Shown piece after piece: positions 1-64,000 of a stretch of 64,000 nucleotides of DNA. Source of the stretch: Clostridium sp. 'deep sea' (GTDB lineage Bacteria > Bacillota > UBA994 > PWPR01). The stretch spans positions 2,170,001 through 2,234,000 of the forward strand of contig NZ_CP063353.1 in assembly GCF_014931565.1 (NCBI RefSeq), read 5' to 3'. The notes under the pieces are model-generated. The model ran no database searches, was not told the DNA's origin, and saw only the letters and a list, made by a program, of their open reading frames with translations. The translations under genes were made by a program, and so were the position numbers. Each line of letters opens with the position of its first letter. Position 1 is the first letter of the stretch.

Positions 1-101
1 TATTATTAAGTAAAATAAGGTAATTTTATATTTTTATACATATTAATCTTATAAATATATATTACTAACCTTATAAATATTCTACTAGGGGTGTGATTTA
101 T

Positions 102-842
102 ATGAAACCAGGCTTGTTTTTTGATTTTTGTACTCTACTAGTTATAGCTACTATTACAACAATTTTCACTTTTATTGGTACGAAAAAAAACTTTTACTTA
201 CGTGAAATAAGTGGCTTAAATGCCATAGAAGAGGCCATTGGCAGGGCAACAGAAATGGGCAAAAAGGTTCATTTCGTACCAGGCATAGGTGGAATTGTTG
301 GCCGCTCATCAGCATCAACATTATCTAGTTTACAATTACTAACCTACACAGCTAAAAAAGTAGCTAACTATGGATCCAAAATTCTAGTTAGCGTTAATAG
401 TGCTTTAATGCTTCAGATAAGCCAAGAAACTATTAGAATTGCGTATAAGGCCGTTAACAAAGAAAAAAGTTATAGTAATAATTCTGTTCAGTTTATATCT
501 AATAACCAATTTGCGTATGCAACAGCAATACGCTCACTTCTCGATAGCGGAGAGATAGCCGCTAATATAATGATTGGGTCTTTTTATGCTGAAGCCCTCA
601 TGATTGCTGAGGCAGGAAACTATGCTGGAACTATTCAAATTGCTGGCACCGATAATTTAACCCAAATACCTTTTTTTATTGCTAGTTGTGATTATGTACT
701 TATAGGTGAAGAAATATTTGCGGCAGGTGCAATTGTATCTAACGACCGACTGAAAAAAGGCTGCATTGTGGGTCAAGATTTTAGCAAGATTGTGATTATT
801 GCTTTTTTATTAGTAGGCGGACTTTTACAACTACTAAAATGA
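102..842 (+). CDS. DUF6754-type membrane-anchored protein, unknown function
   Basis: One N-terminal membrane segment (about residues 3-25) is followed by a soluble domain and a C-terminal hydrophobic tail. The segment YLREISGLNAIEEAIGRATE and the later IQIAGTDNLTQIPFF match my memory of the DUF6754 family, which has no known function. An upstream GTG would add three residues, but GGGGTG sits 8-9 nt before the ATG at 102, so I chose that start. It is the first of four same-strand genes separated by 1-18 nt, which looks like one operon whose products are nearly all membrane proteins. Family assignment is from memory; the membrane location is directly visible. Confidence 0.75.
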   Translation: MKPGLFFDFCTLLVIATITTIFTFIGTKKNFYLREISGLNAIEEAIGRATEMGKKVHFVPGIGGIVGRSSASTLSSLQLLTYTAKKVANYGSKILVSVNSALMLQISQETIRIAYKAVNKEKSYSNNSVQFISNNQFAYATAIRSLLDSGEIAANIMIGSFYAEALMIAEAGNYAGTIQIAGTDNLTQIPFFIASCDYVLIGEEIFAAGAIVSNDRLKKGCIVGQDFSKIVIIAFLLVGGLLQLLK

Positions 843-854
843 GGAGAATAACTT

Positions 855-1478
855 ATGAAATTAAAAACTATTTTCTTACTTATTACAATTGTTTGTACTG
901 CTATTGTATTAATAGATGGCTTTTTTGATCTACCCCTATTCCCCATGCTCTCTGCCAATTTAGTAAACTGGGTTGTAGTAATAGGATTAATGGCTTTAGC
1001 AACAGCTGTCATAAATTTAATGCAAATACACACTAAAAGAATTATCCAGCGCAAAAAAAACTGGTTTTATTCGGCTTATTTTGTAATTGTGTTTTTAGTA
1101 GTAACCTTTATTGGAATTATTGAATACCCCAATGGCGCTACCTTTTCTTTTATTATTAAAAATATCTACACACCATTAGCCACCACAATTTACTCTTTAT
1201 TGGGGTTATGGATGGCTACAGCAGCATATAAAGCATTTAGATTAAGGTCGTTTAATTCATTAGTACTTTTACTTTCGGGGGTAATTGTTTTGCTAGGCAG
1301 CACTACCTTTGGAGCAGCTATCTCACCTGTTTTTTCTATAATAGCTACCTATATACGTATTATACCAACAACAATAGCAACTAGAGCAATATTAATTAGT
1401 ACTGCCATAGGAACTATAGCTCTAGGACTTAGAATTTTACTAGGCATAGAATCACCCTTTTCAACAAAACAAGATTAA
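855..1478 (+). CDS. multi-pass membrane protein of the DUF6754 operon
   Basis: The protein has 207 residues with about six hydrophobic segments, and charged residues mainly in the loop after residue 50 (HTKRIIQRKKNW) and at the C terminus. GAGGAG ends 8 nt before the ATG. It begins 12 nt after the DUF6754-type gene and ends 18 nt before the next gene, so co-transcription is likely. I do not recognise a family. Its partners suggest a subunit of a membrane assembly of unknown role. Confidence 0.75.
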   Translation: MKLKTIFLLITIVCTAIVLIDGFFDLPLFPMLSANLVNWVVVIGLMALATAVINLMQIHTKRIIQRKKNWFYSAYFVIVFLVVTFIGIIEYPNGATFSFIIKNIYTPLATTIYSLLGLWMATAAYKAFRLRSFNSLVLLLSGVIVLLGSTTFGAAISPVFSIIATYIRIIPTTIATRAILISTAIGTIALGLRILLGIESPFSTKQD

Positions 1479-1496
1479 TGAAAGGAGACTTTTAAA

Positions 1497-2315
1497 ATGA
1501 AAAAAATCTTTAATCTTAAACGTAAAACTATTTATTTACTCGTTATTTTATCATTAGCTATACCCTTGCTTTTTCCGTTTAAACTACCCGCTCATGCCAC
1601 TAATGAAACTAAAGATTTTTATGAAAAAATAGAAAATTTGCAACCTCAAAGCAGGGTGTTAGTAGTTGTTAGCTTTTCAGCATCTGATGAGGTAGAAATG
1701 AAAAGCCAATTTAATGCAGTAATGAAACATTTATTTAGTAAGAAAGACATAAAAATGGTTACATTTTCAATTGATCCAACTGGCTTAATCTACTTAGAAG
1801 AGTATATGAACTTATACCAATCAGAGTATCAAAAAGTTAGTGGAAAAGATTTTGCTAATTTGGGTTACTTATATGGAAACGACAATGCCATAGCTAATTT
1901 TTCAAAGAATATACATAAAGCAGCTCCTACAGATCACTATGGAACACCTATAGAAAACCTAAGTATAATGAGCAACATTAAAAGTGGTGCAGATTTTGAT
2001 TTAGTAATTAACTTTGGCTTTGCTGGATCAGATGCCTTAATTTTTTACTTAACAGATGTTTATAACGTTGATTTTGCTTGTGGCATGCAATCAATTAGGA
2101 CCATACAACAGCTACCATATTATGCCTCAGGACAAATAGATGGATTATTAAATGGAATTTTAGGTGCTGCAGGTTATGAGAGCCTGCTTAATAGCTGGGG
2201 TCCAGCAAATATATTCATGAACCCACTATCAACTTCTAGTATATTAATTATAGTTTTAATATTTATTGGTAATATATCATACTTTATTAATAATAAAACA
2301 AAGGATATGAAATAA
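1497..2315 (+). CDS. exported protein with C-terminal membrane anchor, unknown function
   Basis: The N terminus has basic residues then a hydrophobic stretch ending near LPAHA (about residue 34), a plausible signal peptide. The long extracytoplasmic domain (about 35-240) is followed by one C-terminal transmembrane helix and a short basic tail. AAAGGAG precedes the ATG. The protein lies third in the operon, 1 nt before the next start. The topology, a large outer domain tethered between membrane partners, fits a surface-exposed part of the same complex. No catalytic motif was recognised. Confidence 0.75.
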   Translation: MKKIFNLKRKTIYLLVILSLAIPLLFPFKLPAHATNETKDFYEKIENLQPQSRVLVVVSFSASDEVEMKSQFNAVMKHLFSKKDIKMVTFSIDPTGLIYLEEYMNLYQSEYQKVSGKDFANLGYLYGNDNAIANFSKNIHKAAPTDHYGTPIENLSIMSNIKSGADFDLVINFGFAGSDALIFYLTDVYNVDFACGMQSIRTIQQLPYYASGQIDGLLNGILGAAGYESLLNSWGPANIFMNPLSTSSILIIVLIFIGNISYFINNKTKDMK

Positions 2316-2316
2316 T

Positions 2317-2913
2317 ATGGTAGAAAATTCTGTAGCAGCAGTTTTAACAATAGGACTAATGTCTTTTATTATTAAAGAAAACCCCTTTCATAAGCTTTGT
2401 GAATACACCTTTTTAGCAGTAGCAACAGCCTACTCCTTTGTTTTAGCAATTTCGCGTATAAACCCAGTTATTATCACCCCCCTAAAAAATGGTAAATTCA
2501 ATATAATAATACCAATGTTAGTGGGATTATTAATATATGCACGTTATCTAAAAGGTAAACAGTGGCTAATGAGATTTCCTATATCAATAACTATTGGTGT
2601 AGGATTAGGCTTATCACTAAAAGGAGTAGTTTCGTCTTTATTAGTAAAACAGGTACAAAGTACCTACAGAAATATAAATACTGTTTCTGGCTTTATAATT
2701 TTTATAGGCGTAATCTGTATTTTGCTTTTTTTCTTTTTTGTAAGAGACAAAACAGGAAAAACACCTATAGCCTTAAAAACAACAAATAAAATTAGTCAAA
2801 TTATTTTAATGCTTGCTTTTGGCTGTTTATTTAGCAATGTAATCATTAGCCGAATGACATTTTTATTGGGTAGAATTAAGTTTTTGCTTGGAGATTGGCT
2901 AGGACTTCTTTAG
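2317..2913 (+). CDS. multi-pass membrane protein, last gene of the operon
   Basis: 198 residues with about six hydrophobic segments. It begins 1 nt after the preceding stop and is followed by a strong bidirectional terminator at 2941-2970, so it is the last gene of the four-gene operon. An internal ORF in another frame (2562-2789) is a shadow. The family is not recognised. Confidence 0.75.
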   Translation: MVENSVAAVLTIGLMSFIIKENPFHKLCEYTFLAVATAYSFVLAISRINPVIITPLKNGKFNIIIPMLVGLLIYARYLKGKQWLMRFPISITIGVGLGLSLKGVVSSLLVKQVQSTYRNINTVSGFIIFIGVICILLFFFFVRDKTGKTPIALKTTNKISQIILMLAFGCLFSNVIISRMTFLLGRIKFLLGDWLGLL

Positions 2914-2940
2914 TATTGTATTTTTATTTCCCAGTAAATA

Positions 2941-2970
2941 ATAACAGGCTGCTTTTTAGCAGCCTGTTAT
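2941..2970. terminator. bidirectional terminator between membrane operon and hisS
   Basis: ATAACAGGCTGC and GCAGCCTGTTAT form a 12-bp stem with a short T-rich loop. It lies between convergent genes and touches the hisS stop codon, so it can serve both strands. Confidence 0.8.
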
Positions 2971-4274
2971 TAGCTATTTGTGGTAAGCTCCTTATAATTA
3001 AGCACAGTTTCTTTTCCTAACTTCATGTTTTTAAGTTTCACACTGTTATTTTTTTGTTCTTCTTCTCCTATTAACAAAACCTTATCTATATTAAGTTTAT
3101 TTGCATAGTTTAGTTTCTTTTTTAGCGAGGCATCTTCAAAATACATAGTTGTAGCAATACCTTTACTTTGCAAAAAGCACATTACTTGACATGAATATTT
3201 AAATGTATCTCCTATTGGTACAATTAAATACTCAGTTTTGTTATCTACACAATAATTATCTATAAATCCTATTTCTTTTAATACATAAAATAAGCGTGTT
3301 AAACCAATGGAAATACCCACCCCTGGCAGCACATTTTTTGTGTAATTTTGGGCTAAATTATCGTACCTGCCACCTGAGCAAACTGAGCCATATTGTTCAT
3401 TACCTATAAGAGAGGTTTCAAAAACAGTACCAGTATAGTAGTTTAAGCCCCTAATAATTTTTAGGTTTATTTCATACTCACTATTATCTACAGCAAATAA
3501 TTCTAAAGCCACAACAACTTGTTTAAGCTCATTAACTCCTGTCTTAAACTCTTCGTTATTAACCTCTAAATTCTGCAAACTAGTTATTACCTCTATAGCA
3601 GAACCCTTTATCTCTAACACTTTATTAATAAAACTAACTTTATCTACGCCAATTAGTTGTATTAGTTTCTCATTAAAACTGGCTTTATCCATTTTATCGT
3701 ATTTATCTATTAAACTCATTACCTCGACAATATTAGTAATATTAAGCTCTTTAAATAAACCTTTAAGTATTTTTCTGTTACTAACTAAAAAACAATAGTT
3801 TTGCAAGCCAATTGCCTTAAATGCCTTAGACACTAAACTTATTACCCAAGCATCATTATTGATATTTAATTTATTTTTAGCAATAACATCAACATCAAGC
3901 TGATAAAACTCTCTATACCGACCACGCTGATTCCGCTCCCCCCTATATACCTTACCTATTTGATAACGCTTAAAAGGAAAAGTGAGTTTATCAATATATT
4001 GGGCTACATATCTAGCAAAAGGTACCGTTAAATCAAATCTCATTAACAGGTCGTTTTTGCCTTTAGTAAACCTATACACCTGTTTTTCGGTTTCTCCGCC
4101 CTCTTTAGCCAATATAACCTCTGACTTCTCTAATATGGGGGTATCAATAGCTAAACAGCCATTACTCTCATATACATTAACTATTTTACTGACAATATCA
4201 TTAAACTTAACTTGTTCATTAGGCATTAACTCCATAAAACCCGCTAAAATACTAGGCTTAATAATTTTACTCAT
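2970..4274 (-). CDS. hisS: histidyl-tRNA synthetase
   Basis: Class II aminoacyl-tRNA synthetase that charges tRNA-His. Motif 2 is visible as GKVYRGERNQRGRYREFYQ, the histidine-A-type motif as RGLNYYTGTVFE, motif 3 as PGVGISIGLTRL, followed by an anticodon-binding C-terminal domain (about residues 335-434). I chose the ATG at 4274 because AAGGAG lies 8 nt before it; a GTG three codons upstream overlaps that ribosome site. The 434-residue length is normal. It stands behind a 208-nt leader with a leader-peptide ORF and a terminator (see separate entries), so expression is probably attenuated in response to histidyl-tRNA supply. Confidence 0.95.
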   Translation of the reverse strand: MSKIIKPSILAGFMELMPNEQVKFNDIVSKIVNVYESNGCLAIDTPILEKSEVILAKEGGETEKQVYRFTKGKNDLLMRFDLTVPFARYVAQYIDKLTFPFKRYQIGKVYRGERNQRGRYREFYQLDVDVIAKNKLNINNDAWVISLVSKAFKAIGLQNYCFLVSNRKILKGLFKELNITNIVEVMSLIDKYDKMDKASFNEKLIQLIGVDKVSFINKVLEIKGSAIEVITSLQNLEVNNEEFKTGVNELKQVVVALELFAVDNSEYEINLKIIRGLNYYTGTVFETSLIGNEQYGSVCSGGRYDNLAQNYTKNVLPGVGISIGLTRLFYVLKEIGFIDNYCVDNKTEYLIVPIGDTFKYSCQVMCFLQSKGIATTMYFEDASLKKKLNYANKLNIDKVLLIGEEEQKNNSVKLKNMKLGKETVLNYKELTTNS

Positions 4275-4303
4275 GTAATTCACTCCTTACCTATTTTTTA
4301 TGC

Positions 4304-4337
4304 AAAAAACCATGTAGGCATATACCCCACATGGTTT
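4304..4337 (-). terminator. attenuator hairpin in the hisS leader
   Basis: On the minus strand AAACCATGT and ACATGGTTT form a 9-bp stem followed directly by a T run, about 30 nt before the hisS start. It lies between the hisS promoter and the gene, so it can only act as a leader terminator. Part of the loop (GGGGTATATGCC) is GC-rich enough to extend the stem. Confidence 0.75.
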
Positions 4338-4368
4338 AATAAATTATGTTTTCACACATTTATTTTAC

Positions 4369-4425
4369 CTAGAGATACAAGCCTGTGAAATAGACCTGTA
4401 CCTGCATAGCAGAACAAGTCTCTAG
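4369..4425 (-). promoter_or_regulatory. structured segment of the hisS leader
   Basis: On the minus strand CTAGAGA (4425-4419) and TCTCTAG (4375-4369) form a perfect 7-bp helix enclosing a small hairpin CTGC-TAT-GCAG. The 5' arm starts at the stop codon of the leader ORF, so a ribosome stalled on the His codons just upstream would cover it. That is the geometry of a ribosome-controlled switch. The alternative pairing that would prevent the terminator was not resolved by eye. Confidence 0.55.
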
Positions 4426-4463
4426 ATATGGCAATGATAAAAACTACTAAAAAATGTGTACAT
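4422..4463 (-). CDS. leader peptide of hisS with His-Cys-His near the end
   Basis: The 13-codon ORF encodes MYTFFSSFYHCHI and is preceded by AAAGGAG with 7-nt spacing. Codons 10 and 12 are both CAT (His), near the stop. The ORF begins about 18 nt after the predicted transcription start and is followed by a helix and a terminator before hisS. It fits a leader peptide that senses charged tRNA-His; only two His codons is fewer than the enterobacterial his leader. Confidence 0.65.
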   Translation of the reverse strand: MYTFFSSFYHCHI

Positions 4464-4488
4464 AATAATTCTCCTTTAGTTTAAAAAT

Positions 4489-4517
4489 ATTATACATTTT
4501 TAATTAAGCCTAAGCAA
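4489..4517 (-). promoter_or_regulatory. hisS promoter
   Basis: On the minus strand TTGCTT (4517-4512) and a perfect TATAAT (4494-4489) are separated by exactly 17 nt. The predicted start lies near 4482, just before the leader-peptide ribosome site. Confidence 0.75.
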
Positions 4518-4534
4518 ATATTTTTAACTAAGCT

Positions 4535-5512
4535 TTAAATATCTTTTAAACCTATCCACTGCTTTAAATCCTCTATAACAGCTCTGCCTTGTTGATTAAC
4601 ATTAATCTGTTCTAAAGTTTTAATTAGCTGTTCTTTCTTAAACAGCACAGTTTTAAAAGAATTAGCTATAGTTAAAATTAAATTGCTATCCATAGCATCC
4701 GAATACACTTTACACTCTGTTATATATCCATTTACTAAGGTAAAACCAATACTTAGTTCACCCCAAGGGAACTTATTATAATAACTTATATCAAAATTAG
4801 GACTCTCACCATAACGCCATTGCCAAGATGAATATTTTTGATAAAGCTTATCCATATCATCAGTAAAGGTTTGCACTGCAATGTACTCATCACTTTCTCC
4901 ATAGGTTGTAGTAAAACTCTTAAGCAAACTCTCTGCCATATTTTCAATATTAATTTGATTATTTAAGCTTACCAAGTTTACAACCCTAGACTTCACTGAA
5001 TCAATACCCTTAGATGCTATTTTTTCTTTAGACACCTGTAAATACTTTACCATTTTACTAAAGTTAGTATTAATTAAAAGAGTTCCATGATGATATGCTG
5101 CATTGTCATCAAAATAAAAAGCATTGCCAGAAAACTTTTTGCCATTAGCAATAAGATCATTTCTCCCCGAAAATTCTGCTTTTACTGCTAAGCTTTGCAC
5201 TGCATCTAAAATAACTTGCAGCTGTTTTGTAAGGTTGTATAATTTTTTATCCATAATAAAGGTAAAGTTTAAATTACCTTTATCATGATAAACAGCCCCG
5301 CCACCAGATAATCTACGTGCCAGTTTTCCGCCTTCTTTTTCAAATTGTTTACAGCTACATTCTTTCCAGGGATTTTGATTTCTACCGATTACTATTGTAT
5401 TATCATTTTGCCATAAATATAGAATTATTTGATTATGCTTAACCTGCTTTAATAAAAACTCTTCTAATGCTAAGTTATACCAGGGGTCAAACGACTGTGA
5501 CCGAATTATCAT
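4535..5512 (-). CDS. lplA: lipoate-protein ligase A family protein
   Basis: Attaches lipoate to lysines of lipoyl domains using ATP. The N terminus FDPWYNLALEEFLL and the motif RRLSGGGAVYHDKGNLNFTF (about residues 68-87) are the hallmarks of LplA, and a small C-terminal accessory domain follows. A GTG at 5551 would extend it by 13 residues into the previous gene. I prefer the ATG at 5512 because family members begin close to this point, although no strong ribosome site is visible and translation may be coupled to the upstream stop 13 nt away. The neighbour is a lipoyl-domain dehydrogenase, the obvious substrate. Confidence 0.9.
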   Translation of the reverse strand: MIIRSQSFDPWYNLALEEFLLKQVKHNQIILYLWQNDNTIVIGRNQNPWKECSCKQFEKEGGKLARRLSGGGAVYHDKGNLNFTFIMDKKLYNLTKQLQVILDAVQSLAVKAEFSGRNDLIANGKKFSGNAFYFDDNAAYHHGTLLINTNFSKMVKYLQVSKEKIASKGIDSVKSRVVNLVSLNNQINIENMAESLLKSFTTTYGESDEYIAVQTFTDDMDKLYQKYSSWQWRYGESPNFDISYYNKFPWGELSIGFTLVNGYITECKVYSDAMDSNLILTIANSFKTVLFKKEQLIKTLEQINVNQQGRAVIEDLKQWIGLKDI

Positions 5513-5525
5513 AGAGTTTATTAAA

Positions 5526-7502
5526 CTATTGTGCAAAGTGTAGAGCACCACCCTCTACAGCTAATGCGGCTTCATGTACTGCCTCGGCTGTGGTAGGGTG
5601 CGCATGAATGGTTTCTGTAATTTGTTTAGCTGTTAATCCATTTTTTATAGCTAATGTTAACTCTGCAATTAAATCTGTGGCATGTGGACCTATTATTGCG
5701 CTACCAATAATTTTACCTGTAGACTTTTCTTTAATTATTTTCACAAAACCTCTAGCTTCACCTAAAGTTAAGGCCTTACCGTTTGCATTAAAAGGAAACT
5801 TTCCTACTTCTATTTCTATTTTACTTGCTGCTGCTGTTTTTTCACTTACCCCAACTACAGCAATTTCAGGCATTGTAAAGATTGCACTAGGTACACTGCC
5901 ATAATCCATAGTTGAGCTAACACCCATAATATTATTTACTGCTACAATTCCTTGATGTGAGGCAACATGTGCTAGCTGAAGCTTATTGGTTACATCTCCA
6001 ATAGCATAAATATTATCAACATTAGTTTGCATTTTTTCATTTACCTTAATGCCACGCTTTTTATCATTTAATTCTATTCCTAATTTATTTATGCCTAAAC
6101 CATCTATATAAGGCTTTCTGCCAACAGAGATCAACACTTTATCGGCTGAAATAAATTTATATTCATCGTCTTTAACAAACTTTACAATACACCCAGTATC
6201 TTCACTTTTAATAATTTCCTCAACTTTAGAACCCGTAAAAATATTAATACCTTTTTCTTTGGCACTAGTAGTTATTTCTTTGCAAATATCATCATCTAAT
6301 ACAGACAATACATTGTCCATATATTCAATAACAGTAACATCTACCCCAAAACTCTTAAAGATAAAGGCAAACTCCATGCCAATTACGCCGCCACCAATTA
6401 TTGTCATTTTTTGAGGTAAGTCTGTTAGCTCTAATGCCTGTTCACTAAATATTAAATTACCTCTTTTGGCACAAGGCACAGGAAGTTCAGCTGTTTTAGA
6501 TCCAGTGGAAATGATAATATGTTTAGCTTTAATAATAGTTTCGGAATTACCATTTTTAACGATTATAGTTTTAGCATCCTTAATAGTACCCACACCAGTT
6601 ACTAAAGTTACCTTTTTCTTCTGTAATAAATAATGAATACCAGTCACCAATTTATTTACAATATTATTTTTTCTTGTTAGGACTTTTTTCATATCAAAGT
6701 TAATATTTTCTGCAAAACAGCCAAACTCTTCTGCCTCTTTTAAGTTATTTAATACTTCCGCAGAACGAACTAAAGCTTTGGTTGGAATACAGCCTCTGTT
6801 TAAACATGTTCCACCAACCTTATCCATTTCTACCAAAACTACTTTGGCACCTAATTTAGCAGCATGAAGGGCTGCCACATAACCTCCAGGGCCTCCACCA
6901 ATAATAGCGATATCGCTTTCAATATCTTGCTGTTTCTTAGGTTTAATTAATATGTTATATCCACCTATATTTATTTTTGGGGCACTTTTCTCTGGCTGAT
7001 TATTGCTAACCCTTAAAGTAGCTAGTTTTTCACCTTTTTTAGCAGTCACTGCTTCTTCAATTAATATCTCTTGCAAAACACCACTAAATTGTGCCTTGAT
7101 AGGAGAGCTACCTTTTTTTCCTTCTATATCAAATAGTACATCGCCTGCTTTAACAGTATCTCCAGCTTTTTTACGAACCCTAACAATTTTAGCATCTGGG
7201 GCATTGTTAGGTATATTATTAAGCTTAATATCAACTATTTTATTTTCATTAGTATCACTTTTATTTTGGTCTTTAGAGATAACTGCTAAAACAGCATTAA
7301 CTTTAGCAACATCCCCTTCACTAACCATCACTTTTTCAACTTTACCATTAAAATCAGACTTAATTGGTGTATTTGCTTTTTTTCCTTCTAATTCAAAAAG
7401 CAAGTCGCCTTTCTTAACAGTATCACCTTTATGTTTGTGTACCCTAATAACCTTTGCTTCATTAACATTATTGGGTAACTTATTTAGTTTAATGTCAACC
7501 AT
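5526..7502 (-). CDS. lpdA: dihydrolipoamide dehydrogenase with two N-terminal lipoyl domains
   Basis: FAD- and NAD-dependent enzyme that reoxidises dihydrolipoyl groups. Two tandem lipoyl domains occupy about residues 1-75 and 88-165; their hairpin lysines are in LEGKKANTP and IEGKKGSSP. The E3 part starts near residue 195 with IIGGGPGGYVAALHAAKLGA, then the redox disulfide GGTCLNRGCIPTKA, a second nucleotide-binding GGGVIGMEF, and the C-terminal active-site HAHPTTAEAVHE. Usual E3 proteins are about 460 residues; this one is 658 because of the fused domains. No E1 or E2 genes lie nearby. The operon partners are an AhpD-like protein and a lipoate ligase. AAAGGAG precedes the ATG. Confidence 0.93.
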   Translation of the reverse strand: MVDIKLNKLPNNVNEAKVIRVHKHKGDTVKKGDLLFELEGKKANTPIKSDFNGKVEKVMVSEGDVAKVNAVLAVISKDQNKSDTNENKIVDIKLNNIPNNAPDAKIVRVRKKAGDTVKAGDVLFDIEGKKGSSPIKAQFSGVLQEILIEEAVTAKKGEKLATLRVSNNQPEKSAPKINIGGYNILIKPKKQQDIESDIAIIGGGPGGYVAALHAAKLGAKVVLVEMDKVGGTCLNRGCIPTKALVRSAEVLNNLKEAEEFGCFAENINFDMKKVLTRKNNIVNKLVTGIHYLLQKKKVTLVTGVGTIKDAKTIIVKNGNSETIIKAKHIIISTGSKTAELPVPCAKRGNLIFSEQALELTDLPQKMTIIGGGVIGMEFAFIFKSFGVDVTVIEYMDNVLSVLDDDICKEITTSAKEKGINIFTGSKVEEIIKSEDTGCIVKFVKDDEYKFISADKVLISVGRKPYIDGLGINKLGIELNDKKRGIKVNEKMQTNVDNIYAIGDVTNKLQLAHVASHQGIVAVNNIMGVSSTMDYGSVPSAIFTMPEIAVVGVSEKTAAASKIEIEVGKFPFNANGKALTLGEARGFVKIIKEKSTGKIIGSAIIGPHATDLIAELTLAIKNGLTAKQITETIHAHPTTAEAVHEAALAVEGGALHFAQ

Positions 7503-7531
7503 TTTTGCTTTTCTCCTTTATATATATATAA

Positions 7532-7553
7532 AAGGCAGAGTTTCCTCTGCCTT
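7532..7553. terminator. hairpin between the AhpD-like gene and lpdA
   Basis: GGCAGAG-TTTC-CTCTGCC forms a 7-bp stem with a tetraloop, followed by T tracts on both strands. It lies inside the presumed operon, so it may reduce, rather than stop, transcription into lpdA. Confidence 0.65.
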
Positions 7554-7565
7554 TTTTGTTGATAC

Positions 7566-7919
7566 TTACTGAAAATCAGGGGCAAATTCAGCAATAGAAT
7601 CTTTAAGTAATGTTACAGTGTATGCCATAGAAGGGCCACCACCAAATGCAACAGCTACCATTGCTGCTTCCATAATTTCTTCAGGTGTTGCTCCTGCCTC
7701 TAAAGCCTTAAATACATGATAAACTATGCAGTATTCGCAACGACTAAAAGCTCCTATAGCTACGCTTATAAGCTCTTTAGTTTTAACATCCATGGCGCCT
7801 GGGGCATATGCTGCACCCAATAAATTCATAAAGGCATTTACCTGTTCACCATTGGTATTACCTACTTCTTGTAAACCTCCAACAAAATCATTCAACATTG
7901 TTCTTGGATTTTTAGCCAT
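7566..7919 (-). CDS. AhpD-like carboxymuconolactone decarboxylase family protein
   Basis: The 117-residue protein has the CMD fold signature KTKELISVAIGAFSRCEYCI with a CxxC pair (CEYC) and a nearby His (IVYHV). In AhpD proteins this pair is a redox centre that can be recharged by lipoyl domains. AAAAGGAG precedes the ATG and a promoter lies at 7956-7984. It heads the group with the lipoyl-E3 fusion and lipoate ligase, which suggests a lipoyl-driven thiol or peroxide reduction role. The true substrate cannot be read from the sequence. Confidence 0.88.
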   Translation of the reverse strand: MAKNPRTMLNDFVGGLQEVGNTNGEQVNAFMNLLGAAYAPGAMDVKTKELISVAIGAFSRCEYCIVYHVFKALEAGATPEEIMEAAMVAVAFGGGPSMAYTVTLLKDSIAEFAPDFQ

Positions 7920-7955
7920 GATATAATTCTCCTTTTAAAGATTTTCTACGCCTCA

Positions 7956-7984
7956 AGTATAGACCAGGTATTTTCATACTACAA
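7956..7984 (-). promoter_or_regulatory. promoter of the AhpD-like/lpdA/lplA group
   Basis: On the minus strand TTGTAG (7984-7979) and TATACT (7961-7956) are separated by 17 nt, about 35 nt before the ATG. Confidence 0.55.
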
Positions 7985-8485
7985 CATGTAACTATTCCCA
8001 TTTAATACTCTAAAATAACATTTAACAGATAATATCTAACTCCTATGAAGCATATTCTTATATTTAGTATAAAAAAATATATTTTTGCATAGCAAATCAT
8101 ATTATCATTTAATATCACTAATAAAATATAAACTCAATTATCTGTAAATACTAAATGAGCATAATAAAGCGTATCTCTTTTATATTCTTACCAACATAAT
8201 ACAAAATAGTCGAGTAAAATACTATTAATTAACTTTTATTTAAATTAAACGATTTACAAGGAAAAATTGTTACAAAGTATTTAAAAAAAACCAAAAACTT
8301 AAAGTTTGTGGTTTTTTGTTTTATACACTTTTTAGGTAACTCATAAATTGCAATTTAAATTAATTTTTTATCTACTTGTAAAAAACTTTTTTAAATATCC
8401 ACAACGGAATCACACAGAGGTGATTGCCTACTAACAAACATTTTCACTTAATGTGATGTAACAACAATCAGTCTTTTTTATTAAT
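7985..8485. other. intergenic stretch without a recognisable gene
   Basis: About 500 bp of AT-rich DNA with no credible ORF. The only structure seen is a terminator-like hairpin near 8286-8317 (AAAACCA ... TGGTTTT with an inner AAACTT/AAGTTT pairing). Confidence 0.5.
8286..8317. terminator. terminator-like hairpin downstream of the racemase gene
   Basis: AAAACCA and TGGTTTT pair around an inner AAACTT/AAGTTT stem, with T runs on both strands. It lies about 170 nt past the stop of the minus-strand racemase. Confidence 0.55.
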
Positions 8486-9634
8486 TTATTTTAAGTAAAC
8501 TCGACAAGGTCTAGTAGAGGTCATTGTTCCTAAAATATGACTCACTGATACACCACATTTTTGAGCTATATCCATTACAGTAATCTCTTGCTCACCTTGC
8601 TTACCCATTAACCAAACCTCATCACCAATATTAACATTTTCAACATTTGTTATATCAGCAAAAGATTGATCCATATTTATGGCCACAATGGGGCACTTCT
8701 TTCCATTAATAATAACACAGGGATTTTTCTCAGCATTTTTAGTAATTATTTGCTTAAGATAACCACATCCTAAACCAAAACTCATTACAGCTACCTTTGA
8801 ACGTTTTTTAGGCTGAAAGAACTTAGAATAACTTGCTGAGCCACCCTTTTCAACATCTCTTACGTTTGTAACAAAGGCCTTCCAGGAAACAGCCGGCTCT
8901 AAAGCAAGGCGATTATATTCACCAGGAGAAGTATCATAACCCCAAATGAGAGCGGCAGGTCTTACAAGGTTATAATGGGTTTCCGGAACTCTCACTGTTG
9001 CACCCGAATTAGCCATATGTAAATACTTAAGAGTTAAACCATTTGCCCGCATTTGCTCAACAGCTAAGTTAAACTCTTTAACCTGCTTATAATTAAACTC
9101 ATTACTTGCTTCATCGGGAGAAGCTAGCTGAGTTAAGGCACCTTCTATTTCAATACCTGGCAAGGTTTTTACATAATCAATAAACTCTTGTAACTCTTCT
9201 CCAACATGTACTCCAATGCGTCGCATTCCTGTATCTACTTTTATATGGCATTTTGTAACTTTGTTTTGCCTAACAGATTCATTAGCTATTAAAGATGTAA
9301 GTTTTTTATCATAAATAGTGGCAACAATATCATTTTCAACTAAAGCTTTTACAGCAGTATTACGAACCCCTCCGAATGTCATAATAAAACAGTTTATGCC
9401 AGCTGCCCGTAACTCTAAGGCCTCAGAAAGTGCCGCTGTAGCAAACTTTTTAACACCACACTCTTTATACATATAAACACAAGGTTCAACCAAACCATGA
9501 CCATAACCAAATGATTTTGAGGTAACCATTAACTCTACATTTGGCCCAATATGTGCCCTAATTTTATCAATATTGCTTTTTACCTTTTTAAGGTCAACAT
9601 AAATAATGGAGTTACTAACTTCTGGTGTTATCAT
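8486..9634 (-). CDS. alanine racemase-like PLP enzyme
   Basis: Fold-type III PLP racemase. The cofactor lysine lies in SKSFGYGHG, the same spacing as the usual KADAYGHG. HIKVDTGMRRIGV and the active-site Tyr of SYSKFF are present. The normally conserved GYADGYPR segment reads GLGCGYLKQ instead, so substrate range may differ from a standard Alr; an amino-acid racemase of other specificity is possible. Length (382) is typical. AGGGGG precedes the ATG. It is transcribed alone. Confidence 0.82.
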   Translation of the reverse strand: MITPEVSNSIIYVDLKKVKSNIDKIRAHIGPNVELMVTSKSFGYGHGLVEPCVYMYKECGVKKFATAALSEALELRAAGINCFIMTFGGVRNTAVKALVENDIVATIYDKKLTSLIANESVRQNKVTKCHIKVDTGMRRIGVHVGEELQEFIDYVKTLPGIEIEGALTQLASPDEASNEFNYKQVKEFNLAVEQMRANGLTLKYLHMANSGATVRVPETHYNLVRPAALIWGYDTSPGEYNRLALEPAVSWKAFVTNVRDVEKGGSASYSKFFQPKKRSKVAVMSFGLGCGYLKQIITKNAEKNPCVIINGKKCPIVAINMDQSFADITNVENVNIGDEVWLMGKQGEQEITVMDIAQKCGVSVSHILGTMTSTRPCRVYLK

Positions 9635-9764
9635 TACTTTTCCCCCTAGCTATAATGTTTTTATATTTAATAATTATATTGTTAAATATAAAGCAATTAA
9701 ATATATCTGTAAAGCTATTTTAAAAGGGGATTGATTGCACCTTGTAACATTGGCAGTAATTATA

Positions 9765-10595
9765 CTAAAGCTTTTTTAATATAAAGTCTAAGTCTTGAAC
9801 ATCATTCTCCATATTGCTAAATAAATCTCCTTTTTTTGCAAGCCTTTCTTTTATGCTAAAAAAATTAAAATCATTAATATCTATGCCCTGCTTTAACTCC
9901 TGCCATGTAATAGGGGTAGCAATACGGGCATTTTCAACTGCTCTAGTAGAGTAAGGGGTGATAATGGTTTTACCTTTCCACATTTGCAAATAATCAAAAT
10001 AGAGCTTATTACCCCTGTTTTTTATTAATCGCTCTATAGATATTTTAGTAGGATAACTTTGCGCAAAATACTTAGCAAAAAACTCATTTATTTTACGAGC
10101 ATTTTCATAGCTATATTTACAACCAACTGGTATATAAATTTGTAAACCTGTTGAGCCAGAGGTTTTAACATAACTTTTTATGTTTAATTTTGTTAGGGTT
10201 TCATAAATTAATAAAGCAACCTCCATAACCTGCTCAAAAGTTTGATTTTTAGAAGGGTCTAAATCAAACACTAAACTAGTGGGGTTATTAGCATTATTTA
10301 AGGTATTAAAACAAGTATGAAACTCTAAAGCGGCTTGGTTTGCCATCCATAATAAAATATCTGCACTATTTAAACTTTGCTCTACCCAACTAGGGGCATA
10401 ATCTGGCAAATTTTTTTGATAAAAACTCTTTTTAGCTACTCCATCGGGATACCGTATAACTGTTAATTTGCGATTTTGAGCGTATTTTAAAATATAAGGA
10501 GACAGCTCATACATTAAATTAAGATAATCTATTTTTTTAATACCTAACTTAGGCCATAACAGCTTATTAGGGTTACTTATTTTAAAATTATTCAT
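9765..10595 (-). CDS. LigD-type polymerase/primase domain protein (NHEJ)
   Basis: Stand-alone LigD polymerase domain that fills and adds nucleotides at double-strand breaks. NPNKLLWPKLGIKKIDYL at the N terminus, VIRYPDGVAKKSFYQKN and the metal-binding FDLDPS are family marks. Its ATG overlaps the stop of the ligase gene by 4 nt (ATGA), so the two are translationally coupled. In many bacteria this domain and the ligase are one polypeptide; here they are separate genes. Confidence 0.92.
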   Translation of the reverse strand: MNNFKISNPNKLLWPKLGIKKIDYLNLMYELSPYILKYAQNRKLTVIRYPDGVAKKSFYQKNLPDYAPSWVEQSLNSADILLWMANQAALEFHTCFNTLNNANNPTSLVFDLDPSKNQTFEQVMEVALLIYETLTKLNIKSYVKTSGSTGLQIYIPVGCKYSYENARKINEFFAKYFAQSYPTKISIERLIKNRGNKLYFDYLQMWKGKTIITPYSTRAVENARIATPITWQELKQGIDINDFNFFSIKERLAKKGDLFSNMENDVQDLDFILKKL

Positions 10596-11524
10596 AGAGT
10601 ATACTCCACCCCATTTGCATTTATTGCAGCTAAATCACTAAAACCAATAATTTGGGGGTGCCTTAGGCTCCCGCTATTGGTCCACTCTAAATACTCTACC
10701 CAACAAGTTAATAGAGGCTTGGTAAATTGAATATTTTTACTATCACTTAAATTAATAAAAGGGTTATTATCGCTTTTAAGTTGACTTAGGTTTTGCTTTA
10801 ATAAACTTAAATCTTTTTGAGATAAACCAATTGAGGCTTTACCTATATATAAAAATATATTATTTCTGTAAAACCCTAATAATAAAGACTTAATCTTATT
10901 AGCCTCTATATGCAGACCACCAATTACAGCCAATAGCTTTTTTTTAACCTTAATCTTGTACCAATCACTATGTTTTTTACCTACCATATAAGTACTATGT
11001 TTTTCTTTAGAAACAATACCCTCATAACCAAGCTCTTTTACCTTGTTATATAATACATGTCCATCTACAAAATAATCACTATAAATAAACGTATTATTTT
11101 GAGTTGTATTTTGCTTTAATATTTTTTTGCGCTCTATATACGGTTTACTAGTAAGATCATCTCCATTAAACTGCAAAATATCAAACATGACATAGGTTAA
11201 TGGTAGCCTGTTTATATTAGCTTTTATTTTATACTGCTGACTACTTTTAAACTTAACAAGTACGTCATGAAATGAGTGTTTATTTTCTGACCATACAGTG
11301 AGCTCCCCATCAATAGTGGCCTTATTACCCTTAAAAATACTTTTGAAGCCTTTTATCTCGGGAAATTGGTGTAATATTTGTTTACCTCTTTTAGTGTAAA
11401 GTTTAAATAAATCATTTTCATAAAACAGCAAACCCCTAATGCCATCAAACTTAATTTCATGAGCCCAATTTTCTCCCTCAGGTATTTTTGTAGTTCTTAT
11501 AGGCTCCATAGGCTTAATAATCAC
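10592..11524 (-). CDS. ligD: ATP-dependent DNA ligase (LigD ligase part, NHEJ)
   Basis: Seals double-strand breaks with ATP. The nucleotidyl lysine motif is HEIKFDGIRG (about residue 27), with KEKHSTYMVGKKHSDWYKIK as the later ligase motifs and a C-terminal OB-fold. The start is GTG overlapping the Ku stop by one base; an internal ATG (MEPIRT) is five codons later. Lacks polymerase and phosphoesterase domains. Part of the Ku-ligase-polymerase operon. Confidence 0.92.
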   Translation of the reverse strand: MIIKPMEPIRTTKIPEGENWAHEIKFDGIRGLLFYENDLFKLYTKRGKQILHQFPEIKGFKSIFKGNKATIDGELTVWSENKHSFHDVLVKFKSSQQYKIKANINRLPLTYVMFDILQFNGDDLTSKPYIERKKILKQNTTQNNTFIYSDYFVDGHVLYNKVKELGYEGIVSKEKHSTYMVGKKHSDWYKIKVKKKLLAVIGGLHIEANKIKSLLLGFYRNNIFLYIGKASIGLSQKDLSLLKQNLSQLKSDNNPFINLSDSKNIQFTKPLLTCWVEYLEWTNSGSLRHPQIIGFSDLAAINANGVEYTL

Positions 11525-12345
11525 TAACTAACGCCCTTCTTTTTGCGTGTTTTGCGAGTATTTTTAGTAGTTGGTTTGCTACTCTTTAGGCTGGCCTGTA
11601 GTGCCGACATTAAGTCTACAACATTATTATTTTTAGGCTGCACCTTAACATGCTCATCAACAGATTTGCCTTGTATTTTATTCTCTATAATTTCTTGCAG
11701 GGCGTTACGGTAATCATCATGGTATTTTTGAGGATCAAAGGTAGTTGTTAACTGATCTATTAGCTGTTTAGCTATCTCCAACTCTTTAGGGTTGGCCTGG
11801 GTGTTTTGGGGTAAATCGGGCACTTGATTAACCTCACGTATTTCATCGGGATAAAACAAGGTTTCGAGTAATAGGGTATCCTCATATACTCTAAGAGCTG
11901 CCAACGATTGTTTGTTACGAATAGTTATTTTAGCTAAGGCTATTTTTTTAGTATCACCCATTGCTGTACGTAACAAATTATAGGCTTTACCACCCTGAAA
12001 AGGTGATAAATAATATGATTTACCAAAGTAAATAGGGTCAATTTCTGTTAAATTTACAAAATCAATAATTTCTATAGATTTATCTAAAACTTCTGCTTTA
12101 GCTGTCTTAAAGTCTTCTTCTTTCATAATTACAAAATGACCATTCTCATACTCAAAGGCCTTAACTATTTCATCTTCTTTAACCTCACGCCCACAATTCT
12201 CGCAGTATTTTTTGTATTTAATAGGTGAATTACATTCTTTATGTAAACTTCTAAACCTAATATCTTTGTTTTCAGTTGCAGTAAACATTTTAACTGGTAT
12301 ATTAACAAGTCCAAAGCTAATTGAACCCTTCCACATGGTATGCAT
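11524..12345 (-). CDS. ku: Ku DNA end-binding protein
   Basis: Ring-shaped protein that binds DNA ends and recruits the ligase. MWKGSISFGLVNIPVKMF at the N terminus is diagnostic, and CNSPIKYKKYCENCGREV is the usual cysteine-rich segment. The C terminus is strongly basic (KNTRKTRKKKG), as in Ku proteins that bind DNA internally. First gene of a three-gene operon with overlapping stops and starts. AAAGGA lies 9 nt before the ATG. Confidence 0.96.
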   Translation of the reverse strand: MHTMWKGSISFGLVNIPVKMFTATENKDIRFRSLHKECNSPIKYKKYCENCGREVKEDEIVKAFEYENGHFVIMKEEDFKTAKAEVLDKSIEIIDFVNLTEIDPIYFGKSYYLSPFQGGKAYNLLRTAMGDTKKIALAKITIRNKQSLAALRVYEDTLLLETLFYPDEIREVNQVPDLPQNTQANPKELEIAKQLIDQLTTTFDPQKYHDDYRNALQEIIENKIQGKSVDEHVKVQPKNNNVVDLMSALQASLKSSKPTTKNTRKTRKKKGVS

Positions 12346-12729
12346 AGTACATTATCCTTTCTATCTAACTTATAGTTTTAGGGTTTCCTAACTAGGTAAA
12401 ATAATGTACTTGTAGGTTAAAAATGAAATTTTTTGTAACCACAAAGAGTGAGTAGATTGAAAAGAATGTTATGATTAGAACTTAAGTTGAGCTTAAAAAA
12501 TGTCACTCAAACTAATTAACTTACTTCTTTTGTATTACCACAAAGAACTCGAAGAACACAAAGGGATTATGCTTTTGCTTTAATTATTGCTTTATAAATC
12601 ATACTTTCACACCAACTTCGTAGTGGCTGGTCTTGTGCCAGCCAAAAAGTTTTAATTGAACTACTAAGCAAAATAAACACTAAGTTTTTCTTAGTAGTTT
12701 AAATGTTACCTAATTTTTCATATTTCGTT
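12346..12729. other. intergenic region with hairpins
   Basis: No gene seen. It holds a GGCTGG/CCAGCC hairpin (about 12617-12637) and a near-perfect AACTACTAAG/CTTAGTAGTT stem (about 12659-12702) that probably ends transcription of the zinc-ribbon gene on the minus strand. ACCACAAAGA occurs twice, near 12440 and 12536. Confidence 0.5.
12659..12702 (-). terminator. probable terminator of the small CxxC gene
   Basis: AACTACTAAG and CTTAGTAGTT pair; a nested ACTAAG-TTTTT-CTTAGT hairpin can also form. Lies about 30 nt after the stop of the minus-strand gene. Confidence 0.5.
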
Positions 12730-12975
12730 TTAGTTATCTTCATTAACTGCGGTTAATAGCTCCTCTGCTATCTCTAAAGCACAGCTTTTACATAGGGGTA
12801 TTCTGGTGCTAGCCATAGAATCTAAACAGGTAATTGTTAAAATATGTAGAGTTGCACTCTTCCAACCACAAACAAAACACTTACTATCCTTATTATTTTC
12901 AACAGATATTATTCCTGTGGTAAAACTAAGTTCTTGTTCTGCTGTTGGTCTTACCACTATCATTGGTTGTAGCAT
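12730..12975 (-). CDS. small protein with two CxxC pairs, unknown
   Basis: 81 residues with CFVCGWK and LCKSCALE, which could bind one zinc. AAGGAG lies 8 nt before the ATG. It sits 31 nt after a small XRE regulator on the same strand and may be co-transcribed. No family recognised. Confidence 0.7.
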   Translation of the reverse strand: MLQPMIVVRPTAEQELSFTTGIISVENNKDSKCFVCGWKSATLHILTITCLDSMASTRIPLCKSCALEIAEELLTAVNEDN

Positions 12976-13006
12976 ATGTTACTCTCCTTATATAAATTTA
13001 TGTATA

Positions 13007-13222
13007 CTAATCTGCTACCTTAAAGCTTTGTTTATCAAAAAACAACTGCTCTATACTACTACCAAAATAATCTGATAATATCTTAGCCTCCTGCAATGTT
13101 AAGTTTCTATCTCCTACTTCTTTTTTATAATAAGCTCCAATAGATTTTAAACTTAATAACTCAGCTAAAGTCTCTGTACTTACTCTTTTTTGTTTACGTA
13201 GATATCTTAGTTTTGTGTGCAT
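13007..13222 (-). CDS. small XRE-family DNA-binding protein
   Basis: 71 residues forming one Cro/CI-type helix-turn-helix (LRYLRKQKRVSTETLAELL...GDRNLTLQEAKILSDYF). GGGAG precedes the ATG. It is divergent from another XRE gene at 13379, an arrangement typical of phage-like or element-borne regulators sharing an operator region. Confidence 0.8.
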   Translation of the reverse strand: MHTKLRYLRKQKRVSTETLAELLSLKSIGAYYKKEVGDRNLTLQEAKILSDYFGSSIEQLFFDKQSFKVAD

Positions 13223-13285
13223 TTAATAATCTCCCATTACGTTATTTCTTAAGTTCCACATTGCCACTTTTATTCTAGTACCATA

Positions 13286-13360
13286 TTGGTACATTGTCAA
13301 TACAATTGATGCAAAATAACACCGTTTTGGATGTATAGAAGCAAGTGTCAGATTGGTACA
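13286..13360. promoter_or_regulatory. operator-like repeats between divergent XRE genes
   Basis: TTGGTACA occurs at 13286-13293 and 13353-13360, and the inverted pair ATTGT-CAAT-ACAAT lies at 13293-13306. All are in the space between the two divergent regulators, so they are candidate operators for one or both. Confidence 0.4.
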
Positions 13361-13378
13361 ATAATTTTAGGTGATAAC

Positions 13379-13705
13379 ATGATAGGAAAAAGACTAAAAG
13401 AATTGAGGAAGTCAAGTGGATTAACTCAACAACAGCTTGCAGATATACTTAAGCTTGAAAGACCAACTTACGTAAGATATGAAAATGAATTACGGAAATT
13501 GCCTTATGACATTTTATTAAAAATATCCAGATACTTTAATGTATCTACAGACTATATACTTGGAGCTACTAATACTCCAAAACCAATTGATAAATTTAAC
13601 TTAGACATAAAGTACATAAAGTTAGCTCAGGAAATACAAGAAGCTAAAATTAAACCAAATACAATACGAAAAATGATTGAAGCAATTAAGTCAGTTAATA
13701 AATAA
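13379..13705 (+). CDS. XRE-family transcriptional regulator
   Basis: 108 residues. The HTH domain (residues 1-65) has IGKRLKELRKSSGLTQQQLA and the end VSTDYILG, followed by a short helical tail (YIKLAQEIQEAKI). The ATG at 13379 is preferred over an upstream in-frame start because family proteins begin MIGKRL and TAGGTG precedes it. The following sequence is a decayed paralogue with the same tail motif (YLKLARELQEGDF). Confidence 0.85.
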   Translation: MIGKRLKELRKSSGLTQQQLADILKLERPTYVRYENELRKLPYDILLKISRYFNVSTDYILGATNTPKPIDKFNLDIKYIKLAQEIQEAKIKPNTIRKMIEAIKSVNK

Positions 13706-13715
13706 AAGAACTACC

Positions 13716-14018
13716 TTTATTAGAGAGTTTGCAAAGATAATGCAGGTAGGACAAAGCACTATAAGCCAATGGGAGAATGGTTAACGAGAACCTGACTTCA
13801 AGACTCTGTTGTTAATATCAGAGTATTTTAAAGTTTCAATAGACTATCTCTTAGGAAATTCAAACGAATTTGCTACATCTCAACTTTCTGTGGAATTTAA
13901 AGGAATCAACTTAGAGTATTTAAAACTAGCAAGAGAGTTACAAGAAGGAGATTTTAGTCCTGAGGATATTAGAATGATATTAAAGGCTGTGGAATCAGCT
14001 AATAAAAGTAAGAAATAA
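13716..14018 (+). pseudogene. broken XRE regulator with in-frame stop
   Basis: Reading from 13716 gives FIREFAKIMQVGQSTISQWE, then N-G-stop (TAA at 13782-13784), then REPDFKTLLLISEYFKVSID and on to 14018 in the same frame. The stop replaces one residue of the usual WENGxREPD motif, and the first ~15 residues of the family are missing. It is a paralogue of the intact gene just upstream, so a decayed tandem copy. A TTG at 13809 could start a 69-residue product without the helix-turn-helix. Confidence 0.75.
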
Positions 14019-14035
14019 GCTTTTTTAATAAAAAA

Positions 14036-14067
14036 GGATTCATTAGCAATATCCTACTAATGAATCC
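14036..14067. terminator. terminator between convergent genes
   Basis: GGATTCATTAG and CTAATGAATCC form an 11-bp stem; the minus strand has a T run directly after it. Lies between the broken XRE gene and the acetyltransferase. Confidence 0.75.
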
Positions 14068-14118
14068 GTACTACTCTTTATGTGAAACGACTTAACTAGT
14101 ACAACATAGCTTTTTATG

Positions 14119-15129
14119 CTATTTCATGCTGTGTTTATTTAATACTTTAATACCATCCGACCAATAAATTCTTTCATCAATACGTCTATACATGCGATAT
14201 GCAACTGGCTTAAAGCCTTTCTTTGGCCAAAAATTAGATGAACATAAATTAGCAATTCGCCAGTCTGTATAGGCATTTTCTAATCCATCTTCTATAGCTT
14301 TGTTAAACATTAACTTCGTTAGTATATTACCAATACCAGATCCTCTACTTTTCTTTACGGTTCCGGCAATTTCCATTCCTATGGCTTTTTCTGGAATCAT
14401 CATATGAGAGTTATCTTCTTCGATATAACCACCCTGAAATCCTAATAATTCACTACCAGCATATGCAAGTAATATAATTGACTCGTCATCATTAGGCAAT
14501 TCTCCGTAACGCTCTCTTATTATTTCCATATCTTCGGGTAACCCAGCAGCGTAAGTTGGTGCTCCAGCTTGATAAGTAAAAATAAGATTAGATATATTTC
14601 TTAAATTCTCTGAATCGTTTTCATCTGCTAGTTTAATAGTTAAATTATCTGGAATTTTAACATCATATTTTGATAAGCTAGTTATTCCATAAACCTGTTG
14701 AAAGGCAAAGCTTAAGTTCAACCATGAATCTACTACTTGCTTATCGCCAGCAGGGATTATTATATAATGAGATAAAACTCCATTCTCAACCCATACTTTA
14801 ACTAATTGAGCATAGAGTTTTCTATATAATTCTGGCGATTCTGAATCAGCTATTGCTAATCCCTCATAATCTATCCATGCACATCTGCCAAACCTATTAT
14901 CTATCTTAATATTTGATAATAAAAAACCTAAAATTTTATTATCTTTATAAGCACATATTCCTTTAGTATAATTTCTTTCTATTCTTTCCTTAAGTATCTT
15001 TTCTGTACACTTAGCATCTTCGAATTTCTTTTTTAATGATGGAAAAATAATTCTTTCCTTTTTATGCCTCTTTGCCAATAATTCTGCAGCTTGAAATACA
15101 TCTTCTTTTTTAAACTTTCTAAATTTCAT
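14119..15129 (-). CDS. GNAT-family N-acetyltransferase
   Basis: 336 residues with two GNAT-like halves. The C-terminal half has the acetyl-CoA loop SRGSGIGNILTKLMFNKAIE (about residues 260-280) and ends with FWPKKGFKPVAYRMYRRID, the usual beta6-beta7 pattern. I chose the ATG at 15129 because GAGGT lies 7 nt before it. Acceptor substrate unknown; such double-GNAT proteins are common in Clostridia. Confidence 0.82.
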   Translation of the reverse strand: MKFRKFKKEDVFQAAELLAKRHKKERIIFPSLKKKFEDAKCTEKILKERIERNYTKGICAYKDNKILGFLLSNIKIDNRFGRCAWIDYEGLAIADSESPELYRKLYAQLVKVWVENGVLSHYIIIPAGDKQVVDSWLNLSFAFQQVYGITSLSKYDVKIPDNLTIKLADENDSENLRNISNLIFTYQAGAPTYAAGLPEDMEIIRERYGELPNDDESIILLAYAGSELLGFQGGYIEEDNSHMMIPEKAIGMEIAGTVKKSRGSGIGNILTKLMFNKAIEDGLENAYTDWRIANLCSSNFWPKKGFKPVAYRMYRRIDERIYWSDGIKVLNKHSMK

Positions 15130-15191
15130 TATTTTACCTCTACTATATTTCTTAATTATCAAACATTACTAGCTGGTAGAAAATAAAACTA

Positions 15192-15221
15192 TGAAAAAGC
15201 TTTAATTTAACGAGCTTTTTA
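15192..15221. terminator. terminator-like hairpin
   Basis: AAAAAGCT and AGCTTTTT pair around an 11-nt loop, upstream of the acetyltransferase. Confidence 0.45.
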
Positions 15222-15594
15222 AATTATAAGCTATAATAAGGCCAATTATTTTACACCAGTATTTAATCATACCTGAACAAATTTACATGTTTATAATATC
15301 AGAGCAAAGATTGTAAACACAAGAACACAGATAGTACAGTAGTATATTTGTATGAAATTCACTATAACAATTTCTTATAACAGTTTTAAATAATGCATCG
15401 TTGTTCATATGTATTATTATTACCTAACTTTTCAATAGAAAAAAGCTCTAGTTTATGCAGTGTAACGACTAGAGCTTTTTATTTATGTTTTGTAATTTTA
15501 ATAGTAATAAACTATTATCTTAGAAAATAAATATAATGTTATATACAATAAAAAACATAAAGCACAGCTATAAACACTTTAAAGCTGTTGTACA
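15222..15594. other. intergenic stretch, only a terminator seen
   Basis: No credible gene. It includes GGCCAATTATTTTACACCAG near 15241, which resembles half of the AgrA-type sites found elsewhere but lacks the second repeat and the -10 spacing. Confidence 0.4.
15438..15480. terminator. strong rho-independent terminator
   Basis: AAAAAGCTCTAGT and ACTAGAGCTTTTT form a 13-bp stem with a 15-nt loop and T runs on both sides. No obvious plus-strand gene ends here; it may close the minus-strand membrane gene or an unseen transcript. Confidence 0.7.
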
Positions 15595-16044
15595 TTAAAA
15601 TTGTATACTGTTTGTTTGTTTTTTTCGCGCCAAACGTCCTAAATAAAACGCTGCACACAAAAGTGCAAACGCTACAATATAGACCCAATAAAAACGGTGA
15701 CCAAAGAAAGTAAGTTTACCTGCAATATTTAGTAAAGGCAAAAAGAAAAACTGAGTAGATATACCTATTATATTAGACCAATAATGCTTCATAACAACCA
15801 CTTGAAATAAAATTAAAACTATATCTATAAATCCAAAAAAATGAACTATAATCATGGCCTCTTTGTCTGAGTTTGTAAAATAGTATGTAAGATATCCTAA
15901 GCCAAACCAAACAAGCAAATAAATAATCCCAATTAAGCCATACGGAAGAGCTTTATCAAAATAAACAGTCATTATTAAATGATTCATATAATAACCAAGC
16001 GGTAACGGAATAAGGCCTATTAATAACAGTAGTAATTTTTTCAT
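15595..16044 (-). CDS. small multi-pass membrane protein
   Basis: 149 residues with four to five hydrophobic helices and a basic C-terminal tail (GRLARKKQTN). The ATG at 16044 has TGGAGA upstream and begins MKKLLLLLIGLIPLPLG; the longer frame has no ribosome site. A SigH-like promoter lies at 16121-16150. Family not recognised. Confidence 0.65.
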   Translation of the reverse strand: MKKLLLLLIGLIPLPLGYYMNHLIMTVYFDKALPYGLIGIIYLLVWFGLGYLTYYFTNSDKEAMIIVHFFGFIDIVLILFQVVVMKHYWSNIIGISTQFFFLPLLNIAGKLTFFGHRFYWVYIVAFALLCAAFYLGRLARKKQTNSIQF

Positions 16045-16120
16045 TAATTTATCTCCATGTAATTTTTTGTATTTAATGCTAATTTTCTTAAAATCTCCTC
16101 TACCTTTATTTATTCTACAC

Positions 16121-16150
16121 TCTATTACACACTGCAATTCCAAATCCTGC
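16121..16150 (-). promoter_or_regulatory. SigH-like promoter
   Basis: On the minus strand GCAGGATTT matches the SigH -35 consensus RnAGGAWWW, and GTGTAATAG lies 12 nt later, one base off RnnGAATWW in the core. An almost identical pair occurs at 29786-29814 and a third at 50428-50456. Confidence 0.45.
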
Positions 16151-16443
16151 CTTTAAAGAAGTTATAATTAAGAAAATAACTAGATTATGGTAGAGTAATT
16201 TTATCAGAGTTTTTAAAACGTGGTTGAAGATTATTTTTAATGAAACTCATATGGGGTAACAATGAGTAAAACGCCTTAAATTAAAAACTGAAATATAAAT
16301 AAAAGATTACTTTCATTAAAATATTACTAATAAAAAATCGTCTATAAACATGGTTTAAGTCTCAAGACGATTTTACTAAAACATTCATAACAATATTAGT
16401 TTTTCTACATACAAATTCAGTAAAAAAAACATTATCTTTATAG
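16151..16443. other. intergenic with a terminator hairpin
   Basis: Nothing coding. AAAATCGTCT and AGACGATTTT (16334-16374) form a 10-bp stem that probably ends the DUF2971 gene on the minus strand. Confidence 0.55.
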
Positions 16444-17391
16444 CTATTGTAAGGTAGCGCTTGACTCTCTAACATTGATTTGATTAATATCATATCCATT
16501 AGATAACAGGTAAGCCTTAACACCACTCTTTGTTAGTTTAGACTTAGGGCCTAGTACTATCTCTTGAATTATATTGTAATCTACTAACTTTTCAAAATGT
16601 ATATCTGCATATGCAACCAGCATATTATTTCTAAAATAGTATTGTATTTTTTCCATGCAAAACTGCCCTATGTCCTGATTAACATTAAAAGGGTGTTTAT
16701 CTTTATCTGGTAACTTATCTAAATCATATGCATCTTCAAATACAATACGTACCTCTTTTTCTTCTTTAAAGGCTGGGTTTTTTATGTAACAGCTGGCATA
16801 CTCAATTCCTTTGGCAAAATGTTCGCAGAAAACATCAAAATTGTTAATAAAATACATATGAAAAGGCTTATTATCAATGCCCTCATTTTTTTGCTTTAAG
16901 GCTCTTAAAAAATCTAAAGAATTTTTAATTATCTCCCTAAGTTTGTCTACTTGTTTTAATTTATTATAAATTACTTTACCTACATCAACATTCTTTTTTT
17001 TATTCTTAAGCTTTTTAATTAAATCATAATTAAAACCTATAGATACCCCATAACCATCTTCAGCATAGGCCCTCCATTGACTTAGTAAATCACCTGACTG
17101 AGAAAAGCAAGAAATAAGCGTTATTGTTGAAGTGTTTAAATAATCTTCTAAAAGATCAAGCAAATAGCTAAAGTGGCTTGTTTTTTTCTTGTTACTAAAA
17201 AAGCTTTTTAGTAAATTATCACTTAGCCCTTGAGCTGCTAGTTCCTCATTCATAGCTTGCTCTAATACATTAAATATCCATCTTTTTTCCATATAATCAT
17301 TTGTTTTATTTAAATCAGATAAACGAATACATTTATTACGAATAATTTTATCGAAAGTCTCTAATCTACAATAATGATAAATACTTGCCAT
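16444..17391 (-). CDS. DUF2971 domain protein
   Basis: 315 residues. IYHYCRLETFDKIIRNKCIR and LLSQWRAYAEDGYGVSIGF are the recognisable family features. The domain occurs widely in accessory regions and often near defence genes, but its function is not settled. GGAG precedes the ATG. It stands alone with a terminator after it. Confidence 0.82.
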   Translation of the reverse strand: MASIYHYCRLETFDKIIRNKCIRLSDLNKTNDYMEKRWIFNVLEQAMNEELAAQGLSDNLLKSFFSNKKKTSHFSYLLDLLEDYLNTSTITLISCFSQSGDLLSQWRAYAEDGYGVSIGFNYDLIKKLKNKKKNVDVGKVIYNKLKQVDKLREIIKNSLDFLRALKQKNEGIDNKPFHMYFINNFDVFCEHFAKGIEYASCYIKNPAFKEEKEVRIVFEDAYDLDKLPDKDKHPFNVNQDIGQFCMEKIQYYFRNNMLVAYADIHFEKLVDYNIIQEIVLGPKSKLTKSGVKAYLLSNGYDINQINVRESSATLQ

Positions 17392-17654
17392 ATATATTTC
17401 TCCTTACAATAAGATGAGTAGCAAAAAGCTAATAGCTAACTTTTTCTACCCACTTTTTAGCTTTCCAATCTATAAAATTGAATATACACTTAGGTAAAAT
17501 AATGTAACATAAAATTATTAGCATTAGCAGATTAGTCTTTAGTGCTTTGTAAAACCCAAAATAATTTAAGCAAAATAAATCCAATTATGATAAAATGTGA
17601 TTACTTAAGAGATTGATATTGAAATACTAAAATTATATTAAGGAGAGGTGACTG

Positions 17655-17999
17655 GTGCTATTTAACAGAACACAGGATAATAATCAATATGAAAATATTC
17701 AAAATTTTAGCAAGTATCTTACACAAGATGAGCAAATAGAAAAAACCTATAAAACTGTACTCAATAAACTATGCTTTACAAATAAAAGAATAATATACTA
17801 CGATAATAATCTAATAACTAAAAAACGAGTTAGCATACCTTACAAGTCTATTGTTGCTTATACAATTGAAGAATTTGGTGTGTTAAACGCTGAACTAGAT
17901 CTGTTTACATGTGGTGGAATCTTCGAGATCGAGTTTAGTAAGGGCACTAATATGAGCGAAGTAGATAAAATGATTGCTAAACACATAGGGCTATTATAG
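17655..17999 (+). CDS. bacterial PH-domain protein (bPH type)
   Basis: 114 residues starting with GTG; AGGAGAGG precedes it. LCFTNKRIIYYDN and SIPYKSIVAYTIEEFGVLN are typical of the small bacterial pleckstrin-homology family. A degenerate second copy of the C-terminal half is found at 22240-22353. Confidence 0.8.
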   Translation: MLFNRTQDNNQYENIQNFSKYLTQDEQIEKTYKTVLNKLCFTNKRIIYYDNNLITKKRVSIPYKSIVAYTIEEFGVLNAELDLFTCGGIFEIEFSKGTNMSEVDKMIAKHIGLL

Positions 18000-18010
18000 C
18001 CCTATTTTTG
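17986..18010 (+). terminator. terminator overlapping the PH-domain stop
   Basis: AGGGCT-ATTAT-AGCCCT followed by ATTTTTGT. The stem includes the stop codon. Confidence 0.7.
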
Positions 18011-18074
18011 TATCTTTTTTTACAACTATTGCATAATACCACCCCCAATCTGCGTTTATTTAGCAATGCCACTA

Positions 18075-18141
18075 CCACATAGCCTTTCAAATTGACCAAT
18101 TATGAAATAATTAAACAATTTACACCAAATTATGATATAAT
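18075..18141 (+). promoter_or_regulatory. AgrA-type promoter upstream of a small RNA (site A)
   Basis: Half sites CCACATA (18075-18081) and CCAATTA (18096-18102) lie 21 bp apart, and a perfect TATAAT is at 18136-18141. The second half site and the -10 are in exactly the same register as in the two copies beside agr (33167-33233 and 33400-33466). No good -35 is present, as expected for an activator-dependent promoter. Confidence 0.65.
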
Positions 18142-18146
18142 TTTTT

Positions 18147-18243
18147 TAATATTGAAATTATACTAAGCAATTGACTACATACTACACTTTTTTTCATTTC
18201 TCCTTTTTCCTTAATTTGAGACCTCTTTAGGTCTCTTTTTTTT
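18147..18243 (+). ncRNA. candidate agr-regulated small RNA A
   Basis: A transcript starting after the TATAAT at 18136-18141 would end about 95 nt later at a perfect terminator, GAGACCT-CTTT-AGGTCTC plus eight T (18218-18243). No ORF with a ribosome site is present. It carries a pyrimidine-rich stretch CATTTCTCCTTTTTCC (18195-18210) complementary to Shine-Dalgarno sequences. The layout resembles small RNA D at 33083-33158. Confidence 0.6.
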
Positions 18244-18506
18244 GCTACATACAGATTGTGGATAAATAATATTAAAATATACAATTTAAAAATAATATAC
18301 ATAATACTGGATTTTATGTTATTATTGTATTAGCATTCTGGTAATATTTATGATGCAAATATTATACATTGATTTTAAATATATAATTTAAAAATGCATG
18401 CTTAAATGTCTGCCTTACAAAATTACATAAACCAGTAATATACACCTATGAATAACTTAATTTTATATGAATATGAATACAATTTAATAAGAAGGAGATA
18501 TAGAAA
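18244..18506. other. intergenic, promoter region of the secreted protein
   Basis: AT-rich DNA with no gene seen. It must hold the promoter of the secreted peptidase-like gene, but no unambiguous -35/-10 pair was picked. Confidence 0.35.
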
Positions 18507-19460
18507 ATGCGAAAACTTATTGTTTTAATTGTTATTTTATGCTTGGTAATTATCCCTACATTTGCATTAAATCACCCGTCACAGTTCTGGAGTCAGCGTG
18601 TCTCGACTTACAGTGATTCTGCTATATCATGGAATTCAAATAAATTAGATAAAACATATTGCACAGAACTACCTGGTCAAGAAAACACAAAGTTTTATGA
18701 TTCAAATGTTAATGATAATGTGAAAGGCTTCATTGATAGATCAGGTTGCTGGACTACTTCATATGCAATGCTATTTAAAAATCTTGGAGCACAGACTGTC
18801 AAAAAATATGTTGACTTAAGAAAGAATTACGTTATAGAAGACTACATGGAACCAGATCCATTTAGTGTAGTTTGGGTTAATATGCATGCAAATTATAGTC
18901 CAGCAATTGTACATGAAAATAATATTGTAAAGGTTAAAGGATTTAAAGGAAAGTATGCACCAACATCCATATATCATGATCATTTAGCAAAAAATTTCGG
19001 TTATAGAGTAAAGGAAGTTGATTTAGAAAACTTGACTAATGCAGAAAAAATTGATGTTATTGATTCATACCTTAGGGATCACCCAGAAGGGGTTATGATT
19101 AGAACTAAGAAAAACAATTACCGTCATACGCTAGTTTTTGCAAAGTCGTTAATACAAGGTCCGTTTATAACAAATAGCAAAAATGATAATGTAGTTGAAA
19201 AGTACAACTTACAAGAAAGGTTTATTCAACCTCATGAGGTAGGAATTCAAGGAGAAGCACCTGATTTTTCAAACTTTAGTATTCCAGAAAAAAATAGTGT
19301 TAAAACAATGATTGGCTCAGAATTTTTAGTATGTGATCCATATACCAAAAACGAATCATCTCTTGGAGATAACGTTGAGTTTTCAAGGTCATTTACCTAT
19401 TATTTCTATAATGGCTATGATAATATATATAAGCTACAGTATTTAGTTCCAATACCATAA
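18507..19460 (+). CDS. secreted papain-like (C39-type) cysteine peptidase-like protein
   Basis: 317 residues. Signal peptide (about 1-21, ending PTFA). SGCWTTSYAMLFKNLGA resembles the catalytic Cys helix of C39-like peptidases (usual GCGPASLAM), RHTLVFAKS could supply His and VCDPY the Asp, giving the expected order C...H...D. The glycine/proline around Cys differ from the norm, so activity is uncertain. AGAAGGAG precedes the ATG. A lipoprotein gene follows 25 nt later and is probably in the same operon. Confidence 0.62.
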   Translation: MRKLIVLIVILCLVIIPTFALNHPSQFWSQRVSTYSDSAISWNSNKLDKTYCTELPGQENTKFYDSNVNDNVKGFIDRSGCWTTSYAMLFKNLGAQTVKKYVDLRKNYVIEDYMEPDPFSVVWVNMHANYSPAIVHENNIVKVKGFKGKYAPTSIYHDHLAKNFGYRVKEVDLENLTNAEKIDVIDSYLRDHPEGVMIRTKKNNYRHTLVFAKSLIQGPFITNSKNDNVVEKYNLQERFIQPHEVGIQGEAPDFSNFSIPEKNSVKTMIGSEFLVCDPYTKNESSLGDNVEFSRSFTYYFYNGYDNIYKLQYLVPIP

Positions 19461-19485
19461 TAACAGAGGGGCTACAGATTATAAT

Positions 19486-21225
19486 ATGAAAAAATCCTTA
19501 TTAATTATAGTTTTAGTATTACTGTGTACATTTTTATTATCCTGTGATACTTCTTTTAATAAAATTGACATGAAAGATATAAAAACAGTAAAAGTTATAA
19601 GTCCCAATTTCACAATCTGTGAGTTTGGTCTTACATTCAATAAAATTAATACTGAGAAAATTAGCGATAATGAAAACATATATTTTACTAATAATGAATT
19701 TTATATTTGTATAAATTTTAACAAAGAGTATGAAAAAGATGTTTTGAAAGCAAATATAATCTTAAGCCCTAATTTGAATTTTGATATTATAAAGCAAGAT
19801 GCATTTACTTGGCATCTCAAACCAATAAACTGGAATGTTGGGGATAAATGCAATATTCAGCTAAAGACTAAGGAAGATAATATAAGATTTAGCATACAAA
19901 AAGTAGAACAAACAAGAATTTTAGAGACGACAGTTTCCGAACCCTCTTATAGAGAGTCTATTAACTATTGTCAAATGCCTAGTGAGAATATTTATGTACC
20001 ATCAAACTCTAATTTTAAAATAACTTTCAGTAATAATGTTGATAAGGAATCAGTAATATCTGAGTTAGCCAAACAATTTTCTAATGATAAAGAGTTTATT
20101 GTATATTGTAGCTTTATAAATGATAAAACATTGCTAATAAAATTTAAAAATAAAGAAAATATAAAAAACTCAATTGTAGTTTTTACATTGATTAATGCAA
20201 AAGATAAACATGGGTGTTATATAGATGATAATGATGGGTATAACTTTTTATTAAAAAATAAAAAGTGTTTAGTAAAATATAATCCTACTCAAAAAAAAGA
20301 AGAAAGTATATTTTTACCTAAAGTAATCGATACTGCAGCTTTATCAGGTAATTGTAATTATTTGGTCTACACAGACTATGTGAGAAGAATAATAGATAAC
20401 GGTGATGTGCCAAATAACTCTTCTTTTGATTCATTCTTAAATATATTCTCGCTTGAGAATGATAAATATACACATATAGAGGAATTAAAAAGTTGTGATA
20501 TAAATTCACCTAAGTATGCTTTATGTGGCAATACTCATTTCTTTTACAATAATTCAATATATAGTTCCAATGGAAATTTGCTTTACTCGTTTAATCACGA
20601 TATTCGAAACGTCAATTTTTCACCAAATGAAAATAGTATAGCAATTTCATATGTCAAGCAATTTCCAGAAGATAAAATAAACACAACTAACATTGATATT
20701 TTTGATCTCAATAACATGGACATTTTAAACAGCTATGAACTTGAAAGCTATCCATTTGATATAACTACAGATCAATATGATTTAGCTACAGTGGACTTTG
20801 TTTTTGTTAATTCTAGTACAATTTTGTTTGAAACAAAACAAAAAGAACTAAAAATATTAGATTTAAGTACTAAAGAAATTAAGAATTTCATTAAAGGCTC
20901 TTTTATTAGCGAGGATAAAAGAGCAAATAATTGTATATCACCCAATAAGAAAAATATCATTATAGAGAATGAAAATGAAACAATCATAATTGACACCACT
21001 ACAAAAGAAACAATATACAAGTTTAAAAGTAATATAAAACCTAAAAACATTGTATGGGCAAACAATAACTCTCTCTATTTTAATGATAATACTCTACGCT
21101 TTGATGAAAAGAGAAGTGATACAATATTTAGCTTAACTGAAGATTATCAAATTAATGAACTTGATATTTTAGGTTTGCCATTATTTTATTCCGCGGAGAG
21201 AGAGCTTTTTATACTTAAAGATTAA
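19486..21225 (+). CDS. lipoprotein with Ig-like and beta-propeller-like parts
   Basis: 579 residues. Lipobox LLSC at about residue 20 marks a lipoprotein. A middle part (about 150-260) with SNSNFKITFSNNVDKES looks like a bacterial Ig-like Big_5 domain, and the C-terminal half has repeated short beta motifs with FSPNENSIAISYV, suggesting a WD40-like propeller. No catalytic residues seen. Follows the secreted peptidase-like gene and is ended by a terminator at 21238-21268. Confidence 0.7.
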   Translation: MKKSLLIIVLVLLCTFLLSCDTSFNKIDMKDIKTVKVISPNFTICEFGLTFNKINTEKISDNENIYFTNNEFYICINFNKEYEKDVLKANIILSPNLNFDIIKQDAFTWHLKPINWNVGDKCNIQLKTKEDNIRFSIQKVEQTRILETTVSEPSYRESINYCQMPSENIYVPSNSNFKITFSNNVDKESVISELAKQFSNDKEFIVYCSFINDKTLLIKFKNKENIKNSIVVFTLINAKDKHGCYIDDNDGYNFLLKNKKCLVKYNPTQKKEESIFLPKVIDTAALSGNCNYLVYTDYVRRIIDNGDVPNNSSFDSFLNIFSLENDKYTHIEELKSCDINSPKYALCGNTHFFYNNSIYSSNGNLLYSFNHDIRNVNFSPNENSIAISYVKQFPEDKINTTNIDIFDLNNMDILNSYELESYPFDITTDQYDLATVDFVFVNSSTILFETKQKELKILDLSTKEIKNFIKGSFISEDKRANNCISPNKKNIIIENENETIIIDTTTKETIYKFKSNIKPKNIVWANNNSLYFNDNTLRFDEKRSDTIFSLTEDYQINELDILGLPLFYSAERELFILKD

Positions 21226-21237
21226 ACTTTGTTTAAT

Positions 21238-21268
21238 ATGACTAGGGATATTAATATCTCTAGTCATA
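21238..21268 (+). terminator. terminator of the lipoprotein gene
   Basis: ATGACTAGGGAT and ATCTCTAGTCAT pair (one G-U) around a short AT loop, then a T run. Confidence 0.75.
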
Positions 21269-21376
21269 TATTTTTTACTTTTATATAATTACTTTCATAT
21301 TATAAATAACTCTTGTTTAATTCTTAAATTTTACCCAATGAAATAAGAATAACCAAATTATCTACTGCTCTTTATA

Positions 21377-21988
21377 TTATTCATCTTTCTCTAGGCTTAA
21401 TACAAAGTTTAATTCTTTAGGACTATATTTAGCTTTATATTCCTTTTCAGTTAATGTACCACCGATAGAAGCCCAAAGGTCTTGCTGCCACTCTTCGTTA
21501 TAGTCTAATAAACTGTATGTAAGATTTAATTTTTCAGCTTTTATAGCTTTTTCTTTAATAATAATAATTTTCTCTTCACAAGAATAATTTGTGGGTATTT
21601 GCTCATCAAGTTTACCAGTTACCTCAAGGTTCTCTAAATTATAACCATCTGGTAATGTAGCACTCCAACCCATAAAACTAAATGACATTGCTTTATCCGA
21701 TTTGTTTTCAATAGATACACTAATTTCTATTTGCTCATAATCTGAGGCTTTAACAATTTCACTACCTATTGCAAAATACTGCCCATTCTCTTTACCATAA
21801 TTGTCTTGAGTTCTGTCTCCAATTACATCTGTCACACTTACAGCTGTAATGGCCATTGATATTTTATCTTCTTCTAATTTGGTTCCTAAAACATAATCCT
21901 CAGATCCAGATGGGGTTGCTCCCTTACTACATCCTAATACACCAACAGCAATTACCAACATCAGCATAATTAACACTATTTTTTTCAT
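21377..21988 (-). CDS. lipoprotein, DUF4352/DUF5067-like
   Basis: 203 residues. Signal peptide with lipobox VLGC at residue 20. The mature part is a small beta-rich domain with QIEISVSIENKSDKAMSFS, the pattern of Ig-like DUF4352-type domains. TAGGAGA precedes the ATG. Function unknown. Confidence 0.72.
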   Translation of the reverse strand: MKKIVLIMLMLVIAVGVLGCSKGATPSGSEDYVLGTKLEEDKISMAITAVSVTDVIGDRTQDNYGKENGQYFAIGSEIVKASDYEQIEISVSIENKSDKAMSFSFMGWSATLPDGYNLENLEVTGKLDEQIPTNYSCEEKIIIIKEKAIKAEKLNLTYSLLDYNEEWQQDLWASIGGTLTEKEYKAKYSPKELNFVLSLEKDE

Positions 21989-22011
21989 TTAAACTCTCCT
22001 AAGCAATTTTG

Positions 22012-22239
22012 TAATACTAAGGTACAGTATCATATGTTCATAATTAATGCTACTCTTTTTTATAAATAACAAATGTTATACACTAAAAATGAAATTATAC
22101 ATCTCCATACTGGAAATAACAATTAATAAAACAGCTAATTTAATTTTTTGTGGTAAAAAGTAACTGATGAAACATAAAAGTAATTAGCTGTAAACTATAA
22201 ATATCTAAATGATTTTTATTATTGTAAACTACTAGTACA
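22012..22239. other. intergenic, nothing recognised
   Basis: AT-rich DNA between the lipoprotein and the PH-domain remnant; it may hold decayed 5' sequence of that remnant. Confidence 0.35.
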
Positions 22240-22353
22240 TTCGATTTAGATGCTGAATTAAAAGTATGGGTTTCAGGACTTGGTAAATTTGAACTTCAAT
22301 TTGTTAAGGGTACAGATATTAAGCCAATAGCCAAAATGTTAAGTAATACATAG
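22240..22353 (+). pseudogene. C-terminal remnant of a PH-domain gene
   Basis: The frame reads FDLDAELKVWVSGLGKFELQ, then FVKGTDIKPIAKMLSNT and stop. This is the last ~37 residues of the same bPH family as 17655-17999 (compare AELDLFTCGGIFEIEFSKGT). No start codon or ribosome site is present, so it is a fragment. Confidence 0.6.
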
Positions 22354-22372
22354 TAGGTAATGTAAAATAAAA

Positions 22373-22405
22373 AATGAACTAGGACTACTTCCTAGTTCAT
22401 TTTTT
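22373..22405 (+). terminator. terminator after the PH-domain remnant
   Basis: AATGAACTAGGA and TCCTAGTTCATT form a 12-bp stem followed by TTTT. It is better preserved than the gene it once served. Confidence 0.75.
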
Positions 22406-22433
22406 ATAAGATAAGCTCTATATTGCTAAAATG

Positions 22434-22462
22434 GAGTCAATCAACTTGACTCTATTTTTATA
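22434..22462. terminator. second hairpin terminator
   Basis: GAGTCAA-TCAAC-TTGACTC followed by a T-rich tract on the plus strand. Confidence 0.6.
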
Positions 22463-22523
22463 TTTTTTATTAGCTGTTACAACAAACTAACTATGTAGAA
22501 AAAACCAAATTGCGGTAATTTAA

Positions 22524-22727
22524 TTATTCTTGTGAATCATACTCTAATACTTCAAAACATAAAATCTTATCTTTAACTAAATAATCTTTACGGTTTAAAA
22601 ATGGGCCAATATTATTGTATTTGTTAATGGTATAAAGCTTACTACCATTACTGCTATTGTACCAACTAATAAAGCTCTCTACCTCAGACATAGCCATATC
22701 ATATTCTTTTATTAAGCTGTTCTGCAT
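22524..22727 (-). pseudogene. detached C-terminal module of a kelch/FN3-type protein
   Basis: The 67 residues (MQNSLIKEYDMAMSEVESFI ...) are nearly identical to the last ~65 residues of the kelch/FN3 protein at 29868-31343. Homology begins slightly upstream of the Met (LNIT), then runs into a stop (TGA), and no ribosome site is visible. It looks like a truncated duplicate; a freely expressed small protein is possible but less likely. Confidence 0.6.
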
Positions 22728-23043
22728 TGTTATATTTAATCTAAATCGTCATCCAACACACTATCCCACATTTAGATTTTAATAGAATATATAATTATAT
22801 GAGTGGATAAAAAGGATATTTTTAAATTATTGATGGAAAGCATCTATATTGATTCTATTTTATATCCTCATTAAAAACTATTTTAGCCACGTTTTATTAG
22901 TATGTGTTGGATAGTAATTATATTGTTCTTATCAGAATCATCAGGATTAAAAGGATTTAAAACATGTTTATTGAATAATAGTACAGCAAAAGATTTTACG
23001 ATTCTAATCCAAAAATAAAATATGTTACGAAAGGAAATAACCT
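22728..23043. other. intergenic region upstream of the DUF262 cluster
   Basis: About 316 bp with no gene. The promoter of the defence-like cluster must lie here, but no convincing -35/-10 pair was picked. Confidence 0.35.
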
Positions 23044-24192
23044 ATGCATTTTACAAATAGTTTAGATAAAGATACCCAGAGTACACCAGAAGAGGTAACA
23101 GAAGATCTTCAGTTTGCAGAGAATACAACACTCAGTAATGAAGAATATCCTATTAAAGCAATAGATTATGAAGAAAAAAGGAATCTATTAGATAAAACTA
23201 AGATTGTTAAGCAAAGCTGGTCAATTGTAGAGATTTATCAGAAAATTATGAGTAAAAAACTAATACTAGATCCTCAATATCAAAGAAATTCTGTCTGGAA
23301 CACAAGTAAGAAAGTAGCCTTTATAGAATCACTGTTCATGGGAATCGTTATCCCTCCAATTTATGTAGTTGAAATTCCAAATGAAAATGTTTTAGAAGGA
23401 AATAATTATGAAGTAGTCGATGGCAAACAGCGTTTATCCACAATAACATCATTCTTGGAAAACAAACTAAAACTAAACGCAAAGTACCTAGAATATTATA
23501 GTGATATTTATGGCACTAAAGTCTTTAATGAAATTAGAAAACATTATGGTGAGCACGTAAATGAATTTCTATCATCAGTTTTAGATGTTTACGTAATTAC
23601 AGCTAATTCACCAGAGTTTACTAAGTATGATATATTTGCTAGATTGAATAAAGGATCTGAAAAGCTTAAGGTTAATGAAATTAGAAAAGCAATATATAGA
23701 TCGAAAACGTTGGAAGTTATTGAAGGATATGTTAATCAAAACTTTAAAAAGCCTTTCTATGAGAAACTGTTTACGCCAAATGATATAAAACGTTACGATG
23801 ATTATGGAAGATTCTTTAAAAGTATTGCATATTGTTTAAAGGTAGATGTTGCTTCAGGTGTAGTAAAGAATTATAATTCTAGACCACGTGATATGATTAA
23901 TTCTGTCCTTGCACAGTTTCAGAATAATACATCATTACTTGATGAAAATAGCATTTTAAAGATAATAGAAAAAACACTAAAACTAAAAGAAATTTTTATG
24001 AGTTTACCAAATACTGAATATTTAATTGATTCTTGTATATATTTTGCTGTCAACTCTGATGAAGTTTTTTTTGAGAAAGTCAATGTAATCACTAGTGATA
24101 ATATTATCTTGGAAACATTCAAGCGTTCCCCAACTACAACAACAAACGTTAATAAAAGAATATCTAGGATCCTGAGTATTTTAAATGAATAG
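23044..24192 (+). CDS. DUF262 (ParB-like/GmrS-type) protein
   Basis: 382 residues. The DUF262 domain spans about residues 55-250, with LDPQYQRNSVWN and EVVDGKQRLSTITSFL; the DGxQR motif is the nucleotide-binding signature shared with GmrSD-type restriction proteins. AAAGGA precedes the ATG. The stop overlaps the start of the HEPN gene by 8 nt, and the methylase fusion follows, so the three form one operon of defence type. Confidence 0.85.
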   Translation: MHFTNSLDKDTQSTPEEVTEDLQFAENTTLSNEEYPIKAIDYEEKRNLLDKTKIVKQSWSIVEIYQKIMSKKLILDPQYQRNSVWNTSKKVAFIESLFMGIVIPPIYVVEIPNENVLEGNNYEVVDGKQRLSTITSFLENKLKLNAKYLEYYSDIYGTKVFNEIRKHYGEHVNEFLSSVLDVYVITANSPEFTKYDIFARLNKGSEKLKVNEIRKAIYRSKTLEVIEGYVNQNFKKPFYEKLFTPNDIKRYDDYGRFFKSIAYCLKVDVASGVVKNYNSRPRDMINSVLAQFQNNTSLLDENSILKIIEKTLKLKEIFMSLPNTEYLIDSCIYFAVNSDEVFFEKVNVITSDNIILETFKRSPTTTTNVNKRISRILSILNE

Positions 24193-24793
24193 AAGTAATG
24201 TCAGAAGCAAGTTAAATGTCGAGCAACTGAGATCTTTTAGTATTTATAATTTTCTAATATTATTTAGTGAACTTGAGAGAGTTGTGAAAGACGAATTTGC
24301 TCGCTCTTTAAGAAATATTGATAAAGAGCGCTATAGCAAAATTAGTTTCTATATAGGTGGAATAAAAAGTAATAATACCTATCTTGACTATGTGGAGAAA
24401 GGCTTAATGAAGCCTCTAGTTAAGTACAGCGAAAAAAAAATTAGAAATGGCTTTACTTTTAATAATATAGTAAAGTTTGATCGTTCTGAAAAAGTAATAC
24501 CCAAATTTAACTTTACTGTTAAATCATTGACTCGGAAAATGGTTGAGTATGAATTCCATGACTGTTGCATTAAATTCATAAGAATGAGAAACAAACTTGC
24601 GCATGAAATTAATTGTGCTGTGTTTAAAGAAGAGTGTTATATTGAACAATTAAATAGTACATACATACAGATAAAATGTTTACCATTTCTAGAAAATATA
24701 GATATTAGCAACATTGATCAAGGTTGTGAGGCAATTTTAACAAATTGTATATTTATTAAGTCTATTATAAATACACTAAATAGAGAAGCGTAA
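24185..24793 (+). CDS. HEPN-domain protein paired with DUF262
   Basis: 202 residues, mostly helical. RNKLAH (residues 135-140) fits the HEPN ribonuclease motif R-x4-H. It overlaps the end of the DUF262 gene by 8 nt. As I recall, HEPN families are described next to DUF262 proteins in restriction- or toxin-like loci. It could be an RNase effector or the partner controlling DUF262. No other domain seen. Confidence 0.6.
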   Translation: MNRSNVRSKLNVEQLRSFSIYNFLILFSELERVVKDEFARSLRNIDKERYSKISFYIGGIKSNNTYLDYVEKGLMKPLVKYSEKKIRNGFTFNNIVKFDRSEKVIPKFNFTVKSLTRKMVEYEFHDCCIKFIRMRNKLAHEINCAVFKEECYIEQLNSTYIQIKCLPFLENIDISNIDQGCEAILTNCIFIKSIINTLNREA

Positions 24794-24825
24794 TAATAAC
24801 GTCTTAGATGGGAGCTTTTTTTGCA

Positions 24826-27279
24826 ATGGATATAAAACAATGGATTATTAAAAAAGTAGAAAATTTCAATGATAAAATCAAATCAGAAGAAGATTTAAAA
24901 TTGAAGGTTGTAATTCCATATTTAAAATATTTGGGATATGACGAGAATAATATACGATACGAAAACCCAATAGAAGTCATTATTGGATCAAGAAAAACAA
25001 AGGTATTTTCAGATATTGAAATACTTATTAATGGAAAAACAGAACTTGTAATTGATACAAAAAAACCTTCTAAGTCTATTTCAGAGAAAGATATTTTACA
25101 AAGTGCTAGTTACGCAAAACTAGTGTCAACACCTTCAGCTTTATACTCTGCAACAACAAATGGTGTTGATTGCGTTGTTAGTAATATATTTACAGGAGCT
25201 AGGTTTAATGAGATCCCCTCAAAGGCACAGTTATTAAGAGATATAGCGCATACTAAAAAAATAAATTATAAAGAAGTTGAATTGAGGGAAATTAAAAGCG
25301 TTCTTTTCACTCTTTTAGAACCAGAAGAATTGTATAGAGTAATAAAGAGGTGTAAGGATGTAATAGAAAAGAAAGGCTTAATTCGGAGCGATCAGTCATT
25401 TAAAGAGATGACTAAAATTCTCTTAGTTAAAATGAATGAAGAGAGGAGAGTAAAGGTAGGGGAAGGATCAAATAGATTTACTTTAGATTACATTGATGTA
25501 AATACTAAAAAGAATAAAATTGATGTCATAAGCGTGTTTAATAAGTTATTTAATAGTGCAAAGATAAAATACAAAGAGATATACACAAAAGAAGACGAGA
25601 ACTTATTGATATTTGATAATGATTGTTTATTAGAAGTAATAAAGAATTTAGAACCATTTTCTTTCTTAGGTACTGGCGACGACATCAAAGGGGCTGTATA
25701 TGAAATATTTCTTAAATCTACTTTAAGAGGGGACTTTGACCAGTATTTCACCCCGCGTGAAATAGTTGATTTTATAATTAGAATAGCCGATCCAGAGCCA
25801 GGAAAAGTATTTTTAGATCCTGCATGCGGTTCTGGAGGATTCCTTATTCAAGCTTTCAATTATGTAAATCAAAAAATTGTAAATTCGCCTTTTTCTGAAG
25901 TTGAAAGCAAGAAAAAGTTTAATGATTTAATTAATAAATCAATTTGGGGCCATGAAGCAGATTATGATTTACATGTACTTGCTAAAATTAATATGATTAT
26001 GCATGGAGATGGATGGAATAATATCCATCAAGGAGATACCCTTACATCGGACAAGCTCCCGAATGATCATTTTGATTTTATATTTACTAATCCACCTTTT
26101 ACAATTAAATATGATTTTAATAGTGTACTTTCAAAATACGAACTTGGGCTAGGAAAGGAAAGTGAAGAGTTAGATATTTTATTCTTTGAAAAGAGTATAA
26201 ATCTGTTAAAACCTGGTGGCGACCTATATATTGTTTTACCAGAAGGTTTATTGAATAATAAAGCATATGGTTATTTTAGAGAGTGGCTACTTAAGAAAAC
26301 CCATCTCATTTGTTCTATTAGTTTACCAGAAGGTGCATTTATTCCTTTTGGTGGGTCTGTTTCAAAAACGTGTATTATTGGAGTTAGAAAGAAAGACAAA
26401 GCTAAACTTGATTTTAATACCCCTAACTATGTATATTTGGGTTCTGCAAAAGAAGTAGGTTATGAAACTGGTAAAAAGAACTATAAGCATAGCGAGAAAA
26501 ATGATTTAGCGGTTATTCTTGATGAATCTAAAGCTGTTTTTGAGAATGTTAAATTGACATCTAATAAAGGTGAATGTGGGTGGATAGAGCAAAGCCAAAT
26601 ATCATCGTATCGACTTGATGCTAATTATTTGCTTAACATGATTGACAGAAGTCAACTCAAAAAGGATTTTGACAATCTCGTCCCACTGAAGAACGTATGT
26701 TATGTCGATAATATTAGTATTAAAATTGTTCAGGATATTGAGTATAATTATATAGAAGTACCCGATATTTCATCCAATACTGGTACTGTTAGTAATGTAA
26801 GATGTGTTTTAGGTAGCAAGATTAAAGCTGATTCACTTCATAGATTTTTCACTGATGATATATTGATTACTAGAATAAACCCAAGAAAAAGCAGAGTAAC
26901 AATTGCACCACCAATAAATGGTATCGGTGTTATATCAAAAGAAGTCTATAGAATTGCTCTTAAGAAAAATAACGGCTTCATTGACGAGAGTAATCGGTTT
27001 ATTTTAGTCGCGCTTTTACAATCAGATCGTGTAAAGAATCAAATAATCCGATTGGCAACTGGGTCATCGTCTTCAAGAGCAAGAGTACAAGTAGAGGATT
27101 TACTAAATAATGTGTATTTACCAATACCCCCGATATTAATGCAAAAAGAAATTAGCGATAGTACTTATAGATTAATAAGAGAATATTGGAGTATATCCCA
27201 AAAACTTTTATTAGGATTTACTAAAAATCATATTAAGCTTGGGTCAAATAAATGCATAAAAGATATGAGATCTGTTTAA
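24826..27279 (+). CDS. nuclease-methylase-specificity fusion (Type I/IIG-like restriction-modification)
   Basis: 817 residues. An HsdR-N-type nuclease domain lies at about 10-140 (SDIEILINGK ... LVIDTKKPSK gives D...DxK). An N6-adenine methylase domain follows, with SAM motif DPACGSGGF (about 331) and catalytic TNPPF (about 421). The C-terminal ~200 residues resemble an HsdS half (GSSSSRARVQVEDLLNNVYL, PIPPILMQKEI). This places cutting, methylation and target recognition in one chain. Start at 24826 is chosen because GGGAG lies before it; an ATG at 24808 has no ribosome site. Last gene of the DUF262-HEPN cluster. Confidence 0.85.
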   Translation: MDIKQWIIKKVENFNDKIKSEEDLKLKVVIPYLKYLGYDENNIRYENPIEVIIGSRKTKVFSDIEILINGKTELVIDTKKPSKSISEKDILQSASYAKLVSTPSALYSATTNGVDCVVSNIFTGARFNEIPSKAQLLRDIAHTKKINYKEVELREIKSVLFTLLEPEELYRVIKRCKDVIEKKGLIRSDQSFKEMTKILLVKMNEERRVKVGEGSNRFTLDYIDVNTKKNKIDVISVFNKLFNSAKIKYKEIYTKEDENLLIFDNDCLLEVIKNLEPFSFLGTGDDIKGAVYEIFLKSTLRGDFDQYFTPREIVDFIIRIADPEPGKVFLDPACGSGGFLIQAFNYVNQKIVNSPFSEVESKKKFNDLINKSIWGHEADYDLHVLAKINMIMHGDGWNNIHQGDTLTSDKLPNDHFDFIFTNPPFTIKYDFNSVLSKYELGLGKESEELDILFFEKSINLLKPGGDLYIVLPEGLLNNKAYGYFREWLLKKTHLICSISLPEGAFIPFGGSVSKTCIIGVRKKDKAKLDFNTPNYVYLGSAKEVGYETGKKNYKHSEKNDLAVILDESKAVFENVKLTSNKGECGWIEQSQISSYRLDANYLLNMIDRSQLKKDFDNLVPLKNVCYVDNISIKIVQDIEYNYIEVPDISSNTGTVSNVRCVLGSKIKADSLHRFFTDDILITRINPRKSRVTIAPPINGIGVISKEVYRIALKKNNGFIDESNRFILVALLQSDRVKNQIIRLATGSSSSRARVQVEDLLNNVYLPIPPILMQKEISDSTYRLIREYWSISQKLLLGFTKNHIKLGSNKCIKDMRSV

Positions 27280-27623
27280 TTTCTGACTATACAGCCGTCT
27301 AAAATTATACTAAGAATTAAATTATGATATTCACTGAAATTCTAAAGAATTTTATTGAATACTATAATTCTGATTAAAAATGAAAGTTTCACTATAAATT
27401 AAAATCCACAAAAAAGCCCATTCTATAGATAAAGCAAAACTAATTTTTGTTTTATTGATATTTAGGGCTTTTTGACTTAAAAAAAGTAAAACGATATATC
27501 TGTAAGTTAGTATTCAGAAGCAAATCTAAAAACGATGCAACATAATACACAACCTCGAAACTATTATTTCAATAATAAAGTAACTTCCTGTTAAAGTATA
27601 GTTAGAAAGTACTTTTTTTTGTT
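27280..27623. other. intergenic with terminator
   Basis: No gene. AAAAAGCCC and GGGCTTTTT (about 27410-27472) enclose a second AAAGCAAAAC/GTTTT-like inner pairing, a terminator for the methylase operon. Confidence 0.5.
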
Positions 27624-27659
27624 GCGTGCCTGGCAGGATTCGAACCTGCGACCTCCTGA
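27624..27659. repeat. att-like 36-bp copy of the tRNA-Arg 3' end
   Basis: These 36 bases are identical to 32642-32677, the T-arm, T-loop and acceptor end of the intact tRNA-Arg. The rest of the tRNA is absent here and the CCA end is not kept. Such partial tRNA duplications are left by tyrosine-recombinase elements, so this is the distal attachment site of the element between 27.6 and 32.7 kb. Confidence 0.8.
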
Positions 27660-27785
27660 ATCTTTAAGGGCGTTTTAGAGCGTATCAATAATTTCTAATT
27701 TTATTGTATCTACAACGTTTTTATACATTCCATAAAATAACAAATAAGCTTTTATACAAAACTGAGTGGTTAAAAAGTGGTTAAT

Positions 27786-28049
27786 TTAAATATCGTATAG
27801 TTCATTATTAAGCCATTTCCATAACGCTTGAGCACCTACTCTTTTATATGATTGAGTTATATAAACAGTAGGGAAATCTTTACGAGCCATCAGCTCATCC
27901 GCCTTAGGTCTAGAGATACCAAGTATCCCGGATAATTCAGTGGGATTTATAATTTTAGGCCAATTACTTGGATATGGTTTTATGTTTTCAACTACTTGAT
28001 CGACTGCTTTTTGAACAATGTTAGCTATAGCTTGTTCTAATTCATTCAT
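27786..28049 (-). CDS. excisionase-like HTH protein
   Basis: 87 residues. INPTELSGILGISRPKADEL with FPTVYITQSYKRV is a winged HTH_17/excisionase pattern that binds att-flanking DNA. GAGGT precedes the ATG. Its position next to the att copy supports a role in element excision. A phage-type regulator is the alternative. Confidence 0.7.
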   Translation of the reverse strand: MNELEQAIANIVQKAVDQVVENIKPYPSNWPKIINPTELSGILGISRPKADELMARKDFPTVYITQSYKRVGAQALWKWLNNELYDI

Positions 28050-28082
28050 ATAAATACCTCTTATAATTTATCAATTTAATAC

Positions 28083-29210
28083 TTAAGAATTAGAACGGTT
28101 AATTACAAGACCCTTTTCGAAAAATAATCTATCCCATTCTTCTTTAATATCTTTATAATTTATTGAACTAGATTCAATAATTTTATCTACAATTTTATCT
28201 TCATAAACTAAAACAATATTATCTGAGTTACAAACTATCAAGTGATTTATAAACTTAGAGATTTTATCAGTAATGTGTATTTTAACAATTTTTTTTGTTG
28301 ATTGATTTCCAGCTAGGAATAAACATATTTTGGGTGTAATAGGATAAAAAATACCGCTTGCAAAATCCCTACTATCGTTATTACTATTAAAAAAGCAAGG
28401 ATTGTCACTAGTAATAAAGCAATTAACTTTAGAGTATAAAATACAAATTGTTCTGTTTAGTAAGTACTTATAGTATCGTGTTATAAAATTATTCCTTTTT
28501 TTTGAATAATCGTATAAAGTATAGAACCATAGCTGTTTAACAATATCGTCTTTTGAATAGTATTCATCCATATTAACTAACTCATTAACCCCTAAAACTT
28601 CTTTAACAATTCTAATTTTATCGTCTAATTTATTAAACTCTTGCAAGTCTTTATAATTTGATCTTATCCTAAGTATTTGTGTTGCTACTACTTCCATTAG
28701 ATACTTGCTTTTCGTTTTGCTTATAGCACCTTTCTTTTTTGTAACATAATTATTAATAGATATAAGAAATCCATTCCATTTATTTTCGATGCTCGTATTT
28801 ATATAGATCTCAAATATCATACTAAAGCATTTATCCCAATTAGCTAAGATTCTATTTTTGATTTCTAAGTTTGAAACAGCTTGCGAAGACTTAACTATTT
28901 TCCAGTCAAATATTTTATTAAATAATAAAGCATACTGATATGTGTCTTCAATCTCTTTACCGTTATATGTACAAATATAATCATCTATAAGAAATCCAAA
29001 TATTTTATTATACTCATCACTAAACTTATTAGACTCCACTACATTATAGGGAGAAAAAATATATTCATCTGGTAAAAAACATATGTCTTCTATTTCCTTT
29101 TTTTGACCTACATCTTTTAAACTATCTGAATTAAAAGCATAAATATGGTTTGGTTCTCCTACGATTTCCCATTTTTTCAAATATACCTGTGGCACAATAT
29201 GACATTTCAT
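28083..29210 (-). CDS. DUF4238 protein
   Basis: About 375 residues. KCHIVPQVYLKKW at the N terminus is the family mark (usual HYVPQFYL), and a later CFITSDNPCFF is also typical. The ATG at 29210 has GAGGA upstream; the TTG 15 nt earlier overlaps that site. DUF4238 proteins are common in accessory and defence islands; activity unknown. Confidence 0.8.
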   Translation of the reverse strand: MKCHIVPQVYLKKWEIVGEPNHIYAFNSDSLKDVGQKKEIEDICFLPDEYIFSPYNVVESNKFSDEYNKIFGFLIDDYICTYNGKEIEDTYQYALLFNKIFDWKIVKSSQAVSNLEIKNRILANWDKCFSMIFEIYINTSIENKWNGFLISINNYVTKKKGAISKTKSKYLMEVVATQILRIRSNYKDLQEFNKLDDKIRIVKEVLGVNELVNMDEYYSKDDIVKQLWFYTLYDYSKKRNNFITRYYKYLLNRTICILYSKVNCFITSDNPCFFNSNNDSRDFASGIFYPITPKICLFLAGNQSTKKIVKIHITDKISKFINHLIVCNSDNIVLVYEDKIVDKIIESSSINYKDIKEEWDRLFFEKGLVINRSNS

Positions 29211-29285
29211 TTCTTTAGTCCTCAAATTTTCTTATATTTAATTCAATACCAAAACAAAGCAAGCTACTGTTTATCTACCATACAT

Positions 29286-29777
29286 TTAATTTTTTATCTC
29301 AGCACGCAATTCTCTAATATTAATACTACCAAAATCATATTTATCAAGCTCTTCTTCTGTGTAATCTATTAAGGGATGATTATAAACAGGCTTAGGGTTA
29401 TACTTAGGTGATTTTTTATAGCATTTATAACACGTTTCATATCTCATCTTTTTGTATTCTTCACAACATACAGGACATAAGTCTTTACCTTTTGAAATCT
29501 CATACTTAATAGAAGAATAATTTCTTATGGGCTGCGTTTGCTGTAGTCTTAAACCTTCAGTACTTCCACATTGCTCACAACTAGCTTTTATAATTCTATC
29601 TCTTTTTCTATATACTCGTCAGTACGAAAAAACTCTTTTTCAATATTCTTTTTTGAATAGATAATATCAGCGGCCTTTTTAGGTGTTATTAAATCATTAG
29701 TAAGTCTATTCTTTAAATCAAGTAAATCATGGGAATTTATATCTACCGTACCAAAATCCTCTCTTTATTTTTTTTCT
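29286..29777 (-). pseudogene. frameshifted zinc-ribbon gene of the element
   Basis: One frame reads INSHDLLDLKNRLTNDLITP, then KKAADIIYSKKNIEKEFFRT before a stop; a second frame continues IIKASCEQCGSTEGLRLQQT, then GKDLCPVCCEEYKKMRYETC and on to a stop at 29286. The break is near 29607. CEQC, CPVCC and CYKC suggest zinc binding. No start codon with a ribosome site was found. Looks phage- or element-derived. Confidence 0.55.
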
Positions 29778-29785
29778 TACACAAT

Positions 29786-29814
29786 CTATTACACACCTAA
29801 CTACCAAATCCTGC
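29786..29814 (-). promoter_or_regulatory. SigH-like promoter before the zinc-ribbon pseudogene
   Basis: On the minus strand GCAGGATTT, 11-nt spacer, then GTGTAATAG. The surrounding ~37 bp closely match the copy at 16121-16150, including the flanking TTTAAAG. Confidence 0.45.
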
Positions 29815-29827
29815 CTTTAAATCAAAA

Positions 29828-29860
29828 AAAAAGAGTCACCCGCTAAGGTGACATCTCTCA
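29828..29860 (-). terminator. terminator-like hairpin after the kelch gene
   Basis: GAGTCACC and GGTGACATCTC pair imperfectly just past the kelch gene stop, with an A/T tract beyond. Confidence 0.4.
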
Positions 29861-29867
29861 TAATAGT

Positions 29868-31343
29868 TTAATTATTATTATCATACTCCATTACTTCAAA
29901 GCATAAAATCTTGTCTTTAACTAAATAGTCTTTACGGTTTAAAAATGGGCCAATATTATTGTATTTGTTAATAGTGTAAAGCTTACTTCCACTACTCCTA
30001 TTGTACCAACTAATAAAGCTCTCGACCTCAGTCATGGACATATCATATTCTTTTATTAAACTATTCTGCATTGTGATATTTAATAATGCTCTGTTAACTA
30101 TAGGTGCAAAAGGTGTAGCAGATGCCTCATTAGAGTTCTCACTTTCACCATCTGCATTTACAGCAGTAACAACATAATAGTATGTAGTTCCGTTATTTAC
30201 ATTAGTATCTATGTAAGAAGTTGATGTTACATTATCAGCTATAGCTGTATATGGTCCACCTTGTGTTGTTGACCTTTTAACGTTATATGATTCAGCTCCA
30301 TCTACAGCGTTCCAGTTTAGGGTTACTTGTGAGTTAGCTGGGGTTGCTGTTAGGTTGGTTGGTGATTGAACTGTATCCTTATGTATAGTTATTTCAACTA
30401 AATCACCATAACTATAATAGTTGTGGGAGTATGAACCTCCACTAATGTATATTTTATTATTAAAGACTGTACTTGCTGCATAATTTCTATCAGTTTCATA
30501 AAAATTATTAACTAAATTCCACTCATTTGTATTAGGGTCATATACTTCTGTACTAATATCTGGCTTAGTAGATATAGAATATATTTTTCCATTTATTACT
30601 GCTGACTGATGGTATCCATACGGCTTAGTGTTTAACATATTTGCTACAGTCGACCATGTTTTTGTTTCAGTGTCGTAGACATCTACAATGCTTTTGTGAC
30701 TACCATCACTTAATCCACCAAAAGCATATATCTTACTGCCTATAACTTCAAATAAACCATGATTTCTATTATTAGGTAAGTTGGTTACTGTCTCCCAAAT
30801 ATTAGTATTAGGATCGAATACATCAACTTCGCTTAAAACTTCATCTGCAGTACCCCTTGCATCTTCACCACCTAATACATAGATCTTATCATTTACAACT
30901 ACAGCTCTATTATTAACTCTTTTACGAGGCATTGAAGGCAAAGAAGACCATGTATTATTAGCAATATCGTATGCTTCAGCAGAATTTGCAACATAACTAC
31001 TTCCTGATGCTGACATTCCTCCACCGAAAATATATATTTTCCCATCATAATAAGCAGCACCGAATAAAGATCTTTTATCTGTACTTGCTTTAGTTTCCCA
31101 TGTGTTTGAAACTGGATTATATTTTTTGAACTGTAGTACTGTCGTTGTTACTTGAGGTGAACCACCAATAATATAAATACTATCTTCGGTAGCGACTAAA
31201 CAATGACGATATCTACCATAACTCAAACCAGCCTTCTTTTCCCAAGTATAAGTCTCCTCAGCTACTCCAACAAACAGATTACTTAATACAACTAGTACCA
31301 TTAAACTAACAACAGTAATCCCTTTTAATACTCTTTTTCTCAT
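29868..31343 (-). CDS. secreted kelch-repeat/fibronectin type III protein
   Basis: 491 residues. Signal peptide (about 1-29). Five to six kelch repeats follow (about 35-330), shown by repeated DGKIYIFGGG, NDKIYVLGGE, GSKIYAFGGL and NNKIYISGGS. An FN3 domain spans about 335-420 (SPTNLTATPANSQVTLNWNA) and a ~60-residue C-terminal module (MQNSLIKEYDM...) is duplicated as a fragment at 22524. AAGGAG precedes the ATG. Probably a surface or secreted binding protein carried by the element. Confidence 0.85.
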   Translation of the reverse strand: MRKRVLKGITVVSLMVLVVLSNLFVGVAEETYTWEKKAGLSYGRYRHCLVATEDSIYIIGGSPQVTTTVLQFKKYNPVSNTWETKASTDKRSLFGAAYYDGKIYIFGGGMSASGSSYVANSAEAYDIANNTWSSLPSMPRKRVNNRAVVVNDKIYVLGGEDARGTADEVLSEVDVFDPNTNIWETVTNLPNNRNHGLFEVIGSKIYAFGGLSDGSHKSIVDVYDTETKTWSTVANMLNTKPYGYHQSAVINGKIYSISTKPDISTEVYDPNTNEWNLVNNFYETDRNYAASTVFNNKIYISGGSYSHNYYSYGDLVEITIHKDTVQSPTNLTATPANSQVTLNWNAVDGAESYNVKRSTTQGGPYTAIADNVTSTSYIDTNVNNGTTYYYVVTAVNADGESENSNEASATPFAPIVNRALLNITMQNSLIKEYDMSMTEVESFISWYNRSSGSKLYTINKYNNIGPFLNRKDYLVKDKILCFEVMEYDNNN

Positions 31344-31437
31344 TTTTTCAAATCTCCTTATATTTATTTACAGGTATATATTCTACAAATCAACTTTATT
31401 TCCTTTAAATACTTCAAAATAAAAATAGAGCCATCAA

Positions 31438-31569
31438 TTAAGATGACTCGTACTTTTCAGTTATTCTATTAAACATTTCCCAAGTAACCCATGCTGGTAA
31501 TGGCTCTGATAGATTCTCTATCCATTGCTCTGGATTGTTTCTCCAATCTATTTTAATGAAATCAATAAG
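31438..31569 (-). pseudogene. C-terminal fragment of an unknown gene
   Basis: The frame reads LIDFIKIDWRNNPEQWIENL, then SEPLPAWVTWEMFNRITEKY and stop. A stop codon lies directly upstream and there is no start, so only the tail remains. Followed by a GAGTCATC/GATGGCTC hairpin and T run that is probably its old terminator. Confidence 0.5.
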
Positions 31570-31676
31570 TTACATCATACTTTAGGGCTATCATTTTTTT
31601 AACTTATTGTTATATAGGAGTTTTTTTATTGCATATCTCCTTTATGGAGTTTATAATGAGTAAAAGGGGTGATTTA

Positions 31677-31898
31677 ATGTTTTGTGGTAAAAGACTTAAA
31701 CATCTTAGACTAACCAATAATATGAAGCAAACACAATTAGCTGATAAGTTACAAATATCAAAAGGTTGTATCTCAAGATATGAGCTAGGTATAAGAAATC
31801 CTAATTTACATACCTTACTTAAGATGTCAGTTGTTTTTAATGTATCTACTGATTATTTACTTGGCAGAGATTTGTTTGTAGAATCAATACTAAAATAA
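31677..31898 (+). CDS. XRE-family regulator of the element
   Basis: 73 residues, almost entirely one Cro/CI HTH (MFCGKRLKHLRLTNNMKQTQ ... VSTDYLLG). The ATG at 31677 has GGGGTG 5 nt before it; two earlier in-frame Met lack such a site. Probably the element's own repressor. Confidence 0.82.
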   Translation: MFCGKRLKHLRLTNNMKQTQLADKLQISKGCISRYELGIRNPNLHTLLKMSVVFNVSTDYLLGRDLFVESILK

Positions 31899-31927
31899 TA
31901 AAAGCACCTTATTTACAGGTGCTTTTT
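31899..31927 (+). terminator. terminator of the XRE gene
   Basis: AAGCACCT-TATTTAC-AGGTGCTT followed by six T. Confidence 0.85.
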
Positions 31928-32006
31928 TCTTTGCTTGTTATTAAGTTACAGCCCTCTCATTGCTGTGTATGCTTATTATATGCTCGTACCTGGGATTTGG
32001 GTAGTG

Positions 32007-32135
32007 TTAATCACAAGTGATTAAATGCTTCTTTTTCACCGTAAGGTGAATAACACACCCATAGGGTATATCACTACTAAAGGTAAAACCACGCACAAAA
32101 GTGCATATCACTCAAACAGTTGCCCTTACCCCTTG
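32007..32135. repeat. hairpin-array repeat, copy 1
   Basis: A run of short hairpins: TTAATCAC-AA-GTGATTAA, TTCACC-GTA-AGGTGAA and GCAC-AAAA-GTGC, with ATATCACT between some of them, ending GTTGCCCTTACCCCTTGAA. Copy 2 at 32292-32426 keeps the same order with scattered changes. No ORF. Confidence 0.7.
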
Positions 32136-32291
32136 AAGATAATAACATAGAGTGGATTTTATCAATTATAAGTATTAATATGTCCTTTAATAAGTATTTT
32201 TTAGAGAGATTATATAGGTTTATGATGCGTTAATTGAAGGGAGGAAAGTGTTATAGTGCTTCGCACTGTAATATTCATACATGAGTGAGAT

Positions 32292-32426
32292 TAATCACAA
32301 GTGATTAAGTGATATGATATGCTTCTCTCTCACCGTAAGGTGAATATGACACCTGCAGGGTATATCACTACCAAAGGTAATACCACGCACGATAGTGCAT
32401 ATCCAAAGGTTGCCCTTACCCCTTGA
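32292..32426. repeat. hairpin-array repeat, copy 2
   Basis: TAATCAC-AA-GTGATTA, TCACC-GTA-AGGTGA and GCAC-GATA-GTGC, with GTGATAT on the left and ATATCAC on the right able to pair with each other, and the same end GTTGCCCTTACCCCTTGAA. Preceded by AGTGC-TTC-GCACT at 32255-32267. Confidence 0.7.
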
Positions 32427-32455
32427 AAATTAGGCATTTAAATACTACAAAGCAA

Positions 32456-32606
32456 ATGAAGTGTCACCCTGTGACATGAAGTATCTTCGATATGAAGTGC
32501 CTTACGGCATGAAGTGAAGCTTACCACAAATGTGCGAATGCACACTTCATTAGCGCAGCGACTTCATGTGTGAAAACACACTTCACTTACCTAAGGTAAA
32601 CTTCAT
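32456..32606. repeat. symmetrical hairpin array with ATGAAGT/ACTTCAT spacers
   Basis: Four ATGAAGT units (32456, 32476, 32492, 32509) are mirrored by four ACTTCAT-type units (32544, 32561, 32580 as ACTTCAC, 32600). Between units sit different tiny hairpins: GTCAC-CCT-GTGAC, TATC-TTC-GATA, TGCC-TTA-CGGCA, TGTGC-GAAT-GCACA, GTGTG-AAAA-CACAC, TTACC-TAA-GGTAA. The left and right units can pair to give a long helix with side hairpins. No coding potential. Confidence 0.75.
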
Positions 32607-32609
32607 TAA

Positions 32610-32638
32610 AAAAAGCATCCTAAATGGATGCTCTTTTT
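32610..32638 (-). terminator. terminator of the tRNA-Ser-Ser-Arg operon
   Basis: AGCATCC-TAAAT-GGATGCT with T runs on both strands, directly after the tRNA-Arg. Confidence 0.8.
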
Positions 32639-32639
32639 T

Positions 32640-32717
32640 TGGCGTGCCTGGCAGGATTCGAACCTGCGACCTCCTGATTCGTAGTCAGTTACTCTATCCG
32701 GACTGAGCTACAAGCAC
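32640..32717 (-). tRNA. tRNA-Arg (ACG)
   Basis: The minus strand gives a full cloverleaf. The anticodon loop is CTACGAA (anticodon ACG), the T-loop region is GGTTCGAATCC, and CCA is encoded. The acceptor GTGCTTG pairs with CAGGCAC. Its 3' half is the attachment site duplicated at 27624. Confidence 0.95.
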
Positions 32718-32724
32718 ATGTAAA

Positions 32725-32818
32725 TGGCGGAGAGAGCGGGATTCGAACCCGCGATACGAGTTTTGCCCGTATAATCGCTTAGCAGGCGACCGCCTTCGAC
32801 CTACTCGGCCATCTCTCC
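32725..32818 (-). tRNA. tRNA-Ser (GCT)
   Basis: GGAGAGATGGCCGAG start, anticodon loop CTGCTAA (anticodon GCT), a long variable arm typical of tRNA-Ser, and encoded CCA. Confidence 0.95.
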
Positions 32819-32826
32819 ATGTCATG

Positions 32827-32915
32827 TGGCGGAGAAGGTGGGATTCGAACCCACGGCCCCTTACGGAGTCACCAATTTTCAAGACTGGCTCCTTAAACCA
32901 CTCGGACACCTCTCC
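32827..32915 (-). tRNA. tRNA-Ser (TGA)
   Basis: GGAGAGGTGTCCGAG start, anticodon loop CTTGAAA (anticodon TGA), long variable arm and encoded CCA. First gene of the three-tRNA operon. Confidence 0.95.
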
Positions 32916-32931
32916 AAATCTGACGGACTAT

Positions 32932-32960
32932 AATATAACATGAATTTTAAGTATTGTCAA
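32932..32960 (-). promoter_or_regulatory. promoter of the tRNA-Ser-Ser-Arg operon
   Basis: A perfect TTGACA (32960-32955), 17-nt spacer, TATATT (32937-32932) on the minus strand, about 15 nt before the first tRNA. Confidence 0.8.
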
Positions 32961-33068
32961 ACAAAATGACTAAAATATTTGCTCATATTCACATTAGTAA
33001 AATTTATGTATTATTTGTAATTTTTTTGGCTATTACAACATGCTTCGACTTTGTTTTTAACTAGTGTG

Positions 33069-33077
33069 TGCTACTAT
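33069..33077 (+). promoter_or_regulatory. extended -10 before small RNA D
   Basis: TG-C-TACTAT is an extended -10 element. No good -35 and no AgrA-type repeats are present. Confidence 0.35.
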
Positions 33078-33082
33078 TAAGT

Positions 33083-33158
33083 CAGTAAAGGAACTCATTC
33101 TTATTAGCTCATTCTCCTTTCTTCCTATTTAGCCGGCGCTTAGCTGGCTGTTTTTTTT
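33083..33158 (+). ncRNA. candidate small RNA D with pyrimidine-rich segment
   Basis: A terminator AGCCGGC-GCTTA-GCTGGCT plus eight T (33131-33158) has no gene in front of it. Just before it lies CATTCTCCTTTCTTCC (33110-33125), matching CATTTCTCCTTTTTCC of small RNA A, and both are followed by ATTT, a hairpin, eight T and GC. CTCATTCT occurs twice. The likely start is after the extended -10 at 33069-33077. Confidence 0.5.
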
Positions 33159-33166
33159 GCCATTTA

Positions 33167-33233
33167 CCGATTAAGTCTTTAAAACGACCAATTACAAAAT
33201 AATTTACACAAACGGTCAAAAATATATTATAGT
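33167..33233 (+). promoter_or_regulatory. AgrA-type promoter of small RNA B (site B)
   Basis: Half sites CCGATTA (33167-33173) and CCAATTA (33188-33194) are 21 bp apart, and TATAGT lies at 33228-33233, the same distance as in sites A and C. Both B and C share ACCGATTA, then AG-CTTT, then GACCAATTA. Confidence 0.72.
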
Positions 33234-33239
33234 ATAGCT

Positions 33240-33316
33240 AGAAAGACTCTGATTCGCTCTCACTGCCTTTAGTGATTGGCTGGCCAAATCTCAAATTTGA
33301 ATCAGAGTCTGCTTGT
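33240..33316 (+). ncRNA. candidate agr-regulated small RNA B
   Basis: AGACTCTGATTC (33244-33255) and GAATCAGAGTCT (33299-33310) form a perfect 12-bp closing stem that starts only ~10 nt after the -10 box, so nearly the whole transcript is one structure. Inside are TCACT/AGTGA and TTGG/CCAA hairpins. A TTGTTTT tract follows. No ORF. Confidence 0.6.
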
Positions 33317-33399
33317 TTTAAAAATTAAGATTCACTCTACTAATAGAACCTTATAGTTTAAATTATTATTCGTTATGTACAATAATTCGACATATGATA

Positions 33400-33466
33400 C
33401 CGATTAGGCTTTTATAATGACCAATTAGCAATTATTTATGTATTTACAGTGTTTTTAATATAAAAT
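33400..33466 (+). promoter_or_regulatory. AgrA-type promoter of agrBD (site C)
   Basis: Half sites CCGATTA (33400-33406) and CCAATTA (33421-33427), 21 bp apart, with TAAAAT at 33461-33466 in the same register as sites A and B. The long 5' leader to agrB is about 110 nt. Confidence 0.7.
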
Positions 33467-33584
33467 GAATATAGATTTAATGCACAAATGTGTTAGGAAA
33501 AAAATTTTTATTATAGATTTTAAATGTGTTTTAATACTTCATGGTATACTTAATTTATAGAAAATTAAGTAAAGGATGAAACCA

Positions 33585-34187
33585 ATGAAGTTGAGAGAAA
33601 ACCTTTGTAAGTGGGTTATAGCACAAATTAAAACACAAAATACCGATTTAAGTGAAACTAGGGTAGCTGAATTAGAGTATGGTTTTCATTGTTTTTATAC
33701 TTTTATAACCAAAATCTCTTTCATCATTATACTCTCGATTATACTTAAAATGACTCCAGAGATACTTACGGTTATTATTACCTTTTTGTTTGTAAGATCT
33801 TTTGCTGGAGGCATACACGCAGAATCGTCTTTAGCCTGTTTGGTAACTACTACAGCTATATATTTTGGAGTATCTTTTGCTGCTATACATATCCACATAC
33901 CATTTATGATACTTATCAGTATGGCTGTATTTGCAATAGTTTTAATCGCTATTTTTGCACCAGCCGATGTTGCAAATAAGCCAATTCGGGGAATAAAACA
34001 TAAGCGTAAGTTAAAAACACTATCTGTTATATTTGCAATTGTGTTTACTACAATAGCATTTTTTATGAGACCTGTTTTACAGAATGCAATTTTACTATCT
34101 ATTTTTGTAGAAAGCATAATGGTTACCCCTTTGGCTTATAAGCTAACTAATACCTTAGGAGGAGAACATTATGAAGAAATTGTTTAA
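33585..34187 (+). CDS. agrB: AgrB-type accessory peptidase for autoinducing peptide
   Basis: 200-residue membrane protein that cuts and cyclises the AgrD precursor. VRSFAGGIHAESSLACL carries the catalytic His and Cys with the family's spacing (H, then C seven residues later). Five to six hydrophobic segments follow. The ATG at 33585 has AAAGGA 8 nt before it; an ATG at 33576 overlaps that site. The agrD start lies inside its last codons. Confidence 0.93.
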   Translation: MKLRENLCKWVIAQIKTQNTDLSETRVAELEYGFHCFYTFITKISFIIILSIILKMTPEILTVIITFLFVRSFAGGIHAESSLACLVTTTAIYFGVSFAAIHIHIPFMILISMAVFAIVLIAIFAPADVANKPIRGIKHKRKLKTLSVIFAIVFTTIAFFMRPVLQNAILLSIFVESIMVTPLAYKLTNTLGGEHYEEIV

Positions 34188-34314
34188 AAAATCATTAATT
34201 ATATCAGCTTTAACAGCACTTTGTGTGCTTTTTGCTGCCTCTTCTAGTGCAGCTACACTAATTTCGGTTTGGGATCAACCAAAGATTCCTAAATCACTAA
34301 TTATTGAAGAATAG
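34171..34314 (+). CDS. agrD: AgrD-like cyclic peptide precursor lacking the usual Cys
   Basis: 47 residues, too short to be listed by most ORF finders. The N terminus MKKLFKKSLIISALTALC is amphipathic or hydrophobic, and the C terminus WDQPKIPKSLIIEE matches the charged, proline-containing AgrD tail (xQPxxPxxL). The segment between, SSSAATLISVW, has no Cys; the only Cys (residue 18) is far upstream. A Ser- or Thr-based lactone is the alternative ring. TAGGAGG precedes the ATG and the gene overlaps agrB by 17 nt. SSSAA could also be a signal-peptidase site. Confidence 0.8.
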   Translation: MKKLFKKSLIISALTALCVLFAASSSAATLISVWDQPKIPKSLIIEE

Positions 34315-34342
34315 TAATTAAGTTGCTTTCATCCTTATATTT

Positions 34343-34364
34343 AAGTTGGAGCTTGCTCCAACTT
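34343..34364. terminator. terminator between agrD and agrC
   Basis: AAGTTGGAGC and GCTCCAACTT form a 10-bp stem with a 2-nt loop between the convergent transcripts; pyrimidine-rich tail on the plus strand. Confidence 0.75.
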
Positions 34365-35652
34365 ACTTTCTTTTAAAGCCAATACACTGCATAAATTTAT
34401 TATTTTTAACTACTGTATTCCACTCTACTGGCATGTAATTCTCTAACATTGAAGCCAAACTACTTAACCCAGTTCCCCTACCTATTCCTTTTGTTGAATA
34501 TCCATCTTTATCAATAGCCGCTACCTCTAGGTTATTATTGCTAATGCTATTGGTGATTATTAACTCAAAATAATCATTATATGATAAAAATATTGCCCCA
34601 ACCTCTGGCTCGCTACATTGCTTAGCAGCTTCTATAGCATTATCTAATAATATACCTACAATCCTTATAAAATCTGTGCCCTTAATAGGCATTTTATTAA
34701 TAATATGTGGAGCCTCAATAAAAAAGCTAATTTTATGGTTATTAGCATAAAACATTTTTGCTGCCAATAAACTAATTAAGCTTGGCTCACGAATATTGAC
34801 CATTGCCTCAATCTCACTTGAATACTGGGTAATTTTAGATCCTTGAAGTTCTTGTAATCTTTCTTTTAAATCCTGCCACTCTTCTTTTTCGGCTAAGCCA
34901 TATAAACTTATTAATACATTATTAAAATCGTGTTTAAACTGTTTTATGTCATTTGAGAGTTTCGACATTGTATTTAAATAATAATGCAACTGGCTATTTT
35001 TGTATTCTTTTGCCTTCACCAAGTACTGAGAATATGCAGAAAATGAAACAACTATTAAAAAAGTTAATGGTATTAACCATATATACTTTTCTATTTGAGC
35101 TTTATCTATTTGATACATTGAAATCATATAAATGTTTGAAGCTAATAATATATAAGTAATAAAAAGATATTTGTTCCACGATGTTAAGTTTTCTGCTCTC
35201 TTAACTCCACCATATTTATTAATTAAATACCGTGCTATTCTTAGAGCTAAATAAATTATCCCAACTAAACTTAGGTTTGATAATAATTTAAATATGATAA
35301 CATTTGTTTTATTAACTGATAAGTTAAGACCTGTTACAATATAGTAAATGATATTGTCTACTAGAATACTTGGAATAAACTGCACAAGAGTACAAAAAAA
35401 CAGTATAGAAAATAGCGCTTTATAAAAAATAATATTACTAACAATTAAATATGATATAAATATTAATGGTATTCTCAATAAAGTAAATTGATTAGTAGAT
35501 ATAGTAATAACAATACTAATTAACCATAGAAGAAAAACTGAGTACCAATATGTAGATTTTTTAATCACAATCCCTGTTATAACATTTATAATTTTAAAAT
35601 ATAAAATTGCTAGTATACAAGAAAATAATGCTTCTATAACTCTGACTGCCAT
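34363..35652 (-). CDS. agrC: AgrC-type sensor histidine kinase
   Basis: 429 residues. About six transmembrane helices (residues 1-205) form the peptide sensor. The dimerisation helix carries KQFKHDFNNVLISL with the phospho-acceptor His near residue 235, followed by ATP-binding GILLDNAIEAAKQ (N box) and STKGIGRGTGLSSL (G box). This is the HPK10 type that pairs with LytTR regulators. GAGGTG inside agrA precedes the ATG, and the genes overlap by 19 nt. Confidence 0.93.
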   Translation of the reverse strand: MAVRVIEALFSCILAILYFKIINVITGIVIKKSTYWYSVFLLWLISIVITISTNQFTLLRIPLIFISYLIVSNIIFYKALFSILFFCTLVQFIPSILVDNIIYYIVTGLNLSVNKTNVIIFKLLSNLSLVGIIYLALRIARYLINKYGGVKRAENLTSWNKYLFITYILLASNIYMISMYQIDKAQIEKYIWLIPLTFLIVVSFSAYSQYLVKAKEYKNSQLHYYLNTMSKLSNDIKQFKHDFNNVLISLYGLAEKEEWQDLKERLQELQGSKITQYSSEIEAMVNIREPSLISLLAAKMFYANNHKISFFIEAPHIINKMPIKGTDFIRIVGILLDNAIEAAKQCSEPEVGAIFLSYNDYFELIITNSISNNNLEVAAIDKDGYSTKGIGRGTGLSSLASMLENYMPVEWNTVVKNNKFMQCIGFKRK

Positions 35653-36368
35653 CGCTTCAACACCTCATTCATTCTTCTCCTAGCTACGGGAAACTCTGAT
35701 CCATTTCTGCAATATATTATTTTTTTATCTCTATCTATATTTAAAACATGGTCGAGGTTGACTATAGCACTTTCGTGACATCTTACGATGTTAGGGTAAT
35801 TCTCTAGTTGCTCCATTACGGTTTTTAGTGTTTTAAAATAACGAAACACACCCTGTGTAGTATAGGTGGAATACGTTTTGCCATCTTTTTTTATACCAAT
35901 AAATTCACTCACTGCTATGGAAATGTTGCGACTTAAACTCGTAAATTTAAGTCTTTTAGGTCTATGTCCATCTTCATTCCATTGTTGGTAGTCATGAACT
36001 AAACGCTGAAATACTGTGTGTAAATCTTCTTTCATGCTCTCGGTATGTGATTTAATGACAAAATCAAAGGCCTTATACTTAAAGGCGTCTCTCATATGCT
36101 TTTGCATTATAGTTACAAATATTATGTAAGCATTGGGGTCATCTGTTCTAATTTTATGGGCTAAATCAAGCCCTGTGTCTTGTTGATTTAAATCTATATC
36201 TAGTAAATATACTGTTGCCTCACCTTTTTTACGGTGTATTATATCGCTTGCTAAAAATGCTTTTATTTCGGTTGTTTCGGAGGTAGCTAATACCACCTTG
36301 GCTGGATATTCATGAAGAGATACCAACTCTATAACCACTGCGTACAAATTTCGACAAATGTTTATCAA
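35634..36368 (-). CDS. agrA: AgrA-type LytTR response regulator
   Basis: 244 residues. The receiver domain has VYLLDIDLNQQDTGLDLA (phospho-Asp about residue 56) and FDFVIKSH with the conserved Lys. The LytTR DNA-binding domain (about 145-240) shows the typical CHESAIVNLDHVLNIDR and PVARRRMNEV. The start appears to be TTG with AGGAG 7-8 nt upstream. It is the best candidate to bind the 21-bp-spaced repeats at sites A, B and C. Confidence 0.92.
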   Translation of the reverse strand: MINICRNLYAVVIELVSLHEYPAKVVLATSETTEIKAFLASDIIHRKKGEATVYLLDIDLNQQDTGLDLAHKIRTDDPNAYIIFVTIMQKHMRDAFKYKAFDFVIKSHTESMKEDLHTVFQRLVHDYQQWNEDGHRPKRLKFTSLSRNISIAVSEFIGIKKDGKTYSTYTTQGVFRYFKTLKTVMEQLENYPNIVRCHESAIVNLDHVLNIDRDKKIIYCRNGSEFPVARRRMNEVLKRWQSEL

Positions 36369-36410
36369 AATCCTGCTCCTAGTTGTAGCTGCACTATTTT
36401 TATCTGTTGC

Positions 36411-37289
36411 TTACTTTAATTTATTCAGCTTTAAACGGATTTCATATAGAAGTATTGAGGTAGCCACACTTACGTTAAGTGAATCACAATCTCCATACAT
36501 AGGAATAGCAATTTTACTGTGCTGAGGCTTGTACCAATCATTAGCTATGCCAAACCTTTCACTACCCATAATAAGCGCTACACGCTGGCTATATTGATGC
36601 TCATAGTGATACTCAGTAGCATCAGTATCTGCTAATACTAGCTCATAATTATGGCTTAATAAAAACTCGCTAGCCTGCTCGACAGTTGTGTCGATTATGG
36701 GGTATTTAAAGCAAGCCCCTCTACTACTACGAACCATCATAGGGTGATACAGTTTTGCTTTGCGATTTGTAATTATAATAGCCTGCGCATTTATGGCGTC
36801 AGCTGTTCTTATAATAGAGCCAATGTTACCTGGGGTTTCTAAACCATCAAGCACTACTACTATTTGAGGTTTATTTTTTAGGATATCTGTTAACTGGTTT
36901 TTAGGTATTTTGGCAATTGCCAATAAACCATTAGAGTTATCTTTGGCACTAATTAATTGAAATACTTTTTTGGTTACAATAAATGAGTTCAAAGCTTTAT
37001 TTGCTGCCTGCTCTAGGGTGTTACGGGCATAAGAAGAATATATATCAGTAGGGCAAATAAACAAGTTTGTAAGCTCTATTTGGTAACGCAGAGCTGCCTC
37101 TAAAACACTTAAGCCCTCTAGTATTACATGGTAGTAATTTGGTGAACTTTGTTTTTTGTTTTTACGTAAAGCCCTTACAAATTTTATAGAATCATGAGTT
37201 TTTCCTGCTAAGTGAGCTTTATTTTCGTATTTATTTAATATTGCTTGATAACGTTGCTCGTCAGTGTATTGAGACCAATCACCTTGCAT
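36411..37289 (-). CDS. SpoU/TrmH-family RNA 2'-O-methyltransferase
   Basis: 292 residues. SPOUT motifs are clear: VVLDGLETPGNIGSIIRTAD, ALIMGSERFGI and SLNVSVATSILLYE. The N-terminal extension resembles the substrate-binding domain of 23S rRNA methylases such as RlmB or TsnR. It ends 42 nt before agrA on the same strand, so agrAC may be partly read from its promoter. Exact target nucleotide unknown. Confidence 0.88.
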   Translation of the reverse strand: MQGDWSQYTDEQRYQAILNKYENKAHLAGKTHDSIKFVRALRKNKKQSSPNYYHVILEGLSVLEAALRYQIELTNLFICPTDIYSSYARNTLEQAANKALNSFIVTKKVFQLISAKDNSNGLLAIAKIPKNQLTDILKNKPQIVVVLDGLETPGNIGSIIRTADAINAQAIIITNRKAKLYHPMMVRSSRGACFKYPIIDTTVEQASEFLLSHNYELVLADTDATEYHYEHQYSQRVALIMGSERFGIANDWYKPQHSKIAIPMYGDCDSLNVSVATSILLYEIRLKLNKLK

Positions 37290-37502
37290 GATTTACACCT
37301 CACATTAAATAGTAAGCCTATAGTAACACAGTTATTGTATTTTTGAAATATAAAGTGTTGTAAATTAAAGTTTTTTATAGGCTAAAGATAATTATTTTTT
37401 TCATAATATTATCAATTTTAGTTTACATTTTTTAACAAAATTAGCAGAACACCAACTATGATTTTTTTTTATTATAAGGTAAAATAGGTATGAGGTGATT
37501 AT

Positions 37503-37946
37503 ATGCCACGACCAACTAAGCCAAGGCGTATTGGATATATTCCTGAAAATAAGGAGTTTTTTCCTAAAAATATACAAGAAGATAATAGTTATATAGAGCT
37601 TTCATTAGAAGAAGTTGAGGCTCTAAGGCTTGCAGACTATGAAGGGTTAGATCAAATAGAGTGTGCTGACTTTATGCGGGTTTCACGTGGTACGTTACAG
37701 CGTATTATTAAAGAAGCACGAGGAAAAGTGGCAGAGGCAATTTGTTTTGGCTTACCAATTAAAATTAGTGGTGGCAACTACACCCATGAACCCCAACGCA
37801 AAAGGTGTAATCATTGTCATGATAATTGGCAAGAAAGCAATAGAAACAACTGCCCCAGCTGTGGAAGTGAAGATATTAACTCGGATTTACCACGTAGAAG
37901 ACAGAGAAGACAAGGCAGAAGGTTTAAAAATAGAGAGGAACGCTAA
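37503..37946 (+). CDS. DUF134 family DNA-binding protein
   Basis: 147 residues. MPRPTKPRRIGYIPENKEFF and the sigma-like HTH LEEVEALRLADYEGLDQIEC are the DUF134 signature. A C-terminal zinc ribbon CNHCH ... CPSCG and a very basic tail follow. GAGGTG precedes the ATG. Confidence 0.92.
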   Translation: MPRPTKPRRIGYIPENKEFFPKNIQEDNSYIELSLEEVEALRLADYEGLDQIECADFMRVSRGTLQRIIKEARGKVAEAICFGLPIKISGGNYTHEPQRKRCNHCHDNWQESNRNNCPSCGSEDINSDLPRRRQRRQGRRFKNREER

Positions 37947-37960
37947 AGGCGTTCCTTTGT
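37936..37960 (+). terminator. terminator overlapping the DUF134 stop
   Basis: AGGAACGC-TAAA-GGCGTTCCT followed by TTGTT. Confidence 0.75.
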
Positions 37961-38187
37961 TGTGTACTTGAGCCTGGCTCTTCGTGTGCAGTGTGGTTTG
38001 TTTACAAACCACGTAGTGTGCTCATTTTATTCGCGTGGTGAGCTTCGCGTAATTGTTCGCCATAATTTTAGTATATAAGGTAACTTAATAACTTATTTTA
38101 TGAATACGTTTGCTGTTTAACTTGAACGACACTGAGGTCGTTCACTACAAGGGTGTTACCCCCCATTATTAAGTTTATTTAAACACA
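37961..38187. repeat. hairpin-rich intergenic region
   Basis: No ORF. GTGGTTTGT-TT-ACAAACCAC (37993-38012), an imperfect CGCG/CGCG pairing near 38032-38048, and GAACGAC-ACTGA-GGTCGTTC (38124-38143) follow each other. It resembles, more loosely, the arrays at 32.0-32.6 kb and 47.67 kb. Confidence 0.5.
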
Positions 38188-38211
38188 AAAAAACAACCCT
38201 CAGGTTGCTGA
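38188..38211 (-). terminator. terminator of the four-tRNA operon
   Basis: On the minus strand CAACC-TGA-GGGTTG followed by a seven-T run, just after tRNA-Asp. Confidence 0.75.
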
Positions 38212-38220
38212 TTTTTTATT

Positions 38221-38298
<78 letters not shown>

Positions 38299-38305
38299 AC
38301 ATTTT

Positions 38306-38381
38306 TGGTGGGCGAAACAGGGCTCGAACCTGTGACCCCCTGCTTGTAAGGCAGGTGCTCTCCCAACTGAGCTATTCGCCC
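38306..38381 (-). tRNA. tRNA-Val (TAC)
   Basis: GGGCGAATAGCTCAG start, anticodon loop CTTACAA (anticodon TAC), encoded CCA. Confidence 0.95.
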
Positions 38382-38384
38382 CCA

Positions 38385-38459
38385 TGGTGACCCCAACGGG
38401 ATTCGAACCCGTGTCTACAGCGTGAAAGGCTGTTGTGTTAACCGCTTCACTATGGGGCC
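38385..38459 (-). tRNA. tRNA-Glu (TTC)
   Basis: GGCCCCATAGTGAAG start, anticodon loop CTTTCAC (anticodon TTC), encoded CCA. Confidence 0.95.
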
Positions 38460-38482
38460 TTTATAGGCTTTAATAATAAAAA

Positions 38483-38559
38483 TGGTGGGTCATGTTGGAT
38501 TCGAACCAACGACACCCCGCTTAAAAGGCGGATGCTCTACCGACTGAGCTAATGACCCA
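38483..38559 (-). tRNA. tRNA-Lys (TTT)
   Basis: TGGGTCATTAGCTCAG start, anticodon loop CTTTTAA (anticodon TTT), encoded CCA. First gene of the four-tRNA operon. Confidence 0.95.
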
Positions 38560-38570
38560 CGCGAGAACTA

Positions 38571-38599
38571 ATGATACAGCATGCAGTTAAATTTGTCAA
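38571..38599 (-). promoter_or_regulatory. promoter of the four-tRNA operon
   Basis: A perfect TTGACA (38599-38594), 17-nt spacer, TATCAT (38576-38571) on the minus strand, about 10 nt before tRNA-Lys. Confidence 0.82.
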
Positions 38600-38894
38600 C
38601 ATTTTTTTTGAAATATTTTTTTTATTATTTCTAAATTTGTGTTGCAATTTATGCTGTTTTTCAAAAGTGCACTTGTTATTTTAGTGACTAAATAGCAAAT
38701 TGTCAAGGGTTAAATTAAAATTTTATAAAAAGAAATAATTGGGCGTGTTTAGGGGGCTATTCTTAACACTTATATTACTGTTTTAAATTGCTATTTTAAT
38801 GCTGTACTTTATCTTAAAGTGTGTTAAAGGTATTACAAAAGGACAGAGTATAATATCTGCCCTTTAATTAACTATTTTAGTTTTAAGTTAAGTT
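38600..38894. other. intergenic, nothing further seen
   Basis: About 295 bp of AT-rich DNA between the tRNA promoter and the FAD oxidoreductase stop; no gene or strong hairpin. Confidence 0.4.
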
Positions 38895-40271
38895 TTACTT
38901 TAACACTGATCTCGCTGCTACTATACCAGCCGCTGAGGCTTGAGCAAGACCTCTGGTTATGCCTGCGCCATCACCCGCTGCCCACATGCCTTTAATTTGA
39001 GTTCTTAGTTCGCTATCGAGCTGTATTCTATTAGAGTAGAATTTAACCTCTACACCATAGAGTAGGGTATGCCTTGAGTTTACACCTGGAGCAACCTTAT
39101 CTAAAGCCTCTAACATCTCTAGTAAACTTACTACATGGCGATGTGGCAATACTAGGCTTAAGTCACCTGGGGTGGCATCGCTTAGGGTTGGCTGAACTAA
39201 ACCCCGCTTTATACGGGCCTTGGTACTTCTTCTGCCATCTTGTAAGTCACCTAGTCTTTGTACTATTACGCCACCGCCTAGCATATTTGCTAACTTAGCC
39301 ACGTATTTACCATAGGTTAAAGGTTCTTTAAATGGCTCTGTAAAAGTTTTGCTTACTAAAAGGGCGAAATTTGTGTTTGCAGTGCGTTTTTCTTGATAGC
39401 TATGACCATTTACTATCATAAGCCCGTCATTGTTCTCTACAACCACTGCTCCGTAAGGATTCATGCAAAATGTTCTTATGCGATCATCAAACTGGCGGCT
39501 GTAAAATATAAACTTAGATTCATAAACTATATCTGTAATATGGCTAAACACCTCGGCAGGCACCTCTACTCTTACACCAATATCTACAGGGTTTACGATG
39601 CTCTTTAAGCCTAGTCTTTTAGCCTCACCCGCAAACCAATCAGCACCATCACGGCCAGGAACTATAATTCCGTTATTAGAGCTGTAAACTGTACCATCGG
39701 TTGTTTCTACGCCCCTAAAATTATTATCTTCAACGAGTATATGTTTAACCTCGCAGTTGGTAATTATCTCTATATGTTTGCCCAACCATACTCTTATTTT
39801 TTGTATTATTTTATAACACTCTTCTGTACCAAGGTGTCTTATACGGGCTGGTACTAGCAAAAGCTCTGCGGCGGCGGCTTGTCTTTTTATGTTTTCGATT
39901 CGAGGATCATTTTCATCACCAAAAACCTCATCTGTTGCACCAAACTCTAGGTATATTTGGTCAACATACTCTATTAGCTGTGAAAGCTCTTTATCGCCAA
40001 TATATTCTCCTAACATACCACCAAAGCGAGTAGTTAAAGTGAGTTTACCATCACTAAAAGCTCCTGCTCCGCCAAAACCAGACGTGATAGAGCAGTTTTT
40101 ACAATTTGCACATGTTTTATCGTATTCTGCTACAGGGCAAACACGTTTATTTATATCGTTGCCTTTTTCGAGCATGATTATTTTTTTACTAGGGTCTTTA
40201 CGAATTAGTTCTAGGGCAGCAAACATACCAGCAGGACCTGCTCCAACTATTATTACATCGTATTCTTTCAT
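38895..40271 (-). CDS. FAD-dependent oxidoreductase (FAD-dependent protein, HI0933/DadA-like fold)
   Basis: 458 residues. The FAD-binding Rossmann motif VIIVGAGPAGMFAALELI is at the N terminus and AAGDGAGITRGLAQASAAG closes the FAD site at the C terminus. CPVAEYDKTCANCKNCSITS holds four Cys near residue 50, as in the uncharacterised 'NAD(P)/FAD-dependent oxidoreductase' group of Firmicutes. The ATG at 40271 is chosen because GGGAG lies before it; an ATG 15 nt earlier overlaps. Substrate unknown. Confidence 0.85.
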   Translation of the reverse strand: MKEYDVIIVGAGPAGMFAALELIRKDPSKKIIMLEKGNDINKRVCPVAEYDKTCANCKNCSITSGFGGAGAFSDGKLTLTTRFGGMLGEYIGDKELSQLIEYVDQIYLEFGATDEVFGDENDPRIENIKRQAAAAELLLVPARIRHLGTEECYKIIQKIRVWLGKHIEIITNCEVKHILVEDNNFRGVETTDGTVYSSNNGIIVPGRDGADWFAGEAKRLGLKSIVNPVDIGVRVEVPAEVFSHITDIVYESKFIFYSRQFDDRIRTFCMNPYGAVVVENNDGLMIVNGHSYQEKRTANTNFALLVSKTFTEPFKEPLTYGKYVAKLANMLGGGVIVQRLGDLQDGRRSTKARIKRGLVQPTLSDATPGDLSLVLPHRHVVSLLEMLEALDKVAPGVNSRHTLLYGVEVKFYSNRIQLDSELRTQIKGMWAAGDGAGITRGLAQASAAGIVAARSVLK

Positions 40272-40371
40272 TTGAGCCACTCCCATTTTTAGTTTCTTAA
40301 TTGTTTTAGCTTGTTTAAAATAAAAAAATGGTACCTAACAGTACCATCAATCATTATAGCATATTTTGCTC

Positions 40372-41703
40372 TTAGTCATCTCTTTTAGAGAGATTTTCGA
40401 ATCTTCCTAGGTGTTTAGCAAACATTAATTCAACTCTGCCAGTAGGACCGTTTCGGTTTTTGCCAATTATTATTTCGGCTATATTAGCGTTTTCACTATC
40501 CGGGTCGTAGTAGTCATCACGATAAATAAATGATACTATGTCGGCTGTCTGCTCAATCTCTCCTGATTCACGCAGGTCACTTAACATGGGCCGTTTATCT
40601 TGGCGTGATTCTACAGCACGACTAAGCTGAGCAAGGGCAATTATAGGTATATCTAACTCCCGAGCTAGCTCTTTTATTTGACGAGTAATATAAGCTATTT
40701 CCTGCTGACGGCTCTCGTTTTTATTGGGGGTTGTAATAAGCTGTAAATAGTCAACAATTATTAAGCCAATATCTTTTTCGGATTTTAGCCTACGGGCTTT
40801 GCTTCGCAGTTCCAAAATTGAGATACCAGGGGTATCATCAAAATAGATAGGAGAATCTCCAAGCATAGCAACAGCTTTACTAAGTTTACCCCATTCATTC
40901 TCCTCAATAAAGCCTTTTTGAACCCTCATGGAGTTTATTTTAGCCTCAGAGCATAACATACGATGCACTAATTGGTTGTTAGGCATCTCTAAGCTAAATA
41001 TCATTACGCCAGTCTTTTCACGTAGTGCTATGTTTTGAGCCATATTTAACATGAGGGCAGATTTACCCATAGATGGGCGAGCTGCTATTATAATTAGTGC
41101 TGCTTTCTGTAGCCCATTTGTCATGTCATCAAAGTCGGTAAAGCCTGTTCTTAAACCAGTCATTTTACCTTTATTTCTAAAGCTTTCTTCAATGCTGGCA
41201 AATGTCTCTTTAATTACGTCTTTTATTTCTTGATAACTACGGGTATCTCGTTGCTGGCTTATTTCAAATAGTTTTTTTTCGGCATTATCTAATATGTCAT
41301 CAAATTCGTTATTAGAAAAACTTTCGTCTGCTAGTTCACGAGCTATGGTTATAAGATGCCTAAGCATGGCTTTTTCGTGCACTATTCTGCAGTACTCGGT
41401 TACATTACCTACTAATGGAGCTAAGGAGCTCATTTCTGTTAAGTAGATAATACCCCCAGCATCATCAAGCTGCTTTTTTTTACGCAACTGCTCAATTAGG
41501 GTAATTATGTCAACAGCTTGATTGTTTTCTTCAAGCTCAATCATCGCCTTAAATATAAGGCGATGATTGTCTTTATAAAAATACTCAGGCAATAGTTTTT
41601 CTATGCCTGTTAAAAGCGATTCTTTATCTACTAACATTGCAGCAAGTACTGATTGCTCTGCCTCGCTGTTTTGGGGTGGTATACGTTGAACAGGCTCTGC
41701 CAT
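40372..41703 (-). CDS. dnaB: replicative DNA helicase
   Basis: 443 residues. Hexameric helicase of the replication fork. N-terminal PQNSEAEQSVLAAMLVD and the RecA-type core with Walker A ARPSMGKSAL (about residue 211), Walker B GLIIVDYLQLI and AQLSRAVESRQDKRPMLSDL are all present. It starts 3 nt after the lonC stop, the last gene of the block that begins at rpsF. Confidence 0.98.
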   Translation of the reverse strand: MAEPVQRIPPQNSEAEQSVLAAMLVDKESLLTGIEKLLPEYFYKDNHRLIFKAMIELEENNQAVDIITLIEQLRKKKQLDDAGGIIYLTEMSSLAPLVGNVTEYCRIVHEKAMLRHLITIARELADESFSNNEFDDILDNAEKKLFEISQQRDTRSYQEIKDVIKETFASIEESFRNKGKMTGLRTGFTDFDDMTNGLQKAALIIIAARPSMGKSALMLNMAQNIALREKTGVMIFSLEMPNNQLVHRMLCSEAKINSMRVQKGFIEENEWGKLSKAVAMLGDSPIYFDDTPGISILELRSKARRLKSEKDIGLIIVDYLQLITTPNKNESRQQEIAYITRQIKELARELDIPIIALAQLSRAVESRQDKRPMLSDLRESGEIEQTADIVSFIYRDDYYDPDSENANIAEIIIGKNRNGPTGRVELMFAKHLGRFENLSKRDD

Positions 41704-41706
41704 GTT

Positions 41707-43626
41707 TTATCCCTCCACCACAATTTCGGGTAATGCTTGTGCAAAGTCACTTACAAATATAACCTCTACATCACTAGGGGTAGTGGGTACTTCCATTTCG
41801 TTATCAGCAGGTATTAGTACTTTTTTTATGCCGGCCTGACGAGCACCATATATTTTTTCTTGAACTCCACCTACTGGCTTCACATGTCCTTGAATAGAGA
41901 TTTCACCTGTAACTGCTACATCTTGGCGTAGTGGTTGACCAGTTAAAGCACTATACAGTGCTAGGGCAATAGCAACACCTGCCGAAGGGCCGTCAATATT
42001 ACCGCCACCTATTACGTTTACATGCACATCGTAATTAGCTAAATCAATATTATTTAATTTTCGTAATACAGCTGCGGCATTATATACACTATCTTTGGCC
42101 ATGCTTCCAGCTGTTTCATTAAAACGCACCTGCCCTTTACCAGCAGTAGCAGCCTTAAATACAGCGCACTCAATCTCCATTGCAGAGCCGAGGTATCCAT
42201 AAACACCTAAACCAATAGCCTGACCAATTCGGGGTTTGTCACTGGCCTTAAATCTTACATAATGGGTATGTCTGCCAGCCTGCAAAATGTCTTGCATATG
42301 CTGCTTTGTGACTATTAGGTTTTCTTGTCTACCAGCCTGATAAGCAACCATACTATAGGCATCTATCAGGAGGTTAACTGCCCTACGTCCTTCTATTGTA
42401 TACTCACTAATAAGCTCGGCTACCCCAGCCTCTAAGCTTACCTGTAATCGGTCAGCTGCATCTTTTACTATTTGACAAATATCTGTTTTATCTAATGGGC
42501 TAAAGAATATTTCGGCAGCCCTTGATCTTATTGCGGGGTTTATTTCATGAGGGCGTCTGGTTGTAGCAGAGATTAATACAAAGTCTGCTGGCGCGCCCTC
42601 TTTAAATAGCTTTTTAATATACTCTGGGACTTTAGGGTTTTCCGAATCGAAGTATGATGACTCAAAAAACACCCTTTTATCTTCTAGTACTTTTAGCAAT
42701 TTATTTTGCAATACAGGGTCCATTTCGCCAATTTCATCAATAAACAACACCCCACCACTAGCCTCTGTAACTAAGCCTGGCTTTGGCTCAGGTATTCCTA
42801 CCTCGGCTAAGTCACGACGCGCACCTTGGTAAACAGGGTCATGAACAGAACCCAAGAGTGGGTTTGTTATGCCACGCGGATCCCAACGTAGAGTAGTGCC
42901 ATCTATCTCTAAAAATGGGGCTTCTTGACCAAATGGTGTTATTTCTAGTTTTTTAGCAGCCTCTAAAGCTAAACGTGCCGCTGTTGTTTTACCTACTCCA
43001 GGTGGGCCATATAAAATCATATGCTGTGGAAACGGAGAAGATAAACGTGACATTAAGGCCTTAACAGCTGCCTCTTGACCAACTATTTCTTCTACAGCTT
43101 GGGGTCTAACTATTTCGGTAGCAGACCTTGCCAATTTACGCTCTTCTAGCTTTTCTAATTGCTCTAAACGCGTACGTGTGTATTCGGTTTCGGGTCCATC
43201 TTTTTCTGCAAGTACTTTTTTTCGTATGTCCTGAACGTATTTTTTTTGACGCTCCTGTAATACCTCTTGCACTCTGCGTTCTATGGTTTCTTCTACCTTT
43301 CGGTAAGCAACAATTTCAGCTAGTGCCTGTTCTAGTTCCCCAAGTACTTTATCGTATTCGCTTGCTTGACGTTTTTTGTTAAAGTTTACATTATTATATA
43401 TTAATCGTTCTAACCCTAAAATTTGCTCAGTAGGGTTTTTTGAATTAACTAAATCTATTGCTTTAAGCTGATGTGCTTTAGCTACTAGTTGCTCCGGTCC
43501 ATAAAGATTTTTTAGTATTGCATACAACGCATTTATTCTATGTTGTAATTTTGAATTATCTTTATTTTTTTGTTTGTTTGGTTGAGCACTAAAAATTTTT
43601 AGCACTTTATTACGCAAATTTTGCAT
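41707..43626 (-). CDS. lonC: LonC-type ATP-dependent protease
   Basis: 639 residues. AAA+ module with Walker A LYGPPGVGKTTAARL (about 200) and sensor region FIDEIGEMDPVLQNKLLKVL. C-terminal Lon protease domain with the catalytic Ser in DGPSAGVAIAL and the Lys in VGGVQEKIYGA. The N terminus lacks a classical Lon substrate domain and carries a helical coiled region instead, as in LonC. It sits between rplI and dnaB, a position I know for lonC in Clostridia. GGGAG precedes the ATG. Confidence 0.93.
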   Translation of the reverse strand: MQNLRNKVLKIFSAQPNKQKNKDNSKLQHRINALYAILKNLYGPEQLVAKAHQLKAIDLVNSKNPTEQILGLERLIYNNVNFNKKRQASEYDKVLGELEQALAEIVAYRKVEETIERRVQEVLQERQKKYVQDIRKKVLAEKDGPETEYTRTRLEQLEKLEERKLARSATEIVRPQAVEEIVGQEAAVKALMSRLSSPFPQHMILYGPPGVGKTTAARLALEAAKKLEITPFGQEAPFLEIDGTTLRWDPRGITNPLLGSVHDPVYQGARRDLAEVGIPEPKPGLVTEASGGVLFIDEIGEMDPVLQNKLLKVLEDKRVFFESSYFDSENPKVPEYIKKLFKEGAPADFVLISATTRRPHEINPAIRSRAAEIFFSPLDKTDICQIVKDAADRLQVSLEAGVAELISEYTIEGRRAVNLLIDAYSMVAYQAGRQENLIVTKQHMQDILQAGRHTHYVRFKASDKPRIGQAIGLGVYGYLGSAMEIECAVFKAATAGKGQVRFNETAGSMAKDSVYNAAAVLRKLNNIDLANYDVHVNVIGGGNIDGPSAGVAIALALYSALTGQPLRQDVAVTGEISIQGHVKPVGGVQEKIYGARQAGIKKVLIPADNEMEVPTTPSDVEVIFVSDFAQALPEIVVEG

Positions 43627-43727
43627 ATTAACTCCCCCATTTGCTCATATATCCCTAAACTTATTTTATTCTTTTTTTAGTAATTTAGAAATATATACTT
43701 TAATCTATAAATACCATTTAAATACTG

Positions 43728-44174
43728 TTATTTCTGACTCTTTACTGTTAATGTAACAGAAGCCAGGGTTTCCTTATAAATTCTTACTGGTATTTTGTAT
43801 TCTCCTAATTGCCTTATACTATCAGTTAACTCTATTTTTCGTTTATCTACAATTATACCTTTTTCCTTTAAGGCATCTGCAATGTCCTTGCTATTTACAG
43901 AGCCAAATAATCTGCCGTTTTCACCTGCTTTAACAGCTATAACAATGTTTGCTTGCTCCAAGCTTTTTCCTAACTCAAGAGCTTCTTTATGTTTTTGTTC
44001 TTCTTTTTTAATTACGTTTTCCTGTTTGCGTTTAAGGTTTTTTAAGTTTGCTTTTGTAGCTTCCATAGCTAAATTTTTGGGAAATAAGAAGTTTCTAACG
44101 TAACCATCTGAGGCTGATTTAACCTCACCAGCTTTGCCTAAACCTTTAACGTCTTTAAGTAAAATTATTTTCAT
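43728..44174 (-). CDS. rplI: 50S ribosomal protein L9
   Basis: 148 residues. [20 protein letters not shown] and [15 protein letters not shown] are diagnostic, with the long central helix and the C-terminal domain. It overlaps the DUF2232 gene stop by 4 nt. Confidence 0.98.
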
Positions 44175-45112
44175 TTTTTGTCTCCTTTCTCTAATACAAA
44201 ACTACGATAATTAAATAACATATCGAATAAACCTACAAAGCTTACTATTTTTAGTAATAACGGGTTCATAAACACTAAAATTATTAAAAGTATAAAAAAG
44301 ATCTTTGACCTAATATACTTTGAAAAAAACATTATCATTAAGGACATTCCTTGCAATATAACAGGCCACTGAAAAACTATGTGAATGTTTAAACCTATAC
44401 TGTAAAGCAGGTTATTGTTTGCACCAAACAATACTAAAATATTGCCTAACACAAAAACTACCCCCACCCACACAGGAAAGGTCCACTCAAATAATGATTT
44501 CATGCGAGGAACTTTTATTTTAAACCGAGCCCCAACTATTTGAAACATTTTATAGTTGATGTAGGATACCATAAAGCCTACACCTAATACCAAGCTAGGT
44601 TTTAATACTCCTTTTGCTAATTGCAACATGTTTTCTATTTGGCTATAGTCTACACCTTTTAATGCCTTAGCTAACCAACCATTCTCGGATATTGCTTTTA
44701 AAGACTGCTCATAGATTTTAATTGTATCCCCGTAGATATCTATTTTTAAAAAATAAGCTACTACAGTAATTAAAATTGCAAAAGATATTCCACCAACAAC
44801 TGCACCCAACATTATTGTTTTTCCGGCAGAGAGTTTTTTAACCCCTGCACCTAGGGCTACCCCCACTGATGCAAACATAGTTACAGTTGTAAATGCTGTT
44901 ACTATATCCATTAGTAGTACTAATAAAAAACTACTTACAACCAAAGATATTATACCTGTTTTTACACCATGTTTATATGATATAAAGGCATGTGGCAATG
45001 ATAGTAACAATAAAGATATCGCTGATAAAGCTGGTATATAAACTGTTGCCATCGCCAATATAACAAATAAAGCTGTTAATAGTGATGATTCTGTTAAGGC
45101 TTTGGTTTGCAA
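44171..45112 (-). CDS. YybS-like DUF2232 membrane protein
   Basis: 313 residues with about eight transmembrane helices. The family is known for its position upstream of rplI in Firmicutes (YybS in Bacillus). The start is TTG with AAAGGAG 7 nt upstream. ECF-transporter S-component-like features are suspected for the family; function here unknown. Confidence 0.88.
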
Positions 45113-45116
45113 GTTA

Positions 45117-45437
45117 TCACTCCTTTTGTCGAGAACGTAAGTAGTATAATAGTTCGCTTATATCTCCATAGTTTTGCTCCATTTTATGTCTATGTTCTCT
45201 GCCGTAACGCACTTTTTCTTCAATTACAGACTCTAGCTGATTAAAGTTTATGTTTAGTTTTTTAGCAAGTAAATAACAGCTTATTATTATATCTGCAATC
45301 GCGTTAATAGAGCTTTCTATACAGCCCTCAGCTAACGACACAAAAACAGATGCAACACTGTTGAGAATTTGATTTTTTAACCACTCAATTGTTTTTAAAC
45401 CACGAACTATGTTTATTTTCTTTTTACTCTCTAACAT
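45117..45437 (-). CDS. MazG-like protein
   Basis: 106 residues. IKTIEWLKNQILNSVASVFV-type start (here GLKTIEWLKNQILNSVASVF) and the helical ESSINAIADIIISCYLLAKK match the short MazG-like family found next to DUF2232 in Clostridia. It may act on nucleotides, but key acidic metal residues are few. GGGGTGG precedes the ATG. Confidence 0.82.
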   Translation of the reverse strand: MLESKKKINIVRGLKTIEWLKNQILNSVASVFVSLAEGCIESSINAIADIIISCYLLAKKLNINFNQLESVIEEKVRYGREHRHKMEQNYGDISELLYYLRSRQKE

Positions 45438-45789
45438 TCAGTAACCACCCCTAGTTTATTGTGTAAGTGAACTTTTCGCATTAGCAGTTTGTTAATCCTG
45501 CCTGTAATTAATACGCTAGTATTAGGGGTGACTTATAATGTCAATATGTATAATCTATCGACACTATGTATCTTTGTATTACATTATACTGTTAATTATT
45601 AAATTTTGGCAAATAACTATGATTTTAAGTGTTAAAGTGCAATGTTTTTTATGCTAAATTCCAATAAGTAATTAATTTTAACGTAAAGATTATGTTATGT
45701 AAACAATATTGATAATTATTAAGCAACTAATTATTAATTTTAATACTATGTTATAAACCACTAAATGCATGAGAGTAGTTTTTTGCACT
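45438..45789. other. intergenic between MazG-like gene and rpsR terminator
   Basis: No gene. It contains a weak SigH-like pair on the minus strand (GCAGGATTA at 45501-45493, TGCGAAAAG 12 nt later) before the MazG-like gene. Confidence 0.4.
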
Positions 45790-45833
45790 AAAAAGGGTTA
45801 TCTCATTAGCTTTTGCTATGAGATAACCCTTTA
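45790..45833 (-). terminator. terminator of the rpsF-ssb-rpsR operon
   Basis: AAAGGGTTATCTCAT and ATGAGATAACCCTTT form a 15-bp stem just after rpsR, with T runs. Confidence 0.85.
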
Positions 45834-45843
45834 ATTCTATATA

Positions 45844-46077
45844 TCAATCAATAACGTATGGTAATAATGCTACCATGCGAGCTCGTTTAATTGCGCTTGT
45901 CATCATACGCTGATGATGAGCACAAGTACCTGTAACTCTTCTTGGTAGAATCTTACCGCGGTCTGATAAATATCTACGTAATTTATCTACATTTTTATAA
46001 TCAATAGCTTTAACTCCGTCTACGCAGAAACTGCAAACACGACGGCGAGAACGCTTACCACGATGTCTTCGAACCAT
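45844..46077 (-). CDS. rpsR: 30S ribosomal protein S18
   Basis: 77 residues. [18 protein letters not shown] and the end [20 protein letters not shown] are characteristic. The CxxC plus C...H arrangement suggests the zinc-binding form. Last gene of the rpsF operon. Confidence 0.98.
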
Positions 46078-46091
46078 GTTTTCACTCCCTT

Positions 46092-46589
46092 TTAGAATGG
46101 TAGGTCATCATCTTCAACTTCGAAATTCATTTCTTTATAATGCTTTTGCTCAGGAGCCGCGCCCGAAGGCTGTTGTTTTTTTTGTGGTGGGTTTGGTTGA
46201 AATTGACCATAACCCGCTGGTGGCTCACTAGTAGCAAAATCTGAATGATGTCCCTCATCAAAATTTGACTGTGTTGGTCGCTCTAAGAAGCGTACAGTAC
46301 TAGCCACAACCTCAACATAAGTACGTCTTTGACCATCACGATCAACTGTACGACTTTGAAGTCGGCCTTGAACTGCCACTAAACGACCCTTAACCATATA
46401 TTGAGCAACTATTTCAGCTAAGCGGTTCCAGCATACAATATTAAAAAAATCAGCGGTTTGTTGATCCCCTTGAGTTTTGTAACCTCGATCAACTGCAATA
46501 CCAAAGTTAGTGACTGCAGTACCTTGTGATGTATATCTCAACTCTGGGTCTCTAGTTAATCGACCAATTAATACTACTGTATTTAGCAT
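46092..46589 (-). CDS. ssb: single-stranded DNA-binding protein
   Basis: 165 residues. N-terminal OB fold ([20 protein letters not shown] ... [11 protein letters not shown]), a Gly/Gln/Pro-rich linker and the acidic C-terminal tip EDDDLPF that recruits partners. Between rpsF and rpsR, the usual order. Confidence 0.98.
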
Positions 46590-46600
46590 TTATTTCACCC

Positions 46601-46888
46601 CTAAGCTTCCTGACGAACAATTATATGACGAATTACAGTATCAACAATACGGAAGTTACGCTCTAACTCATTGTTAAAGCTACCATCTGCTTCATAATTG
46701 ATAAGAACATAAAAACCATCTTTATAATCATTAATTTCATAAGCTAAACGACGCTTACCCCATGGTTCAATCGCTGTAACTTCACCATCATGATCGGTAA
46801 TGATGTTAACAAAACGCTCAACAACTGCACGAATTTGCTCATCATCAAGGTCTGGCCTTAATACCATCATAATTTCGAATTTGCGCAT
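46601..46888 (-). CDS. rpsF: 30S ribosomal protein S6
   Basis: 95 residues. RKFEIMMVLRPDLDDEQIRA and EPWGKRRLAYEINDYKDGFY are typical. GGAGGAGG precedes the ATG. First gene of the rpsF-ssb-rpsR operon. Confidence 0.98.
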   Translation of the reverse strand: MRKFEIMMVLRPDLDDEQIRAVVERFVNIITDHDGEVTAIEPWGKRRLAYEINDYKDGFYVLINYEADGSFNNELERNFRIVDTVIRHIIVRQEA

Positions 46889-46949
46889 TCTTTTTCCTCC
46901 TCCCTATGGACTGTGGCTCTGCTGTACAGAGCAGGGTCTACAAATTTGA

Positions 46950-46978
46950 ATTATATCATACTGTTTTAAACTTCACAA
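46950..46978 (-). promoter_or_regulatory. promoter of rpsF-ssb-rpsR
   Basis: TTGTGA (46978-46973), 17-nt spacer, perfect TATAAT (46955-46950) on the minus strand. The short leader contains a CTGCT/AGCAG hairpin (about 46917-46934), which could be where S6:S18 acts on its own mRNA; that part is inference. Confidence 0.75.
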
Positions 46979-47117
46979 CCTATAACAGTATTATTTATTA
47001 CTATAACTTTAACAATTATTAATTATTCCCTTATTGCTTTTAATTAGCAATATTTATGATTAGTGTTCACTATATTTTAATGTTATAATGACGGCAAATA
47101 TAAAGGGAGGATTCTGA

Positions 47118-47624
47118 ATGAGTATTTTACTTTTCAAAGATATTTTACCTAAGGTTAACGATAATACATTTATAGCACCCGGAGCTTTAGTTATTGGGCA
47201 TGTAATTATGGAAGAGGGAAGTAGCGTTTGGCATAATGCAGTTTTAAGAGGCGATGTTAATAGTATTTATGTTGGAAAAAATAGTAATATTCAAGACTGT
47301 AGTGTGGTTCATTCAGAAACTAATTTTAAAACAACTATTGGTAATAATGTTACTATAGGGCACTCGGCTGTTATACATGGTTGCACTATAGAAGATAATG
47401 TTTTAATTGGCATGAATGCTACAGTGTTAAACGGAGCTGTTATTGGCGAAGGCAGCATAGTTGGCGCCAATGCTTTAATACCACAGGGCAAAGTTATACC
47501 TGCAAACTCATTAGTAGTAGGGGTACCTGGTAAGGTGATTAAAACAGTTAGTAAAGAAGAGGTAGAAGATTTAATTAAACACGCTATAAATTATCGAGAG
47601 CTATGGCAGCAAAACTATAAGTAG
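47118..47624 (+). CDS. gamma-carbonic-anhydrase-like hexapeptide protein
   Basis: 168 residues made of left-handed beta-helix hexapeptide repeats (NTFIAPGALVIGHVIMEEGS ... IGHSAVIHGCTIEDNVLIGM). His residues in VVHSE and IGHSAVIHGC match the zinc ligands of the gamma-CA/YrdA/PaaY group. Catalytic activity in this subgroup is variable. AGGGAGG precedes the ATG. Confidence 0.9.
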   Translation: MSILLFKDILPKVNDNTFIAPGALVIGHVIMEEGSSVWHNAVLRGDVNSIYVGKNSNIQDCSVVHSETNFKTTIGNNVTIGHSAVIHGCTIEDNVLIGMNATVLNGAVIGEGSIVGANALIPQGKVIPANSLVVGVPGKVIKTVSKEEVEDLIKHAINYRELWQQNYK

Positions 47625-47636
47625 ATACCCAAAATG

Positions 47637-47658
47637 CACTCCCTTAGGGGAGTTTTTT
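47637..47658 (+). terminator. terminator of the gamma-CA-like gene
   Basis: ACTCCC-TTAG-GGGAGT followed by five T. Confidence 0.85.
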
Positions 47659-47669
47659 GGGTATGGTTT

Positions 47670-47735
47670 GGGTTGGCTTTGCCAACGGGGTGGGTAGCCT
47701 ATAGGCTACGGGGTAGGCTGCGCTTTGCTTGCGGT
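47670..47735. repeat. short hairpin array with GGGGT(G/A)GG spacers
   Basis: GTTGGC-TTT-GCCAAC, GTAGCCT-AT-AGGCTAC and an imperfect GCGC/GCGG hairpin are separated by GGGGTGG and GGGGTAGG. Unrelated in sequence to the arrays near 32 kb but built the same way: a constant spacer and changing hairpins. Confidence 0.55.
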
Positions 47736-47815
47736 TTTAGGTTAATATTAGGAGGAATATAAAATACGAAAAAATTATTTTTGATTAACATATTTACTTT
47801 TTACTTTCACAGTAT

Positions 47816-47841
47816 AAAAAGCTCGCCAAGGCGAGCTTTTA
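47816..47841 (-). terminator. terminator of the DUF1858 gene
   Basis: AAAGCTCGCC-AA-GGCGAGCTTTT, T runs on both strands, directly after the stop. Confidence 0.85.
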
Positions 47842-47848
47842 AGTATTT

Positions 47849-48052
47849 CTACGCTTCTGTTTCTAATAAAGCGTTTAAGTCTTGTAATAAAGCATTTAAT
47901 TCTATGCCATGACCCATGGCAGCTTGCTCTAAATTTTCACTAGCAGCGCCAGGTCAACCAATACAAAACATACCATGACGCATAAACACTGCTGCTGCTC
48001 TTCTGTCAACTTCTAGTACCTGTTGAATTGTCATGTCCTTTGTAATTTTCAT
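47849..48052 (-). CDS. DUF1858 redox protein, candidate selenoprotein (in-frame TGA)
   Basis: 68 codons. It reads MKITKDMTIQQVLEVDRRAA, then MRHGMFCIG, a TGA at 47956-47954, then PGAASENLEQAAMGHGIELN to a TAG. The DUF1858 family (hybrid-cluster-associated redox disulfide domain) has a CxGC pair here, and the TGA is exactly at the second Cys, giving CIG-Sec-PGA. Right after the TGA, TGGC ... GCCA with inner pairing and a loop beginning GTG could be a bacterial SECIS. The rest of the frame is intact and has a terminator and ribosome site (GAGGGGGG). A nonsense mutation is the alternative. Confidence 0.75.
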
Positions 48053-48159
48053 CCTTTTCCCCCCTCTCGATTATTGAGGTCGGTATTATTTTAACCTAAT
48101 AATAGCATAAGTAAAAGTGTATTTTATTTTTTTTAGTATAAACTTGCTAATTAATGAGC

Positions 48160-48897
48160 CTAAAATCCAAAAAAGTTAAATGCTTTATTCTCCACTTCAT
48201 AAAATAATCCATTTACAAAAACAGCTGACAATTCTTTTTCATGCCAAAATAGCTGAATAAAGTCACCTTTTCTAGCATTAGTAATAGCAAATGGTAGGCT
48301 TAAACTGAACATTGAGTTGCCACTTTTAGAGGTAACTTTAGTTGAATATATAGGTATTTTTTCACGCATTCTATCATTATATATTAGGCTAACTTTTAAA
48401 ACAGGATGTTCTGATATTTTTAAGTATACCGGACTAATACCTTTGTCTTTAACTGGCTCAGGGTATTCATGTGGCATATCCACCACCATTTTATTATCTT
48501 TTATGGTGGCTAACATGGGGTTTATTAATATATATCCGTAGGGAGCTATTTTTTGCTCAATATCTTCCTTCATTTTTTTCCAGCTGTGCCAAGTATGTAA
48601 AAACCTCAACTGTTCTTCATAGTTTAGTTCCTCACGTTTATGAACCTTTGTCATGTTTTTAATACGTTCACTAAATCTTTTACTATTAATACCATAATCA
48701 TCTTTTAACTTCCACTTTTCAGCCCAAATTTGCTCTAAGTGATATAAATCTAAGCCAAAATCTTCTACTCGATACTTTGTTAAACCAGCAACCCACAATA
48801 TATTACAGTCTTTTTCTACTAGGTCACTGTCGAAACTAAACCTACCTAATACTATGCCTCTGTGATTATCGTTTTGATCTACTATATTAAAAGCCAT
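48160..48897 (-). CDS. unknown protein, tandem paralogue 3 of 3
   Basis: 245 residues. Begins MAFNIVDQNDNHRGIVLGRF and ends with the shared pattern GDFIQLFWHEKELSAVFVNG. The centre has a helix-rich stretch (EEQLRFLHTWHSWKKMKEDI) found in all three copies. Soluble, no signal. 19 nt after paralogue 2. Family not recognised. Confidence 0.75.
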   Translation of the reverse strand: MAFNIVDQNDNHRGIVLGRFSFDSDLVEKDCNILWVAGLTKYRVEDFGLDLYHLEQIWAEKWKLKDDYGINSKRFSERIKNMTKVHKREELNYEEQLRFLHTWHSWKKMKEDIEQKIAPYGYILINPMLATIKDNKMVVDMPHEYPEPVKDKGISPVYLKISEHPVLKVSLIYNDRMREKIPIYSTKVTSKSGNSMFSLSLPFAITNARKGDFIQLFWHEKELSAVFVNGLFYEVENKAFNFFGF

Positions 48898-48916
48898 ATA
48901 TTATTCTCCTATTTAA

Positions 48917-49615
48917 TTACAGTAATTTGTATAAGATATCTTTTATATACAATGCTACTAAATAGCCATTATCATATAATAATTGAACATTATCTCCTAC
49001 TTTAACATTAGTAATAGGGAACGGAAATTTATAATTAAAATTTACATTGCCACTTTTAAGTTGCAATGTAACTTCATATCGACCACCTATACTACTATTA
49101 TCTTTATAATAAGACACTGATTGAACTGGAGCTATTAACTCTGCGTAAACAGTAGTTAAATCAGGGAATGTTGGCTCATTGAATATGTTTGTTGTAGCTA
49201 TTATTAATTTATTATTCTTTATTTCAGCTTTTAAAGGGTCTATCAGAAGCAAGCTTTTTGCCTTAAGCTTCTGTTTTATTTCATTAACCGTTATTAACCA
49301 TTTACTTTTTGTATGCATATACCTTAGTTTTTCTTCTTCTTGTAAATGCTCTACTTGATACATTTTACTAAGCTGATCTATTTTTCTGCTAAATACTTTT
49401 ATATCATCGGCACTTCTTTTTATGTCAAGATTCCATCGATCTGCCCATATTTTTTTTATATCATTTAATTCGTAAATAAAATCCTCTACTTTATAATTTG
49501 TTAGGGCACAAATCCAAGTGTTTTCTTGTTTGTCTTCGTTAATTATTGAGAACTTACACTTGCCTAAAATTATACCAATATGATTGCCTTGTTTATCAAC
49601 TACATTAAAAGCCAT
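48917..49615 (-). CDS. unknown protein, tandem paralogue 2 of 3
   Basis: 232 residues. Begins MAFNVVDKQGNHIGIILGKC; shares EEEKLRYMHTKSKWLITVNE in the middle and VGDNVQLLYDNGYLVALYIK near the end with its neighbours. Same strand, between the other two copies, probably one operon. Confidence 0.75.
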   Translation of the reverse strand: MAFNVVDKQGNHIGIILGKCKFSIINEDKQENTWICALTNYKVEDFIYELNDIKKIWADRWNLDIKRSADDIKVFSRKIDQLSKMYQVEHLQEEEKLRYMHTKSKWLITVNEIKQKLKAKSLLLIDPLKAEIKNNKLIIATTNIFNEPTFPDLTTVYAELIAPVQSVSYYKDNSSIGGRYEVTLQLKSGNVNFNYKFPFPITNVKVGDNVQLLYDNGYLVALYIKDILYKLL

Positions 49616-49672
49616 AGCTACCCTCCTAATGGTTATTAGTTATATTTACCCTTTAAGTAGAAAAGTTAATCA

Positions 49673-50395
49673 TTACCCAAAAAAATTTAAGGAGGTCTTT
49701 TTTAATTCGTAATAAATACCTTTAATTAAAACTGAATTTAAGATTAAGCCTTTAAAAATAAGGTGAACATTATCTCCTATAACGGCTTTATCAATTAAAT
49801 AAGGTAGAGTTAGCTTCATTTCTACTTCTCCACACTTAAGTACATATTCAGTATGGTCCATACCTAAAGAGTTCAAAGTTGACTTTGTATATTTACTAAT
49901 TAAGGGCTCTTCTATTATTGTTGCAATGCAACTATTACCAAATTTACTTTTAATGGGTTCTTGATTTGGTAAATCTATTATAATCTTATTGTCTTTAACT
50001 ATAGACTGCTGAGACTTAATTATAGTATAGCCTTTAATATTTATATTTTCTTGCTGTATTTTTTTTGCTGAGTAATCCCACTCAAATTTTAAATGCATTA
50101 ATCTAAGCGCCTCTTCATAACTAACATGTTTATCAAAGAATCTTATAGATTGTTTCATTATGTATTCTTGTAAGTTACTATCACTATATAAACCGTTAGA
50201 GTTAAGTATATTACACCTTTTAGCCCAAATCTTTTTAATGCTGTTAATATCACATAAATCAGCTACTTTAATATCTGTTAAAGCTACTAAATAGTAGTCT
50301 TTATCTTTTATTTTAATATTATCTTCATCAAAGTTTTGCTTTTTTAAAATTATTCCCAAATGGCTACCTTGTTTGTTAACTACATTAAATGGCAT
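49673..50395 (-). CDS. unknown protein, tandem paralogue 1 of 3
   Basis: 240 residues from the ATG at 50395 (MPFNVVNKQGSHLGIILKKQ), which has GGAG upstream; the longer frame lacks one. Shares EEALRLMHLKFEWDYSAKKI and IGDNVHLIFKGLILNSVLIK with paralogues 2 and 3. A SigH-like promoter lies at 50428-50456. Predicted two-part architecture: N-terminal beta strand pair, middle helices, C-terminal beta domain. Confidence 0.75.
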   Translation of the reverse strand: MPFNVVNKQGSHLGIILKKQNFDEDNIKIKDKDYYLVALTDIKVADLCDINSIKKIWAKRCNILNSNGLYSDSNLQEYIMKQSIRFFDKHVSYEEALRLMHLKFEWDYSAKKIQQENINIKGYTIIKSQQSIVKDNKIIIDLPNQEPIKSKFGNSCIATIIEEPLISKYTKSTLNSLGMDHTEYVLKCGEVEMKLTLPYLIDKAVIGDNVHLIFKGLILNSVLIKGIYYELKKTSLNFFG

Positions 50396-50427
50396 ATGTT
50401 TATCTCCTGATATATTAATATATAGCA

Positions 50428-50456
50428 TTATTATACACAAAACTTACTTATCCTGC
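50428..50456 (-). promoter_or_regulatory. SigH-like promoter of the paralogue trio
   Basis: GCAGGATAA fits RnAGGAWWW; GTATAATAA lies 11 nt later on the minus strand, one base off RnnGAATWW. About 30 nt before the start codon. Confidence 0.45.
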
Positions 50457-50550
50457 TTGACAAGATTATTCATTACCTTTATAATCTCAGTATCTTTTAA
50501 TAAACAGTAGTGTATATAATATAGTAGTAAATATTTTAGGAGGGGATTTT

Positions 50551-50871
50551 ATGAACATTCAGTTCAAAAAAGGTGTATTAGAATTATGTGTTCTCTCCCT
50601 ACTATCAGAAAGAGATCATTATGGTTATGAGCTTGTTAAGTCTATATCCGAACATATGATTATTTCTGAAGGTACTATCTATCCGCTGTTAAGAAGATTA
50701 ACAAAAGATAAGTACTGTGATACCTATTTAAAAGAGTCCACAGAAGGTCCTCCAAGAAAATATTATCGCTTAACAAGTATTGGCTTAGATAGCTGTAAAA
50801 ATTTAAAACTAGAGTGGGATCTTTTTACAAAGAATATAAACGAAATTGTATCTTCTGGGAGGTATTTATGA
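50551..50871 (+). CDS. PadR-family transcriptional regulator
   Basis: 106 residues. KKGVLELCVLSLLSERDHYG and ISEGTIYPLLRRLTKD are the PadR winged-helix signature. AGGAGG precedes the ATG. It heads the common three-gene unit PadR/DUF1700/DUF4097 and probably represses it in response to envelope signals. Confidence 0.93.
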   Translation: MNIQFKKGVLELCVLSLLSERDHYGYELVKSISEHMIISEGTIYPLLRRLTKDKYCDTYLKESTEGPPRKYYRLTSIGLDSCKNLKLEWDLFTKNINEIVSSGRYL

Positions 50872-51467
50872 TGACTAGAGACAATTTTTTGTTGGAGTTA
50901 AATGATCGTTTAAGGTCATTACCTCCATACGAAAGAAGTGAAATTATTGCAGACTACACAGAACATTTTAGGTCAGGACAAGAAGAGGGTTTAACGGATT
51001 TAGAAATTATTCATAAGCTAGGTTCACCGGGTTCAATTGCTAGTCAATATTTATCTGAGTTTAAAGATGAAAGTACTAATTATCAGTATGATTCAAGAAG
51101 TAAGGGTATAAATATTTTAGCAGCAATTGCCTTAATCTTTTTTAATTTAGTTTTTGTTTTAGGCCCTGCTATGGGTGTTATAGGAATACTTATTGGCTTT
51201 GGGGGTTTAGGTTTAGGTCTTGTATTTGGAGGTGCTGGTTTAGCTCTTTCTATTATTGCTAATTTAAATCCATTTCTTTTTATTGCCATACCTAAAAATG
51301 CTACTTATTTTTTCTTAGGGCATCCTGTTTTAGCAGTAGTAACTGGAATAGGGTCTATAGCTGTAGGTGTATTAGTTTTTATAGGATTATTTTACTTAAC
51401 TAAATTTTTAATTAAAGTGGCAAATAGATATATAAGCTGGAATAGGTCTGTAATTACAGGGAGTTGA
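50868..51467 (+). CDS. DUF1700 (HAAS-domain) membrane protein
   Basis: About 199 residues. The N-terminal HAAS domain FLLELNDRLRSLPPYERSEI and DLEIIHKLGSPGSIASQYL is followed by three to four transmembrane helices. Starts at ATG 50868 overlapping the PadR stop by 4 nt, with GGGAGG upstream. Confidence 0.9.
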   Translation: MMTRDNFLLELNDRLRSLPPYERSEIIADYTEHFRSGQEEGLTDLEIIHKLGSPGSIASQYLSEFKDESTNYQYDSRSKGINILAAIALIFFNLVFVLGPAMGVIGILIGFGGLGLGLVFGGAGLALSIIANLNPFLFIAIPKNATYFFLGHPVLAVVTGIGSIAVGVLVFIGLFYLTKFLIKVANRYISWNRSVITGS

Positions 51468-52294
51468 TTATTATTAAAAGATTAGCCTTAATTTTAGCTG
51501 TTGTAGCTATAGGTTGTTTTGTAGTATCTGCTATCGTATTAACAATGAATGGGGTTAATACAGGGGAGCTTAGGTTTTTGCACTTTTGGTCGAGTGAAAA
51601 AACAGATTATAATGATTTAGATGATGTTAGTTTTGAAAACGCATATAATATAATTGATTTTGAAACTTTAAACATAAATGTGGTATCTGCAAACACTGAA
51701 TTCATTGTTGAAGATCGCTCAGATGTAAAAATTATGTATACGGGTAAAGGTAAATTTAGTGTAAATACTAATAATGATGAGTTAAATGTTGTAGAATCTT
51801 TTAAGGGCTTAAATGTTTTTTCTACTGGCAGTGGTAGTTTAATAATTTATGTGCCTAAAGATTTTTATAAGGATTTAAAACTAAATTCTGTTTCGGGTGA
51901 GATTGAATTTGGTAAATTAAAAAGTGATAATTTAATTATTAATTCTGTTTCAGGCAACATAGACCTAACTAATATTGTTAGTAAAGAAGTTAGAATAAAA
52001 ACTGTTTCAGGAAGCATTGAAGTAACAGACTTCAGCTTTAATTCTTTTAGCTCAACAACTATATCTGGCAATGCTAAAATATACGCCCTAGATGAATGGA
52101 GTAATATTAAAGCTACATCGGTATCTGGCAAGGTATCTGTTTATGTTACTGAAAACAGTAAACCAGTTATTAAATACAATTCTATTTCTGGTGATTTAAA
52201 GTCTGATTTAGGTACAAATGGTAGCGATAATAGTACTCAAACTATTACAGTTAATACAACCTCCGGAGATTTAGTTGTTAAAATAAATAAGTAA
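51464..52294 (+). CDS. DUF4097 beta-helix surface protein
   Basis: 276 residues. One N-terminal membrane anchor, then repeated short strands with SVSGEIEFGKL, SVSGNIDL, TVSGSIEV, SVSGKVSVY and SISGDLKS, the DUF4097 pattern. The apparent TTG start is only one base from GGGAG, so initiation may use a nearby ATT codon or coupling. Last gene of the PadR unit. Confidence 0.85.
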   Translation: MIIIKRLALILAVVAIGCFVVSAIVLTMNGVNTGELRFLHFWSSEKTDYNDLDDVSFENAYNIIDFETLNINVVSANTEFIVEDRSDVKIMYTGKGKFSVNTNNDELNVVESFKGLNVFSTGSGSLIIYVPKDFYKDLKLNSVSGEIEFGKLKSDNLIINSVSGNIDLTNIVSKEVRIKTVSGSIEVTDFSFNSFSSTTISGNAKIYALDEWSNIKATSVSGKVSVYVTENSKPVIKYNSISGDLKSDLGTNGSDNSTQTITVNTTSGDLVVKINK

Positions 52295-52302
52295 GTATAC
52301 TA

Positions 52303-52336
52303 AAGGCTGTAGTTGAAATTGCAACTACAGCCTTTT
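52303..52336. terminator. terminator between DUF4097 and the SDR gene
   Basis: AAGGCTGTAGTTG and CAACTACAGCCTT form a 13-bp stem followed by TT on the plus strand. Confidence 0.85.
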
Positions 52337-52339
52337 ATG

Positions 52340-53185
52340 TTATTTTTCATTTAAAAACTTTTCCACCACATTCATGCTATAATTCCATAACTGTTGCTGT
52401 TTTAATGCATCACTACTGTTTTTATTATAGGTTATTAGTTTATTGTTATTATTAAAAAACTTACCACTCATTTTTGTAAACTTATTAGCTGTTGCTAAAT
52501 AAACTATTGTCTCTGCTGCTTCGGCTGGTGTTTTAGAAAATTTCTTTATTATATTTGTTATAAAATTGGTCTTTATGCTCCAAATATTTGTGTTAACATT
52601 GCCTGGATGCACAGCATTAATAGTTATTTTTGTATTTAAAAGTCTCTCAGCTAATTCTCGCGTAAAATATAGCTGCGCTAATTTTGATGCTCCATAGGCC
52701 TTAAAGCTATGGTATCTTTTTTGGAAATTTAATTTGTCTAAAGGCAGGTTACTATGTAAGCCAGCCTTTGAGGAAACATTAATAATGCGAACAGGTTTAT
52801 TAGCATTTTTTAAGCTAGGTAATAACAAATGAGTTAGCAAAAAGTGTGAGAAATAGTTTACTGCCATAGTATGCTCTAAACCATCTACAGTTTCTTTACG
52901 ACTTGAGTTAAATACACCTGCATTATTAATAATTATATCAGGTACACTATAATTATTAATGATAGAAAAGGCAGCTTCACGTACAGTTTTTAAGTTAGCC
53001 AAATCAATAGGTACTAAATCTATTTTTACATTTGAGCTACGCTGCAAAGTTTTTTTCACCAATTCTGCCTTATGCAAGTTACGACAAGCTAAAATAAGGT
53101 TTATTCTTAAATCAGCCAATTTTATAGCACAGGCTTTGCCAATGCCACTAGTTGCACCCGTTATTAGTGCTGTTATATTTTGCAT
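52340..53185 (-). CDS. short-chain dehydrogenase/reductase
   Basis: 281 residues. Cofactor motif TGATSGIGKACAI, NNAG in IIINNAGVFNSS, and catalytic YGASK (Tyr-x3-Lys). The arrangement resembles retinol-dehydrogenase-like SDRs, whose substrates here are unknown. The ATG at 53185 has AGGT 6 nt before it. Confidence 0.9.
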   Translation of the reverse strand: MQNITALITGATSGIGKACAIKLADLRINLILACRNLHKAELVKKTLQRSSNVKIDLVPIDLANLKTVREAAFSIINNYSVPDIIINNAGVFNSSRKETVDGLEHTMAVNYFSHFLLTHLLLPSLKNANKPVRIINVSSKAGLHSNLPLDKLNFQKRYHSFKAYGASKLAQLYFTRELAERLLNTKITINAVHPGNVNTNIWSIKTNFITNIIKKFSKTPAEAAETIVYLATANKFTKMSGKFFNNNNKLITYNKNSSDALKQQQLWNYSMNVVEKFLNEK

Positions 53186-53456
53186 GTTCATACCTACTTC
53201 TGTAGTTTTTTATTAATTAAATTAAAAAAAGAACTATGTTACACTTCTAAATCATCCTTAAATATTCCTCTATTCTCAACTAAACAAAGTTTTAATCCGT
53301 ACCTATCTCCCACCACTATAACTCTATATACACCAAACAAAAATATTTTTTCAAGAATAATAGCAAGTTAAAATTTAAGTTTTGGATATTTAGATATTTA
53401 TGTTATAGAATAGATATAAATGCTTATACACTTAAAACTCTTAGGAGGATTTATAT

Positions 53457-54149
53457 ATGGATTATTGGCAGAGTAGAACAGCAAAAATTATTGGCTATAA
53501 TTGTTTAAATAAGTTAAAAAACAGTCATATTTTAATTGCTGGTTTAGGAGGAGTTGGCTCATGGGTTGCCGAATCCTTAGCTCGTAGTGGAGTTGGACAG
53601 CTAACTATTATAGATTTTGATACCGTCGATGAATCTAATATTAACAGACAAATGCCAGCTCTTATAACAACTGTAGGCTGTGTTAAAACTCGTGTTGTAA
53701 AAGAACGATTGTTAAGTATAAATAAGGATATTATAGTTAACGAACTAGCCCTTAAATTAGATAAAAATAATATTGAAGACATTTTAAAATGTCAGCCTGA
53801 CTATGTTGTTGATGCAATTGACTTAGTATCTTGCAAAATTGCTTTAATTGAAAAATGTGTTAAGTTAGGCATAAAGGTTATTTCATCTATGGGAGCGGGT
53901 AATAGAATTTTACCTGCTGGTTTTATTGTTGCTGACATTAGTAAAACTTATAATTGTCCATTAGCTCGAACTGTGAGGCTTAGACTACGTAAAGATGGTA
54001 TAAAAAAAGGTGTTAAAACTGTTTTTAATACCAATTTACCTTTAACTAATTTTTATACAGCTGAATCTGCACCAGGAAGCATGATGTTTGCTCCCGCTGT
54101 GTGCGGATTAACAATTGCAGCAGAGGTAGTTAATGACCTTATTAAATAA
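53457..54149 (+). CDS. tcdA: tRNA threonylcarbamoyladenosine dehydratase (TcdA/YgdL-like)
   Basis: 230 residues of the ThiF/E1 superfamily. ATP-binding ILIAGLGGVGSWVAESLARS, SNINRQ and the C-terminal PGSMMFAPAVCGLTIAAEVV match TcdA, which cyclises t6A37 in tRNA using ATP. GGAGG precedes the ATG. Confidence 0.88.
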   Translation: MDYWQSRTAKIIGYNCLNKLKNSHILIAGLGGVGSWVAESLARSGVGQLTIIDFDTVDESNINRQMPALITTVGCVKTRVVKERLLSINKDIIVNELALKLDKNNIEDILKCQPDYVVDAIDLVSCKIALIEKCVKLGIKVISSMGAGNRILPAGFIVADISKTYNCPLARTVRLRLRKDGIKKGVKTVFNTNLPLTNFYTAESAPGSMMFAPAVCGLTIAAEVVNDLIK

Positions 54150-54169
54150 AGAAATTTAAGGAGAAAACT

Positions 54170-55288
54170 ATGAGAGACCTTTTAAGCTTCAGTGAAAACA
54201 TTTCCACACCCGCTGTTATTTTTAACTATAATCAGGGTATAAAAAATATAATAACGATGCAAAATTTTGCAGATAAATACGGTCTATTATTAAGACCCCA
54301 TATAAAAGCCCATAAAATGCCTATTATAGCCTTAGAGCAACTTAAAAATGGAGCACAAGGCATTACAGCAAGTAAACTTGGAGAAGTTGAGGTTATGTTA
54401 GATGCAGGTATTAAAGATATTATTTTAGCTTACCCTGTTGTGGGCAAGCTAAAAATAAAAAAGTTTATCTCCCTAGCTAAAAGAGCAAAGTTATCAACCA
54501 TTGTAGACAATACTTATGTTGCAGACAAATTAAATGAAGCTGCCTTAGATAATGATATGGTGGTAGAGGTTTATATTAAGATAGACACAGGTTTAAACCG
54601 TTTAGGGGTAACCCCAGGTGCTGATTTACTGCAACTTGCAAAATATATTAAGGGTTTAAAAGCCCTAAAACTTAAAGGTATTTTAACCCATGCTGGTCAT
54701 GTTTATGGGGCAACAAATAGAGCCAAAGTTGAGGGAATAGCACTAAGTGAAGGCACTCAAATGGTGGCTTGTAAAGATATGCTGCATAAAGCTAATATTG
54801 ATGTTGAAATAGTAAGCATTGGCTCAACCCCTACTGTAAAACTAGGAGGTACCGTTAAAGGCGTAACAGAAATAAGACCAGGAAACTATGTTCTAAATGA
54901 CGCCATTCAGGTTGGTTTAGGGGCTGCCACCATAGATGAATGTTCACTCAGGGTAATAACAACAGTAATTAGTAAACCAACTAAAAATAGAGTTGTAATT
55001 GATGCTGGAAGTAAAGTTTTTGCTTTAGATAAAGGAGCTCATGGTAATAATATAGTTAATGGTTTTGGAATTATTCTAAATCACCCTAAAGCAACCTTAA
55101 CACGGTTATCCGAAGAACATGGAGTAATAGAGTGTAGCGAAGACAGCAATATTAATATAGGCGACCGCTTAGAAATAATTCCTAATCATGCCTGCACCGT
55201 TATTAATTTAACAGAAGAGGTTTATTTTTGGTATGGCCAAGATAAATTTAAACCTGTTAAAGTAACAGCTAGAGGAAAGGTACAATAA
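54170..55288 (+). CDS. D-threonine aldolase/D-serine dehydratase-like PLP enzyme
   Basis: 372 residues, fold-type III. The PLP Lys lies in LRPHIKAHKMP, the phosphate/zinc region is in RPGNYVLND and IPNHACTVIN (His and Cys zinc ligands). It cleaves or deaminates D-beta-hydroxy amino acids; the choice between D-Thr aldolase and D-Ser dehydratase is not settled from sequence. AAGGAG precedes the ATG; 20 nt after tcdA. Confidence 0.85.
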   Translation: MRDLLSFSENISTPAVIFNYNQGIKNIITMQNFADKYGLLLRPHIKAHKMPIIALEQLKNGAQGITASKLGEVEVMLDAGIKDIILAYPVVGKLKIKKFISLAKRAKLSTIVDNTYVADKLNEAALDNDMVVEVYIKIDTGLNRLGVTPGADLLQLAKYIKGLKALKLKGILTHAGHVYGATNRAKVEGIALSEGTQMVACKDMLHKANIDVEIVSIGSTPTVKLGGTVKGVTEIRPGNYVLNDAIQVGLGAATIDECSLRVITTVISKPTKNRVVIDAGSKVFALDKGAHGNNIVNGFGIILNHPKATLTRLSEEHGVIECSEDSNINIGDRLEIIPNHACTVINLTEEVYFWYGQDKFKPVKVTARGKVQ

Positions 55289-55301
55289 AAAGGTAAAATA
55301 C

Positions 55302-55481
55302 ATGTATAAATATATTTTTGAAGAGAGTAAAGGCGGAGATTTGTTTACCCATACCAATCATCGAGAAATTATTGAAGAGTATGGTAAAAGAGGTTATAGA
55401 TTTGTAACAGCAATTCCTACCTACTCCACAGGGTCTGGTAAAATTAAAAGCTTTGATTTAGTGTTTGAGATAGAAGAATAA
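55302..55481 (+). CDS. DUF4177 small protein
   Basis: 59 residues: MYKYIFEESKGGDLFTHTNH, IIEEYGKRGYRFVTAIPTYS and FDLVFEIEE. The pattern (two strands, a helix with EYGKRGYRFV, then a strand) is DUF4177. It starts 13 nt after the aldolase-like gene with a weak AAGGT site. Missed by length cut-offs. Function unknown. Confidence 0.75.
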   Translation: MYKYIFEESKGGDLFTHTNHREIIEEYGKRGYRFVTAIPTYSTGSGKIKSFDLVFEIEE

Positions 55482-55492
55482 CTAATATATAA

Positions 55493-55520
55493 GGGGTGTA
55501 GCGTTATATCGCCACACCCC
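55493..55520. terminator. bidirectional terminator
   Basis: GGGGTGT-AGCG ... CGCC-ACACCCC stem between the convergent DUF4177 and pepA genes. Confidence 0.75.
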
Positions 55521-55528
55521 ATAATATT

Positions 55529-57004
55529 TTAACAATAGCTTTTAACTAAGTAGTAAAGGTTTCTTACACCAACTCCTGTTGGCCCTTTGGCAATATAACC
55601 TAAGTCTGCTTTTGCATAAGCATCTCCAGCTATATCCATGTGTATCCAGGGTTTGCCCTCTGTAAACTCACCAATAAATAATCCAGCTGTTATAGTTCCT
55701 GCTCCACCCTCACCAATATTATTTAAATCAGCTTCTGGGTGCTCTATAGCTTTTTTGTATTTATCGAAGGTTGGTAATCTCCAAATTAATTCTCCGGTTA
55801 TTTCAGAGGCTTTAGCTAAACGATTATAAAAATCATCGTCTGAGGCTAATACCCCACTTACTCTGCTACCTAAGGCAGCTACACATGCACCAGTTAGGGT
55901 AGCTATATCTAAGACTCTGGTAGCCTTTTCAGCAGTTACCGCATAATATACTGCATCTATTAAGGTTAAACGACCTTCAGCATCTGTATTACCAATATGA
56001 ATTGTTTTACCACCAAGTGAGTTAATTATATCGCCAGGTTTATAGCTTTTGGCTGATAAGATGTTTTCACAGGCTGCAACAATACCCACTACATTAACCT
56101 TAAGCTTTTGTTTAGCTATTGCACACATGGCTCCAATAACGGCAGCACTACCAGCCATGTCTGTTTTCATCATTGCCATGCCCTTAGTTTGTTTTAAAGA
56201 GAGTCCGCCACTATCATAACATAAACCCTTACCTACTAAGGCAGTAATATCCTCACTATTAGCAGGGTTGCCATTATATCTCATAATTATAAAACGAGGA
56301 GGGTCATCCGAGCCTTTAGCAACTGCATAATAGGCTTGCATACCAAGCTCTTGTATTTTCTTTTCTTCAAAAATTTCAGTTTTAAATCCATACTCTTTAC
56401 CATACTTTTCAGCCCTTTTTGCTAACTCTACTGGTGTTAAAACATTGGCTGGATCTGCTGTTAAGTCACGTGCAATATTTGTTGTTTCAGCTAAAATTAA
56501 ACCCTCGTTTAAGGCTGTTTCAAAGTTACTATCTGAGCTATTAATGTAAATGGATTGAATTTTTGGCTCCTGCTTTTTTGTTTTAAATTTAGTAAATTTA
56601 TATGTAGCTAAACTAATTGTTTCAGCTATTAATTTTATTGTATTAGCCTCATCAATATCTAGTATGTCAGGCAACATACAAAGCATTAGTTCTTTTGTTT
56701 TTAACTCTTTTGCTTTTTTTATTATTTTTCCTGTAGCAGTTCTAACTTTTTCTCTAGTTACTTTTTCTTTTTCACCTAAGCCTACTAGTATTATTTTATT
56801 AATAGTGTTAGCTGTATTAGGTAAAATTGTTGCACATATCTCGCCACTTTTTCCACTAAACTGTTCTTGTTCTATTAAGTATTTTGCTACCTTGGTAGCT
56901 TCGCATTGCTGTAAAGTTTCAATCTTTTGGTCTTTAAACCAAAATAACGCTGTTGTATCAACAGATTTAGGCATAGTTTCATGGGTAATTAATTTAATAT
57001 CCAT
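55529..57004 (-). CDS. pepA: leucyl aminopeptidase (M17)
   Basis: 491 residues. Hexameric metallo-aminopeptidase. VGKGLCYDSGGLSLK, DMAGSAAVIGAM and NTDAEGRLTLIDAV carry the metal ligands and catalytic Lys/Arg. Some PepA proteins also bind DNA. GGAG precedes the ATG. Confidence 0.96.
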   Translation of the reverse strand: MDIKLITHETMPKSVDTTALFWFKDQKIETLQQCEATKVAKYLIEQEQFSGKSGEICATILPNTANTINKIILVGLGEKEKVTREKVRTATGKIIKKAKELKTKELMLCMLPDILDIDEANTIKLIAETISLATYKFTKFKTKKQEPKIQSIYINSSDSNFETALNEGLILAETTNIARDLTADPANVLTPVELAKRAEKYGKEYGFKTEIFEEKKIQELGMQAYYAVAKGSDDPPRFIIMRYNGNPANSEDITALVGKGLCYDSGGLSLKQTKGMAMMKTDMAGSAAVIGAMCAIAKQKLKVNVVGIVAACENILSAKSYKPGDIINSLGGKTIHIGNTDAEGRLTLIDAVYYAVTAEKATRVLDIATLTGACVAALGSRVSGVLASDDDFYNRLAKASEITGELIWRLPTFDKYKKAIEHPEADLNNIGEGGAGTITAGLFIGEFTEGKPWIHMDIAGDAYAKADLGYIAKGPTGVGVRNLYYLVKSYC

Positions 57005-57123
57005 TTTAGCTCCTTTATTGCATTTAGTTAATTTCGCTGTGTTTTAATTTTATTACCTGATTTATATTCATTCTCAAGTATATATAATACCATAACTAGC
57101 TAACATTAGGATATATTCGTTTT

Positions 57124-57681
57124 TCATCCGATTCTTACTAGCTTAGCTTTTTCCTTTTCTTTTTCTTTTTTTCTTTCATTCAACAAAAGTTTGCTTACTG
57201 CTCTTAGGCGCCTTGCTGCAAAAGAATCTGCAGGGTCTCTTTTTGTAATAAAAGCATACTCCTGAAGTGCAGCTGCATAGTTTCCATAGTATTCGTTAAT
57301 TACAGCCAAATGGGTTCTTACTAAAAGGTTATTAGGATCATCTAGTTTCATTTTTTGGTAGTGCTCAACCCTATATAAAATACTTATATCAAAATAAGAT
57401 TGACCCACCTGTATTCTCCAACTAAAGCTATCATCTTTTTCAAAAGGACATCTACTTAAAAATAATATGTGTTCTTGTTTAGCGGCAGCTCTTATAGCAT
57501 GACAAACATTACATCTCCAGTTATTGCCGTAACCTGCTAAAGACATTGTGTTGTTACTAAATGCAATACTAGAGCGATCCTGTACATTTAATTTACTTTG
57601 CTCAAAAATATTGTTTAGCTTTTGTTGCTCTGCACTATTATCTGGGTAGAATGATATTCTACAGGTGAAGAAATGTTGCAT
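57124..57681 (-). CDS. unknown protein with possible TPR-like helices
   Basis: 185 residues. The middle has CNVCH (CxxC) and SRCPFE; the C-terminal half reads like tetratricopeptide helices (VINEYYGNYAAALQEYAFIT) and ends in a very basic coil (NERKKEKEKEKAKLVRIG). GGGGTG precedes the ATG. Not recognised. Confidence 0.7.
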   Translation of the reverse strand: MQHFFTCRISFYPDNSAEQQKLNNIFEQSKLNVQDRSSIAFSNNTMSLAGYGNNWRCNVCHAIRAAAKQEHILFLSRCPFEKDDSFSWRIQVGQSYFDISILYRVEHYQKMKLDDPNNLLVRTHLAVINEYYGNYAAALQEYAFITKRDPADSFAARRLRAVSKLLLNERKKEKEKEKAKLVRIG

Positions 57682-57727
57682 AATAACACCCCGCTCTATA
57701 ATATATTTTGAAAGATACCAAAAGTAT

Positions 57728-58189
57728 CTAAAGGTTTAAGGCGTTCACTATTAGGTTAGTTGTATTAGGTAATGGGTAATAAAAATGATTAAAGTAATAT
57801 GATTTTTGAAAAATAGGAAGTTTAGTTGTATGAATGAATAAATAGTTGTAAAGATATTTAGCTAAATTAAATGATTTGTGAGATTTATTAGTTAGTGTGA
57901 GGAAATGTTGTGCAGGGTTAAATTCACAGGCTTTAGTAAAAGGCATATTTATTGTATGGTATAAGTTTGATTTTATTATGGAATCATATACCTTTAACAA
58001 AAAGCAGTATTGATGCACACTAAAGTAATGCAAGCTATCTACTAAACTGTTAATAGCTTTTATTAAATAGAAAACACTTACAAAAACAAAATAAGAAATT
58101 TTGCACCAAACAAATATATCCTCACGGCTGTTTACAATAATCTTTAAAGAGGTTAGCTGGGTATTTAGTAATGTAAAACTCTTAAACAC
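57728..58189 (-). CDS. possible small protein rich in aromatic residues
   Basis: About 153 residues from a GTG at 58189 that has a strong AAGGAGG 8 nt upstream. The product is rich in Phe, Tyr and Leu with one likely membrane segment (IFVWCKISYFVFVSVFYLIK). No homology recalled. The ribosome site supports translation, but composition is odd and it could be chance. Confidence 0.4.
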   Translation of the reverse strand: MFKSFTLLNTQLTSLKIIVNSREDIFVWCKISYFVFVSVFYLIKAINSLVDSLHYFSVHQYCFLLKVYDSIIKSNLYHTINMPFTKACEFNPAQHFLTLTNKSHKSFNLAKYLYNYLFIHTTKLPIFQKSYYFNHFYYPLPNTTNLIVNALNL

Positions 58190-58266
58190 TAACAACACCT
58201 CCTTAGTTTTGCTCTTTATTATTTCTTTATATAAAATGTAATTCCTTCTTATTCCTTTACAAGTGT

Positions 58267-59928
58267 TCAGAATATTTTTGCAATTATGTTTTGGTAATCA
58301 ACTAAACAGTTTTTTCCTGATTTTTTGGCATAATACATCGCTTTATCTGCTTTTTCTATGATGCTCTCTGCAGACTCTTTTTCGGTCACTTTATACATAC
58401 CTATAGACAATGTAACTCTAAGATTTGTTGATTTAAGTTTTGTGTCAGCTATTTTTACTCTAACATTTTCAAGTATTTGCTGGGTGTTTAATTCATCTCC
58501 AAAAATAATAACCATAAATTCATCACCACCAAAACGTCCAGCTACTGCATTTTTGGGTAACAAGTTTTTTAGGGTATTTGTTATCATTAATATGGCACTA
58601 TTACCAGCTAAATGCCCTAAAGTATCATTTATATCCTTTAAATTATCAATATCAAAAATAAATACAGTATAAATTGGCTCTATTTTTTCGAGATAATCTA
58701 ACATAAAACTATAGTTATATAAACCTGTTAAACCATCTGTAATGGATTTATTGTAAAAATACTTATATCTTTTGTTTTGACTTGAAGCCATAAACTGTAG
58801 TCTGTTTAACTCTGCCATAATAATTACTATTATAGATATGCATACTGGAATTAAAAATACTGGAATGATGCTATAAAATAAATTACTCTGCACCTTAAAA
58901 ATTCTGTTACCCACCACAGGTAAAATCATTATTAAGGCATATGTAGTACAGATGTTAATTAGTTTACCTGAAAATGGTCTATTTTTTTTGAATCCTATTT
59001 CAAGTTTTAAGGCAATTATGTTTAATGGAACTAATACTATATATATGTCATACCATTTTTTAAACTGAACTATATCTTTAGAAAAAACTGCAGCAAAGAT
59101 GCTTATTATTAATGTAATATAAGCATATATACGTAGTCTCGCCACTTTGTAGTACTCTTTATATCCTAAAATTATAAAAAACAAGGTAAGGTATAAAAAT
59201 GTAATAGTTAATTTTTTATACAATAAGAAATTAACTGGTATGTACTGTAGAGAAAATAAATCTATTAAATACACTATTGAACATATTAATGCCATACTCA
59301 TATATAAAAATGTTTTTCTTCGTGGGCTTTTTTTAAAAATGAAATAAAACATTAACATGATAAAGCTACATGAAATTAATACACCAAAGCCAATTGTTTT
59401 GCTAACACTATGCGACAAACTATACAGTGCTTGAATATAGTTGGCCTTTTGATAATCGGTTATGACAACTGGGTAATCATTTAACCCTATTTCATATAGT
59501 CCTACGATTTGAAGAGTGAGCGTGTTTTCTGATTTTAACACTCGCTTATCAAACTGAAAGTTATACATACCATTCCAAACACTACTATTAACAGCCTCAT
59601 AATCACCAGCACAGCCTAAGTACACTCCGTTTAAATAAACCTTAAAGCTTTGGCCACATAGCCTTGTTACTATTACAGAATACTCTTTATTACTTGGTGG
59701 AAGATTACTTTTATTAAAGGTAGTTGAATAATTGTAAATACCAAATTGTTCTCTTGTTAGTGGTCGACTCTTTAGCGTATAAGTACCATCTGTAAACTTA
59801 CTTGCACTTATAGATAATAACTTATTACTGTTGTTTAAGTAATCTATCGATGAAAAATATGCAGCAATGGAACCAACTATGGTAATTAAAAGTATTAAGT
59901 TAATGGCAATAATAACTTTTTTTTTCAT
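58267..59928 (-). CDS. membrane diguanylate cyclase (GGDEF)
   Basis: 553 residues. An N-terminal membrane anchor and extracytoplasmic beta-sandwich (about 30-165) are followed by seven to eight transmembrane helices (about 170-375), the 7TMR-DISM layout, and a C-terminal GGDEF domain with GRFGGDEFMVI (about 465-475) and LTGLYNYSFML at its start. It should make cyclic di-GMP in response to an outer ligand. No EAL domain. GGGAG precedes the ATG. Confidence 0.92.
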   Translation of the reverse strand: MKKKVIIAINLILLITIVGSIAAYFSSIDYLNNSNKLLSISASKFTDGTYTLKSRPLTREQFGIYNYSTTFNKSNLPPSNKEYSVIVTRLCGQSFKVYLNGVYLGCAGDYEAVNSSVWNGMYNFQFDKRVLKSENTLTLQIVGLYEIGLNDYPVVITDYQKANYIQALYSLSHSVSKTIGFGVLISCSFIMLMFYFIFKKSPRRKTFLYMSMALICSIVYLIDLFSLQYIPVNFLLYKKLTITFLYLTLFFIILGYKEYYKVARLRIYAYITLIISIFAAVFSKDIVQFKKWYDIYIVLVPLNIIALKLEIGFKKNRPFSGKLINICTTYALIMILPVVGNRIFKVQSNLFYSIIPVFLIPVCISIIVIIMAELNRLQFMASSQNKRYKYFYNKSITDGLTGLYNYSFMLDYLEKIEPIYTVFIFDIDNLKDINDTLGHLAGNSAILMITNTLKNLLPKNAVAGRFGGDEFMVIIFGDELNTQQILENVRVKIADTKLKSTNLRVTLSIGMYKVTEKESAESIIEKADKAMYYAKKSGKNCLVDYQNIIAKIF

Positions 59929-60250
59929 TTGTTTCTCCCAGTTAAAAGTGAATTATAATTATTTAAATAATTATCTACATCTTTTATATAGTAATTTTTA
60001 TAATTATATAACTAGGTAAAAGTAACTTATATTTATTATATCGACAAGAAAGCTTTTACCTTTATTATTTTTTTTATAATTTTGTTATGTAATTGTAGCA
60101 AAAAAATCTGAAATCAAATATTACAGGCTGATATTCTATTATATGGCTCTCCGTATCTATTTTATTATAAATTGATATAAAATCGTATATTTATTTTAAA
60201 CTTTTTATAAATTTAGGTGATAAAACAGTGTTTTTTTAAGCAAAAATGCT
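59929..60250. other. intergenic, nothing recognised
   Basis: About 320 bp upstream of the GGDEF gene and downstream of metG; no ORF or clear promoter picked. AGTGTTTTTTT ... AAAAAACAC near 60229-60259 may be part of the metG terminator region. Confidence 0.4.
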
Positions 60251-60253
60251 AAA

Positions 60254-60294
60254 AAACACACCTTAACCAATAATATTTAAGTTAAGGTGTGTTT
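60254..60294 (-). terminator. terminator of metG
   Basis: AAACACACCTTAAC and GTTAAGGTGTGTTT form a 14-bp stem just after metG. Confidence 0.85.
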
Positions 60295-60302
60295 ATAGCT
60301 AC

Positions 60303-61925
60303 TTATTTTCCTAGTTTTGCTATTTCGTTTTTAATAATTTTTTTATCTAATCTTTCAAATAATACCTGAAATTTACCTAAAAATATACCCTGTTTAAAGT
60401 CACTATACTGCCATTTAAGTTGTTCTATCTGCAAAAATGATTTTATTTTTTGAGCTGCAAATGGAATGAATGGCTCAAGTAAGTTAGCTAAGTTAGCTAT
60501 AATTTGCACACATGTGTACAGAGTATTTTTACAATCATCTATATTGTTTTTAATTTGAATCCATGGCTGTTGCTCATCAAAATACTTGTTTGAGCTACGA
60601 ACAAAATCAAATATTTTTTCGAGAGCTGTTTTAAATTCTCCAGCCTCAATTAATTTGCCTAGTTTATGGTATAGCTCTTTTGTTTGCTTTTTAATGTCTT
60701 CATTCATTGTTCCATTAGGAACCTTATTCTCAAATGATTTTTTAATAAATACTAAGTTTCTGTTAACAAAGTTACCAAATGCACCTAATAACTCGCTATT
60801 ATTGCTATTATAAAACTCTCTCCAAGAGAAATCAGCATCTCTTTTTTCGGGCCCGTTAATAATTAAAAAATAGCGTATGGCATCTGGATTATAGTTATTT
60901 ACTATATCGGGTAACCACACAGCCCAATTTTGGCTTGTAGAGATTTTTTTTCTCTCTAGGGTAAGATATTCACTAGAGATAATTTTATTTGGCAAATGAA
61001 GACCACCATAAGCTAATAAGAGCGCTGGCCATATTAATGAGTGAAAAGGAACATTATCTTTGCCATGTACATAATAAGCAATTATATTGTCACTAGTCCA
61101 AAAATCATGCCAATTTTCCCCTGTTTTTAAGGCCCATTCTTTGCTAGCTGTTAAATAACCACAAACAGCCTCCATCCAAACATAAATTCTTTTATTTTCG
61201 AAGCCTGGAACGGGGGTGAAAATTCCTAAATCTATATCTCTAGTTACAGCTCTGTCTTGCAAACCTTTAGCAAGATATCTTTTTGTGTATTTTAATGCAT
61301 TTTCTCTCCAACCTTTAGCAGTATTTATTAGCTGATTTAGCTGTTTTTGAAAACTACTTAGTTTAAAGTACAAATGCTCTGTTTCTTTGACCACTGGCTC
61401 AGCACCACATAGTTTACACTTTTTATCATGTAACTCAACTGTATTTAACAGTGTTGTGCAATTATCACATTGGTCTCCTCTTGCAGCTCTGCCACAATGA
61501 GGACATTTACCCTCTACATAACGATCAGGCAAAAACTGCTTACAAGAATTACAATAACACTGCTTACTTTTTTTTGAGTAAAGATAATCGTTTTTCCAGA
61601 TCTGTTTGAATATTTTTTGAACTTCTTGTTTGTGAAATTCATTATCTGTTCTACTAAAATTATCATAACTAAAACCCAACTTACTGAAACAAGCTAACAT
61701 TTCATTGTGATATTTGTTAGTAATTTGTTGGGCGTTTATGCCCTCTAAACGTGCCTTGATAGCAATAGGAGTACCATGACAATCACTACCCGACACATAA
61801 AGCACCTTTTCTCCTTTTAAACGATAATAGCGGGCTAAGATATCGCCAGAAATTAAACCAGCTACATGCCCTATATGCAGTGAACCGTTGGCATAAGGCC
61901 AAGCTCCACCAATAAAAATAGACAT
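60303..61925 (-). CDS. metG: methionyl-tRNA synthetase (two-knuckle, KISTS type)
   Basis: 540 residues. Class I synthetase: PYANGSLHIGH holds the HIGH motif; two zinc knuckles are seen as CNSCKQFLPDRYVEGKCPHC and CDNC ... CKLC. The second signature is KKISTSQNW rather than KMSKS, a variant I remember from the archaeal/Bacteroidetes-like branch. The C-terminal tRNA-binding extension is absent. Behind a Met T-box leader. GGAGG precedes the ATG. Confidence 0.95.
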   Translation of the reverse strand: MSIFIGGAWPYANGSLHIGHVAGLISGDILARYYRLKGEKVLYVSGSDCHGTPIAIKARLEGINAQQITNKYHNEMLACFSKLGFSYDNFSRTDNEFHKQEVQKIFKQIWKNDYLYSKKSKQCYCNSCKQFLPDRYVEGKCPHCGRAARGDQCDNCTTLLNTVELHDKKCKLCGAEPVVKETEHLYFKLSSFQKQLNQLINTAKGWRENALKYTKRYLAKGLQDRAVTRDIDLGIFTPVPGFENKRIYVWMEAVCGYLTASKEWALKTGENWHDFWTSDNIIAYYVHGKDNVPFHSLIWPALLLAYGGLHLPNKIISSEYLTLERKKISTSQNWAVWLPDIVNNYNPDAIRYFLIINGPEKRDADFSWREFYNSNNSELLGAFGNFVNRNLVFIKKSFENKVPNGTMNEDIKKQTKELYHKLGKLIEAGEFKTALEKIFDFVRSSNKYFDEQQPWIQIKNNIDDCKNTLYTCVQIIANLANLLEPFIPFAAQKIKSFLQIEQLKWQYSDFKQGIFLGKFQVLFERLDKKIIKNEIAKLGK

Positions 61926-62029
61926 ATTAATTCCTCCTTATAGCTTAATAACCTAAAATTTTTGCCTAGTAAATAGACTTCATAATAAGCAAATTACTGT
62001 TTACTTTACTTTTATTTAAAAACAAAAAA

Positions 62030-62285
62030 CACCTCCGCTCCTTTTTTCAGGAGACGAAGGTGATATCTCGTGGTACCACTCCTGTTTGTTTTCACTTCAC
62101 AGTAAAAACCTTAATAAGTGCCTAGCAGCACTTTGGCTTATTAACGAAGCCAGCCCGTTGCAGCCTACTTTTTAAATTTCGGTGCACAGCTCCAAGACCA
62201 TTTTCAGTAACCTTTGATTCACCTCTTCTCAGCAACGAGGCTCTCTGTGCAAACTTGTGTTACCTACTTTTCTTTTCATAGCTTT
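62030..62285 (-). promoter_or_regulatory. T-box leader (Met) of metG
   Basis: The conserved T-box sequence GGAGTGGTACCACG lies at about 62069-62082, followed by a terminator hairpin (CACCT ... AGGTG and CTCCT/AGGAG) with T run at 62030-62072. Upstream, the stem I region shows AGAGA and GAATC, and a specifier-like ATG (62201-62199) in TGAAAATGG, fitting Met. Uncharged tRNA-Met would favour readthrough. Confidence 0.9.
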
Positions 62286-62311
62286 TTATTAGTATATATT
62301 TTATTTTGATT

Positions 62312-62341
62312 ATTATAACAATATTTCTTATATTTTTTCAA
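62312..62341 (-). promoter_or_regulatory. promoter of the metG T-box transcript
   Basis: TTGAAA (62341-62336), 18-nt spacer, perfect TATAAT (62317-62312) on the minus strand. Confidence 0.7.
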
Positions 62342-62385
62342 GAATTACATATAGTTTAATTTAAATATTAGTAGTTAGCGTATTA

Positions 62386-63717
62386 TTAAACTACCTGATT
62401 TAATAGTTGTTGTTCTTCATTAAAAGATGTTACATGTTTACAAGACAATAAATAGGTTACAAGTGCTTCACAATAATAGGCCAATGTAAAGCTAAAACTA
62501 CCAATCATTCCTCCTAGCTGTGGTGCTAGTTTTACCAAAGTAAAGATTGTAGCTATAAGAACCGTAATATTAACTACTTTACAGATCGTTATTTTTTTAG
62601 ACTGTCTCTTTTTAATTAAAACTCCCTGATACATTTCCACAATAAACATTGCTGGAGGTGCAAAAGCAAAAACTGCTAAAGATTTTAAAGCTAGTTTAGC
62701 TAAGCCTACTTCCACATTAAGAATATTGACATACATGAATTTTCCTAGTGGAGTAAAGGCTACCAAACCAACTAAAATAACCATTATTACAGATAATATA
62801 TAAACAAATTTCTTTACAAATTTAAAGTCAGTTTGCTTTTTTACAAATACCAAAACCATTTGGCTTGCACTATAACTAACTGCTAAAAAAATCCATGCTA
62901 TTGTACGGGCTAAAAAGTATGATGATAAAGATAGCTCAGGATTTGTAACTCTATTTAGGCCTGCACTAATACTAGTATCAACAAAACCATTTATCAGCTG
63001 GGCTATAACCAAGGGAAGCAAAAGTAGCCATATTTTTGAGGTACTATTCTCATCAACATTAGCTGTGTTAGCAGCATTGGCTTCTTTGAGCCACGGTCGA
63101 CCCTTAATGAACCATACTAAACCTTCTATTCCAAAACCAATAACCAGGATTAAAGCCCCTATATAACTACCCCTTATTAAGTTTAGTGTTATTAAAATTT
63201 TAGTTAATATAAACATGCTTATTATTCTTATTATAGTACCTATTGTTAACCAAATTGTTTTGCGCCTTAGTGCAATAAAGCTTTGATGGGTTGCTCTAAT
63301 TGCTCCTAAAATTGGCATGAAAATAAATACTTTAAATGCCTTTAGTACATCAGGAAAGGTTTCTGTACTAACCCCCATTAATGTTTTAAATACAAGTTTA
63401 TTGAGAGGTGTATAAGCTATTAAAATCATTATTGCACTTACTAACATTGTTGCTTGAAGTGCTACATTTATACTATTTTTTGCAGATTTTCGACCTTGGG
63501 CAACAGCTGTTGTTACCTTACTAAGCACCCAAATTGGAGCCATAATCATCATAGAGACACTCATTGCTACGGAATACGCAGATAGTGCTATTGCTGTGTT
63601 AGGTGTTTGCCCTAAGGCATAGTTAATTATATTATGCGAAGCTTTCATAATCATTGACATAGCTGCCATAGGCATAAAAAATATAATTAAGTCTTTCATT
63701 TTGAGTTCTTTGTACAT
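62386..63717 (-). CDS. MOP/MATE-like membrane transporter (ANK-like)
   Basis: 443 residues with about 12 transmembrane helices in two similar halves. IINYALGQTPNTAIALSAYS resembles the progressive-ankylosis (ANK)-type branch of the MOP flippase/exporter superfamily. Substrate unknown. AGGAG precedes the ATG. A fragment of a paralogue lies at the window end. Confidence 0.7.
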   Translation of the reverse strand: MYKELKMKDLIIFFMPMAAMSMIMKASHNIINYALGQTPNTAIALSAYSVAMSVSMMIMAPIWVLSKVTTAVAQGRKSAKNSINVALQATMLVSAIMILIAYTPLNKLVFKTLMGVSTETFPDVLKAFKVFIFMPILGAIRATHQSFIALRRKTIWLTIGTIIRIISMFILTKILITLNLIRGSYIGALILVIGFGIEGLVWFIKGRPWLKEANAANTANVDENSTSKIWLLLLPLVIAQLINGFVDTSISAGLNRVTNPELSLSSYFLARTIAWIFLAVSYSASQMVLVFVKKQTDFKFVKKFVYILSVIMVILVGLVAFTPLGKFMYVNILNVEVGLAKLALKSLAVFAFAPPAMFIVEMYQGVLIKKRQSKKITICKVVNITVLIATIFTLVKLAPQLGGMIGSFSFTLAYYCEALVTYLLSCKHVTSFNEEQQLLNQVV

Positions 63718-63844
63718 TTATATAATTCTCCTCACTCAATGCCTCTTCATAATAGCACAGAATTATTTCGAGTACAAAAGGGATTTACAGTAAAATACTA
63801 TAATTATAAAATACTTAATTATATTCTTTTATAGAGAATAAAAA

Positions 63845-63873
63845 AATCACATTCTCTACTTATGAATGTGATT
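63845..63873. terminator. terminator between the two transporter genes
   Basis: AATCACATT and AATGTGATT pair; A/T runs flank both sides. Confidence 0.6.
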
Positions 63874-63892
63874 GATAGTATTAGACAGTTGT

Positions 63893-64000
63893 TTAGTATA
63901 AGTTTATGCTTTTAATCTTTAAGTATTTTTTCGACAATAAAAAGGCTGTAACTGCCTCAGCAATATAACTACATGCAATGCTAATACCACCTATAGAGCT
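63893..64000 (-). CDS. C-terminal end of a second MOP/ANK-like transporter (partial)
   Basis: The last 35 codons of a minus-strand gene cut by the window end: SSIGGISIACSYIAEAVTAF, LLSKKYLKIKSINLY, then stop. It matches the end of the neighbouring transporter (MIGSFSFTLAYYCEALVTYL), so the two are tandem paralogues. Confidence 0.65.
   Translation of the reverse strand, partial: SSIGGISIACSYIAEAVTAFLLSKKYLKIKSINLY

Follow-up and report, generated by a model that had tools for sequence, protein, structure and literature searches.

What are the arrays of small, ever-changing hairpins separated by a constant heptamer that lie behind a tRNA operon of Clostridium sp. 'deep sea', and do they serve the host or themselves? 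The window analyzed here is a 64,000-nt stretch of the 3.83 Mb genome (NZ_CP063353.1, positions 2170001-2234000, forward strand). An initial annotation, made from the letters alone, had noted three such arrays within 600 bp and a fourth at 47.67 kb, and had proposed that one mechanism, and not the copying of a family, produced the same architecture in unrelated sequence. We consider it reasonably probable that the arrays are non-autonomous copies of selfish intergenic elements, here called S23/IVP heptamer elements.

Table 1. Arrays and adjoining features (positions within the window)
Feature	Position	Strand	Remarks
Array 1	32007..32135	+	Mini-hairpins with ATATCAC-type 7-nt spacers between them, right-arm polarity
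Array 2, near copy of array 1	32247..32425	+	Left spacers GTGTTAT/GTGATAT; right spacers ATATGAC/ATATCAC/ATACCAC
Array 3, left arm	32455..32515	+	Mini-hairpins 32463-32475, 32483-32491 and 32499-32508 between ATGAAGT copies
Array 3, central linker without ORF	32516..32531	.	Corresponding position is taken by an IVP gene in the GGGGTGG element of the same genome
Array 3, right arm	32532..32607	+	Mini-hairpins 32532-32543, 32568-32579 and 32587-32599; poor one 32552-32560
Terminator-like hairpin of the tRNA operon, touching array 3	32608..32641	-	From sequence
Operon tRNA-Arg(acg), tRNA-Ser(gct), tRNA-Ser(tga), upstream of the terminator	32640..32915	-	From tRNA searches
GGGGTGG-type array	47665..47735	+	Spacers GGTTTGG, GGGGTGG and GGGGTAG

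The arrays of the window

Array 3 is exactly as first described, with four ATGAAGT on the left, four ACTTCAT-type heptamers on the right and differing hairpins between them. The left arm carries four exact ATGAAGT copies (starts at 32456, 32476, 32492 and 32509), and the right arm ACTTCAT at 32544, 32561 and 32600 and one variant, ACTTCAC, at 32580. The units in between include six clear inverted repeats (GTCACCCTGTGAC, ATCTTCGAT, GCCTTACGGC, GTGCGAATGCAC, GTGTGAAAACAC and TTACCTAAGGTAA) and a poor one (AGCGCAGCG). Folding of the array is much stronger than in shuffled sequence. As RNA, its folding energy is -59.7 kcal/mol versus -36.7 +/- 3.9 in dinucleotide shuffles (z -5.9), the two strands folded as DNA give z -4.6 and -4.0, and none of 200 dinucleotide shuffles folded equally well.

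Arrays 1 and 2 are indeed near copies of about 130 bp (86% identity over 90 nt, followed by 86% over 29 nt and 95% over 21 nt), and a search of the genome found only these two copies of their sequence. Read by eye, the right-hand spacers are of the 7-nt ATATCAC type and the left-hand ones GTGATAT/GTGTTAT. They fold less strongly than array 3 (z -2.0 and -1.7). The fourth array was found where it had been reported, and is adjoined by a terminator-like hairpin at about 47627-47664.

Arrays 1 to 3 lie in a gene-poor stretch near the tRNA operon and are immediately preceded by a small Cro/C1-type HTH gene (31677-31895). Elsewhere in the window, an AgrB-family gene (33576-34187, plus strand) adjoins a GHKL-domain gene on the opposite strand (34363-35652, minus strand), and 33576-35652 is likely an agr-type quorum-sensing locus. 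A T-box leader (62047-62288, minus strand) lies upstream of the ORF at 60303-61925. The initial annotation had named a match to a known insertion-sequence or group II intron end family as what would refute it, and no such match arose from the Rfam search. At gathering score, Rfam returned only tRNAs and this one T-box in the window, which sets aside a group II intron or another Rfam RNA, and no Y1 transposase accompanies the arrays.

Hairpin pairing, dispersal and empty sites

The mini-hairpins keep their pairing while their sequence changes. Covariation was judged on distinct units and not on a single set of orthologs, since the array at the dut site described below is kept in only two of the genomes read. 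Among 177 distinct units between ATGAAGT copies, 89% had a stem of at least 3 bp (8% after shuffling) and 54% a stem of at least 5 bp (0.6% after shuffling), where a stem was counted when it came within 1 nt of the spacers; 85 distinct stems were represented. Covariation, which had been named as a check, was seen in spacers as well as hairpins. In genome G403, the outermost spacers are altered in concert (ATGAAAT on the left, ATTTCAT on the right). The sister genome G001 (locus L529) has the ortholog of array 3, positioned, as here, behind the tRNA-Arg gene. In this ortholog hairpin 2 is wholly replaced (ATCTTCGAT in the window versus TTTTGCTCAGCAAAA in the sister), the last hairpin shows a two-sided A-T to G-C change (TTACC..GGTAA versus TTGCC..GGCAA), and the seventh hairpin pairs poorly.

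The loops are not arbitrary either. On the ACTTCAT strand, C-G closes the loop in 126 of 158 units; GNA accounts for 44 of 71 triloops and GNNA for 41 of 60 tetraloops, with just 18 of the 41 being GNRA. Loops of the form d(cGNAg) and d(cGNNAg) are exceptionally stable in DNA mini-hairpins, whereas RNA would favor GNRA. GNA and GNNA loops closed by C-G are thus a hint, from loop sequence, which suggests that a single-stranded DNA form of the arrays may be under selection.

A genome scan for spaced hairpins, likewise proposed at the outset, set the arrays apart from chance. Since scans for 4-bp-stem hairpins proved either too noisy or overly strict, we used a scan blind to the spacer sequence (any 6-mer occurring three times whose two intervals are each filled by a different inverted repeat). 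In 464 kb of the same genome (the window and twenty 20-kb stretches, three of them picked for known array sites), it returned 6 arrays, all of the ATGAAGT/ACTTCAT type and none with another spacer, versus 0, 1, 0, 0 and 0 in five shuffled controls. The GTGATAT and GGGGTGG arrays were missed because they are too degenerate for this strict scan; that they are real is supported by their likeness to arrays at IVP genes (see below).

The arrays are dispersed, both within this genome and across others. In the same genome, the ATGAAGT spacer is found again, between different hairpins, near 532294, 870329, 1920546, 1995456/1995881, 2710450 and 3011077. At four of these six further sites, as at the window array, it stands directly past the terminator of a tRNA operon, tRNA-Pro, tmRNA or tRNA-Sec. 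At 1995240-1996200 (L342:1740-2700), the arrays lie within direct repeats of about 420 bp that contain CTTGAACGACACAGAGGTCGTTC, near tRNA-Arg(cct), and a third copy of this repeat has no array. The sole other genus member in our sample had 11 pattern matches, and in the 398-genome sample of the phylum no hairpin-bearing match was found outside the two genus members. Among the matches listed from GTDB contigs (at least 120), the identical ATGAAGT spacer was found in many uncultured Clostridia, Ruminococcaceae and Oscillospiraceae, with up to 70 matches in one genome (G400); the reversed-pattern control was compromised in several Oscillospirales genomes, where the spacer is effectively TATGAAGTAT. 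The usual layout is four ATGAAGT-hairpin units, a linker of 15-130 nt and four hairpin-ACTTCAT units; the arrays occur on both strands, and also where the two neighboring genes run in the same direction. Viral contigs scanned with the ATGAAGT pattern gave mostly coding sequence or tandem repeats and no varied-hairpin array.

Sites occupied in one genome are empty in others. For six arrays of G401 (Oscillospirales), the joined flanks were searched for in G401 and its relatives, 59 genomes in all. Of the six sites, four were empty in several relatives (G399, for example, lacks the array at the L333 site, its flanks being 92-94% identical). At the dut site, the array is present in at least one relative of G401, and another relative, G425, has a plain tandem-heptamer inverted repeat instead (GGCAATA...TATTGCC). 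Because the intergenic flanks have diverged, no exact junction or target-site duplication is readable at the empty sites. The vertical keeping of some arrays, as at the window site and the dut site, is also compatible with a host function.

Linkage to S23/IVP genes

A recurrent neighbor of the arrays is a gene of the 23S rRNA intervening-sequence family (S23/IVP, PF05635; IVP hereafter), whose product is a four-helix bundle. IVP was found in 16 of 17 array genomes (in one of them only below the curated cut-off), while in the sister genome G001, which has arrays, no IVP was detected. By the coordinates listed for ten genomes, an ATGAAGT array is found no more than 500 bp away from 9 IVP genes, versus 0.21 expected by chance (P ~2e-12). 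Many IVP genes that lack an ATGAAGT neighbor have arrays of the same architecture with the spacers GTGATAT, GTTATAT, ATGATAT, GTGAAAT or ATGAAAT. The spacer type of array 2 occurs at the flanks of two such genes (loci L387 and L399), and the GTGATAT copies of the window are, judged by their spacers, relatives of IVP elements such as these.

The genome of the window also has a second IVP gene (1430877-1431191), with a GGGGTGG-type left arm and a CCCCACC-type right arm around it. The 47.67-kb array can thus be regarded as an ORF-less relative of that element, and the earlier idea that the arrays are element ends fits, as they form the two arms here. The IVP of this genome is matched by a five-chain structure (PDB 2rld).

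Array architecture follows the protein phylogeny. In a tree of 55 IVPs, a single clade (support 100/97) unites the 14 whose genes adjoin hairpin arrays of the ATGAAGT-like type; it is nested among IVPs with tandem heptamers. With labels assigned partly by eye, the hairpin-array character requires 2 changes on the tree versus 13.2 when shuffled. The GGGGTGG element represents a second origin of hairpin arrays, beside two IVPs with repeats of period 11. The spacers GTGATAT, GTGAAAT, GTTATAT and ATGAAGT look like variants of one motif, and all go with one IVP clade. The claim of a common mechanism is supported, in that different 7-nt spacers are each found at IVP genes, with one correction: the spacers are not all unrelated, and only GGGGTGG has a separate origin.

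Heptamers are also found at IVP genes outside the hairpin clade. At many of the remaining genes the heptamers are plain and tandem, and their reverse complement often lies across the gene (AGCAGTC/GACTGCT, GTTCAGA/CTGAAC, CTAGTAA/TTACTAG, TGAGTGC/GCACTCA). By a period-7 test, which does not fire at every IVP, such repeats were detected at 47 of 108 IVP flanks in Clostridia and Bacillota and at 28 of 50 in other phyla (a set with IVP in 22 of 34 genomes, Nostoc, Planctomycetes and Bacteroidetes included), versus 60 of 1615 ordinary windows; in the distal portions of these loci the counts were 10 of 108 and 5 of 50. Repeat unit length differs among IVP lineages, a minority of flanks having tandem repeats of period 11 (GATAGTTAAAC-like), 8 or 9 (L451, L453; L489, L491, L500, L506). 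At L519, in a genome of the same taxonomic class, an ORF-less plain tandem-heptamer inverted repeat (CTTCGTC.../...GAGGAACGA) adjoins tRNA-Arg(cct) (at 835) on its left side; the tRNA cluster there is the counterpart of the one beside the window array.

Explanations and relation to known systems

The preferred explanation joins these observations as follows. The autonomous element would consist of a left arm of 7-nt motifs, a gene for an IVP of about 120 aa (S23, PF05635) and a reverse-complement right arm. The heptamers are simply tandem in most IVP lineages; in one IVP clade, and independently in the GGGGTGG element, mini-hairpins stand between them, with free sequence and conserved pairing. 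As the left and right heptamers are complementary, a strand can fold as a stacked structure with side hairpins. We infer that a pentameric IVP may recognize the heptamer series on a single strand, one unit per subunit, and that this strand is probably DNA, given the cGNAg and cGNNAg loops. The mini-hairpins would keep the strand open and spaced, and IVP would promote its copying by host enzymes into intergenic sites, often beside terminator hairpins. ORF-less copies would either spread with IVP acting in trans or be remnants. Counted against this reading are the absence of a recognized catalytic protein for the elements, the many arrays without an IVP gene (most of them, including the four of the window), the presence of arrays in G001 with no IVP detected there, and the lack in the window's genome of a cognate IVP for the GTGATAT arrays.

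Alternatively, the arrays could be structured RNA or terminator-like elements that serve the host and are under selection (REP/BIME-like 3'-end stabilizers or insulators), with IVP as an incidental neighbor or a user of the same sites. Their intergenic position, often right past tRNA or tmRNA terminators, their strong folding and their presence at orthologous sites in the sister species speak for this explanation. We nevertheless consider it unlikely, as sites are empty in relatives, arrays lie on both strands and also between co-directional genes, the linkage to IVP is clade-specific and far above chance, and heptamers accompany hairpin-less IVPs as well. Orthologous empty sites also speak against the arrays being autoregulatory binding sites of IVP, whose dispersed copies would be decoys or a regulon without any mobility. 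A regulatory role would account for arrays close upstream or downstream of IVP genes and for a spacer type that follows the IVP clade, but not for the many IVP genes with inverted heptamers on both sides, for G001 keeping arrays without a detectable IVP, or for dispersed sites that adjoin unrelated genes, and we give it the lowest probability of the explanations considered. Scarcely more probable is that an ordinary DNA transposase or a RAYT/IS200-type Y1 enzyme mobilizes the arrays as its MITEs, with IVP as a passenger. Dispersal, inverted arms and hairpins would all suit such an origin, and Y1 transposases occur in 9 of 13 array genomes. However, Y1_Tnp was not detected in the other four (G404, G406, G411 and the array-rich G400), elsewhere no Y1 gene adjoins an array among the matches listed, the GTAG/CGTC tag is missing, and what is seen between the arms is IVP and never a transposase.

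On the reading of the arrays as IVP elements, a wider proposal can be made tentatively, and we hold it to be possible rather than probable. S23/IVP may constitute a widespread class of selfish elements without a transposase, with lineage-specific heptamers in inverted arms, which would account for a large share of the so far unexplained bacterial heptamer repeats; the mini-hairpin arrays would be a derived form suited to single-stranded DNA. The link between IVP and heptamers, with protein clade and repeat architecture shifting together, makes the function of both testable. Should the elements prove to move, they would be a case of mobile DNA that has no recognized transposase, and the mini-hairpin arrays would exemplify pairing kept for long with free sequence, possibly in single-stranded DNA.

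Several known systems share features with the arrays. A CRISPR array, with identical repeats around non-palindromic spacers, does not fit, as the part that varies here is palindromic and the constant part has 7 nt. REP/BIME sequences with RAYT (TnpA_REP) offer an analogy, likewise combining a short motif and a hairpin in dispersed copies linked to a small gene, but the arrays have several different hairpins per element, and their constant motif is ATGAAGT, GTGATAT or GGGGTGG. The arrays resemble MITEs in being non-autonomous, with complementary inverted arms and sites that are empty in relatives; they differ in that no transposase was found and no target-site duplication was established in the diverged flanks. 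The tandem heptamer repeats of prokaryotes (STRR, TAACTGA) are 7-nt units in many intergenic copies (PMC6344855, PMC4679880), and a search of both papers for S23 or four-helix terms found no link between heptamers and IVP. Around half of the remaining IVP genes in this analysis are flanked by plain tandem heptamers like STRR, but array 3 is not an STRR, as its heptamers are separated by hairpins of 9-13 nt instead of running head-to-tail, and a complementary arm mirrors the array. In the literature covered, which excluded most subscription papers, we found no paper joining IVP to heptamers generally or describing mini-hairpin arrays.

The closest known system is the S23-encoding intervening sequence (IVS) of 23S rRNA genes in Leptospira, Coxiella and Brucella, which shares the S23/IVP family and complementary ends around an ORF. 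Classical IVSs are part of the 23S rRNA, from which RNase III removes them, whereas the arrays are intergenic and mostly ORF-less, with heptamers split by mini-hairpins; those of the window, which follow a tRNA operon or occupy other intergenic DNA, are thus not IVSs within a 23S rRNA gene. An S23/IVP gene between complementary ends is found in the element at 1430877 and not in the ORF-less arrays of the window. In the Coxiella 23S rRNA IVS, tandem heptamers (GACAGAT) stand immediately before the S23 ORF (PMC4990558).

Follow-up and report, generated by a model that had tools for sequence, protein, structure and literature searches.

LytTR-type direct repeats at weak promoters mark a predicted agr regulon with a conserved structured RNA in a Bacillota lineage

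The agr locus and its relatives

The stretch of DNA analyzed here, referred to as the window, spans 64,000 nucleotides (C1:2170001-2234000) of a genome that consists of a single 3,831,732-base contig (G000) and harbors an agr locus with the following genes:

33576..34187, forward strand: agrB, AgrB family (Pfam PF04647, E 1.3e-33)
34171..34314, forward strand: agrD, 47 amino acids (MKKLFKKSLIISALTALCVLFAASSSAATLISVWDQPKIPKSLIIEE)
34363..35652, reverse strand: agrC, sensor kinase (HATPase_c_5), convergent to agrBD
35634..36368, reverse strand: agrA, response regulator with a LytTR domain

The AgrB membrane peptidase, AgrC-type kinase and LytTR response regulator expected of an agr system are all encoded, while AgrD scores 17.6 bits against TIGR04223, just below the cut-off of 19, and carries the downstream motif WDQPKIP. 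The same convergent layout is found in a second species of the genus, the MAG Bacillota bacterium PL25a_bin.78 (G001), where the locus lies on contig JANQLZ010000033.1 and the identities are 56% for AgrB, 48% for AgrC and 62% for AgrA. The predicted AgrD ring in the window has no cysteine; it reads AATLISV-WDQPKIP against AACSWFI-WEQPRIP in the second species, with threonine at the cysteine position. A more distant relative (G002, a genome 72% complete) keeps agrCA in the same neighborhood, and on its contig C147 (1734-3772) agrC and agrA adjoin the same RNA methyltransferase gene, without agrBD in place. A scan of genome contigs with AgrC returned no matches, and a scan with an AgrA alignment returned the same-genus record and distant relatives only.

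The receiver of AgrA in G000 is about nine codons shorter at the N-terminus than that of G001, in frame, and is incomplete as a phospho-receiver: the phospho-acceptor region LLDIDL is kept and the acidic pair is absent, with ICRN standing where both G001 and G002 have ICEDD. Because the orthologs have the pair, we regard its absence as a loss in G000 and as no ground to place the locus elsewhere. Judged by this sequence, the strain itself might have an inactive agr system, or one that does not respond to phosphorylation, despite the maintained sites described below. A second agr-like cluster (positions 3165-10261 of genome C1:12500-30000) consists of a large secreted protein flanked by two LytTR regulator/kinase pairs, with an AgrB on the opposite strand.

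Repeat sites in the window

Three repeat sites, each with a -10 hexamer, are present in the window:

33166..33195, forward strand: site S1, direct repeats ACCGATTAA (33166-33174) and ACCAATTAC (33187-33195), N12 between them, 21-bp period
33203..33233, forward strand: S1 core promoter, TTTACA at 33203, 19-nt spacer, TATAGT at 33228-33233
33399..33428, forward strand: site S2, direct repeats ACCGATTAG-N12-ACCAATTAG, upstream of agrBD
33461..33466, forward strand: S2 -10 hexamer TAAAAT
18074..18103, forward strand: site S3, direct repeats ACCACATAG-N12-ACCAATTAT
18136..18141, forward strand: S3 -10 hexamer TATAAT

Their shared architecture is an ACCRNWTA half site (starting at 33166, 33399 and 18074) followed 21 bp on by ACCAATTA, with the -10 hexamer (TATAGT at S1, TAAAAT at S2, TATAAT at S3) offset by 42 nt from the G of GACCAATTA. 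A preliminary description of this DNA had reported the three sites, their 21-bp half-site spacing and the common distance to the -10, and all of these are present as it gave them; its half-site motif CCRATTA, however, is wrong for the first half of S3, which reads ACCACATA. In the window the joint pattern of repeat and -10 has three matches, while 100 dinucleotide shuffles gave none. S1 and S2 share a strand, with S1 233 bp upstream; S1 also offers a second promoter option, TTTACA-16-TATTAT, with TATTAT at 33225. The half site GACCAGTT of several sites resembles CCAGTT, the core of the VirR box.

Distribution of the sites in the genome and in related genomes

Statements about the whole genome rest on pattern and profile searches. 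A loose form of the repeat pattern gave five matches on the forward strand and none on the reverse, and the reversed-pattern control gave none. When up to three mismatches were allowed and the -10 was fixed, four further sites were recovered among the chance matches that a 3.83-Mb genome yields, all of them intergenic; these are listed with the genes behind them:

S4, genome 3213540, forward strand: zero mismatches, TANNNT at offset 42; ahead of an RNA and guaA
S5, genome 2698856, forward strand: one mismatch, TANNNT at offset 42; ahead of a gene for a 159-aa secreted protein
S6, genome 1356137, reverse strand: from the three-mismatch list, TANNNT at offset 42; ahead of a gene for a 113-aa membrane protein
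S7, genome 1184808, forward strand: from the three-mismatch list, TANNNT at offset 42; ahead of a gene for a 182-aa protein

S6 and S7 were chosen from the three-mismatch list because of their intergenic position and because orthologs appear in the second species. A site profile was then built from ten sites, seven from G000 and three from G001, and its search of G000 returned exactly seven sites, scoring between 40.8 and 51.9 bits; the best remaining match had 16.3 bits (150 first-look candidates scored per genome). Since the profile had been trained on these same sites, the scoring was repeated for each one with that site and its ortholog held out; the scores were 28.6 to 56.7 bits, and no other place in 263 kb exceeded 12.6 bits. 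The whole-genome motif search that the preliminary description had proposed thus ends with seven sites, the four additional ones intergenic, and a clear gap in score; with at least two of these four heading conserved protein genes, the regulon exceeds three and the "compact regulon" of that description is therefore not borne out.

The 21-bp period is found in S1-S7 and likewise in the sites of the second species, and the -10 stands at offset 42 in all seven sites of G000 and in sites G1 and G3 of G001, at 43 in G4 and at 40 in G2. Because the pattern itself demands TANNNT at offset 42, the offset is independent evidence for few sites only, namely S1-S3, S4 (first found without the -10 requirement) and the G001 site found by the profile (43). 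The promoters had been described as having no good -35, which is true only in part because TTTACA stands 19 nt before the -10 at S1 and at three other sites, S4, S5 and G3 (the G001 ortholog of S4); at the remaining sites the best -35 match is at most 4/6.

Orthologous sites in G001 were identified for three of the four distant sites (S4, S6 and S7), with diverged flanks. The geometry, rarity, intergenic position and cross-species conservation of the sites are all computed results. The profile search also found an additional G001 site outside the training set (C105:52064, E 6e-9), before a gene for a secreted protein. S1 and S2 have no possible comparison with G001 because the contig there breaks off 88 nt before the AgrB match. 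The profile search of G002, itself 72% complete, gave no site above 15.6 bits (150 candidates scored), and no agrB match was found in this genome.

Some matches were set aside. Two on C155 of G001 were excluded from the count as apparent copies of a transposase-linked sequence (CAAAATGACCAGTTATAA, twice), although one of them carries TATAGT at offset 42. A repeat site at genome 1543616 has good repeats and was left out, as it has no -10 at the fixed distance and is absent from the profile search. This marginal site lies upstream of a short ORF (locus positions 5842-6066) without a family match, whose peptide ends in CFWIV, an ending that by its sequence is reminiscent of a peptide-signal core.

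Predicted RNAs and protein targets

Three RNAs are predicted behind the sites:

33240..33320, forward strand: RNA B, the predicted S1 transcript, a branched fold closed by GACTCTGATTC/GAATCAGAGTC (z -2.4)
18148..18243, forward strand: RNA A, the predicted S3 transcript, mostly unstructured, with pyrimidine-rich TTTCATTTCTCCTTTTTCC and then the terminator GAGACCTCTTTAGGTCTC-T8
genome 3213609-3213784: S4 RNA, between the S4 site and guaA, about 165 nt (-50.9 kcal/mol, z -7.5)

Sites S3 and S4 each have a predicted non-coding RNA directly behind them. The preliminary description had counted two RNAs, of which RNA A stands, with its clear terminator, whereas RNA B, without one, is uncertain, and a better-supported third RNA lies outside the window. 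An Rfam search of the S1, S3 and S4 RNAs gave no family match. The homolog searches with RNA A and RNA B in G001 and G002 returned only short A+T- or pyrimidine-rich stretches, and a target search with the pyrimidine stretch of RNA A gave no excess that holds up.

The fold of the S4 RNA was matched by no shuffle, and its ortholog in G001 (-56.1 kcal/mol, z -6.7) has the same layout: a closing stem (CAGACGGA...), an AGCUAA/UUAGCU-hairpin arm and a two-hairpin arm whose last hairpin carries UCUAGCUCC. Five pairs are kept through two-sided changes between the species in the automatic alignment; a hand alignment made by eye gives three compensated pairs in P2 and five in P3a, the latter count depending on the register. 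Because two sequences are few, this compensatory evidence is good but not final. A search with a model of the RNA found nothing else in the class, and a simple target search with its loop gave no excess that holds up and nothing consistent between the species. The S4 RNA appears to be a new RNA. We put forward only tentatively the fuller proposal that it represents a new family, the main RNA output of agr in this lineage, of an origin independent of RNAIII, VR-RNA and SpoZ; its conserved UCUAGCUCC loop would either pair with the conserved GAGCUA element or capture Shine-Dalgarno sequences. This we rate somewhat below even odds.

The proteins behind S5, S6 and S7 belong to no confident family, although those of S6 and S7 have, on reading the loci, orthologs behind the orthologous sites of G001. 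Behind S5, inspection by eye shows a good ribosome site (S5 locus about 8925-8980), then a possible eight-codon leader peptide and then the secreted-protein gene.

Two of the RNAs could instead be leaders of the genes that follow them, readings that are both compatible with activation by AgrA. Because no intrinsic terminator occurs between S1 and agrB, RNA B is possibly the 5' part of an agrBD leader; S1 and S2, on one strand and a short distance apart, would then be tandem agrBD promoters and RNA B a structured 5' leader instead of a separate RNA. We hold this to be slightly short of an even bet, as the stable closed fold right after the predicted start, in a layout resembling that of the S4 RNA, could mark a discrete RNA. 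For the S4 RNA the corresponding proposal, a cis-acting, riboswitch-like guaA leader and not a trans-acting RNA, draws on its position directly upstream of guaA in both species and on its lack of a classical terminator, but it is unlikely, since in both species guaA has a consensus-like promoter of its own between the RNA and the start codon (TTGACT-17-TATAAT in G000; by eye) and no riboswitch in Rfam matches the RNA.

The regulator and its proposed mode of action

Going by sequence, the 21-bp double site is most likely the switch by which the agr regulator turns on signal genes, other genes and structured RNAs. We give a probability of about 0.85 to the reading that the repeats are putative binding sites of the adjacent AgrA, through which it would activate the promoters at S1-S7. 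The mechanism draws its main support from the geometry of the sites because this agrees with published LytTR systems. The repeats of LytTR regulators are mostly 12 bp apart and shortly upstream of the -35 (PMC6193735), activation of spoZ by RgaR, which activates agrB1D1 as well, requires G-51 and G-72, two bases 21 bp apart (PMC10602386), and in S. aureus the promoters under AgrA activation have 18- and 20-nt spacers (PMC4227749). Here, with the start assumed to lie 12 nt past the first base of the -10, each half site has its fourth base close to -50 or -71, and the promoters show what is typical of activation by LytTR proteins, two direct repeats of about 9 bp, about 12 bp apart, in a fixed position at a weak promoter with suboptimal spacing. 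The earlier claim of LytTR-type direct repeats at weak promoters near complete agrBD and agrCA is thereby upheld, the geometry equaling that in the LytTR reports.

In the proposed mechanism, two AgrA molecules would occupy the two 9-bp half sites, with 12 bp between them, on one face of the helix, immediately before a weak -35 whose spacer is over-long, and would help RNA polymerase onto the -10 at its fixed distance. Through S2, and perhaps S1, AgrA would raise agrBD and with it the peptide signal, a positive feedback that takes in the signal genes and leaves out the convergent agrCA pair. RNAs would be produced from S3 and the distant S4, and small genes would be driven from S5 (a secreted protein), S6 (a membrane protein) and S7 (a protein without known function). 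We infer AgrA as the binder, activation as the outcome of binding, a response to cell density and a function for the RNAs. Counted against AgrA are the agreement of the half sites with the general LytTR consensus at only 5 to 8 of 9 positions, the four other LytTR proteins of G000, the receiver without its acidic pair, and G002, with no agrB match and no site above 15.6 bits in a genome only 72% complete.

The choice of regulator is narrowed by gene content. G000 encodes five LytTR proteins, two of them within the second agr-like cluster (at 16-22 kb), which has an AgrB, and one of these, or an ABC-LytTR fusion, might bind the sites while AgrA is a mere neighbor. This is improbable, given that two of the seven sites lie directly at agrBD and that orthologous sites occur in G001, whose LytTR proteins are just AgrA and an unrelated one. 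The latter, a 184-aa protein beside a small membrane protein, does not resemble G000's ABC-LytTR fusion, its kinase-linked regulator or its second agr-like cluster; because it has no evident ortholog among the five, AgrA is the only evident shared candidate regulator, as far as gene content can indicate. That the motif is a coincidence, or a repeated element without a regulatory role, deserves hardly any credence: the A+T-rich genome does yield many matches at three mismatches, but none occurred in the shuffles, the score gap is clear both in the profile search and in the leave-one-out scores, and conservation in the second species amid diverged flanks contradicts it.

Comparison with known systems

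The most likely mechanism, AgrA-activated transcription from LytTR direct repeats, is of a kind already known from clostridia (VirR, RgaR); what is new is the S4 RNA and how far the regulon reaches in this lineage. RgaR of Clostridioides difficile (RgaS-RgaR, agrB1D1, SpoZ) likewise has repeats with key positions 21 bp apart, few sites per genome, and agrBD, a small RNA and small proteins as targets, whereas RgaS and RgaR are encoded away from agrBD (PMC10602386) and here the kinase and regulator adjoin it. Short of a systematic comparison, neither the RNAs nor the protein targets showed any relation to the C. difficile ones. The VirR boxes of Clostridium perfringens (pfoA, VR-RNA, VirT, VirU) are similarly two imperfect direct repeats fixed just upstream of the -35, with small regulatory RNAs among their targets (PMC2688746, PMC2838878). 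However, VirR is reported not to activate agrB1D1 (PMC10602386), while agrBD here has a site, and no toxin gene was seen behind the sites of G000.

The likeness to staphylococcal P2/P3 drawn in the preliminary description extends to the type of regulator, the repeats and an RNA output, but the clostridial VirR and RgaR are closer. AgrA of S. aureus acts at P2/P3 through tandem repeats and an over-long -35/-10 spacer, yet there one promoter drives the whole of agrBDCA (PMC4227749), whereas in the window agrCA runs convergently to agrBD with no site in front of it, and the RNAs match neither RNAIII nor any other Rfam family. The LytTR Regulatory Systems of Streptococcus mutans also have direct repeats, 12 bp apart and upstream of the -35, and positive feedback, but the regulators pair with membrane inhibitors and not, as here, with an agr peptide and kinase (PMC6193735). 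The analysis provides a promoter code and a predicted regulon for the agr system of an uncharacterized Bacillota lineage, extends the VirR/RgaR-like layout of repeats, fixed distance and RNA outputs beyond well-studied pathogens, and adds a structured RNA absent from Rfam. It also bears on agr autoregulation outside staphylococci, with a site at the signal genes and none at the receptor genes.

Other features of the window

An intrinsic terminator at 33130-33150, within 33090-33158 on the forward strand, closely precedes S1 and ends the pyrimidine-rich CTCATTCTCCTTTCTTCCT. This stretch strongly resembles TTTCATTTCTCCTTTTTCC of RNA A, has no repeat site in front of it and is possibly a sister RNA of RNA A with anti-Shine-Dalgarno character. 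Dense short repeats (cacaagtgatta, ccaaaggtaa and tgaagtg units) fill 32001-32600, between genes and a tRNA cluster, and a T-box leader (112.7 bits) lies at 62047-62288 on the reverse strand.
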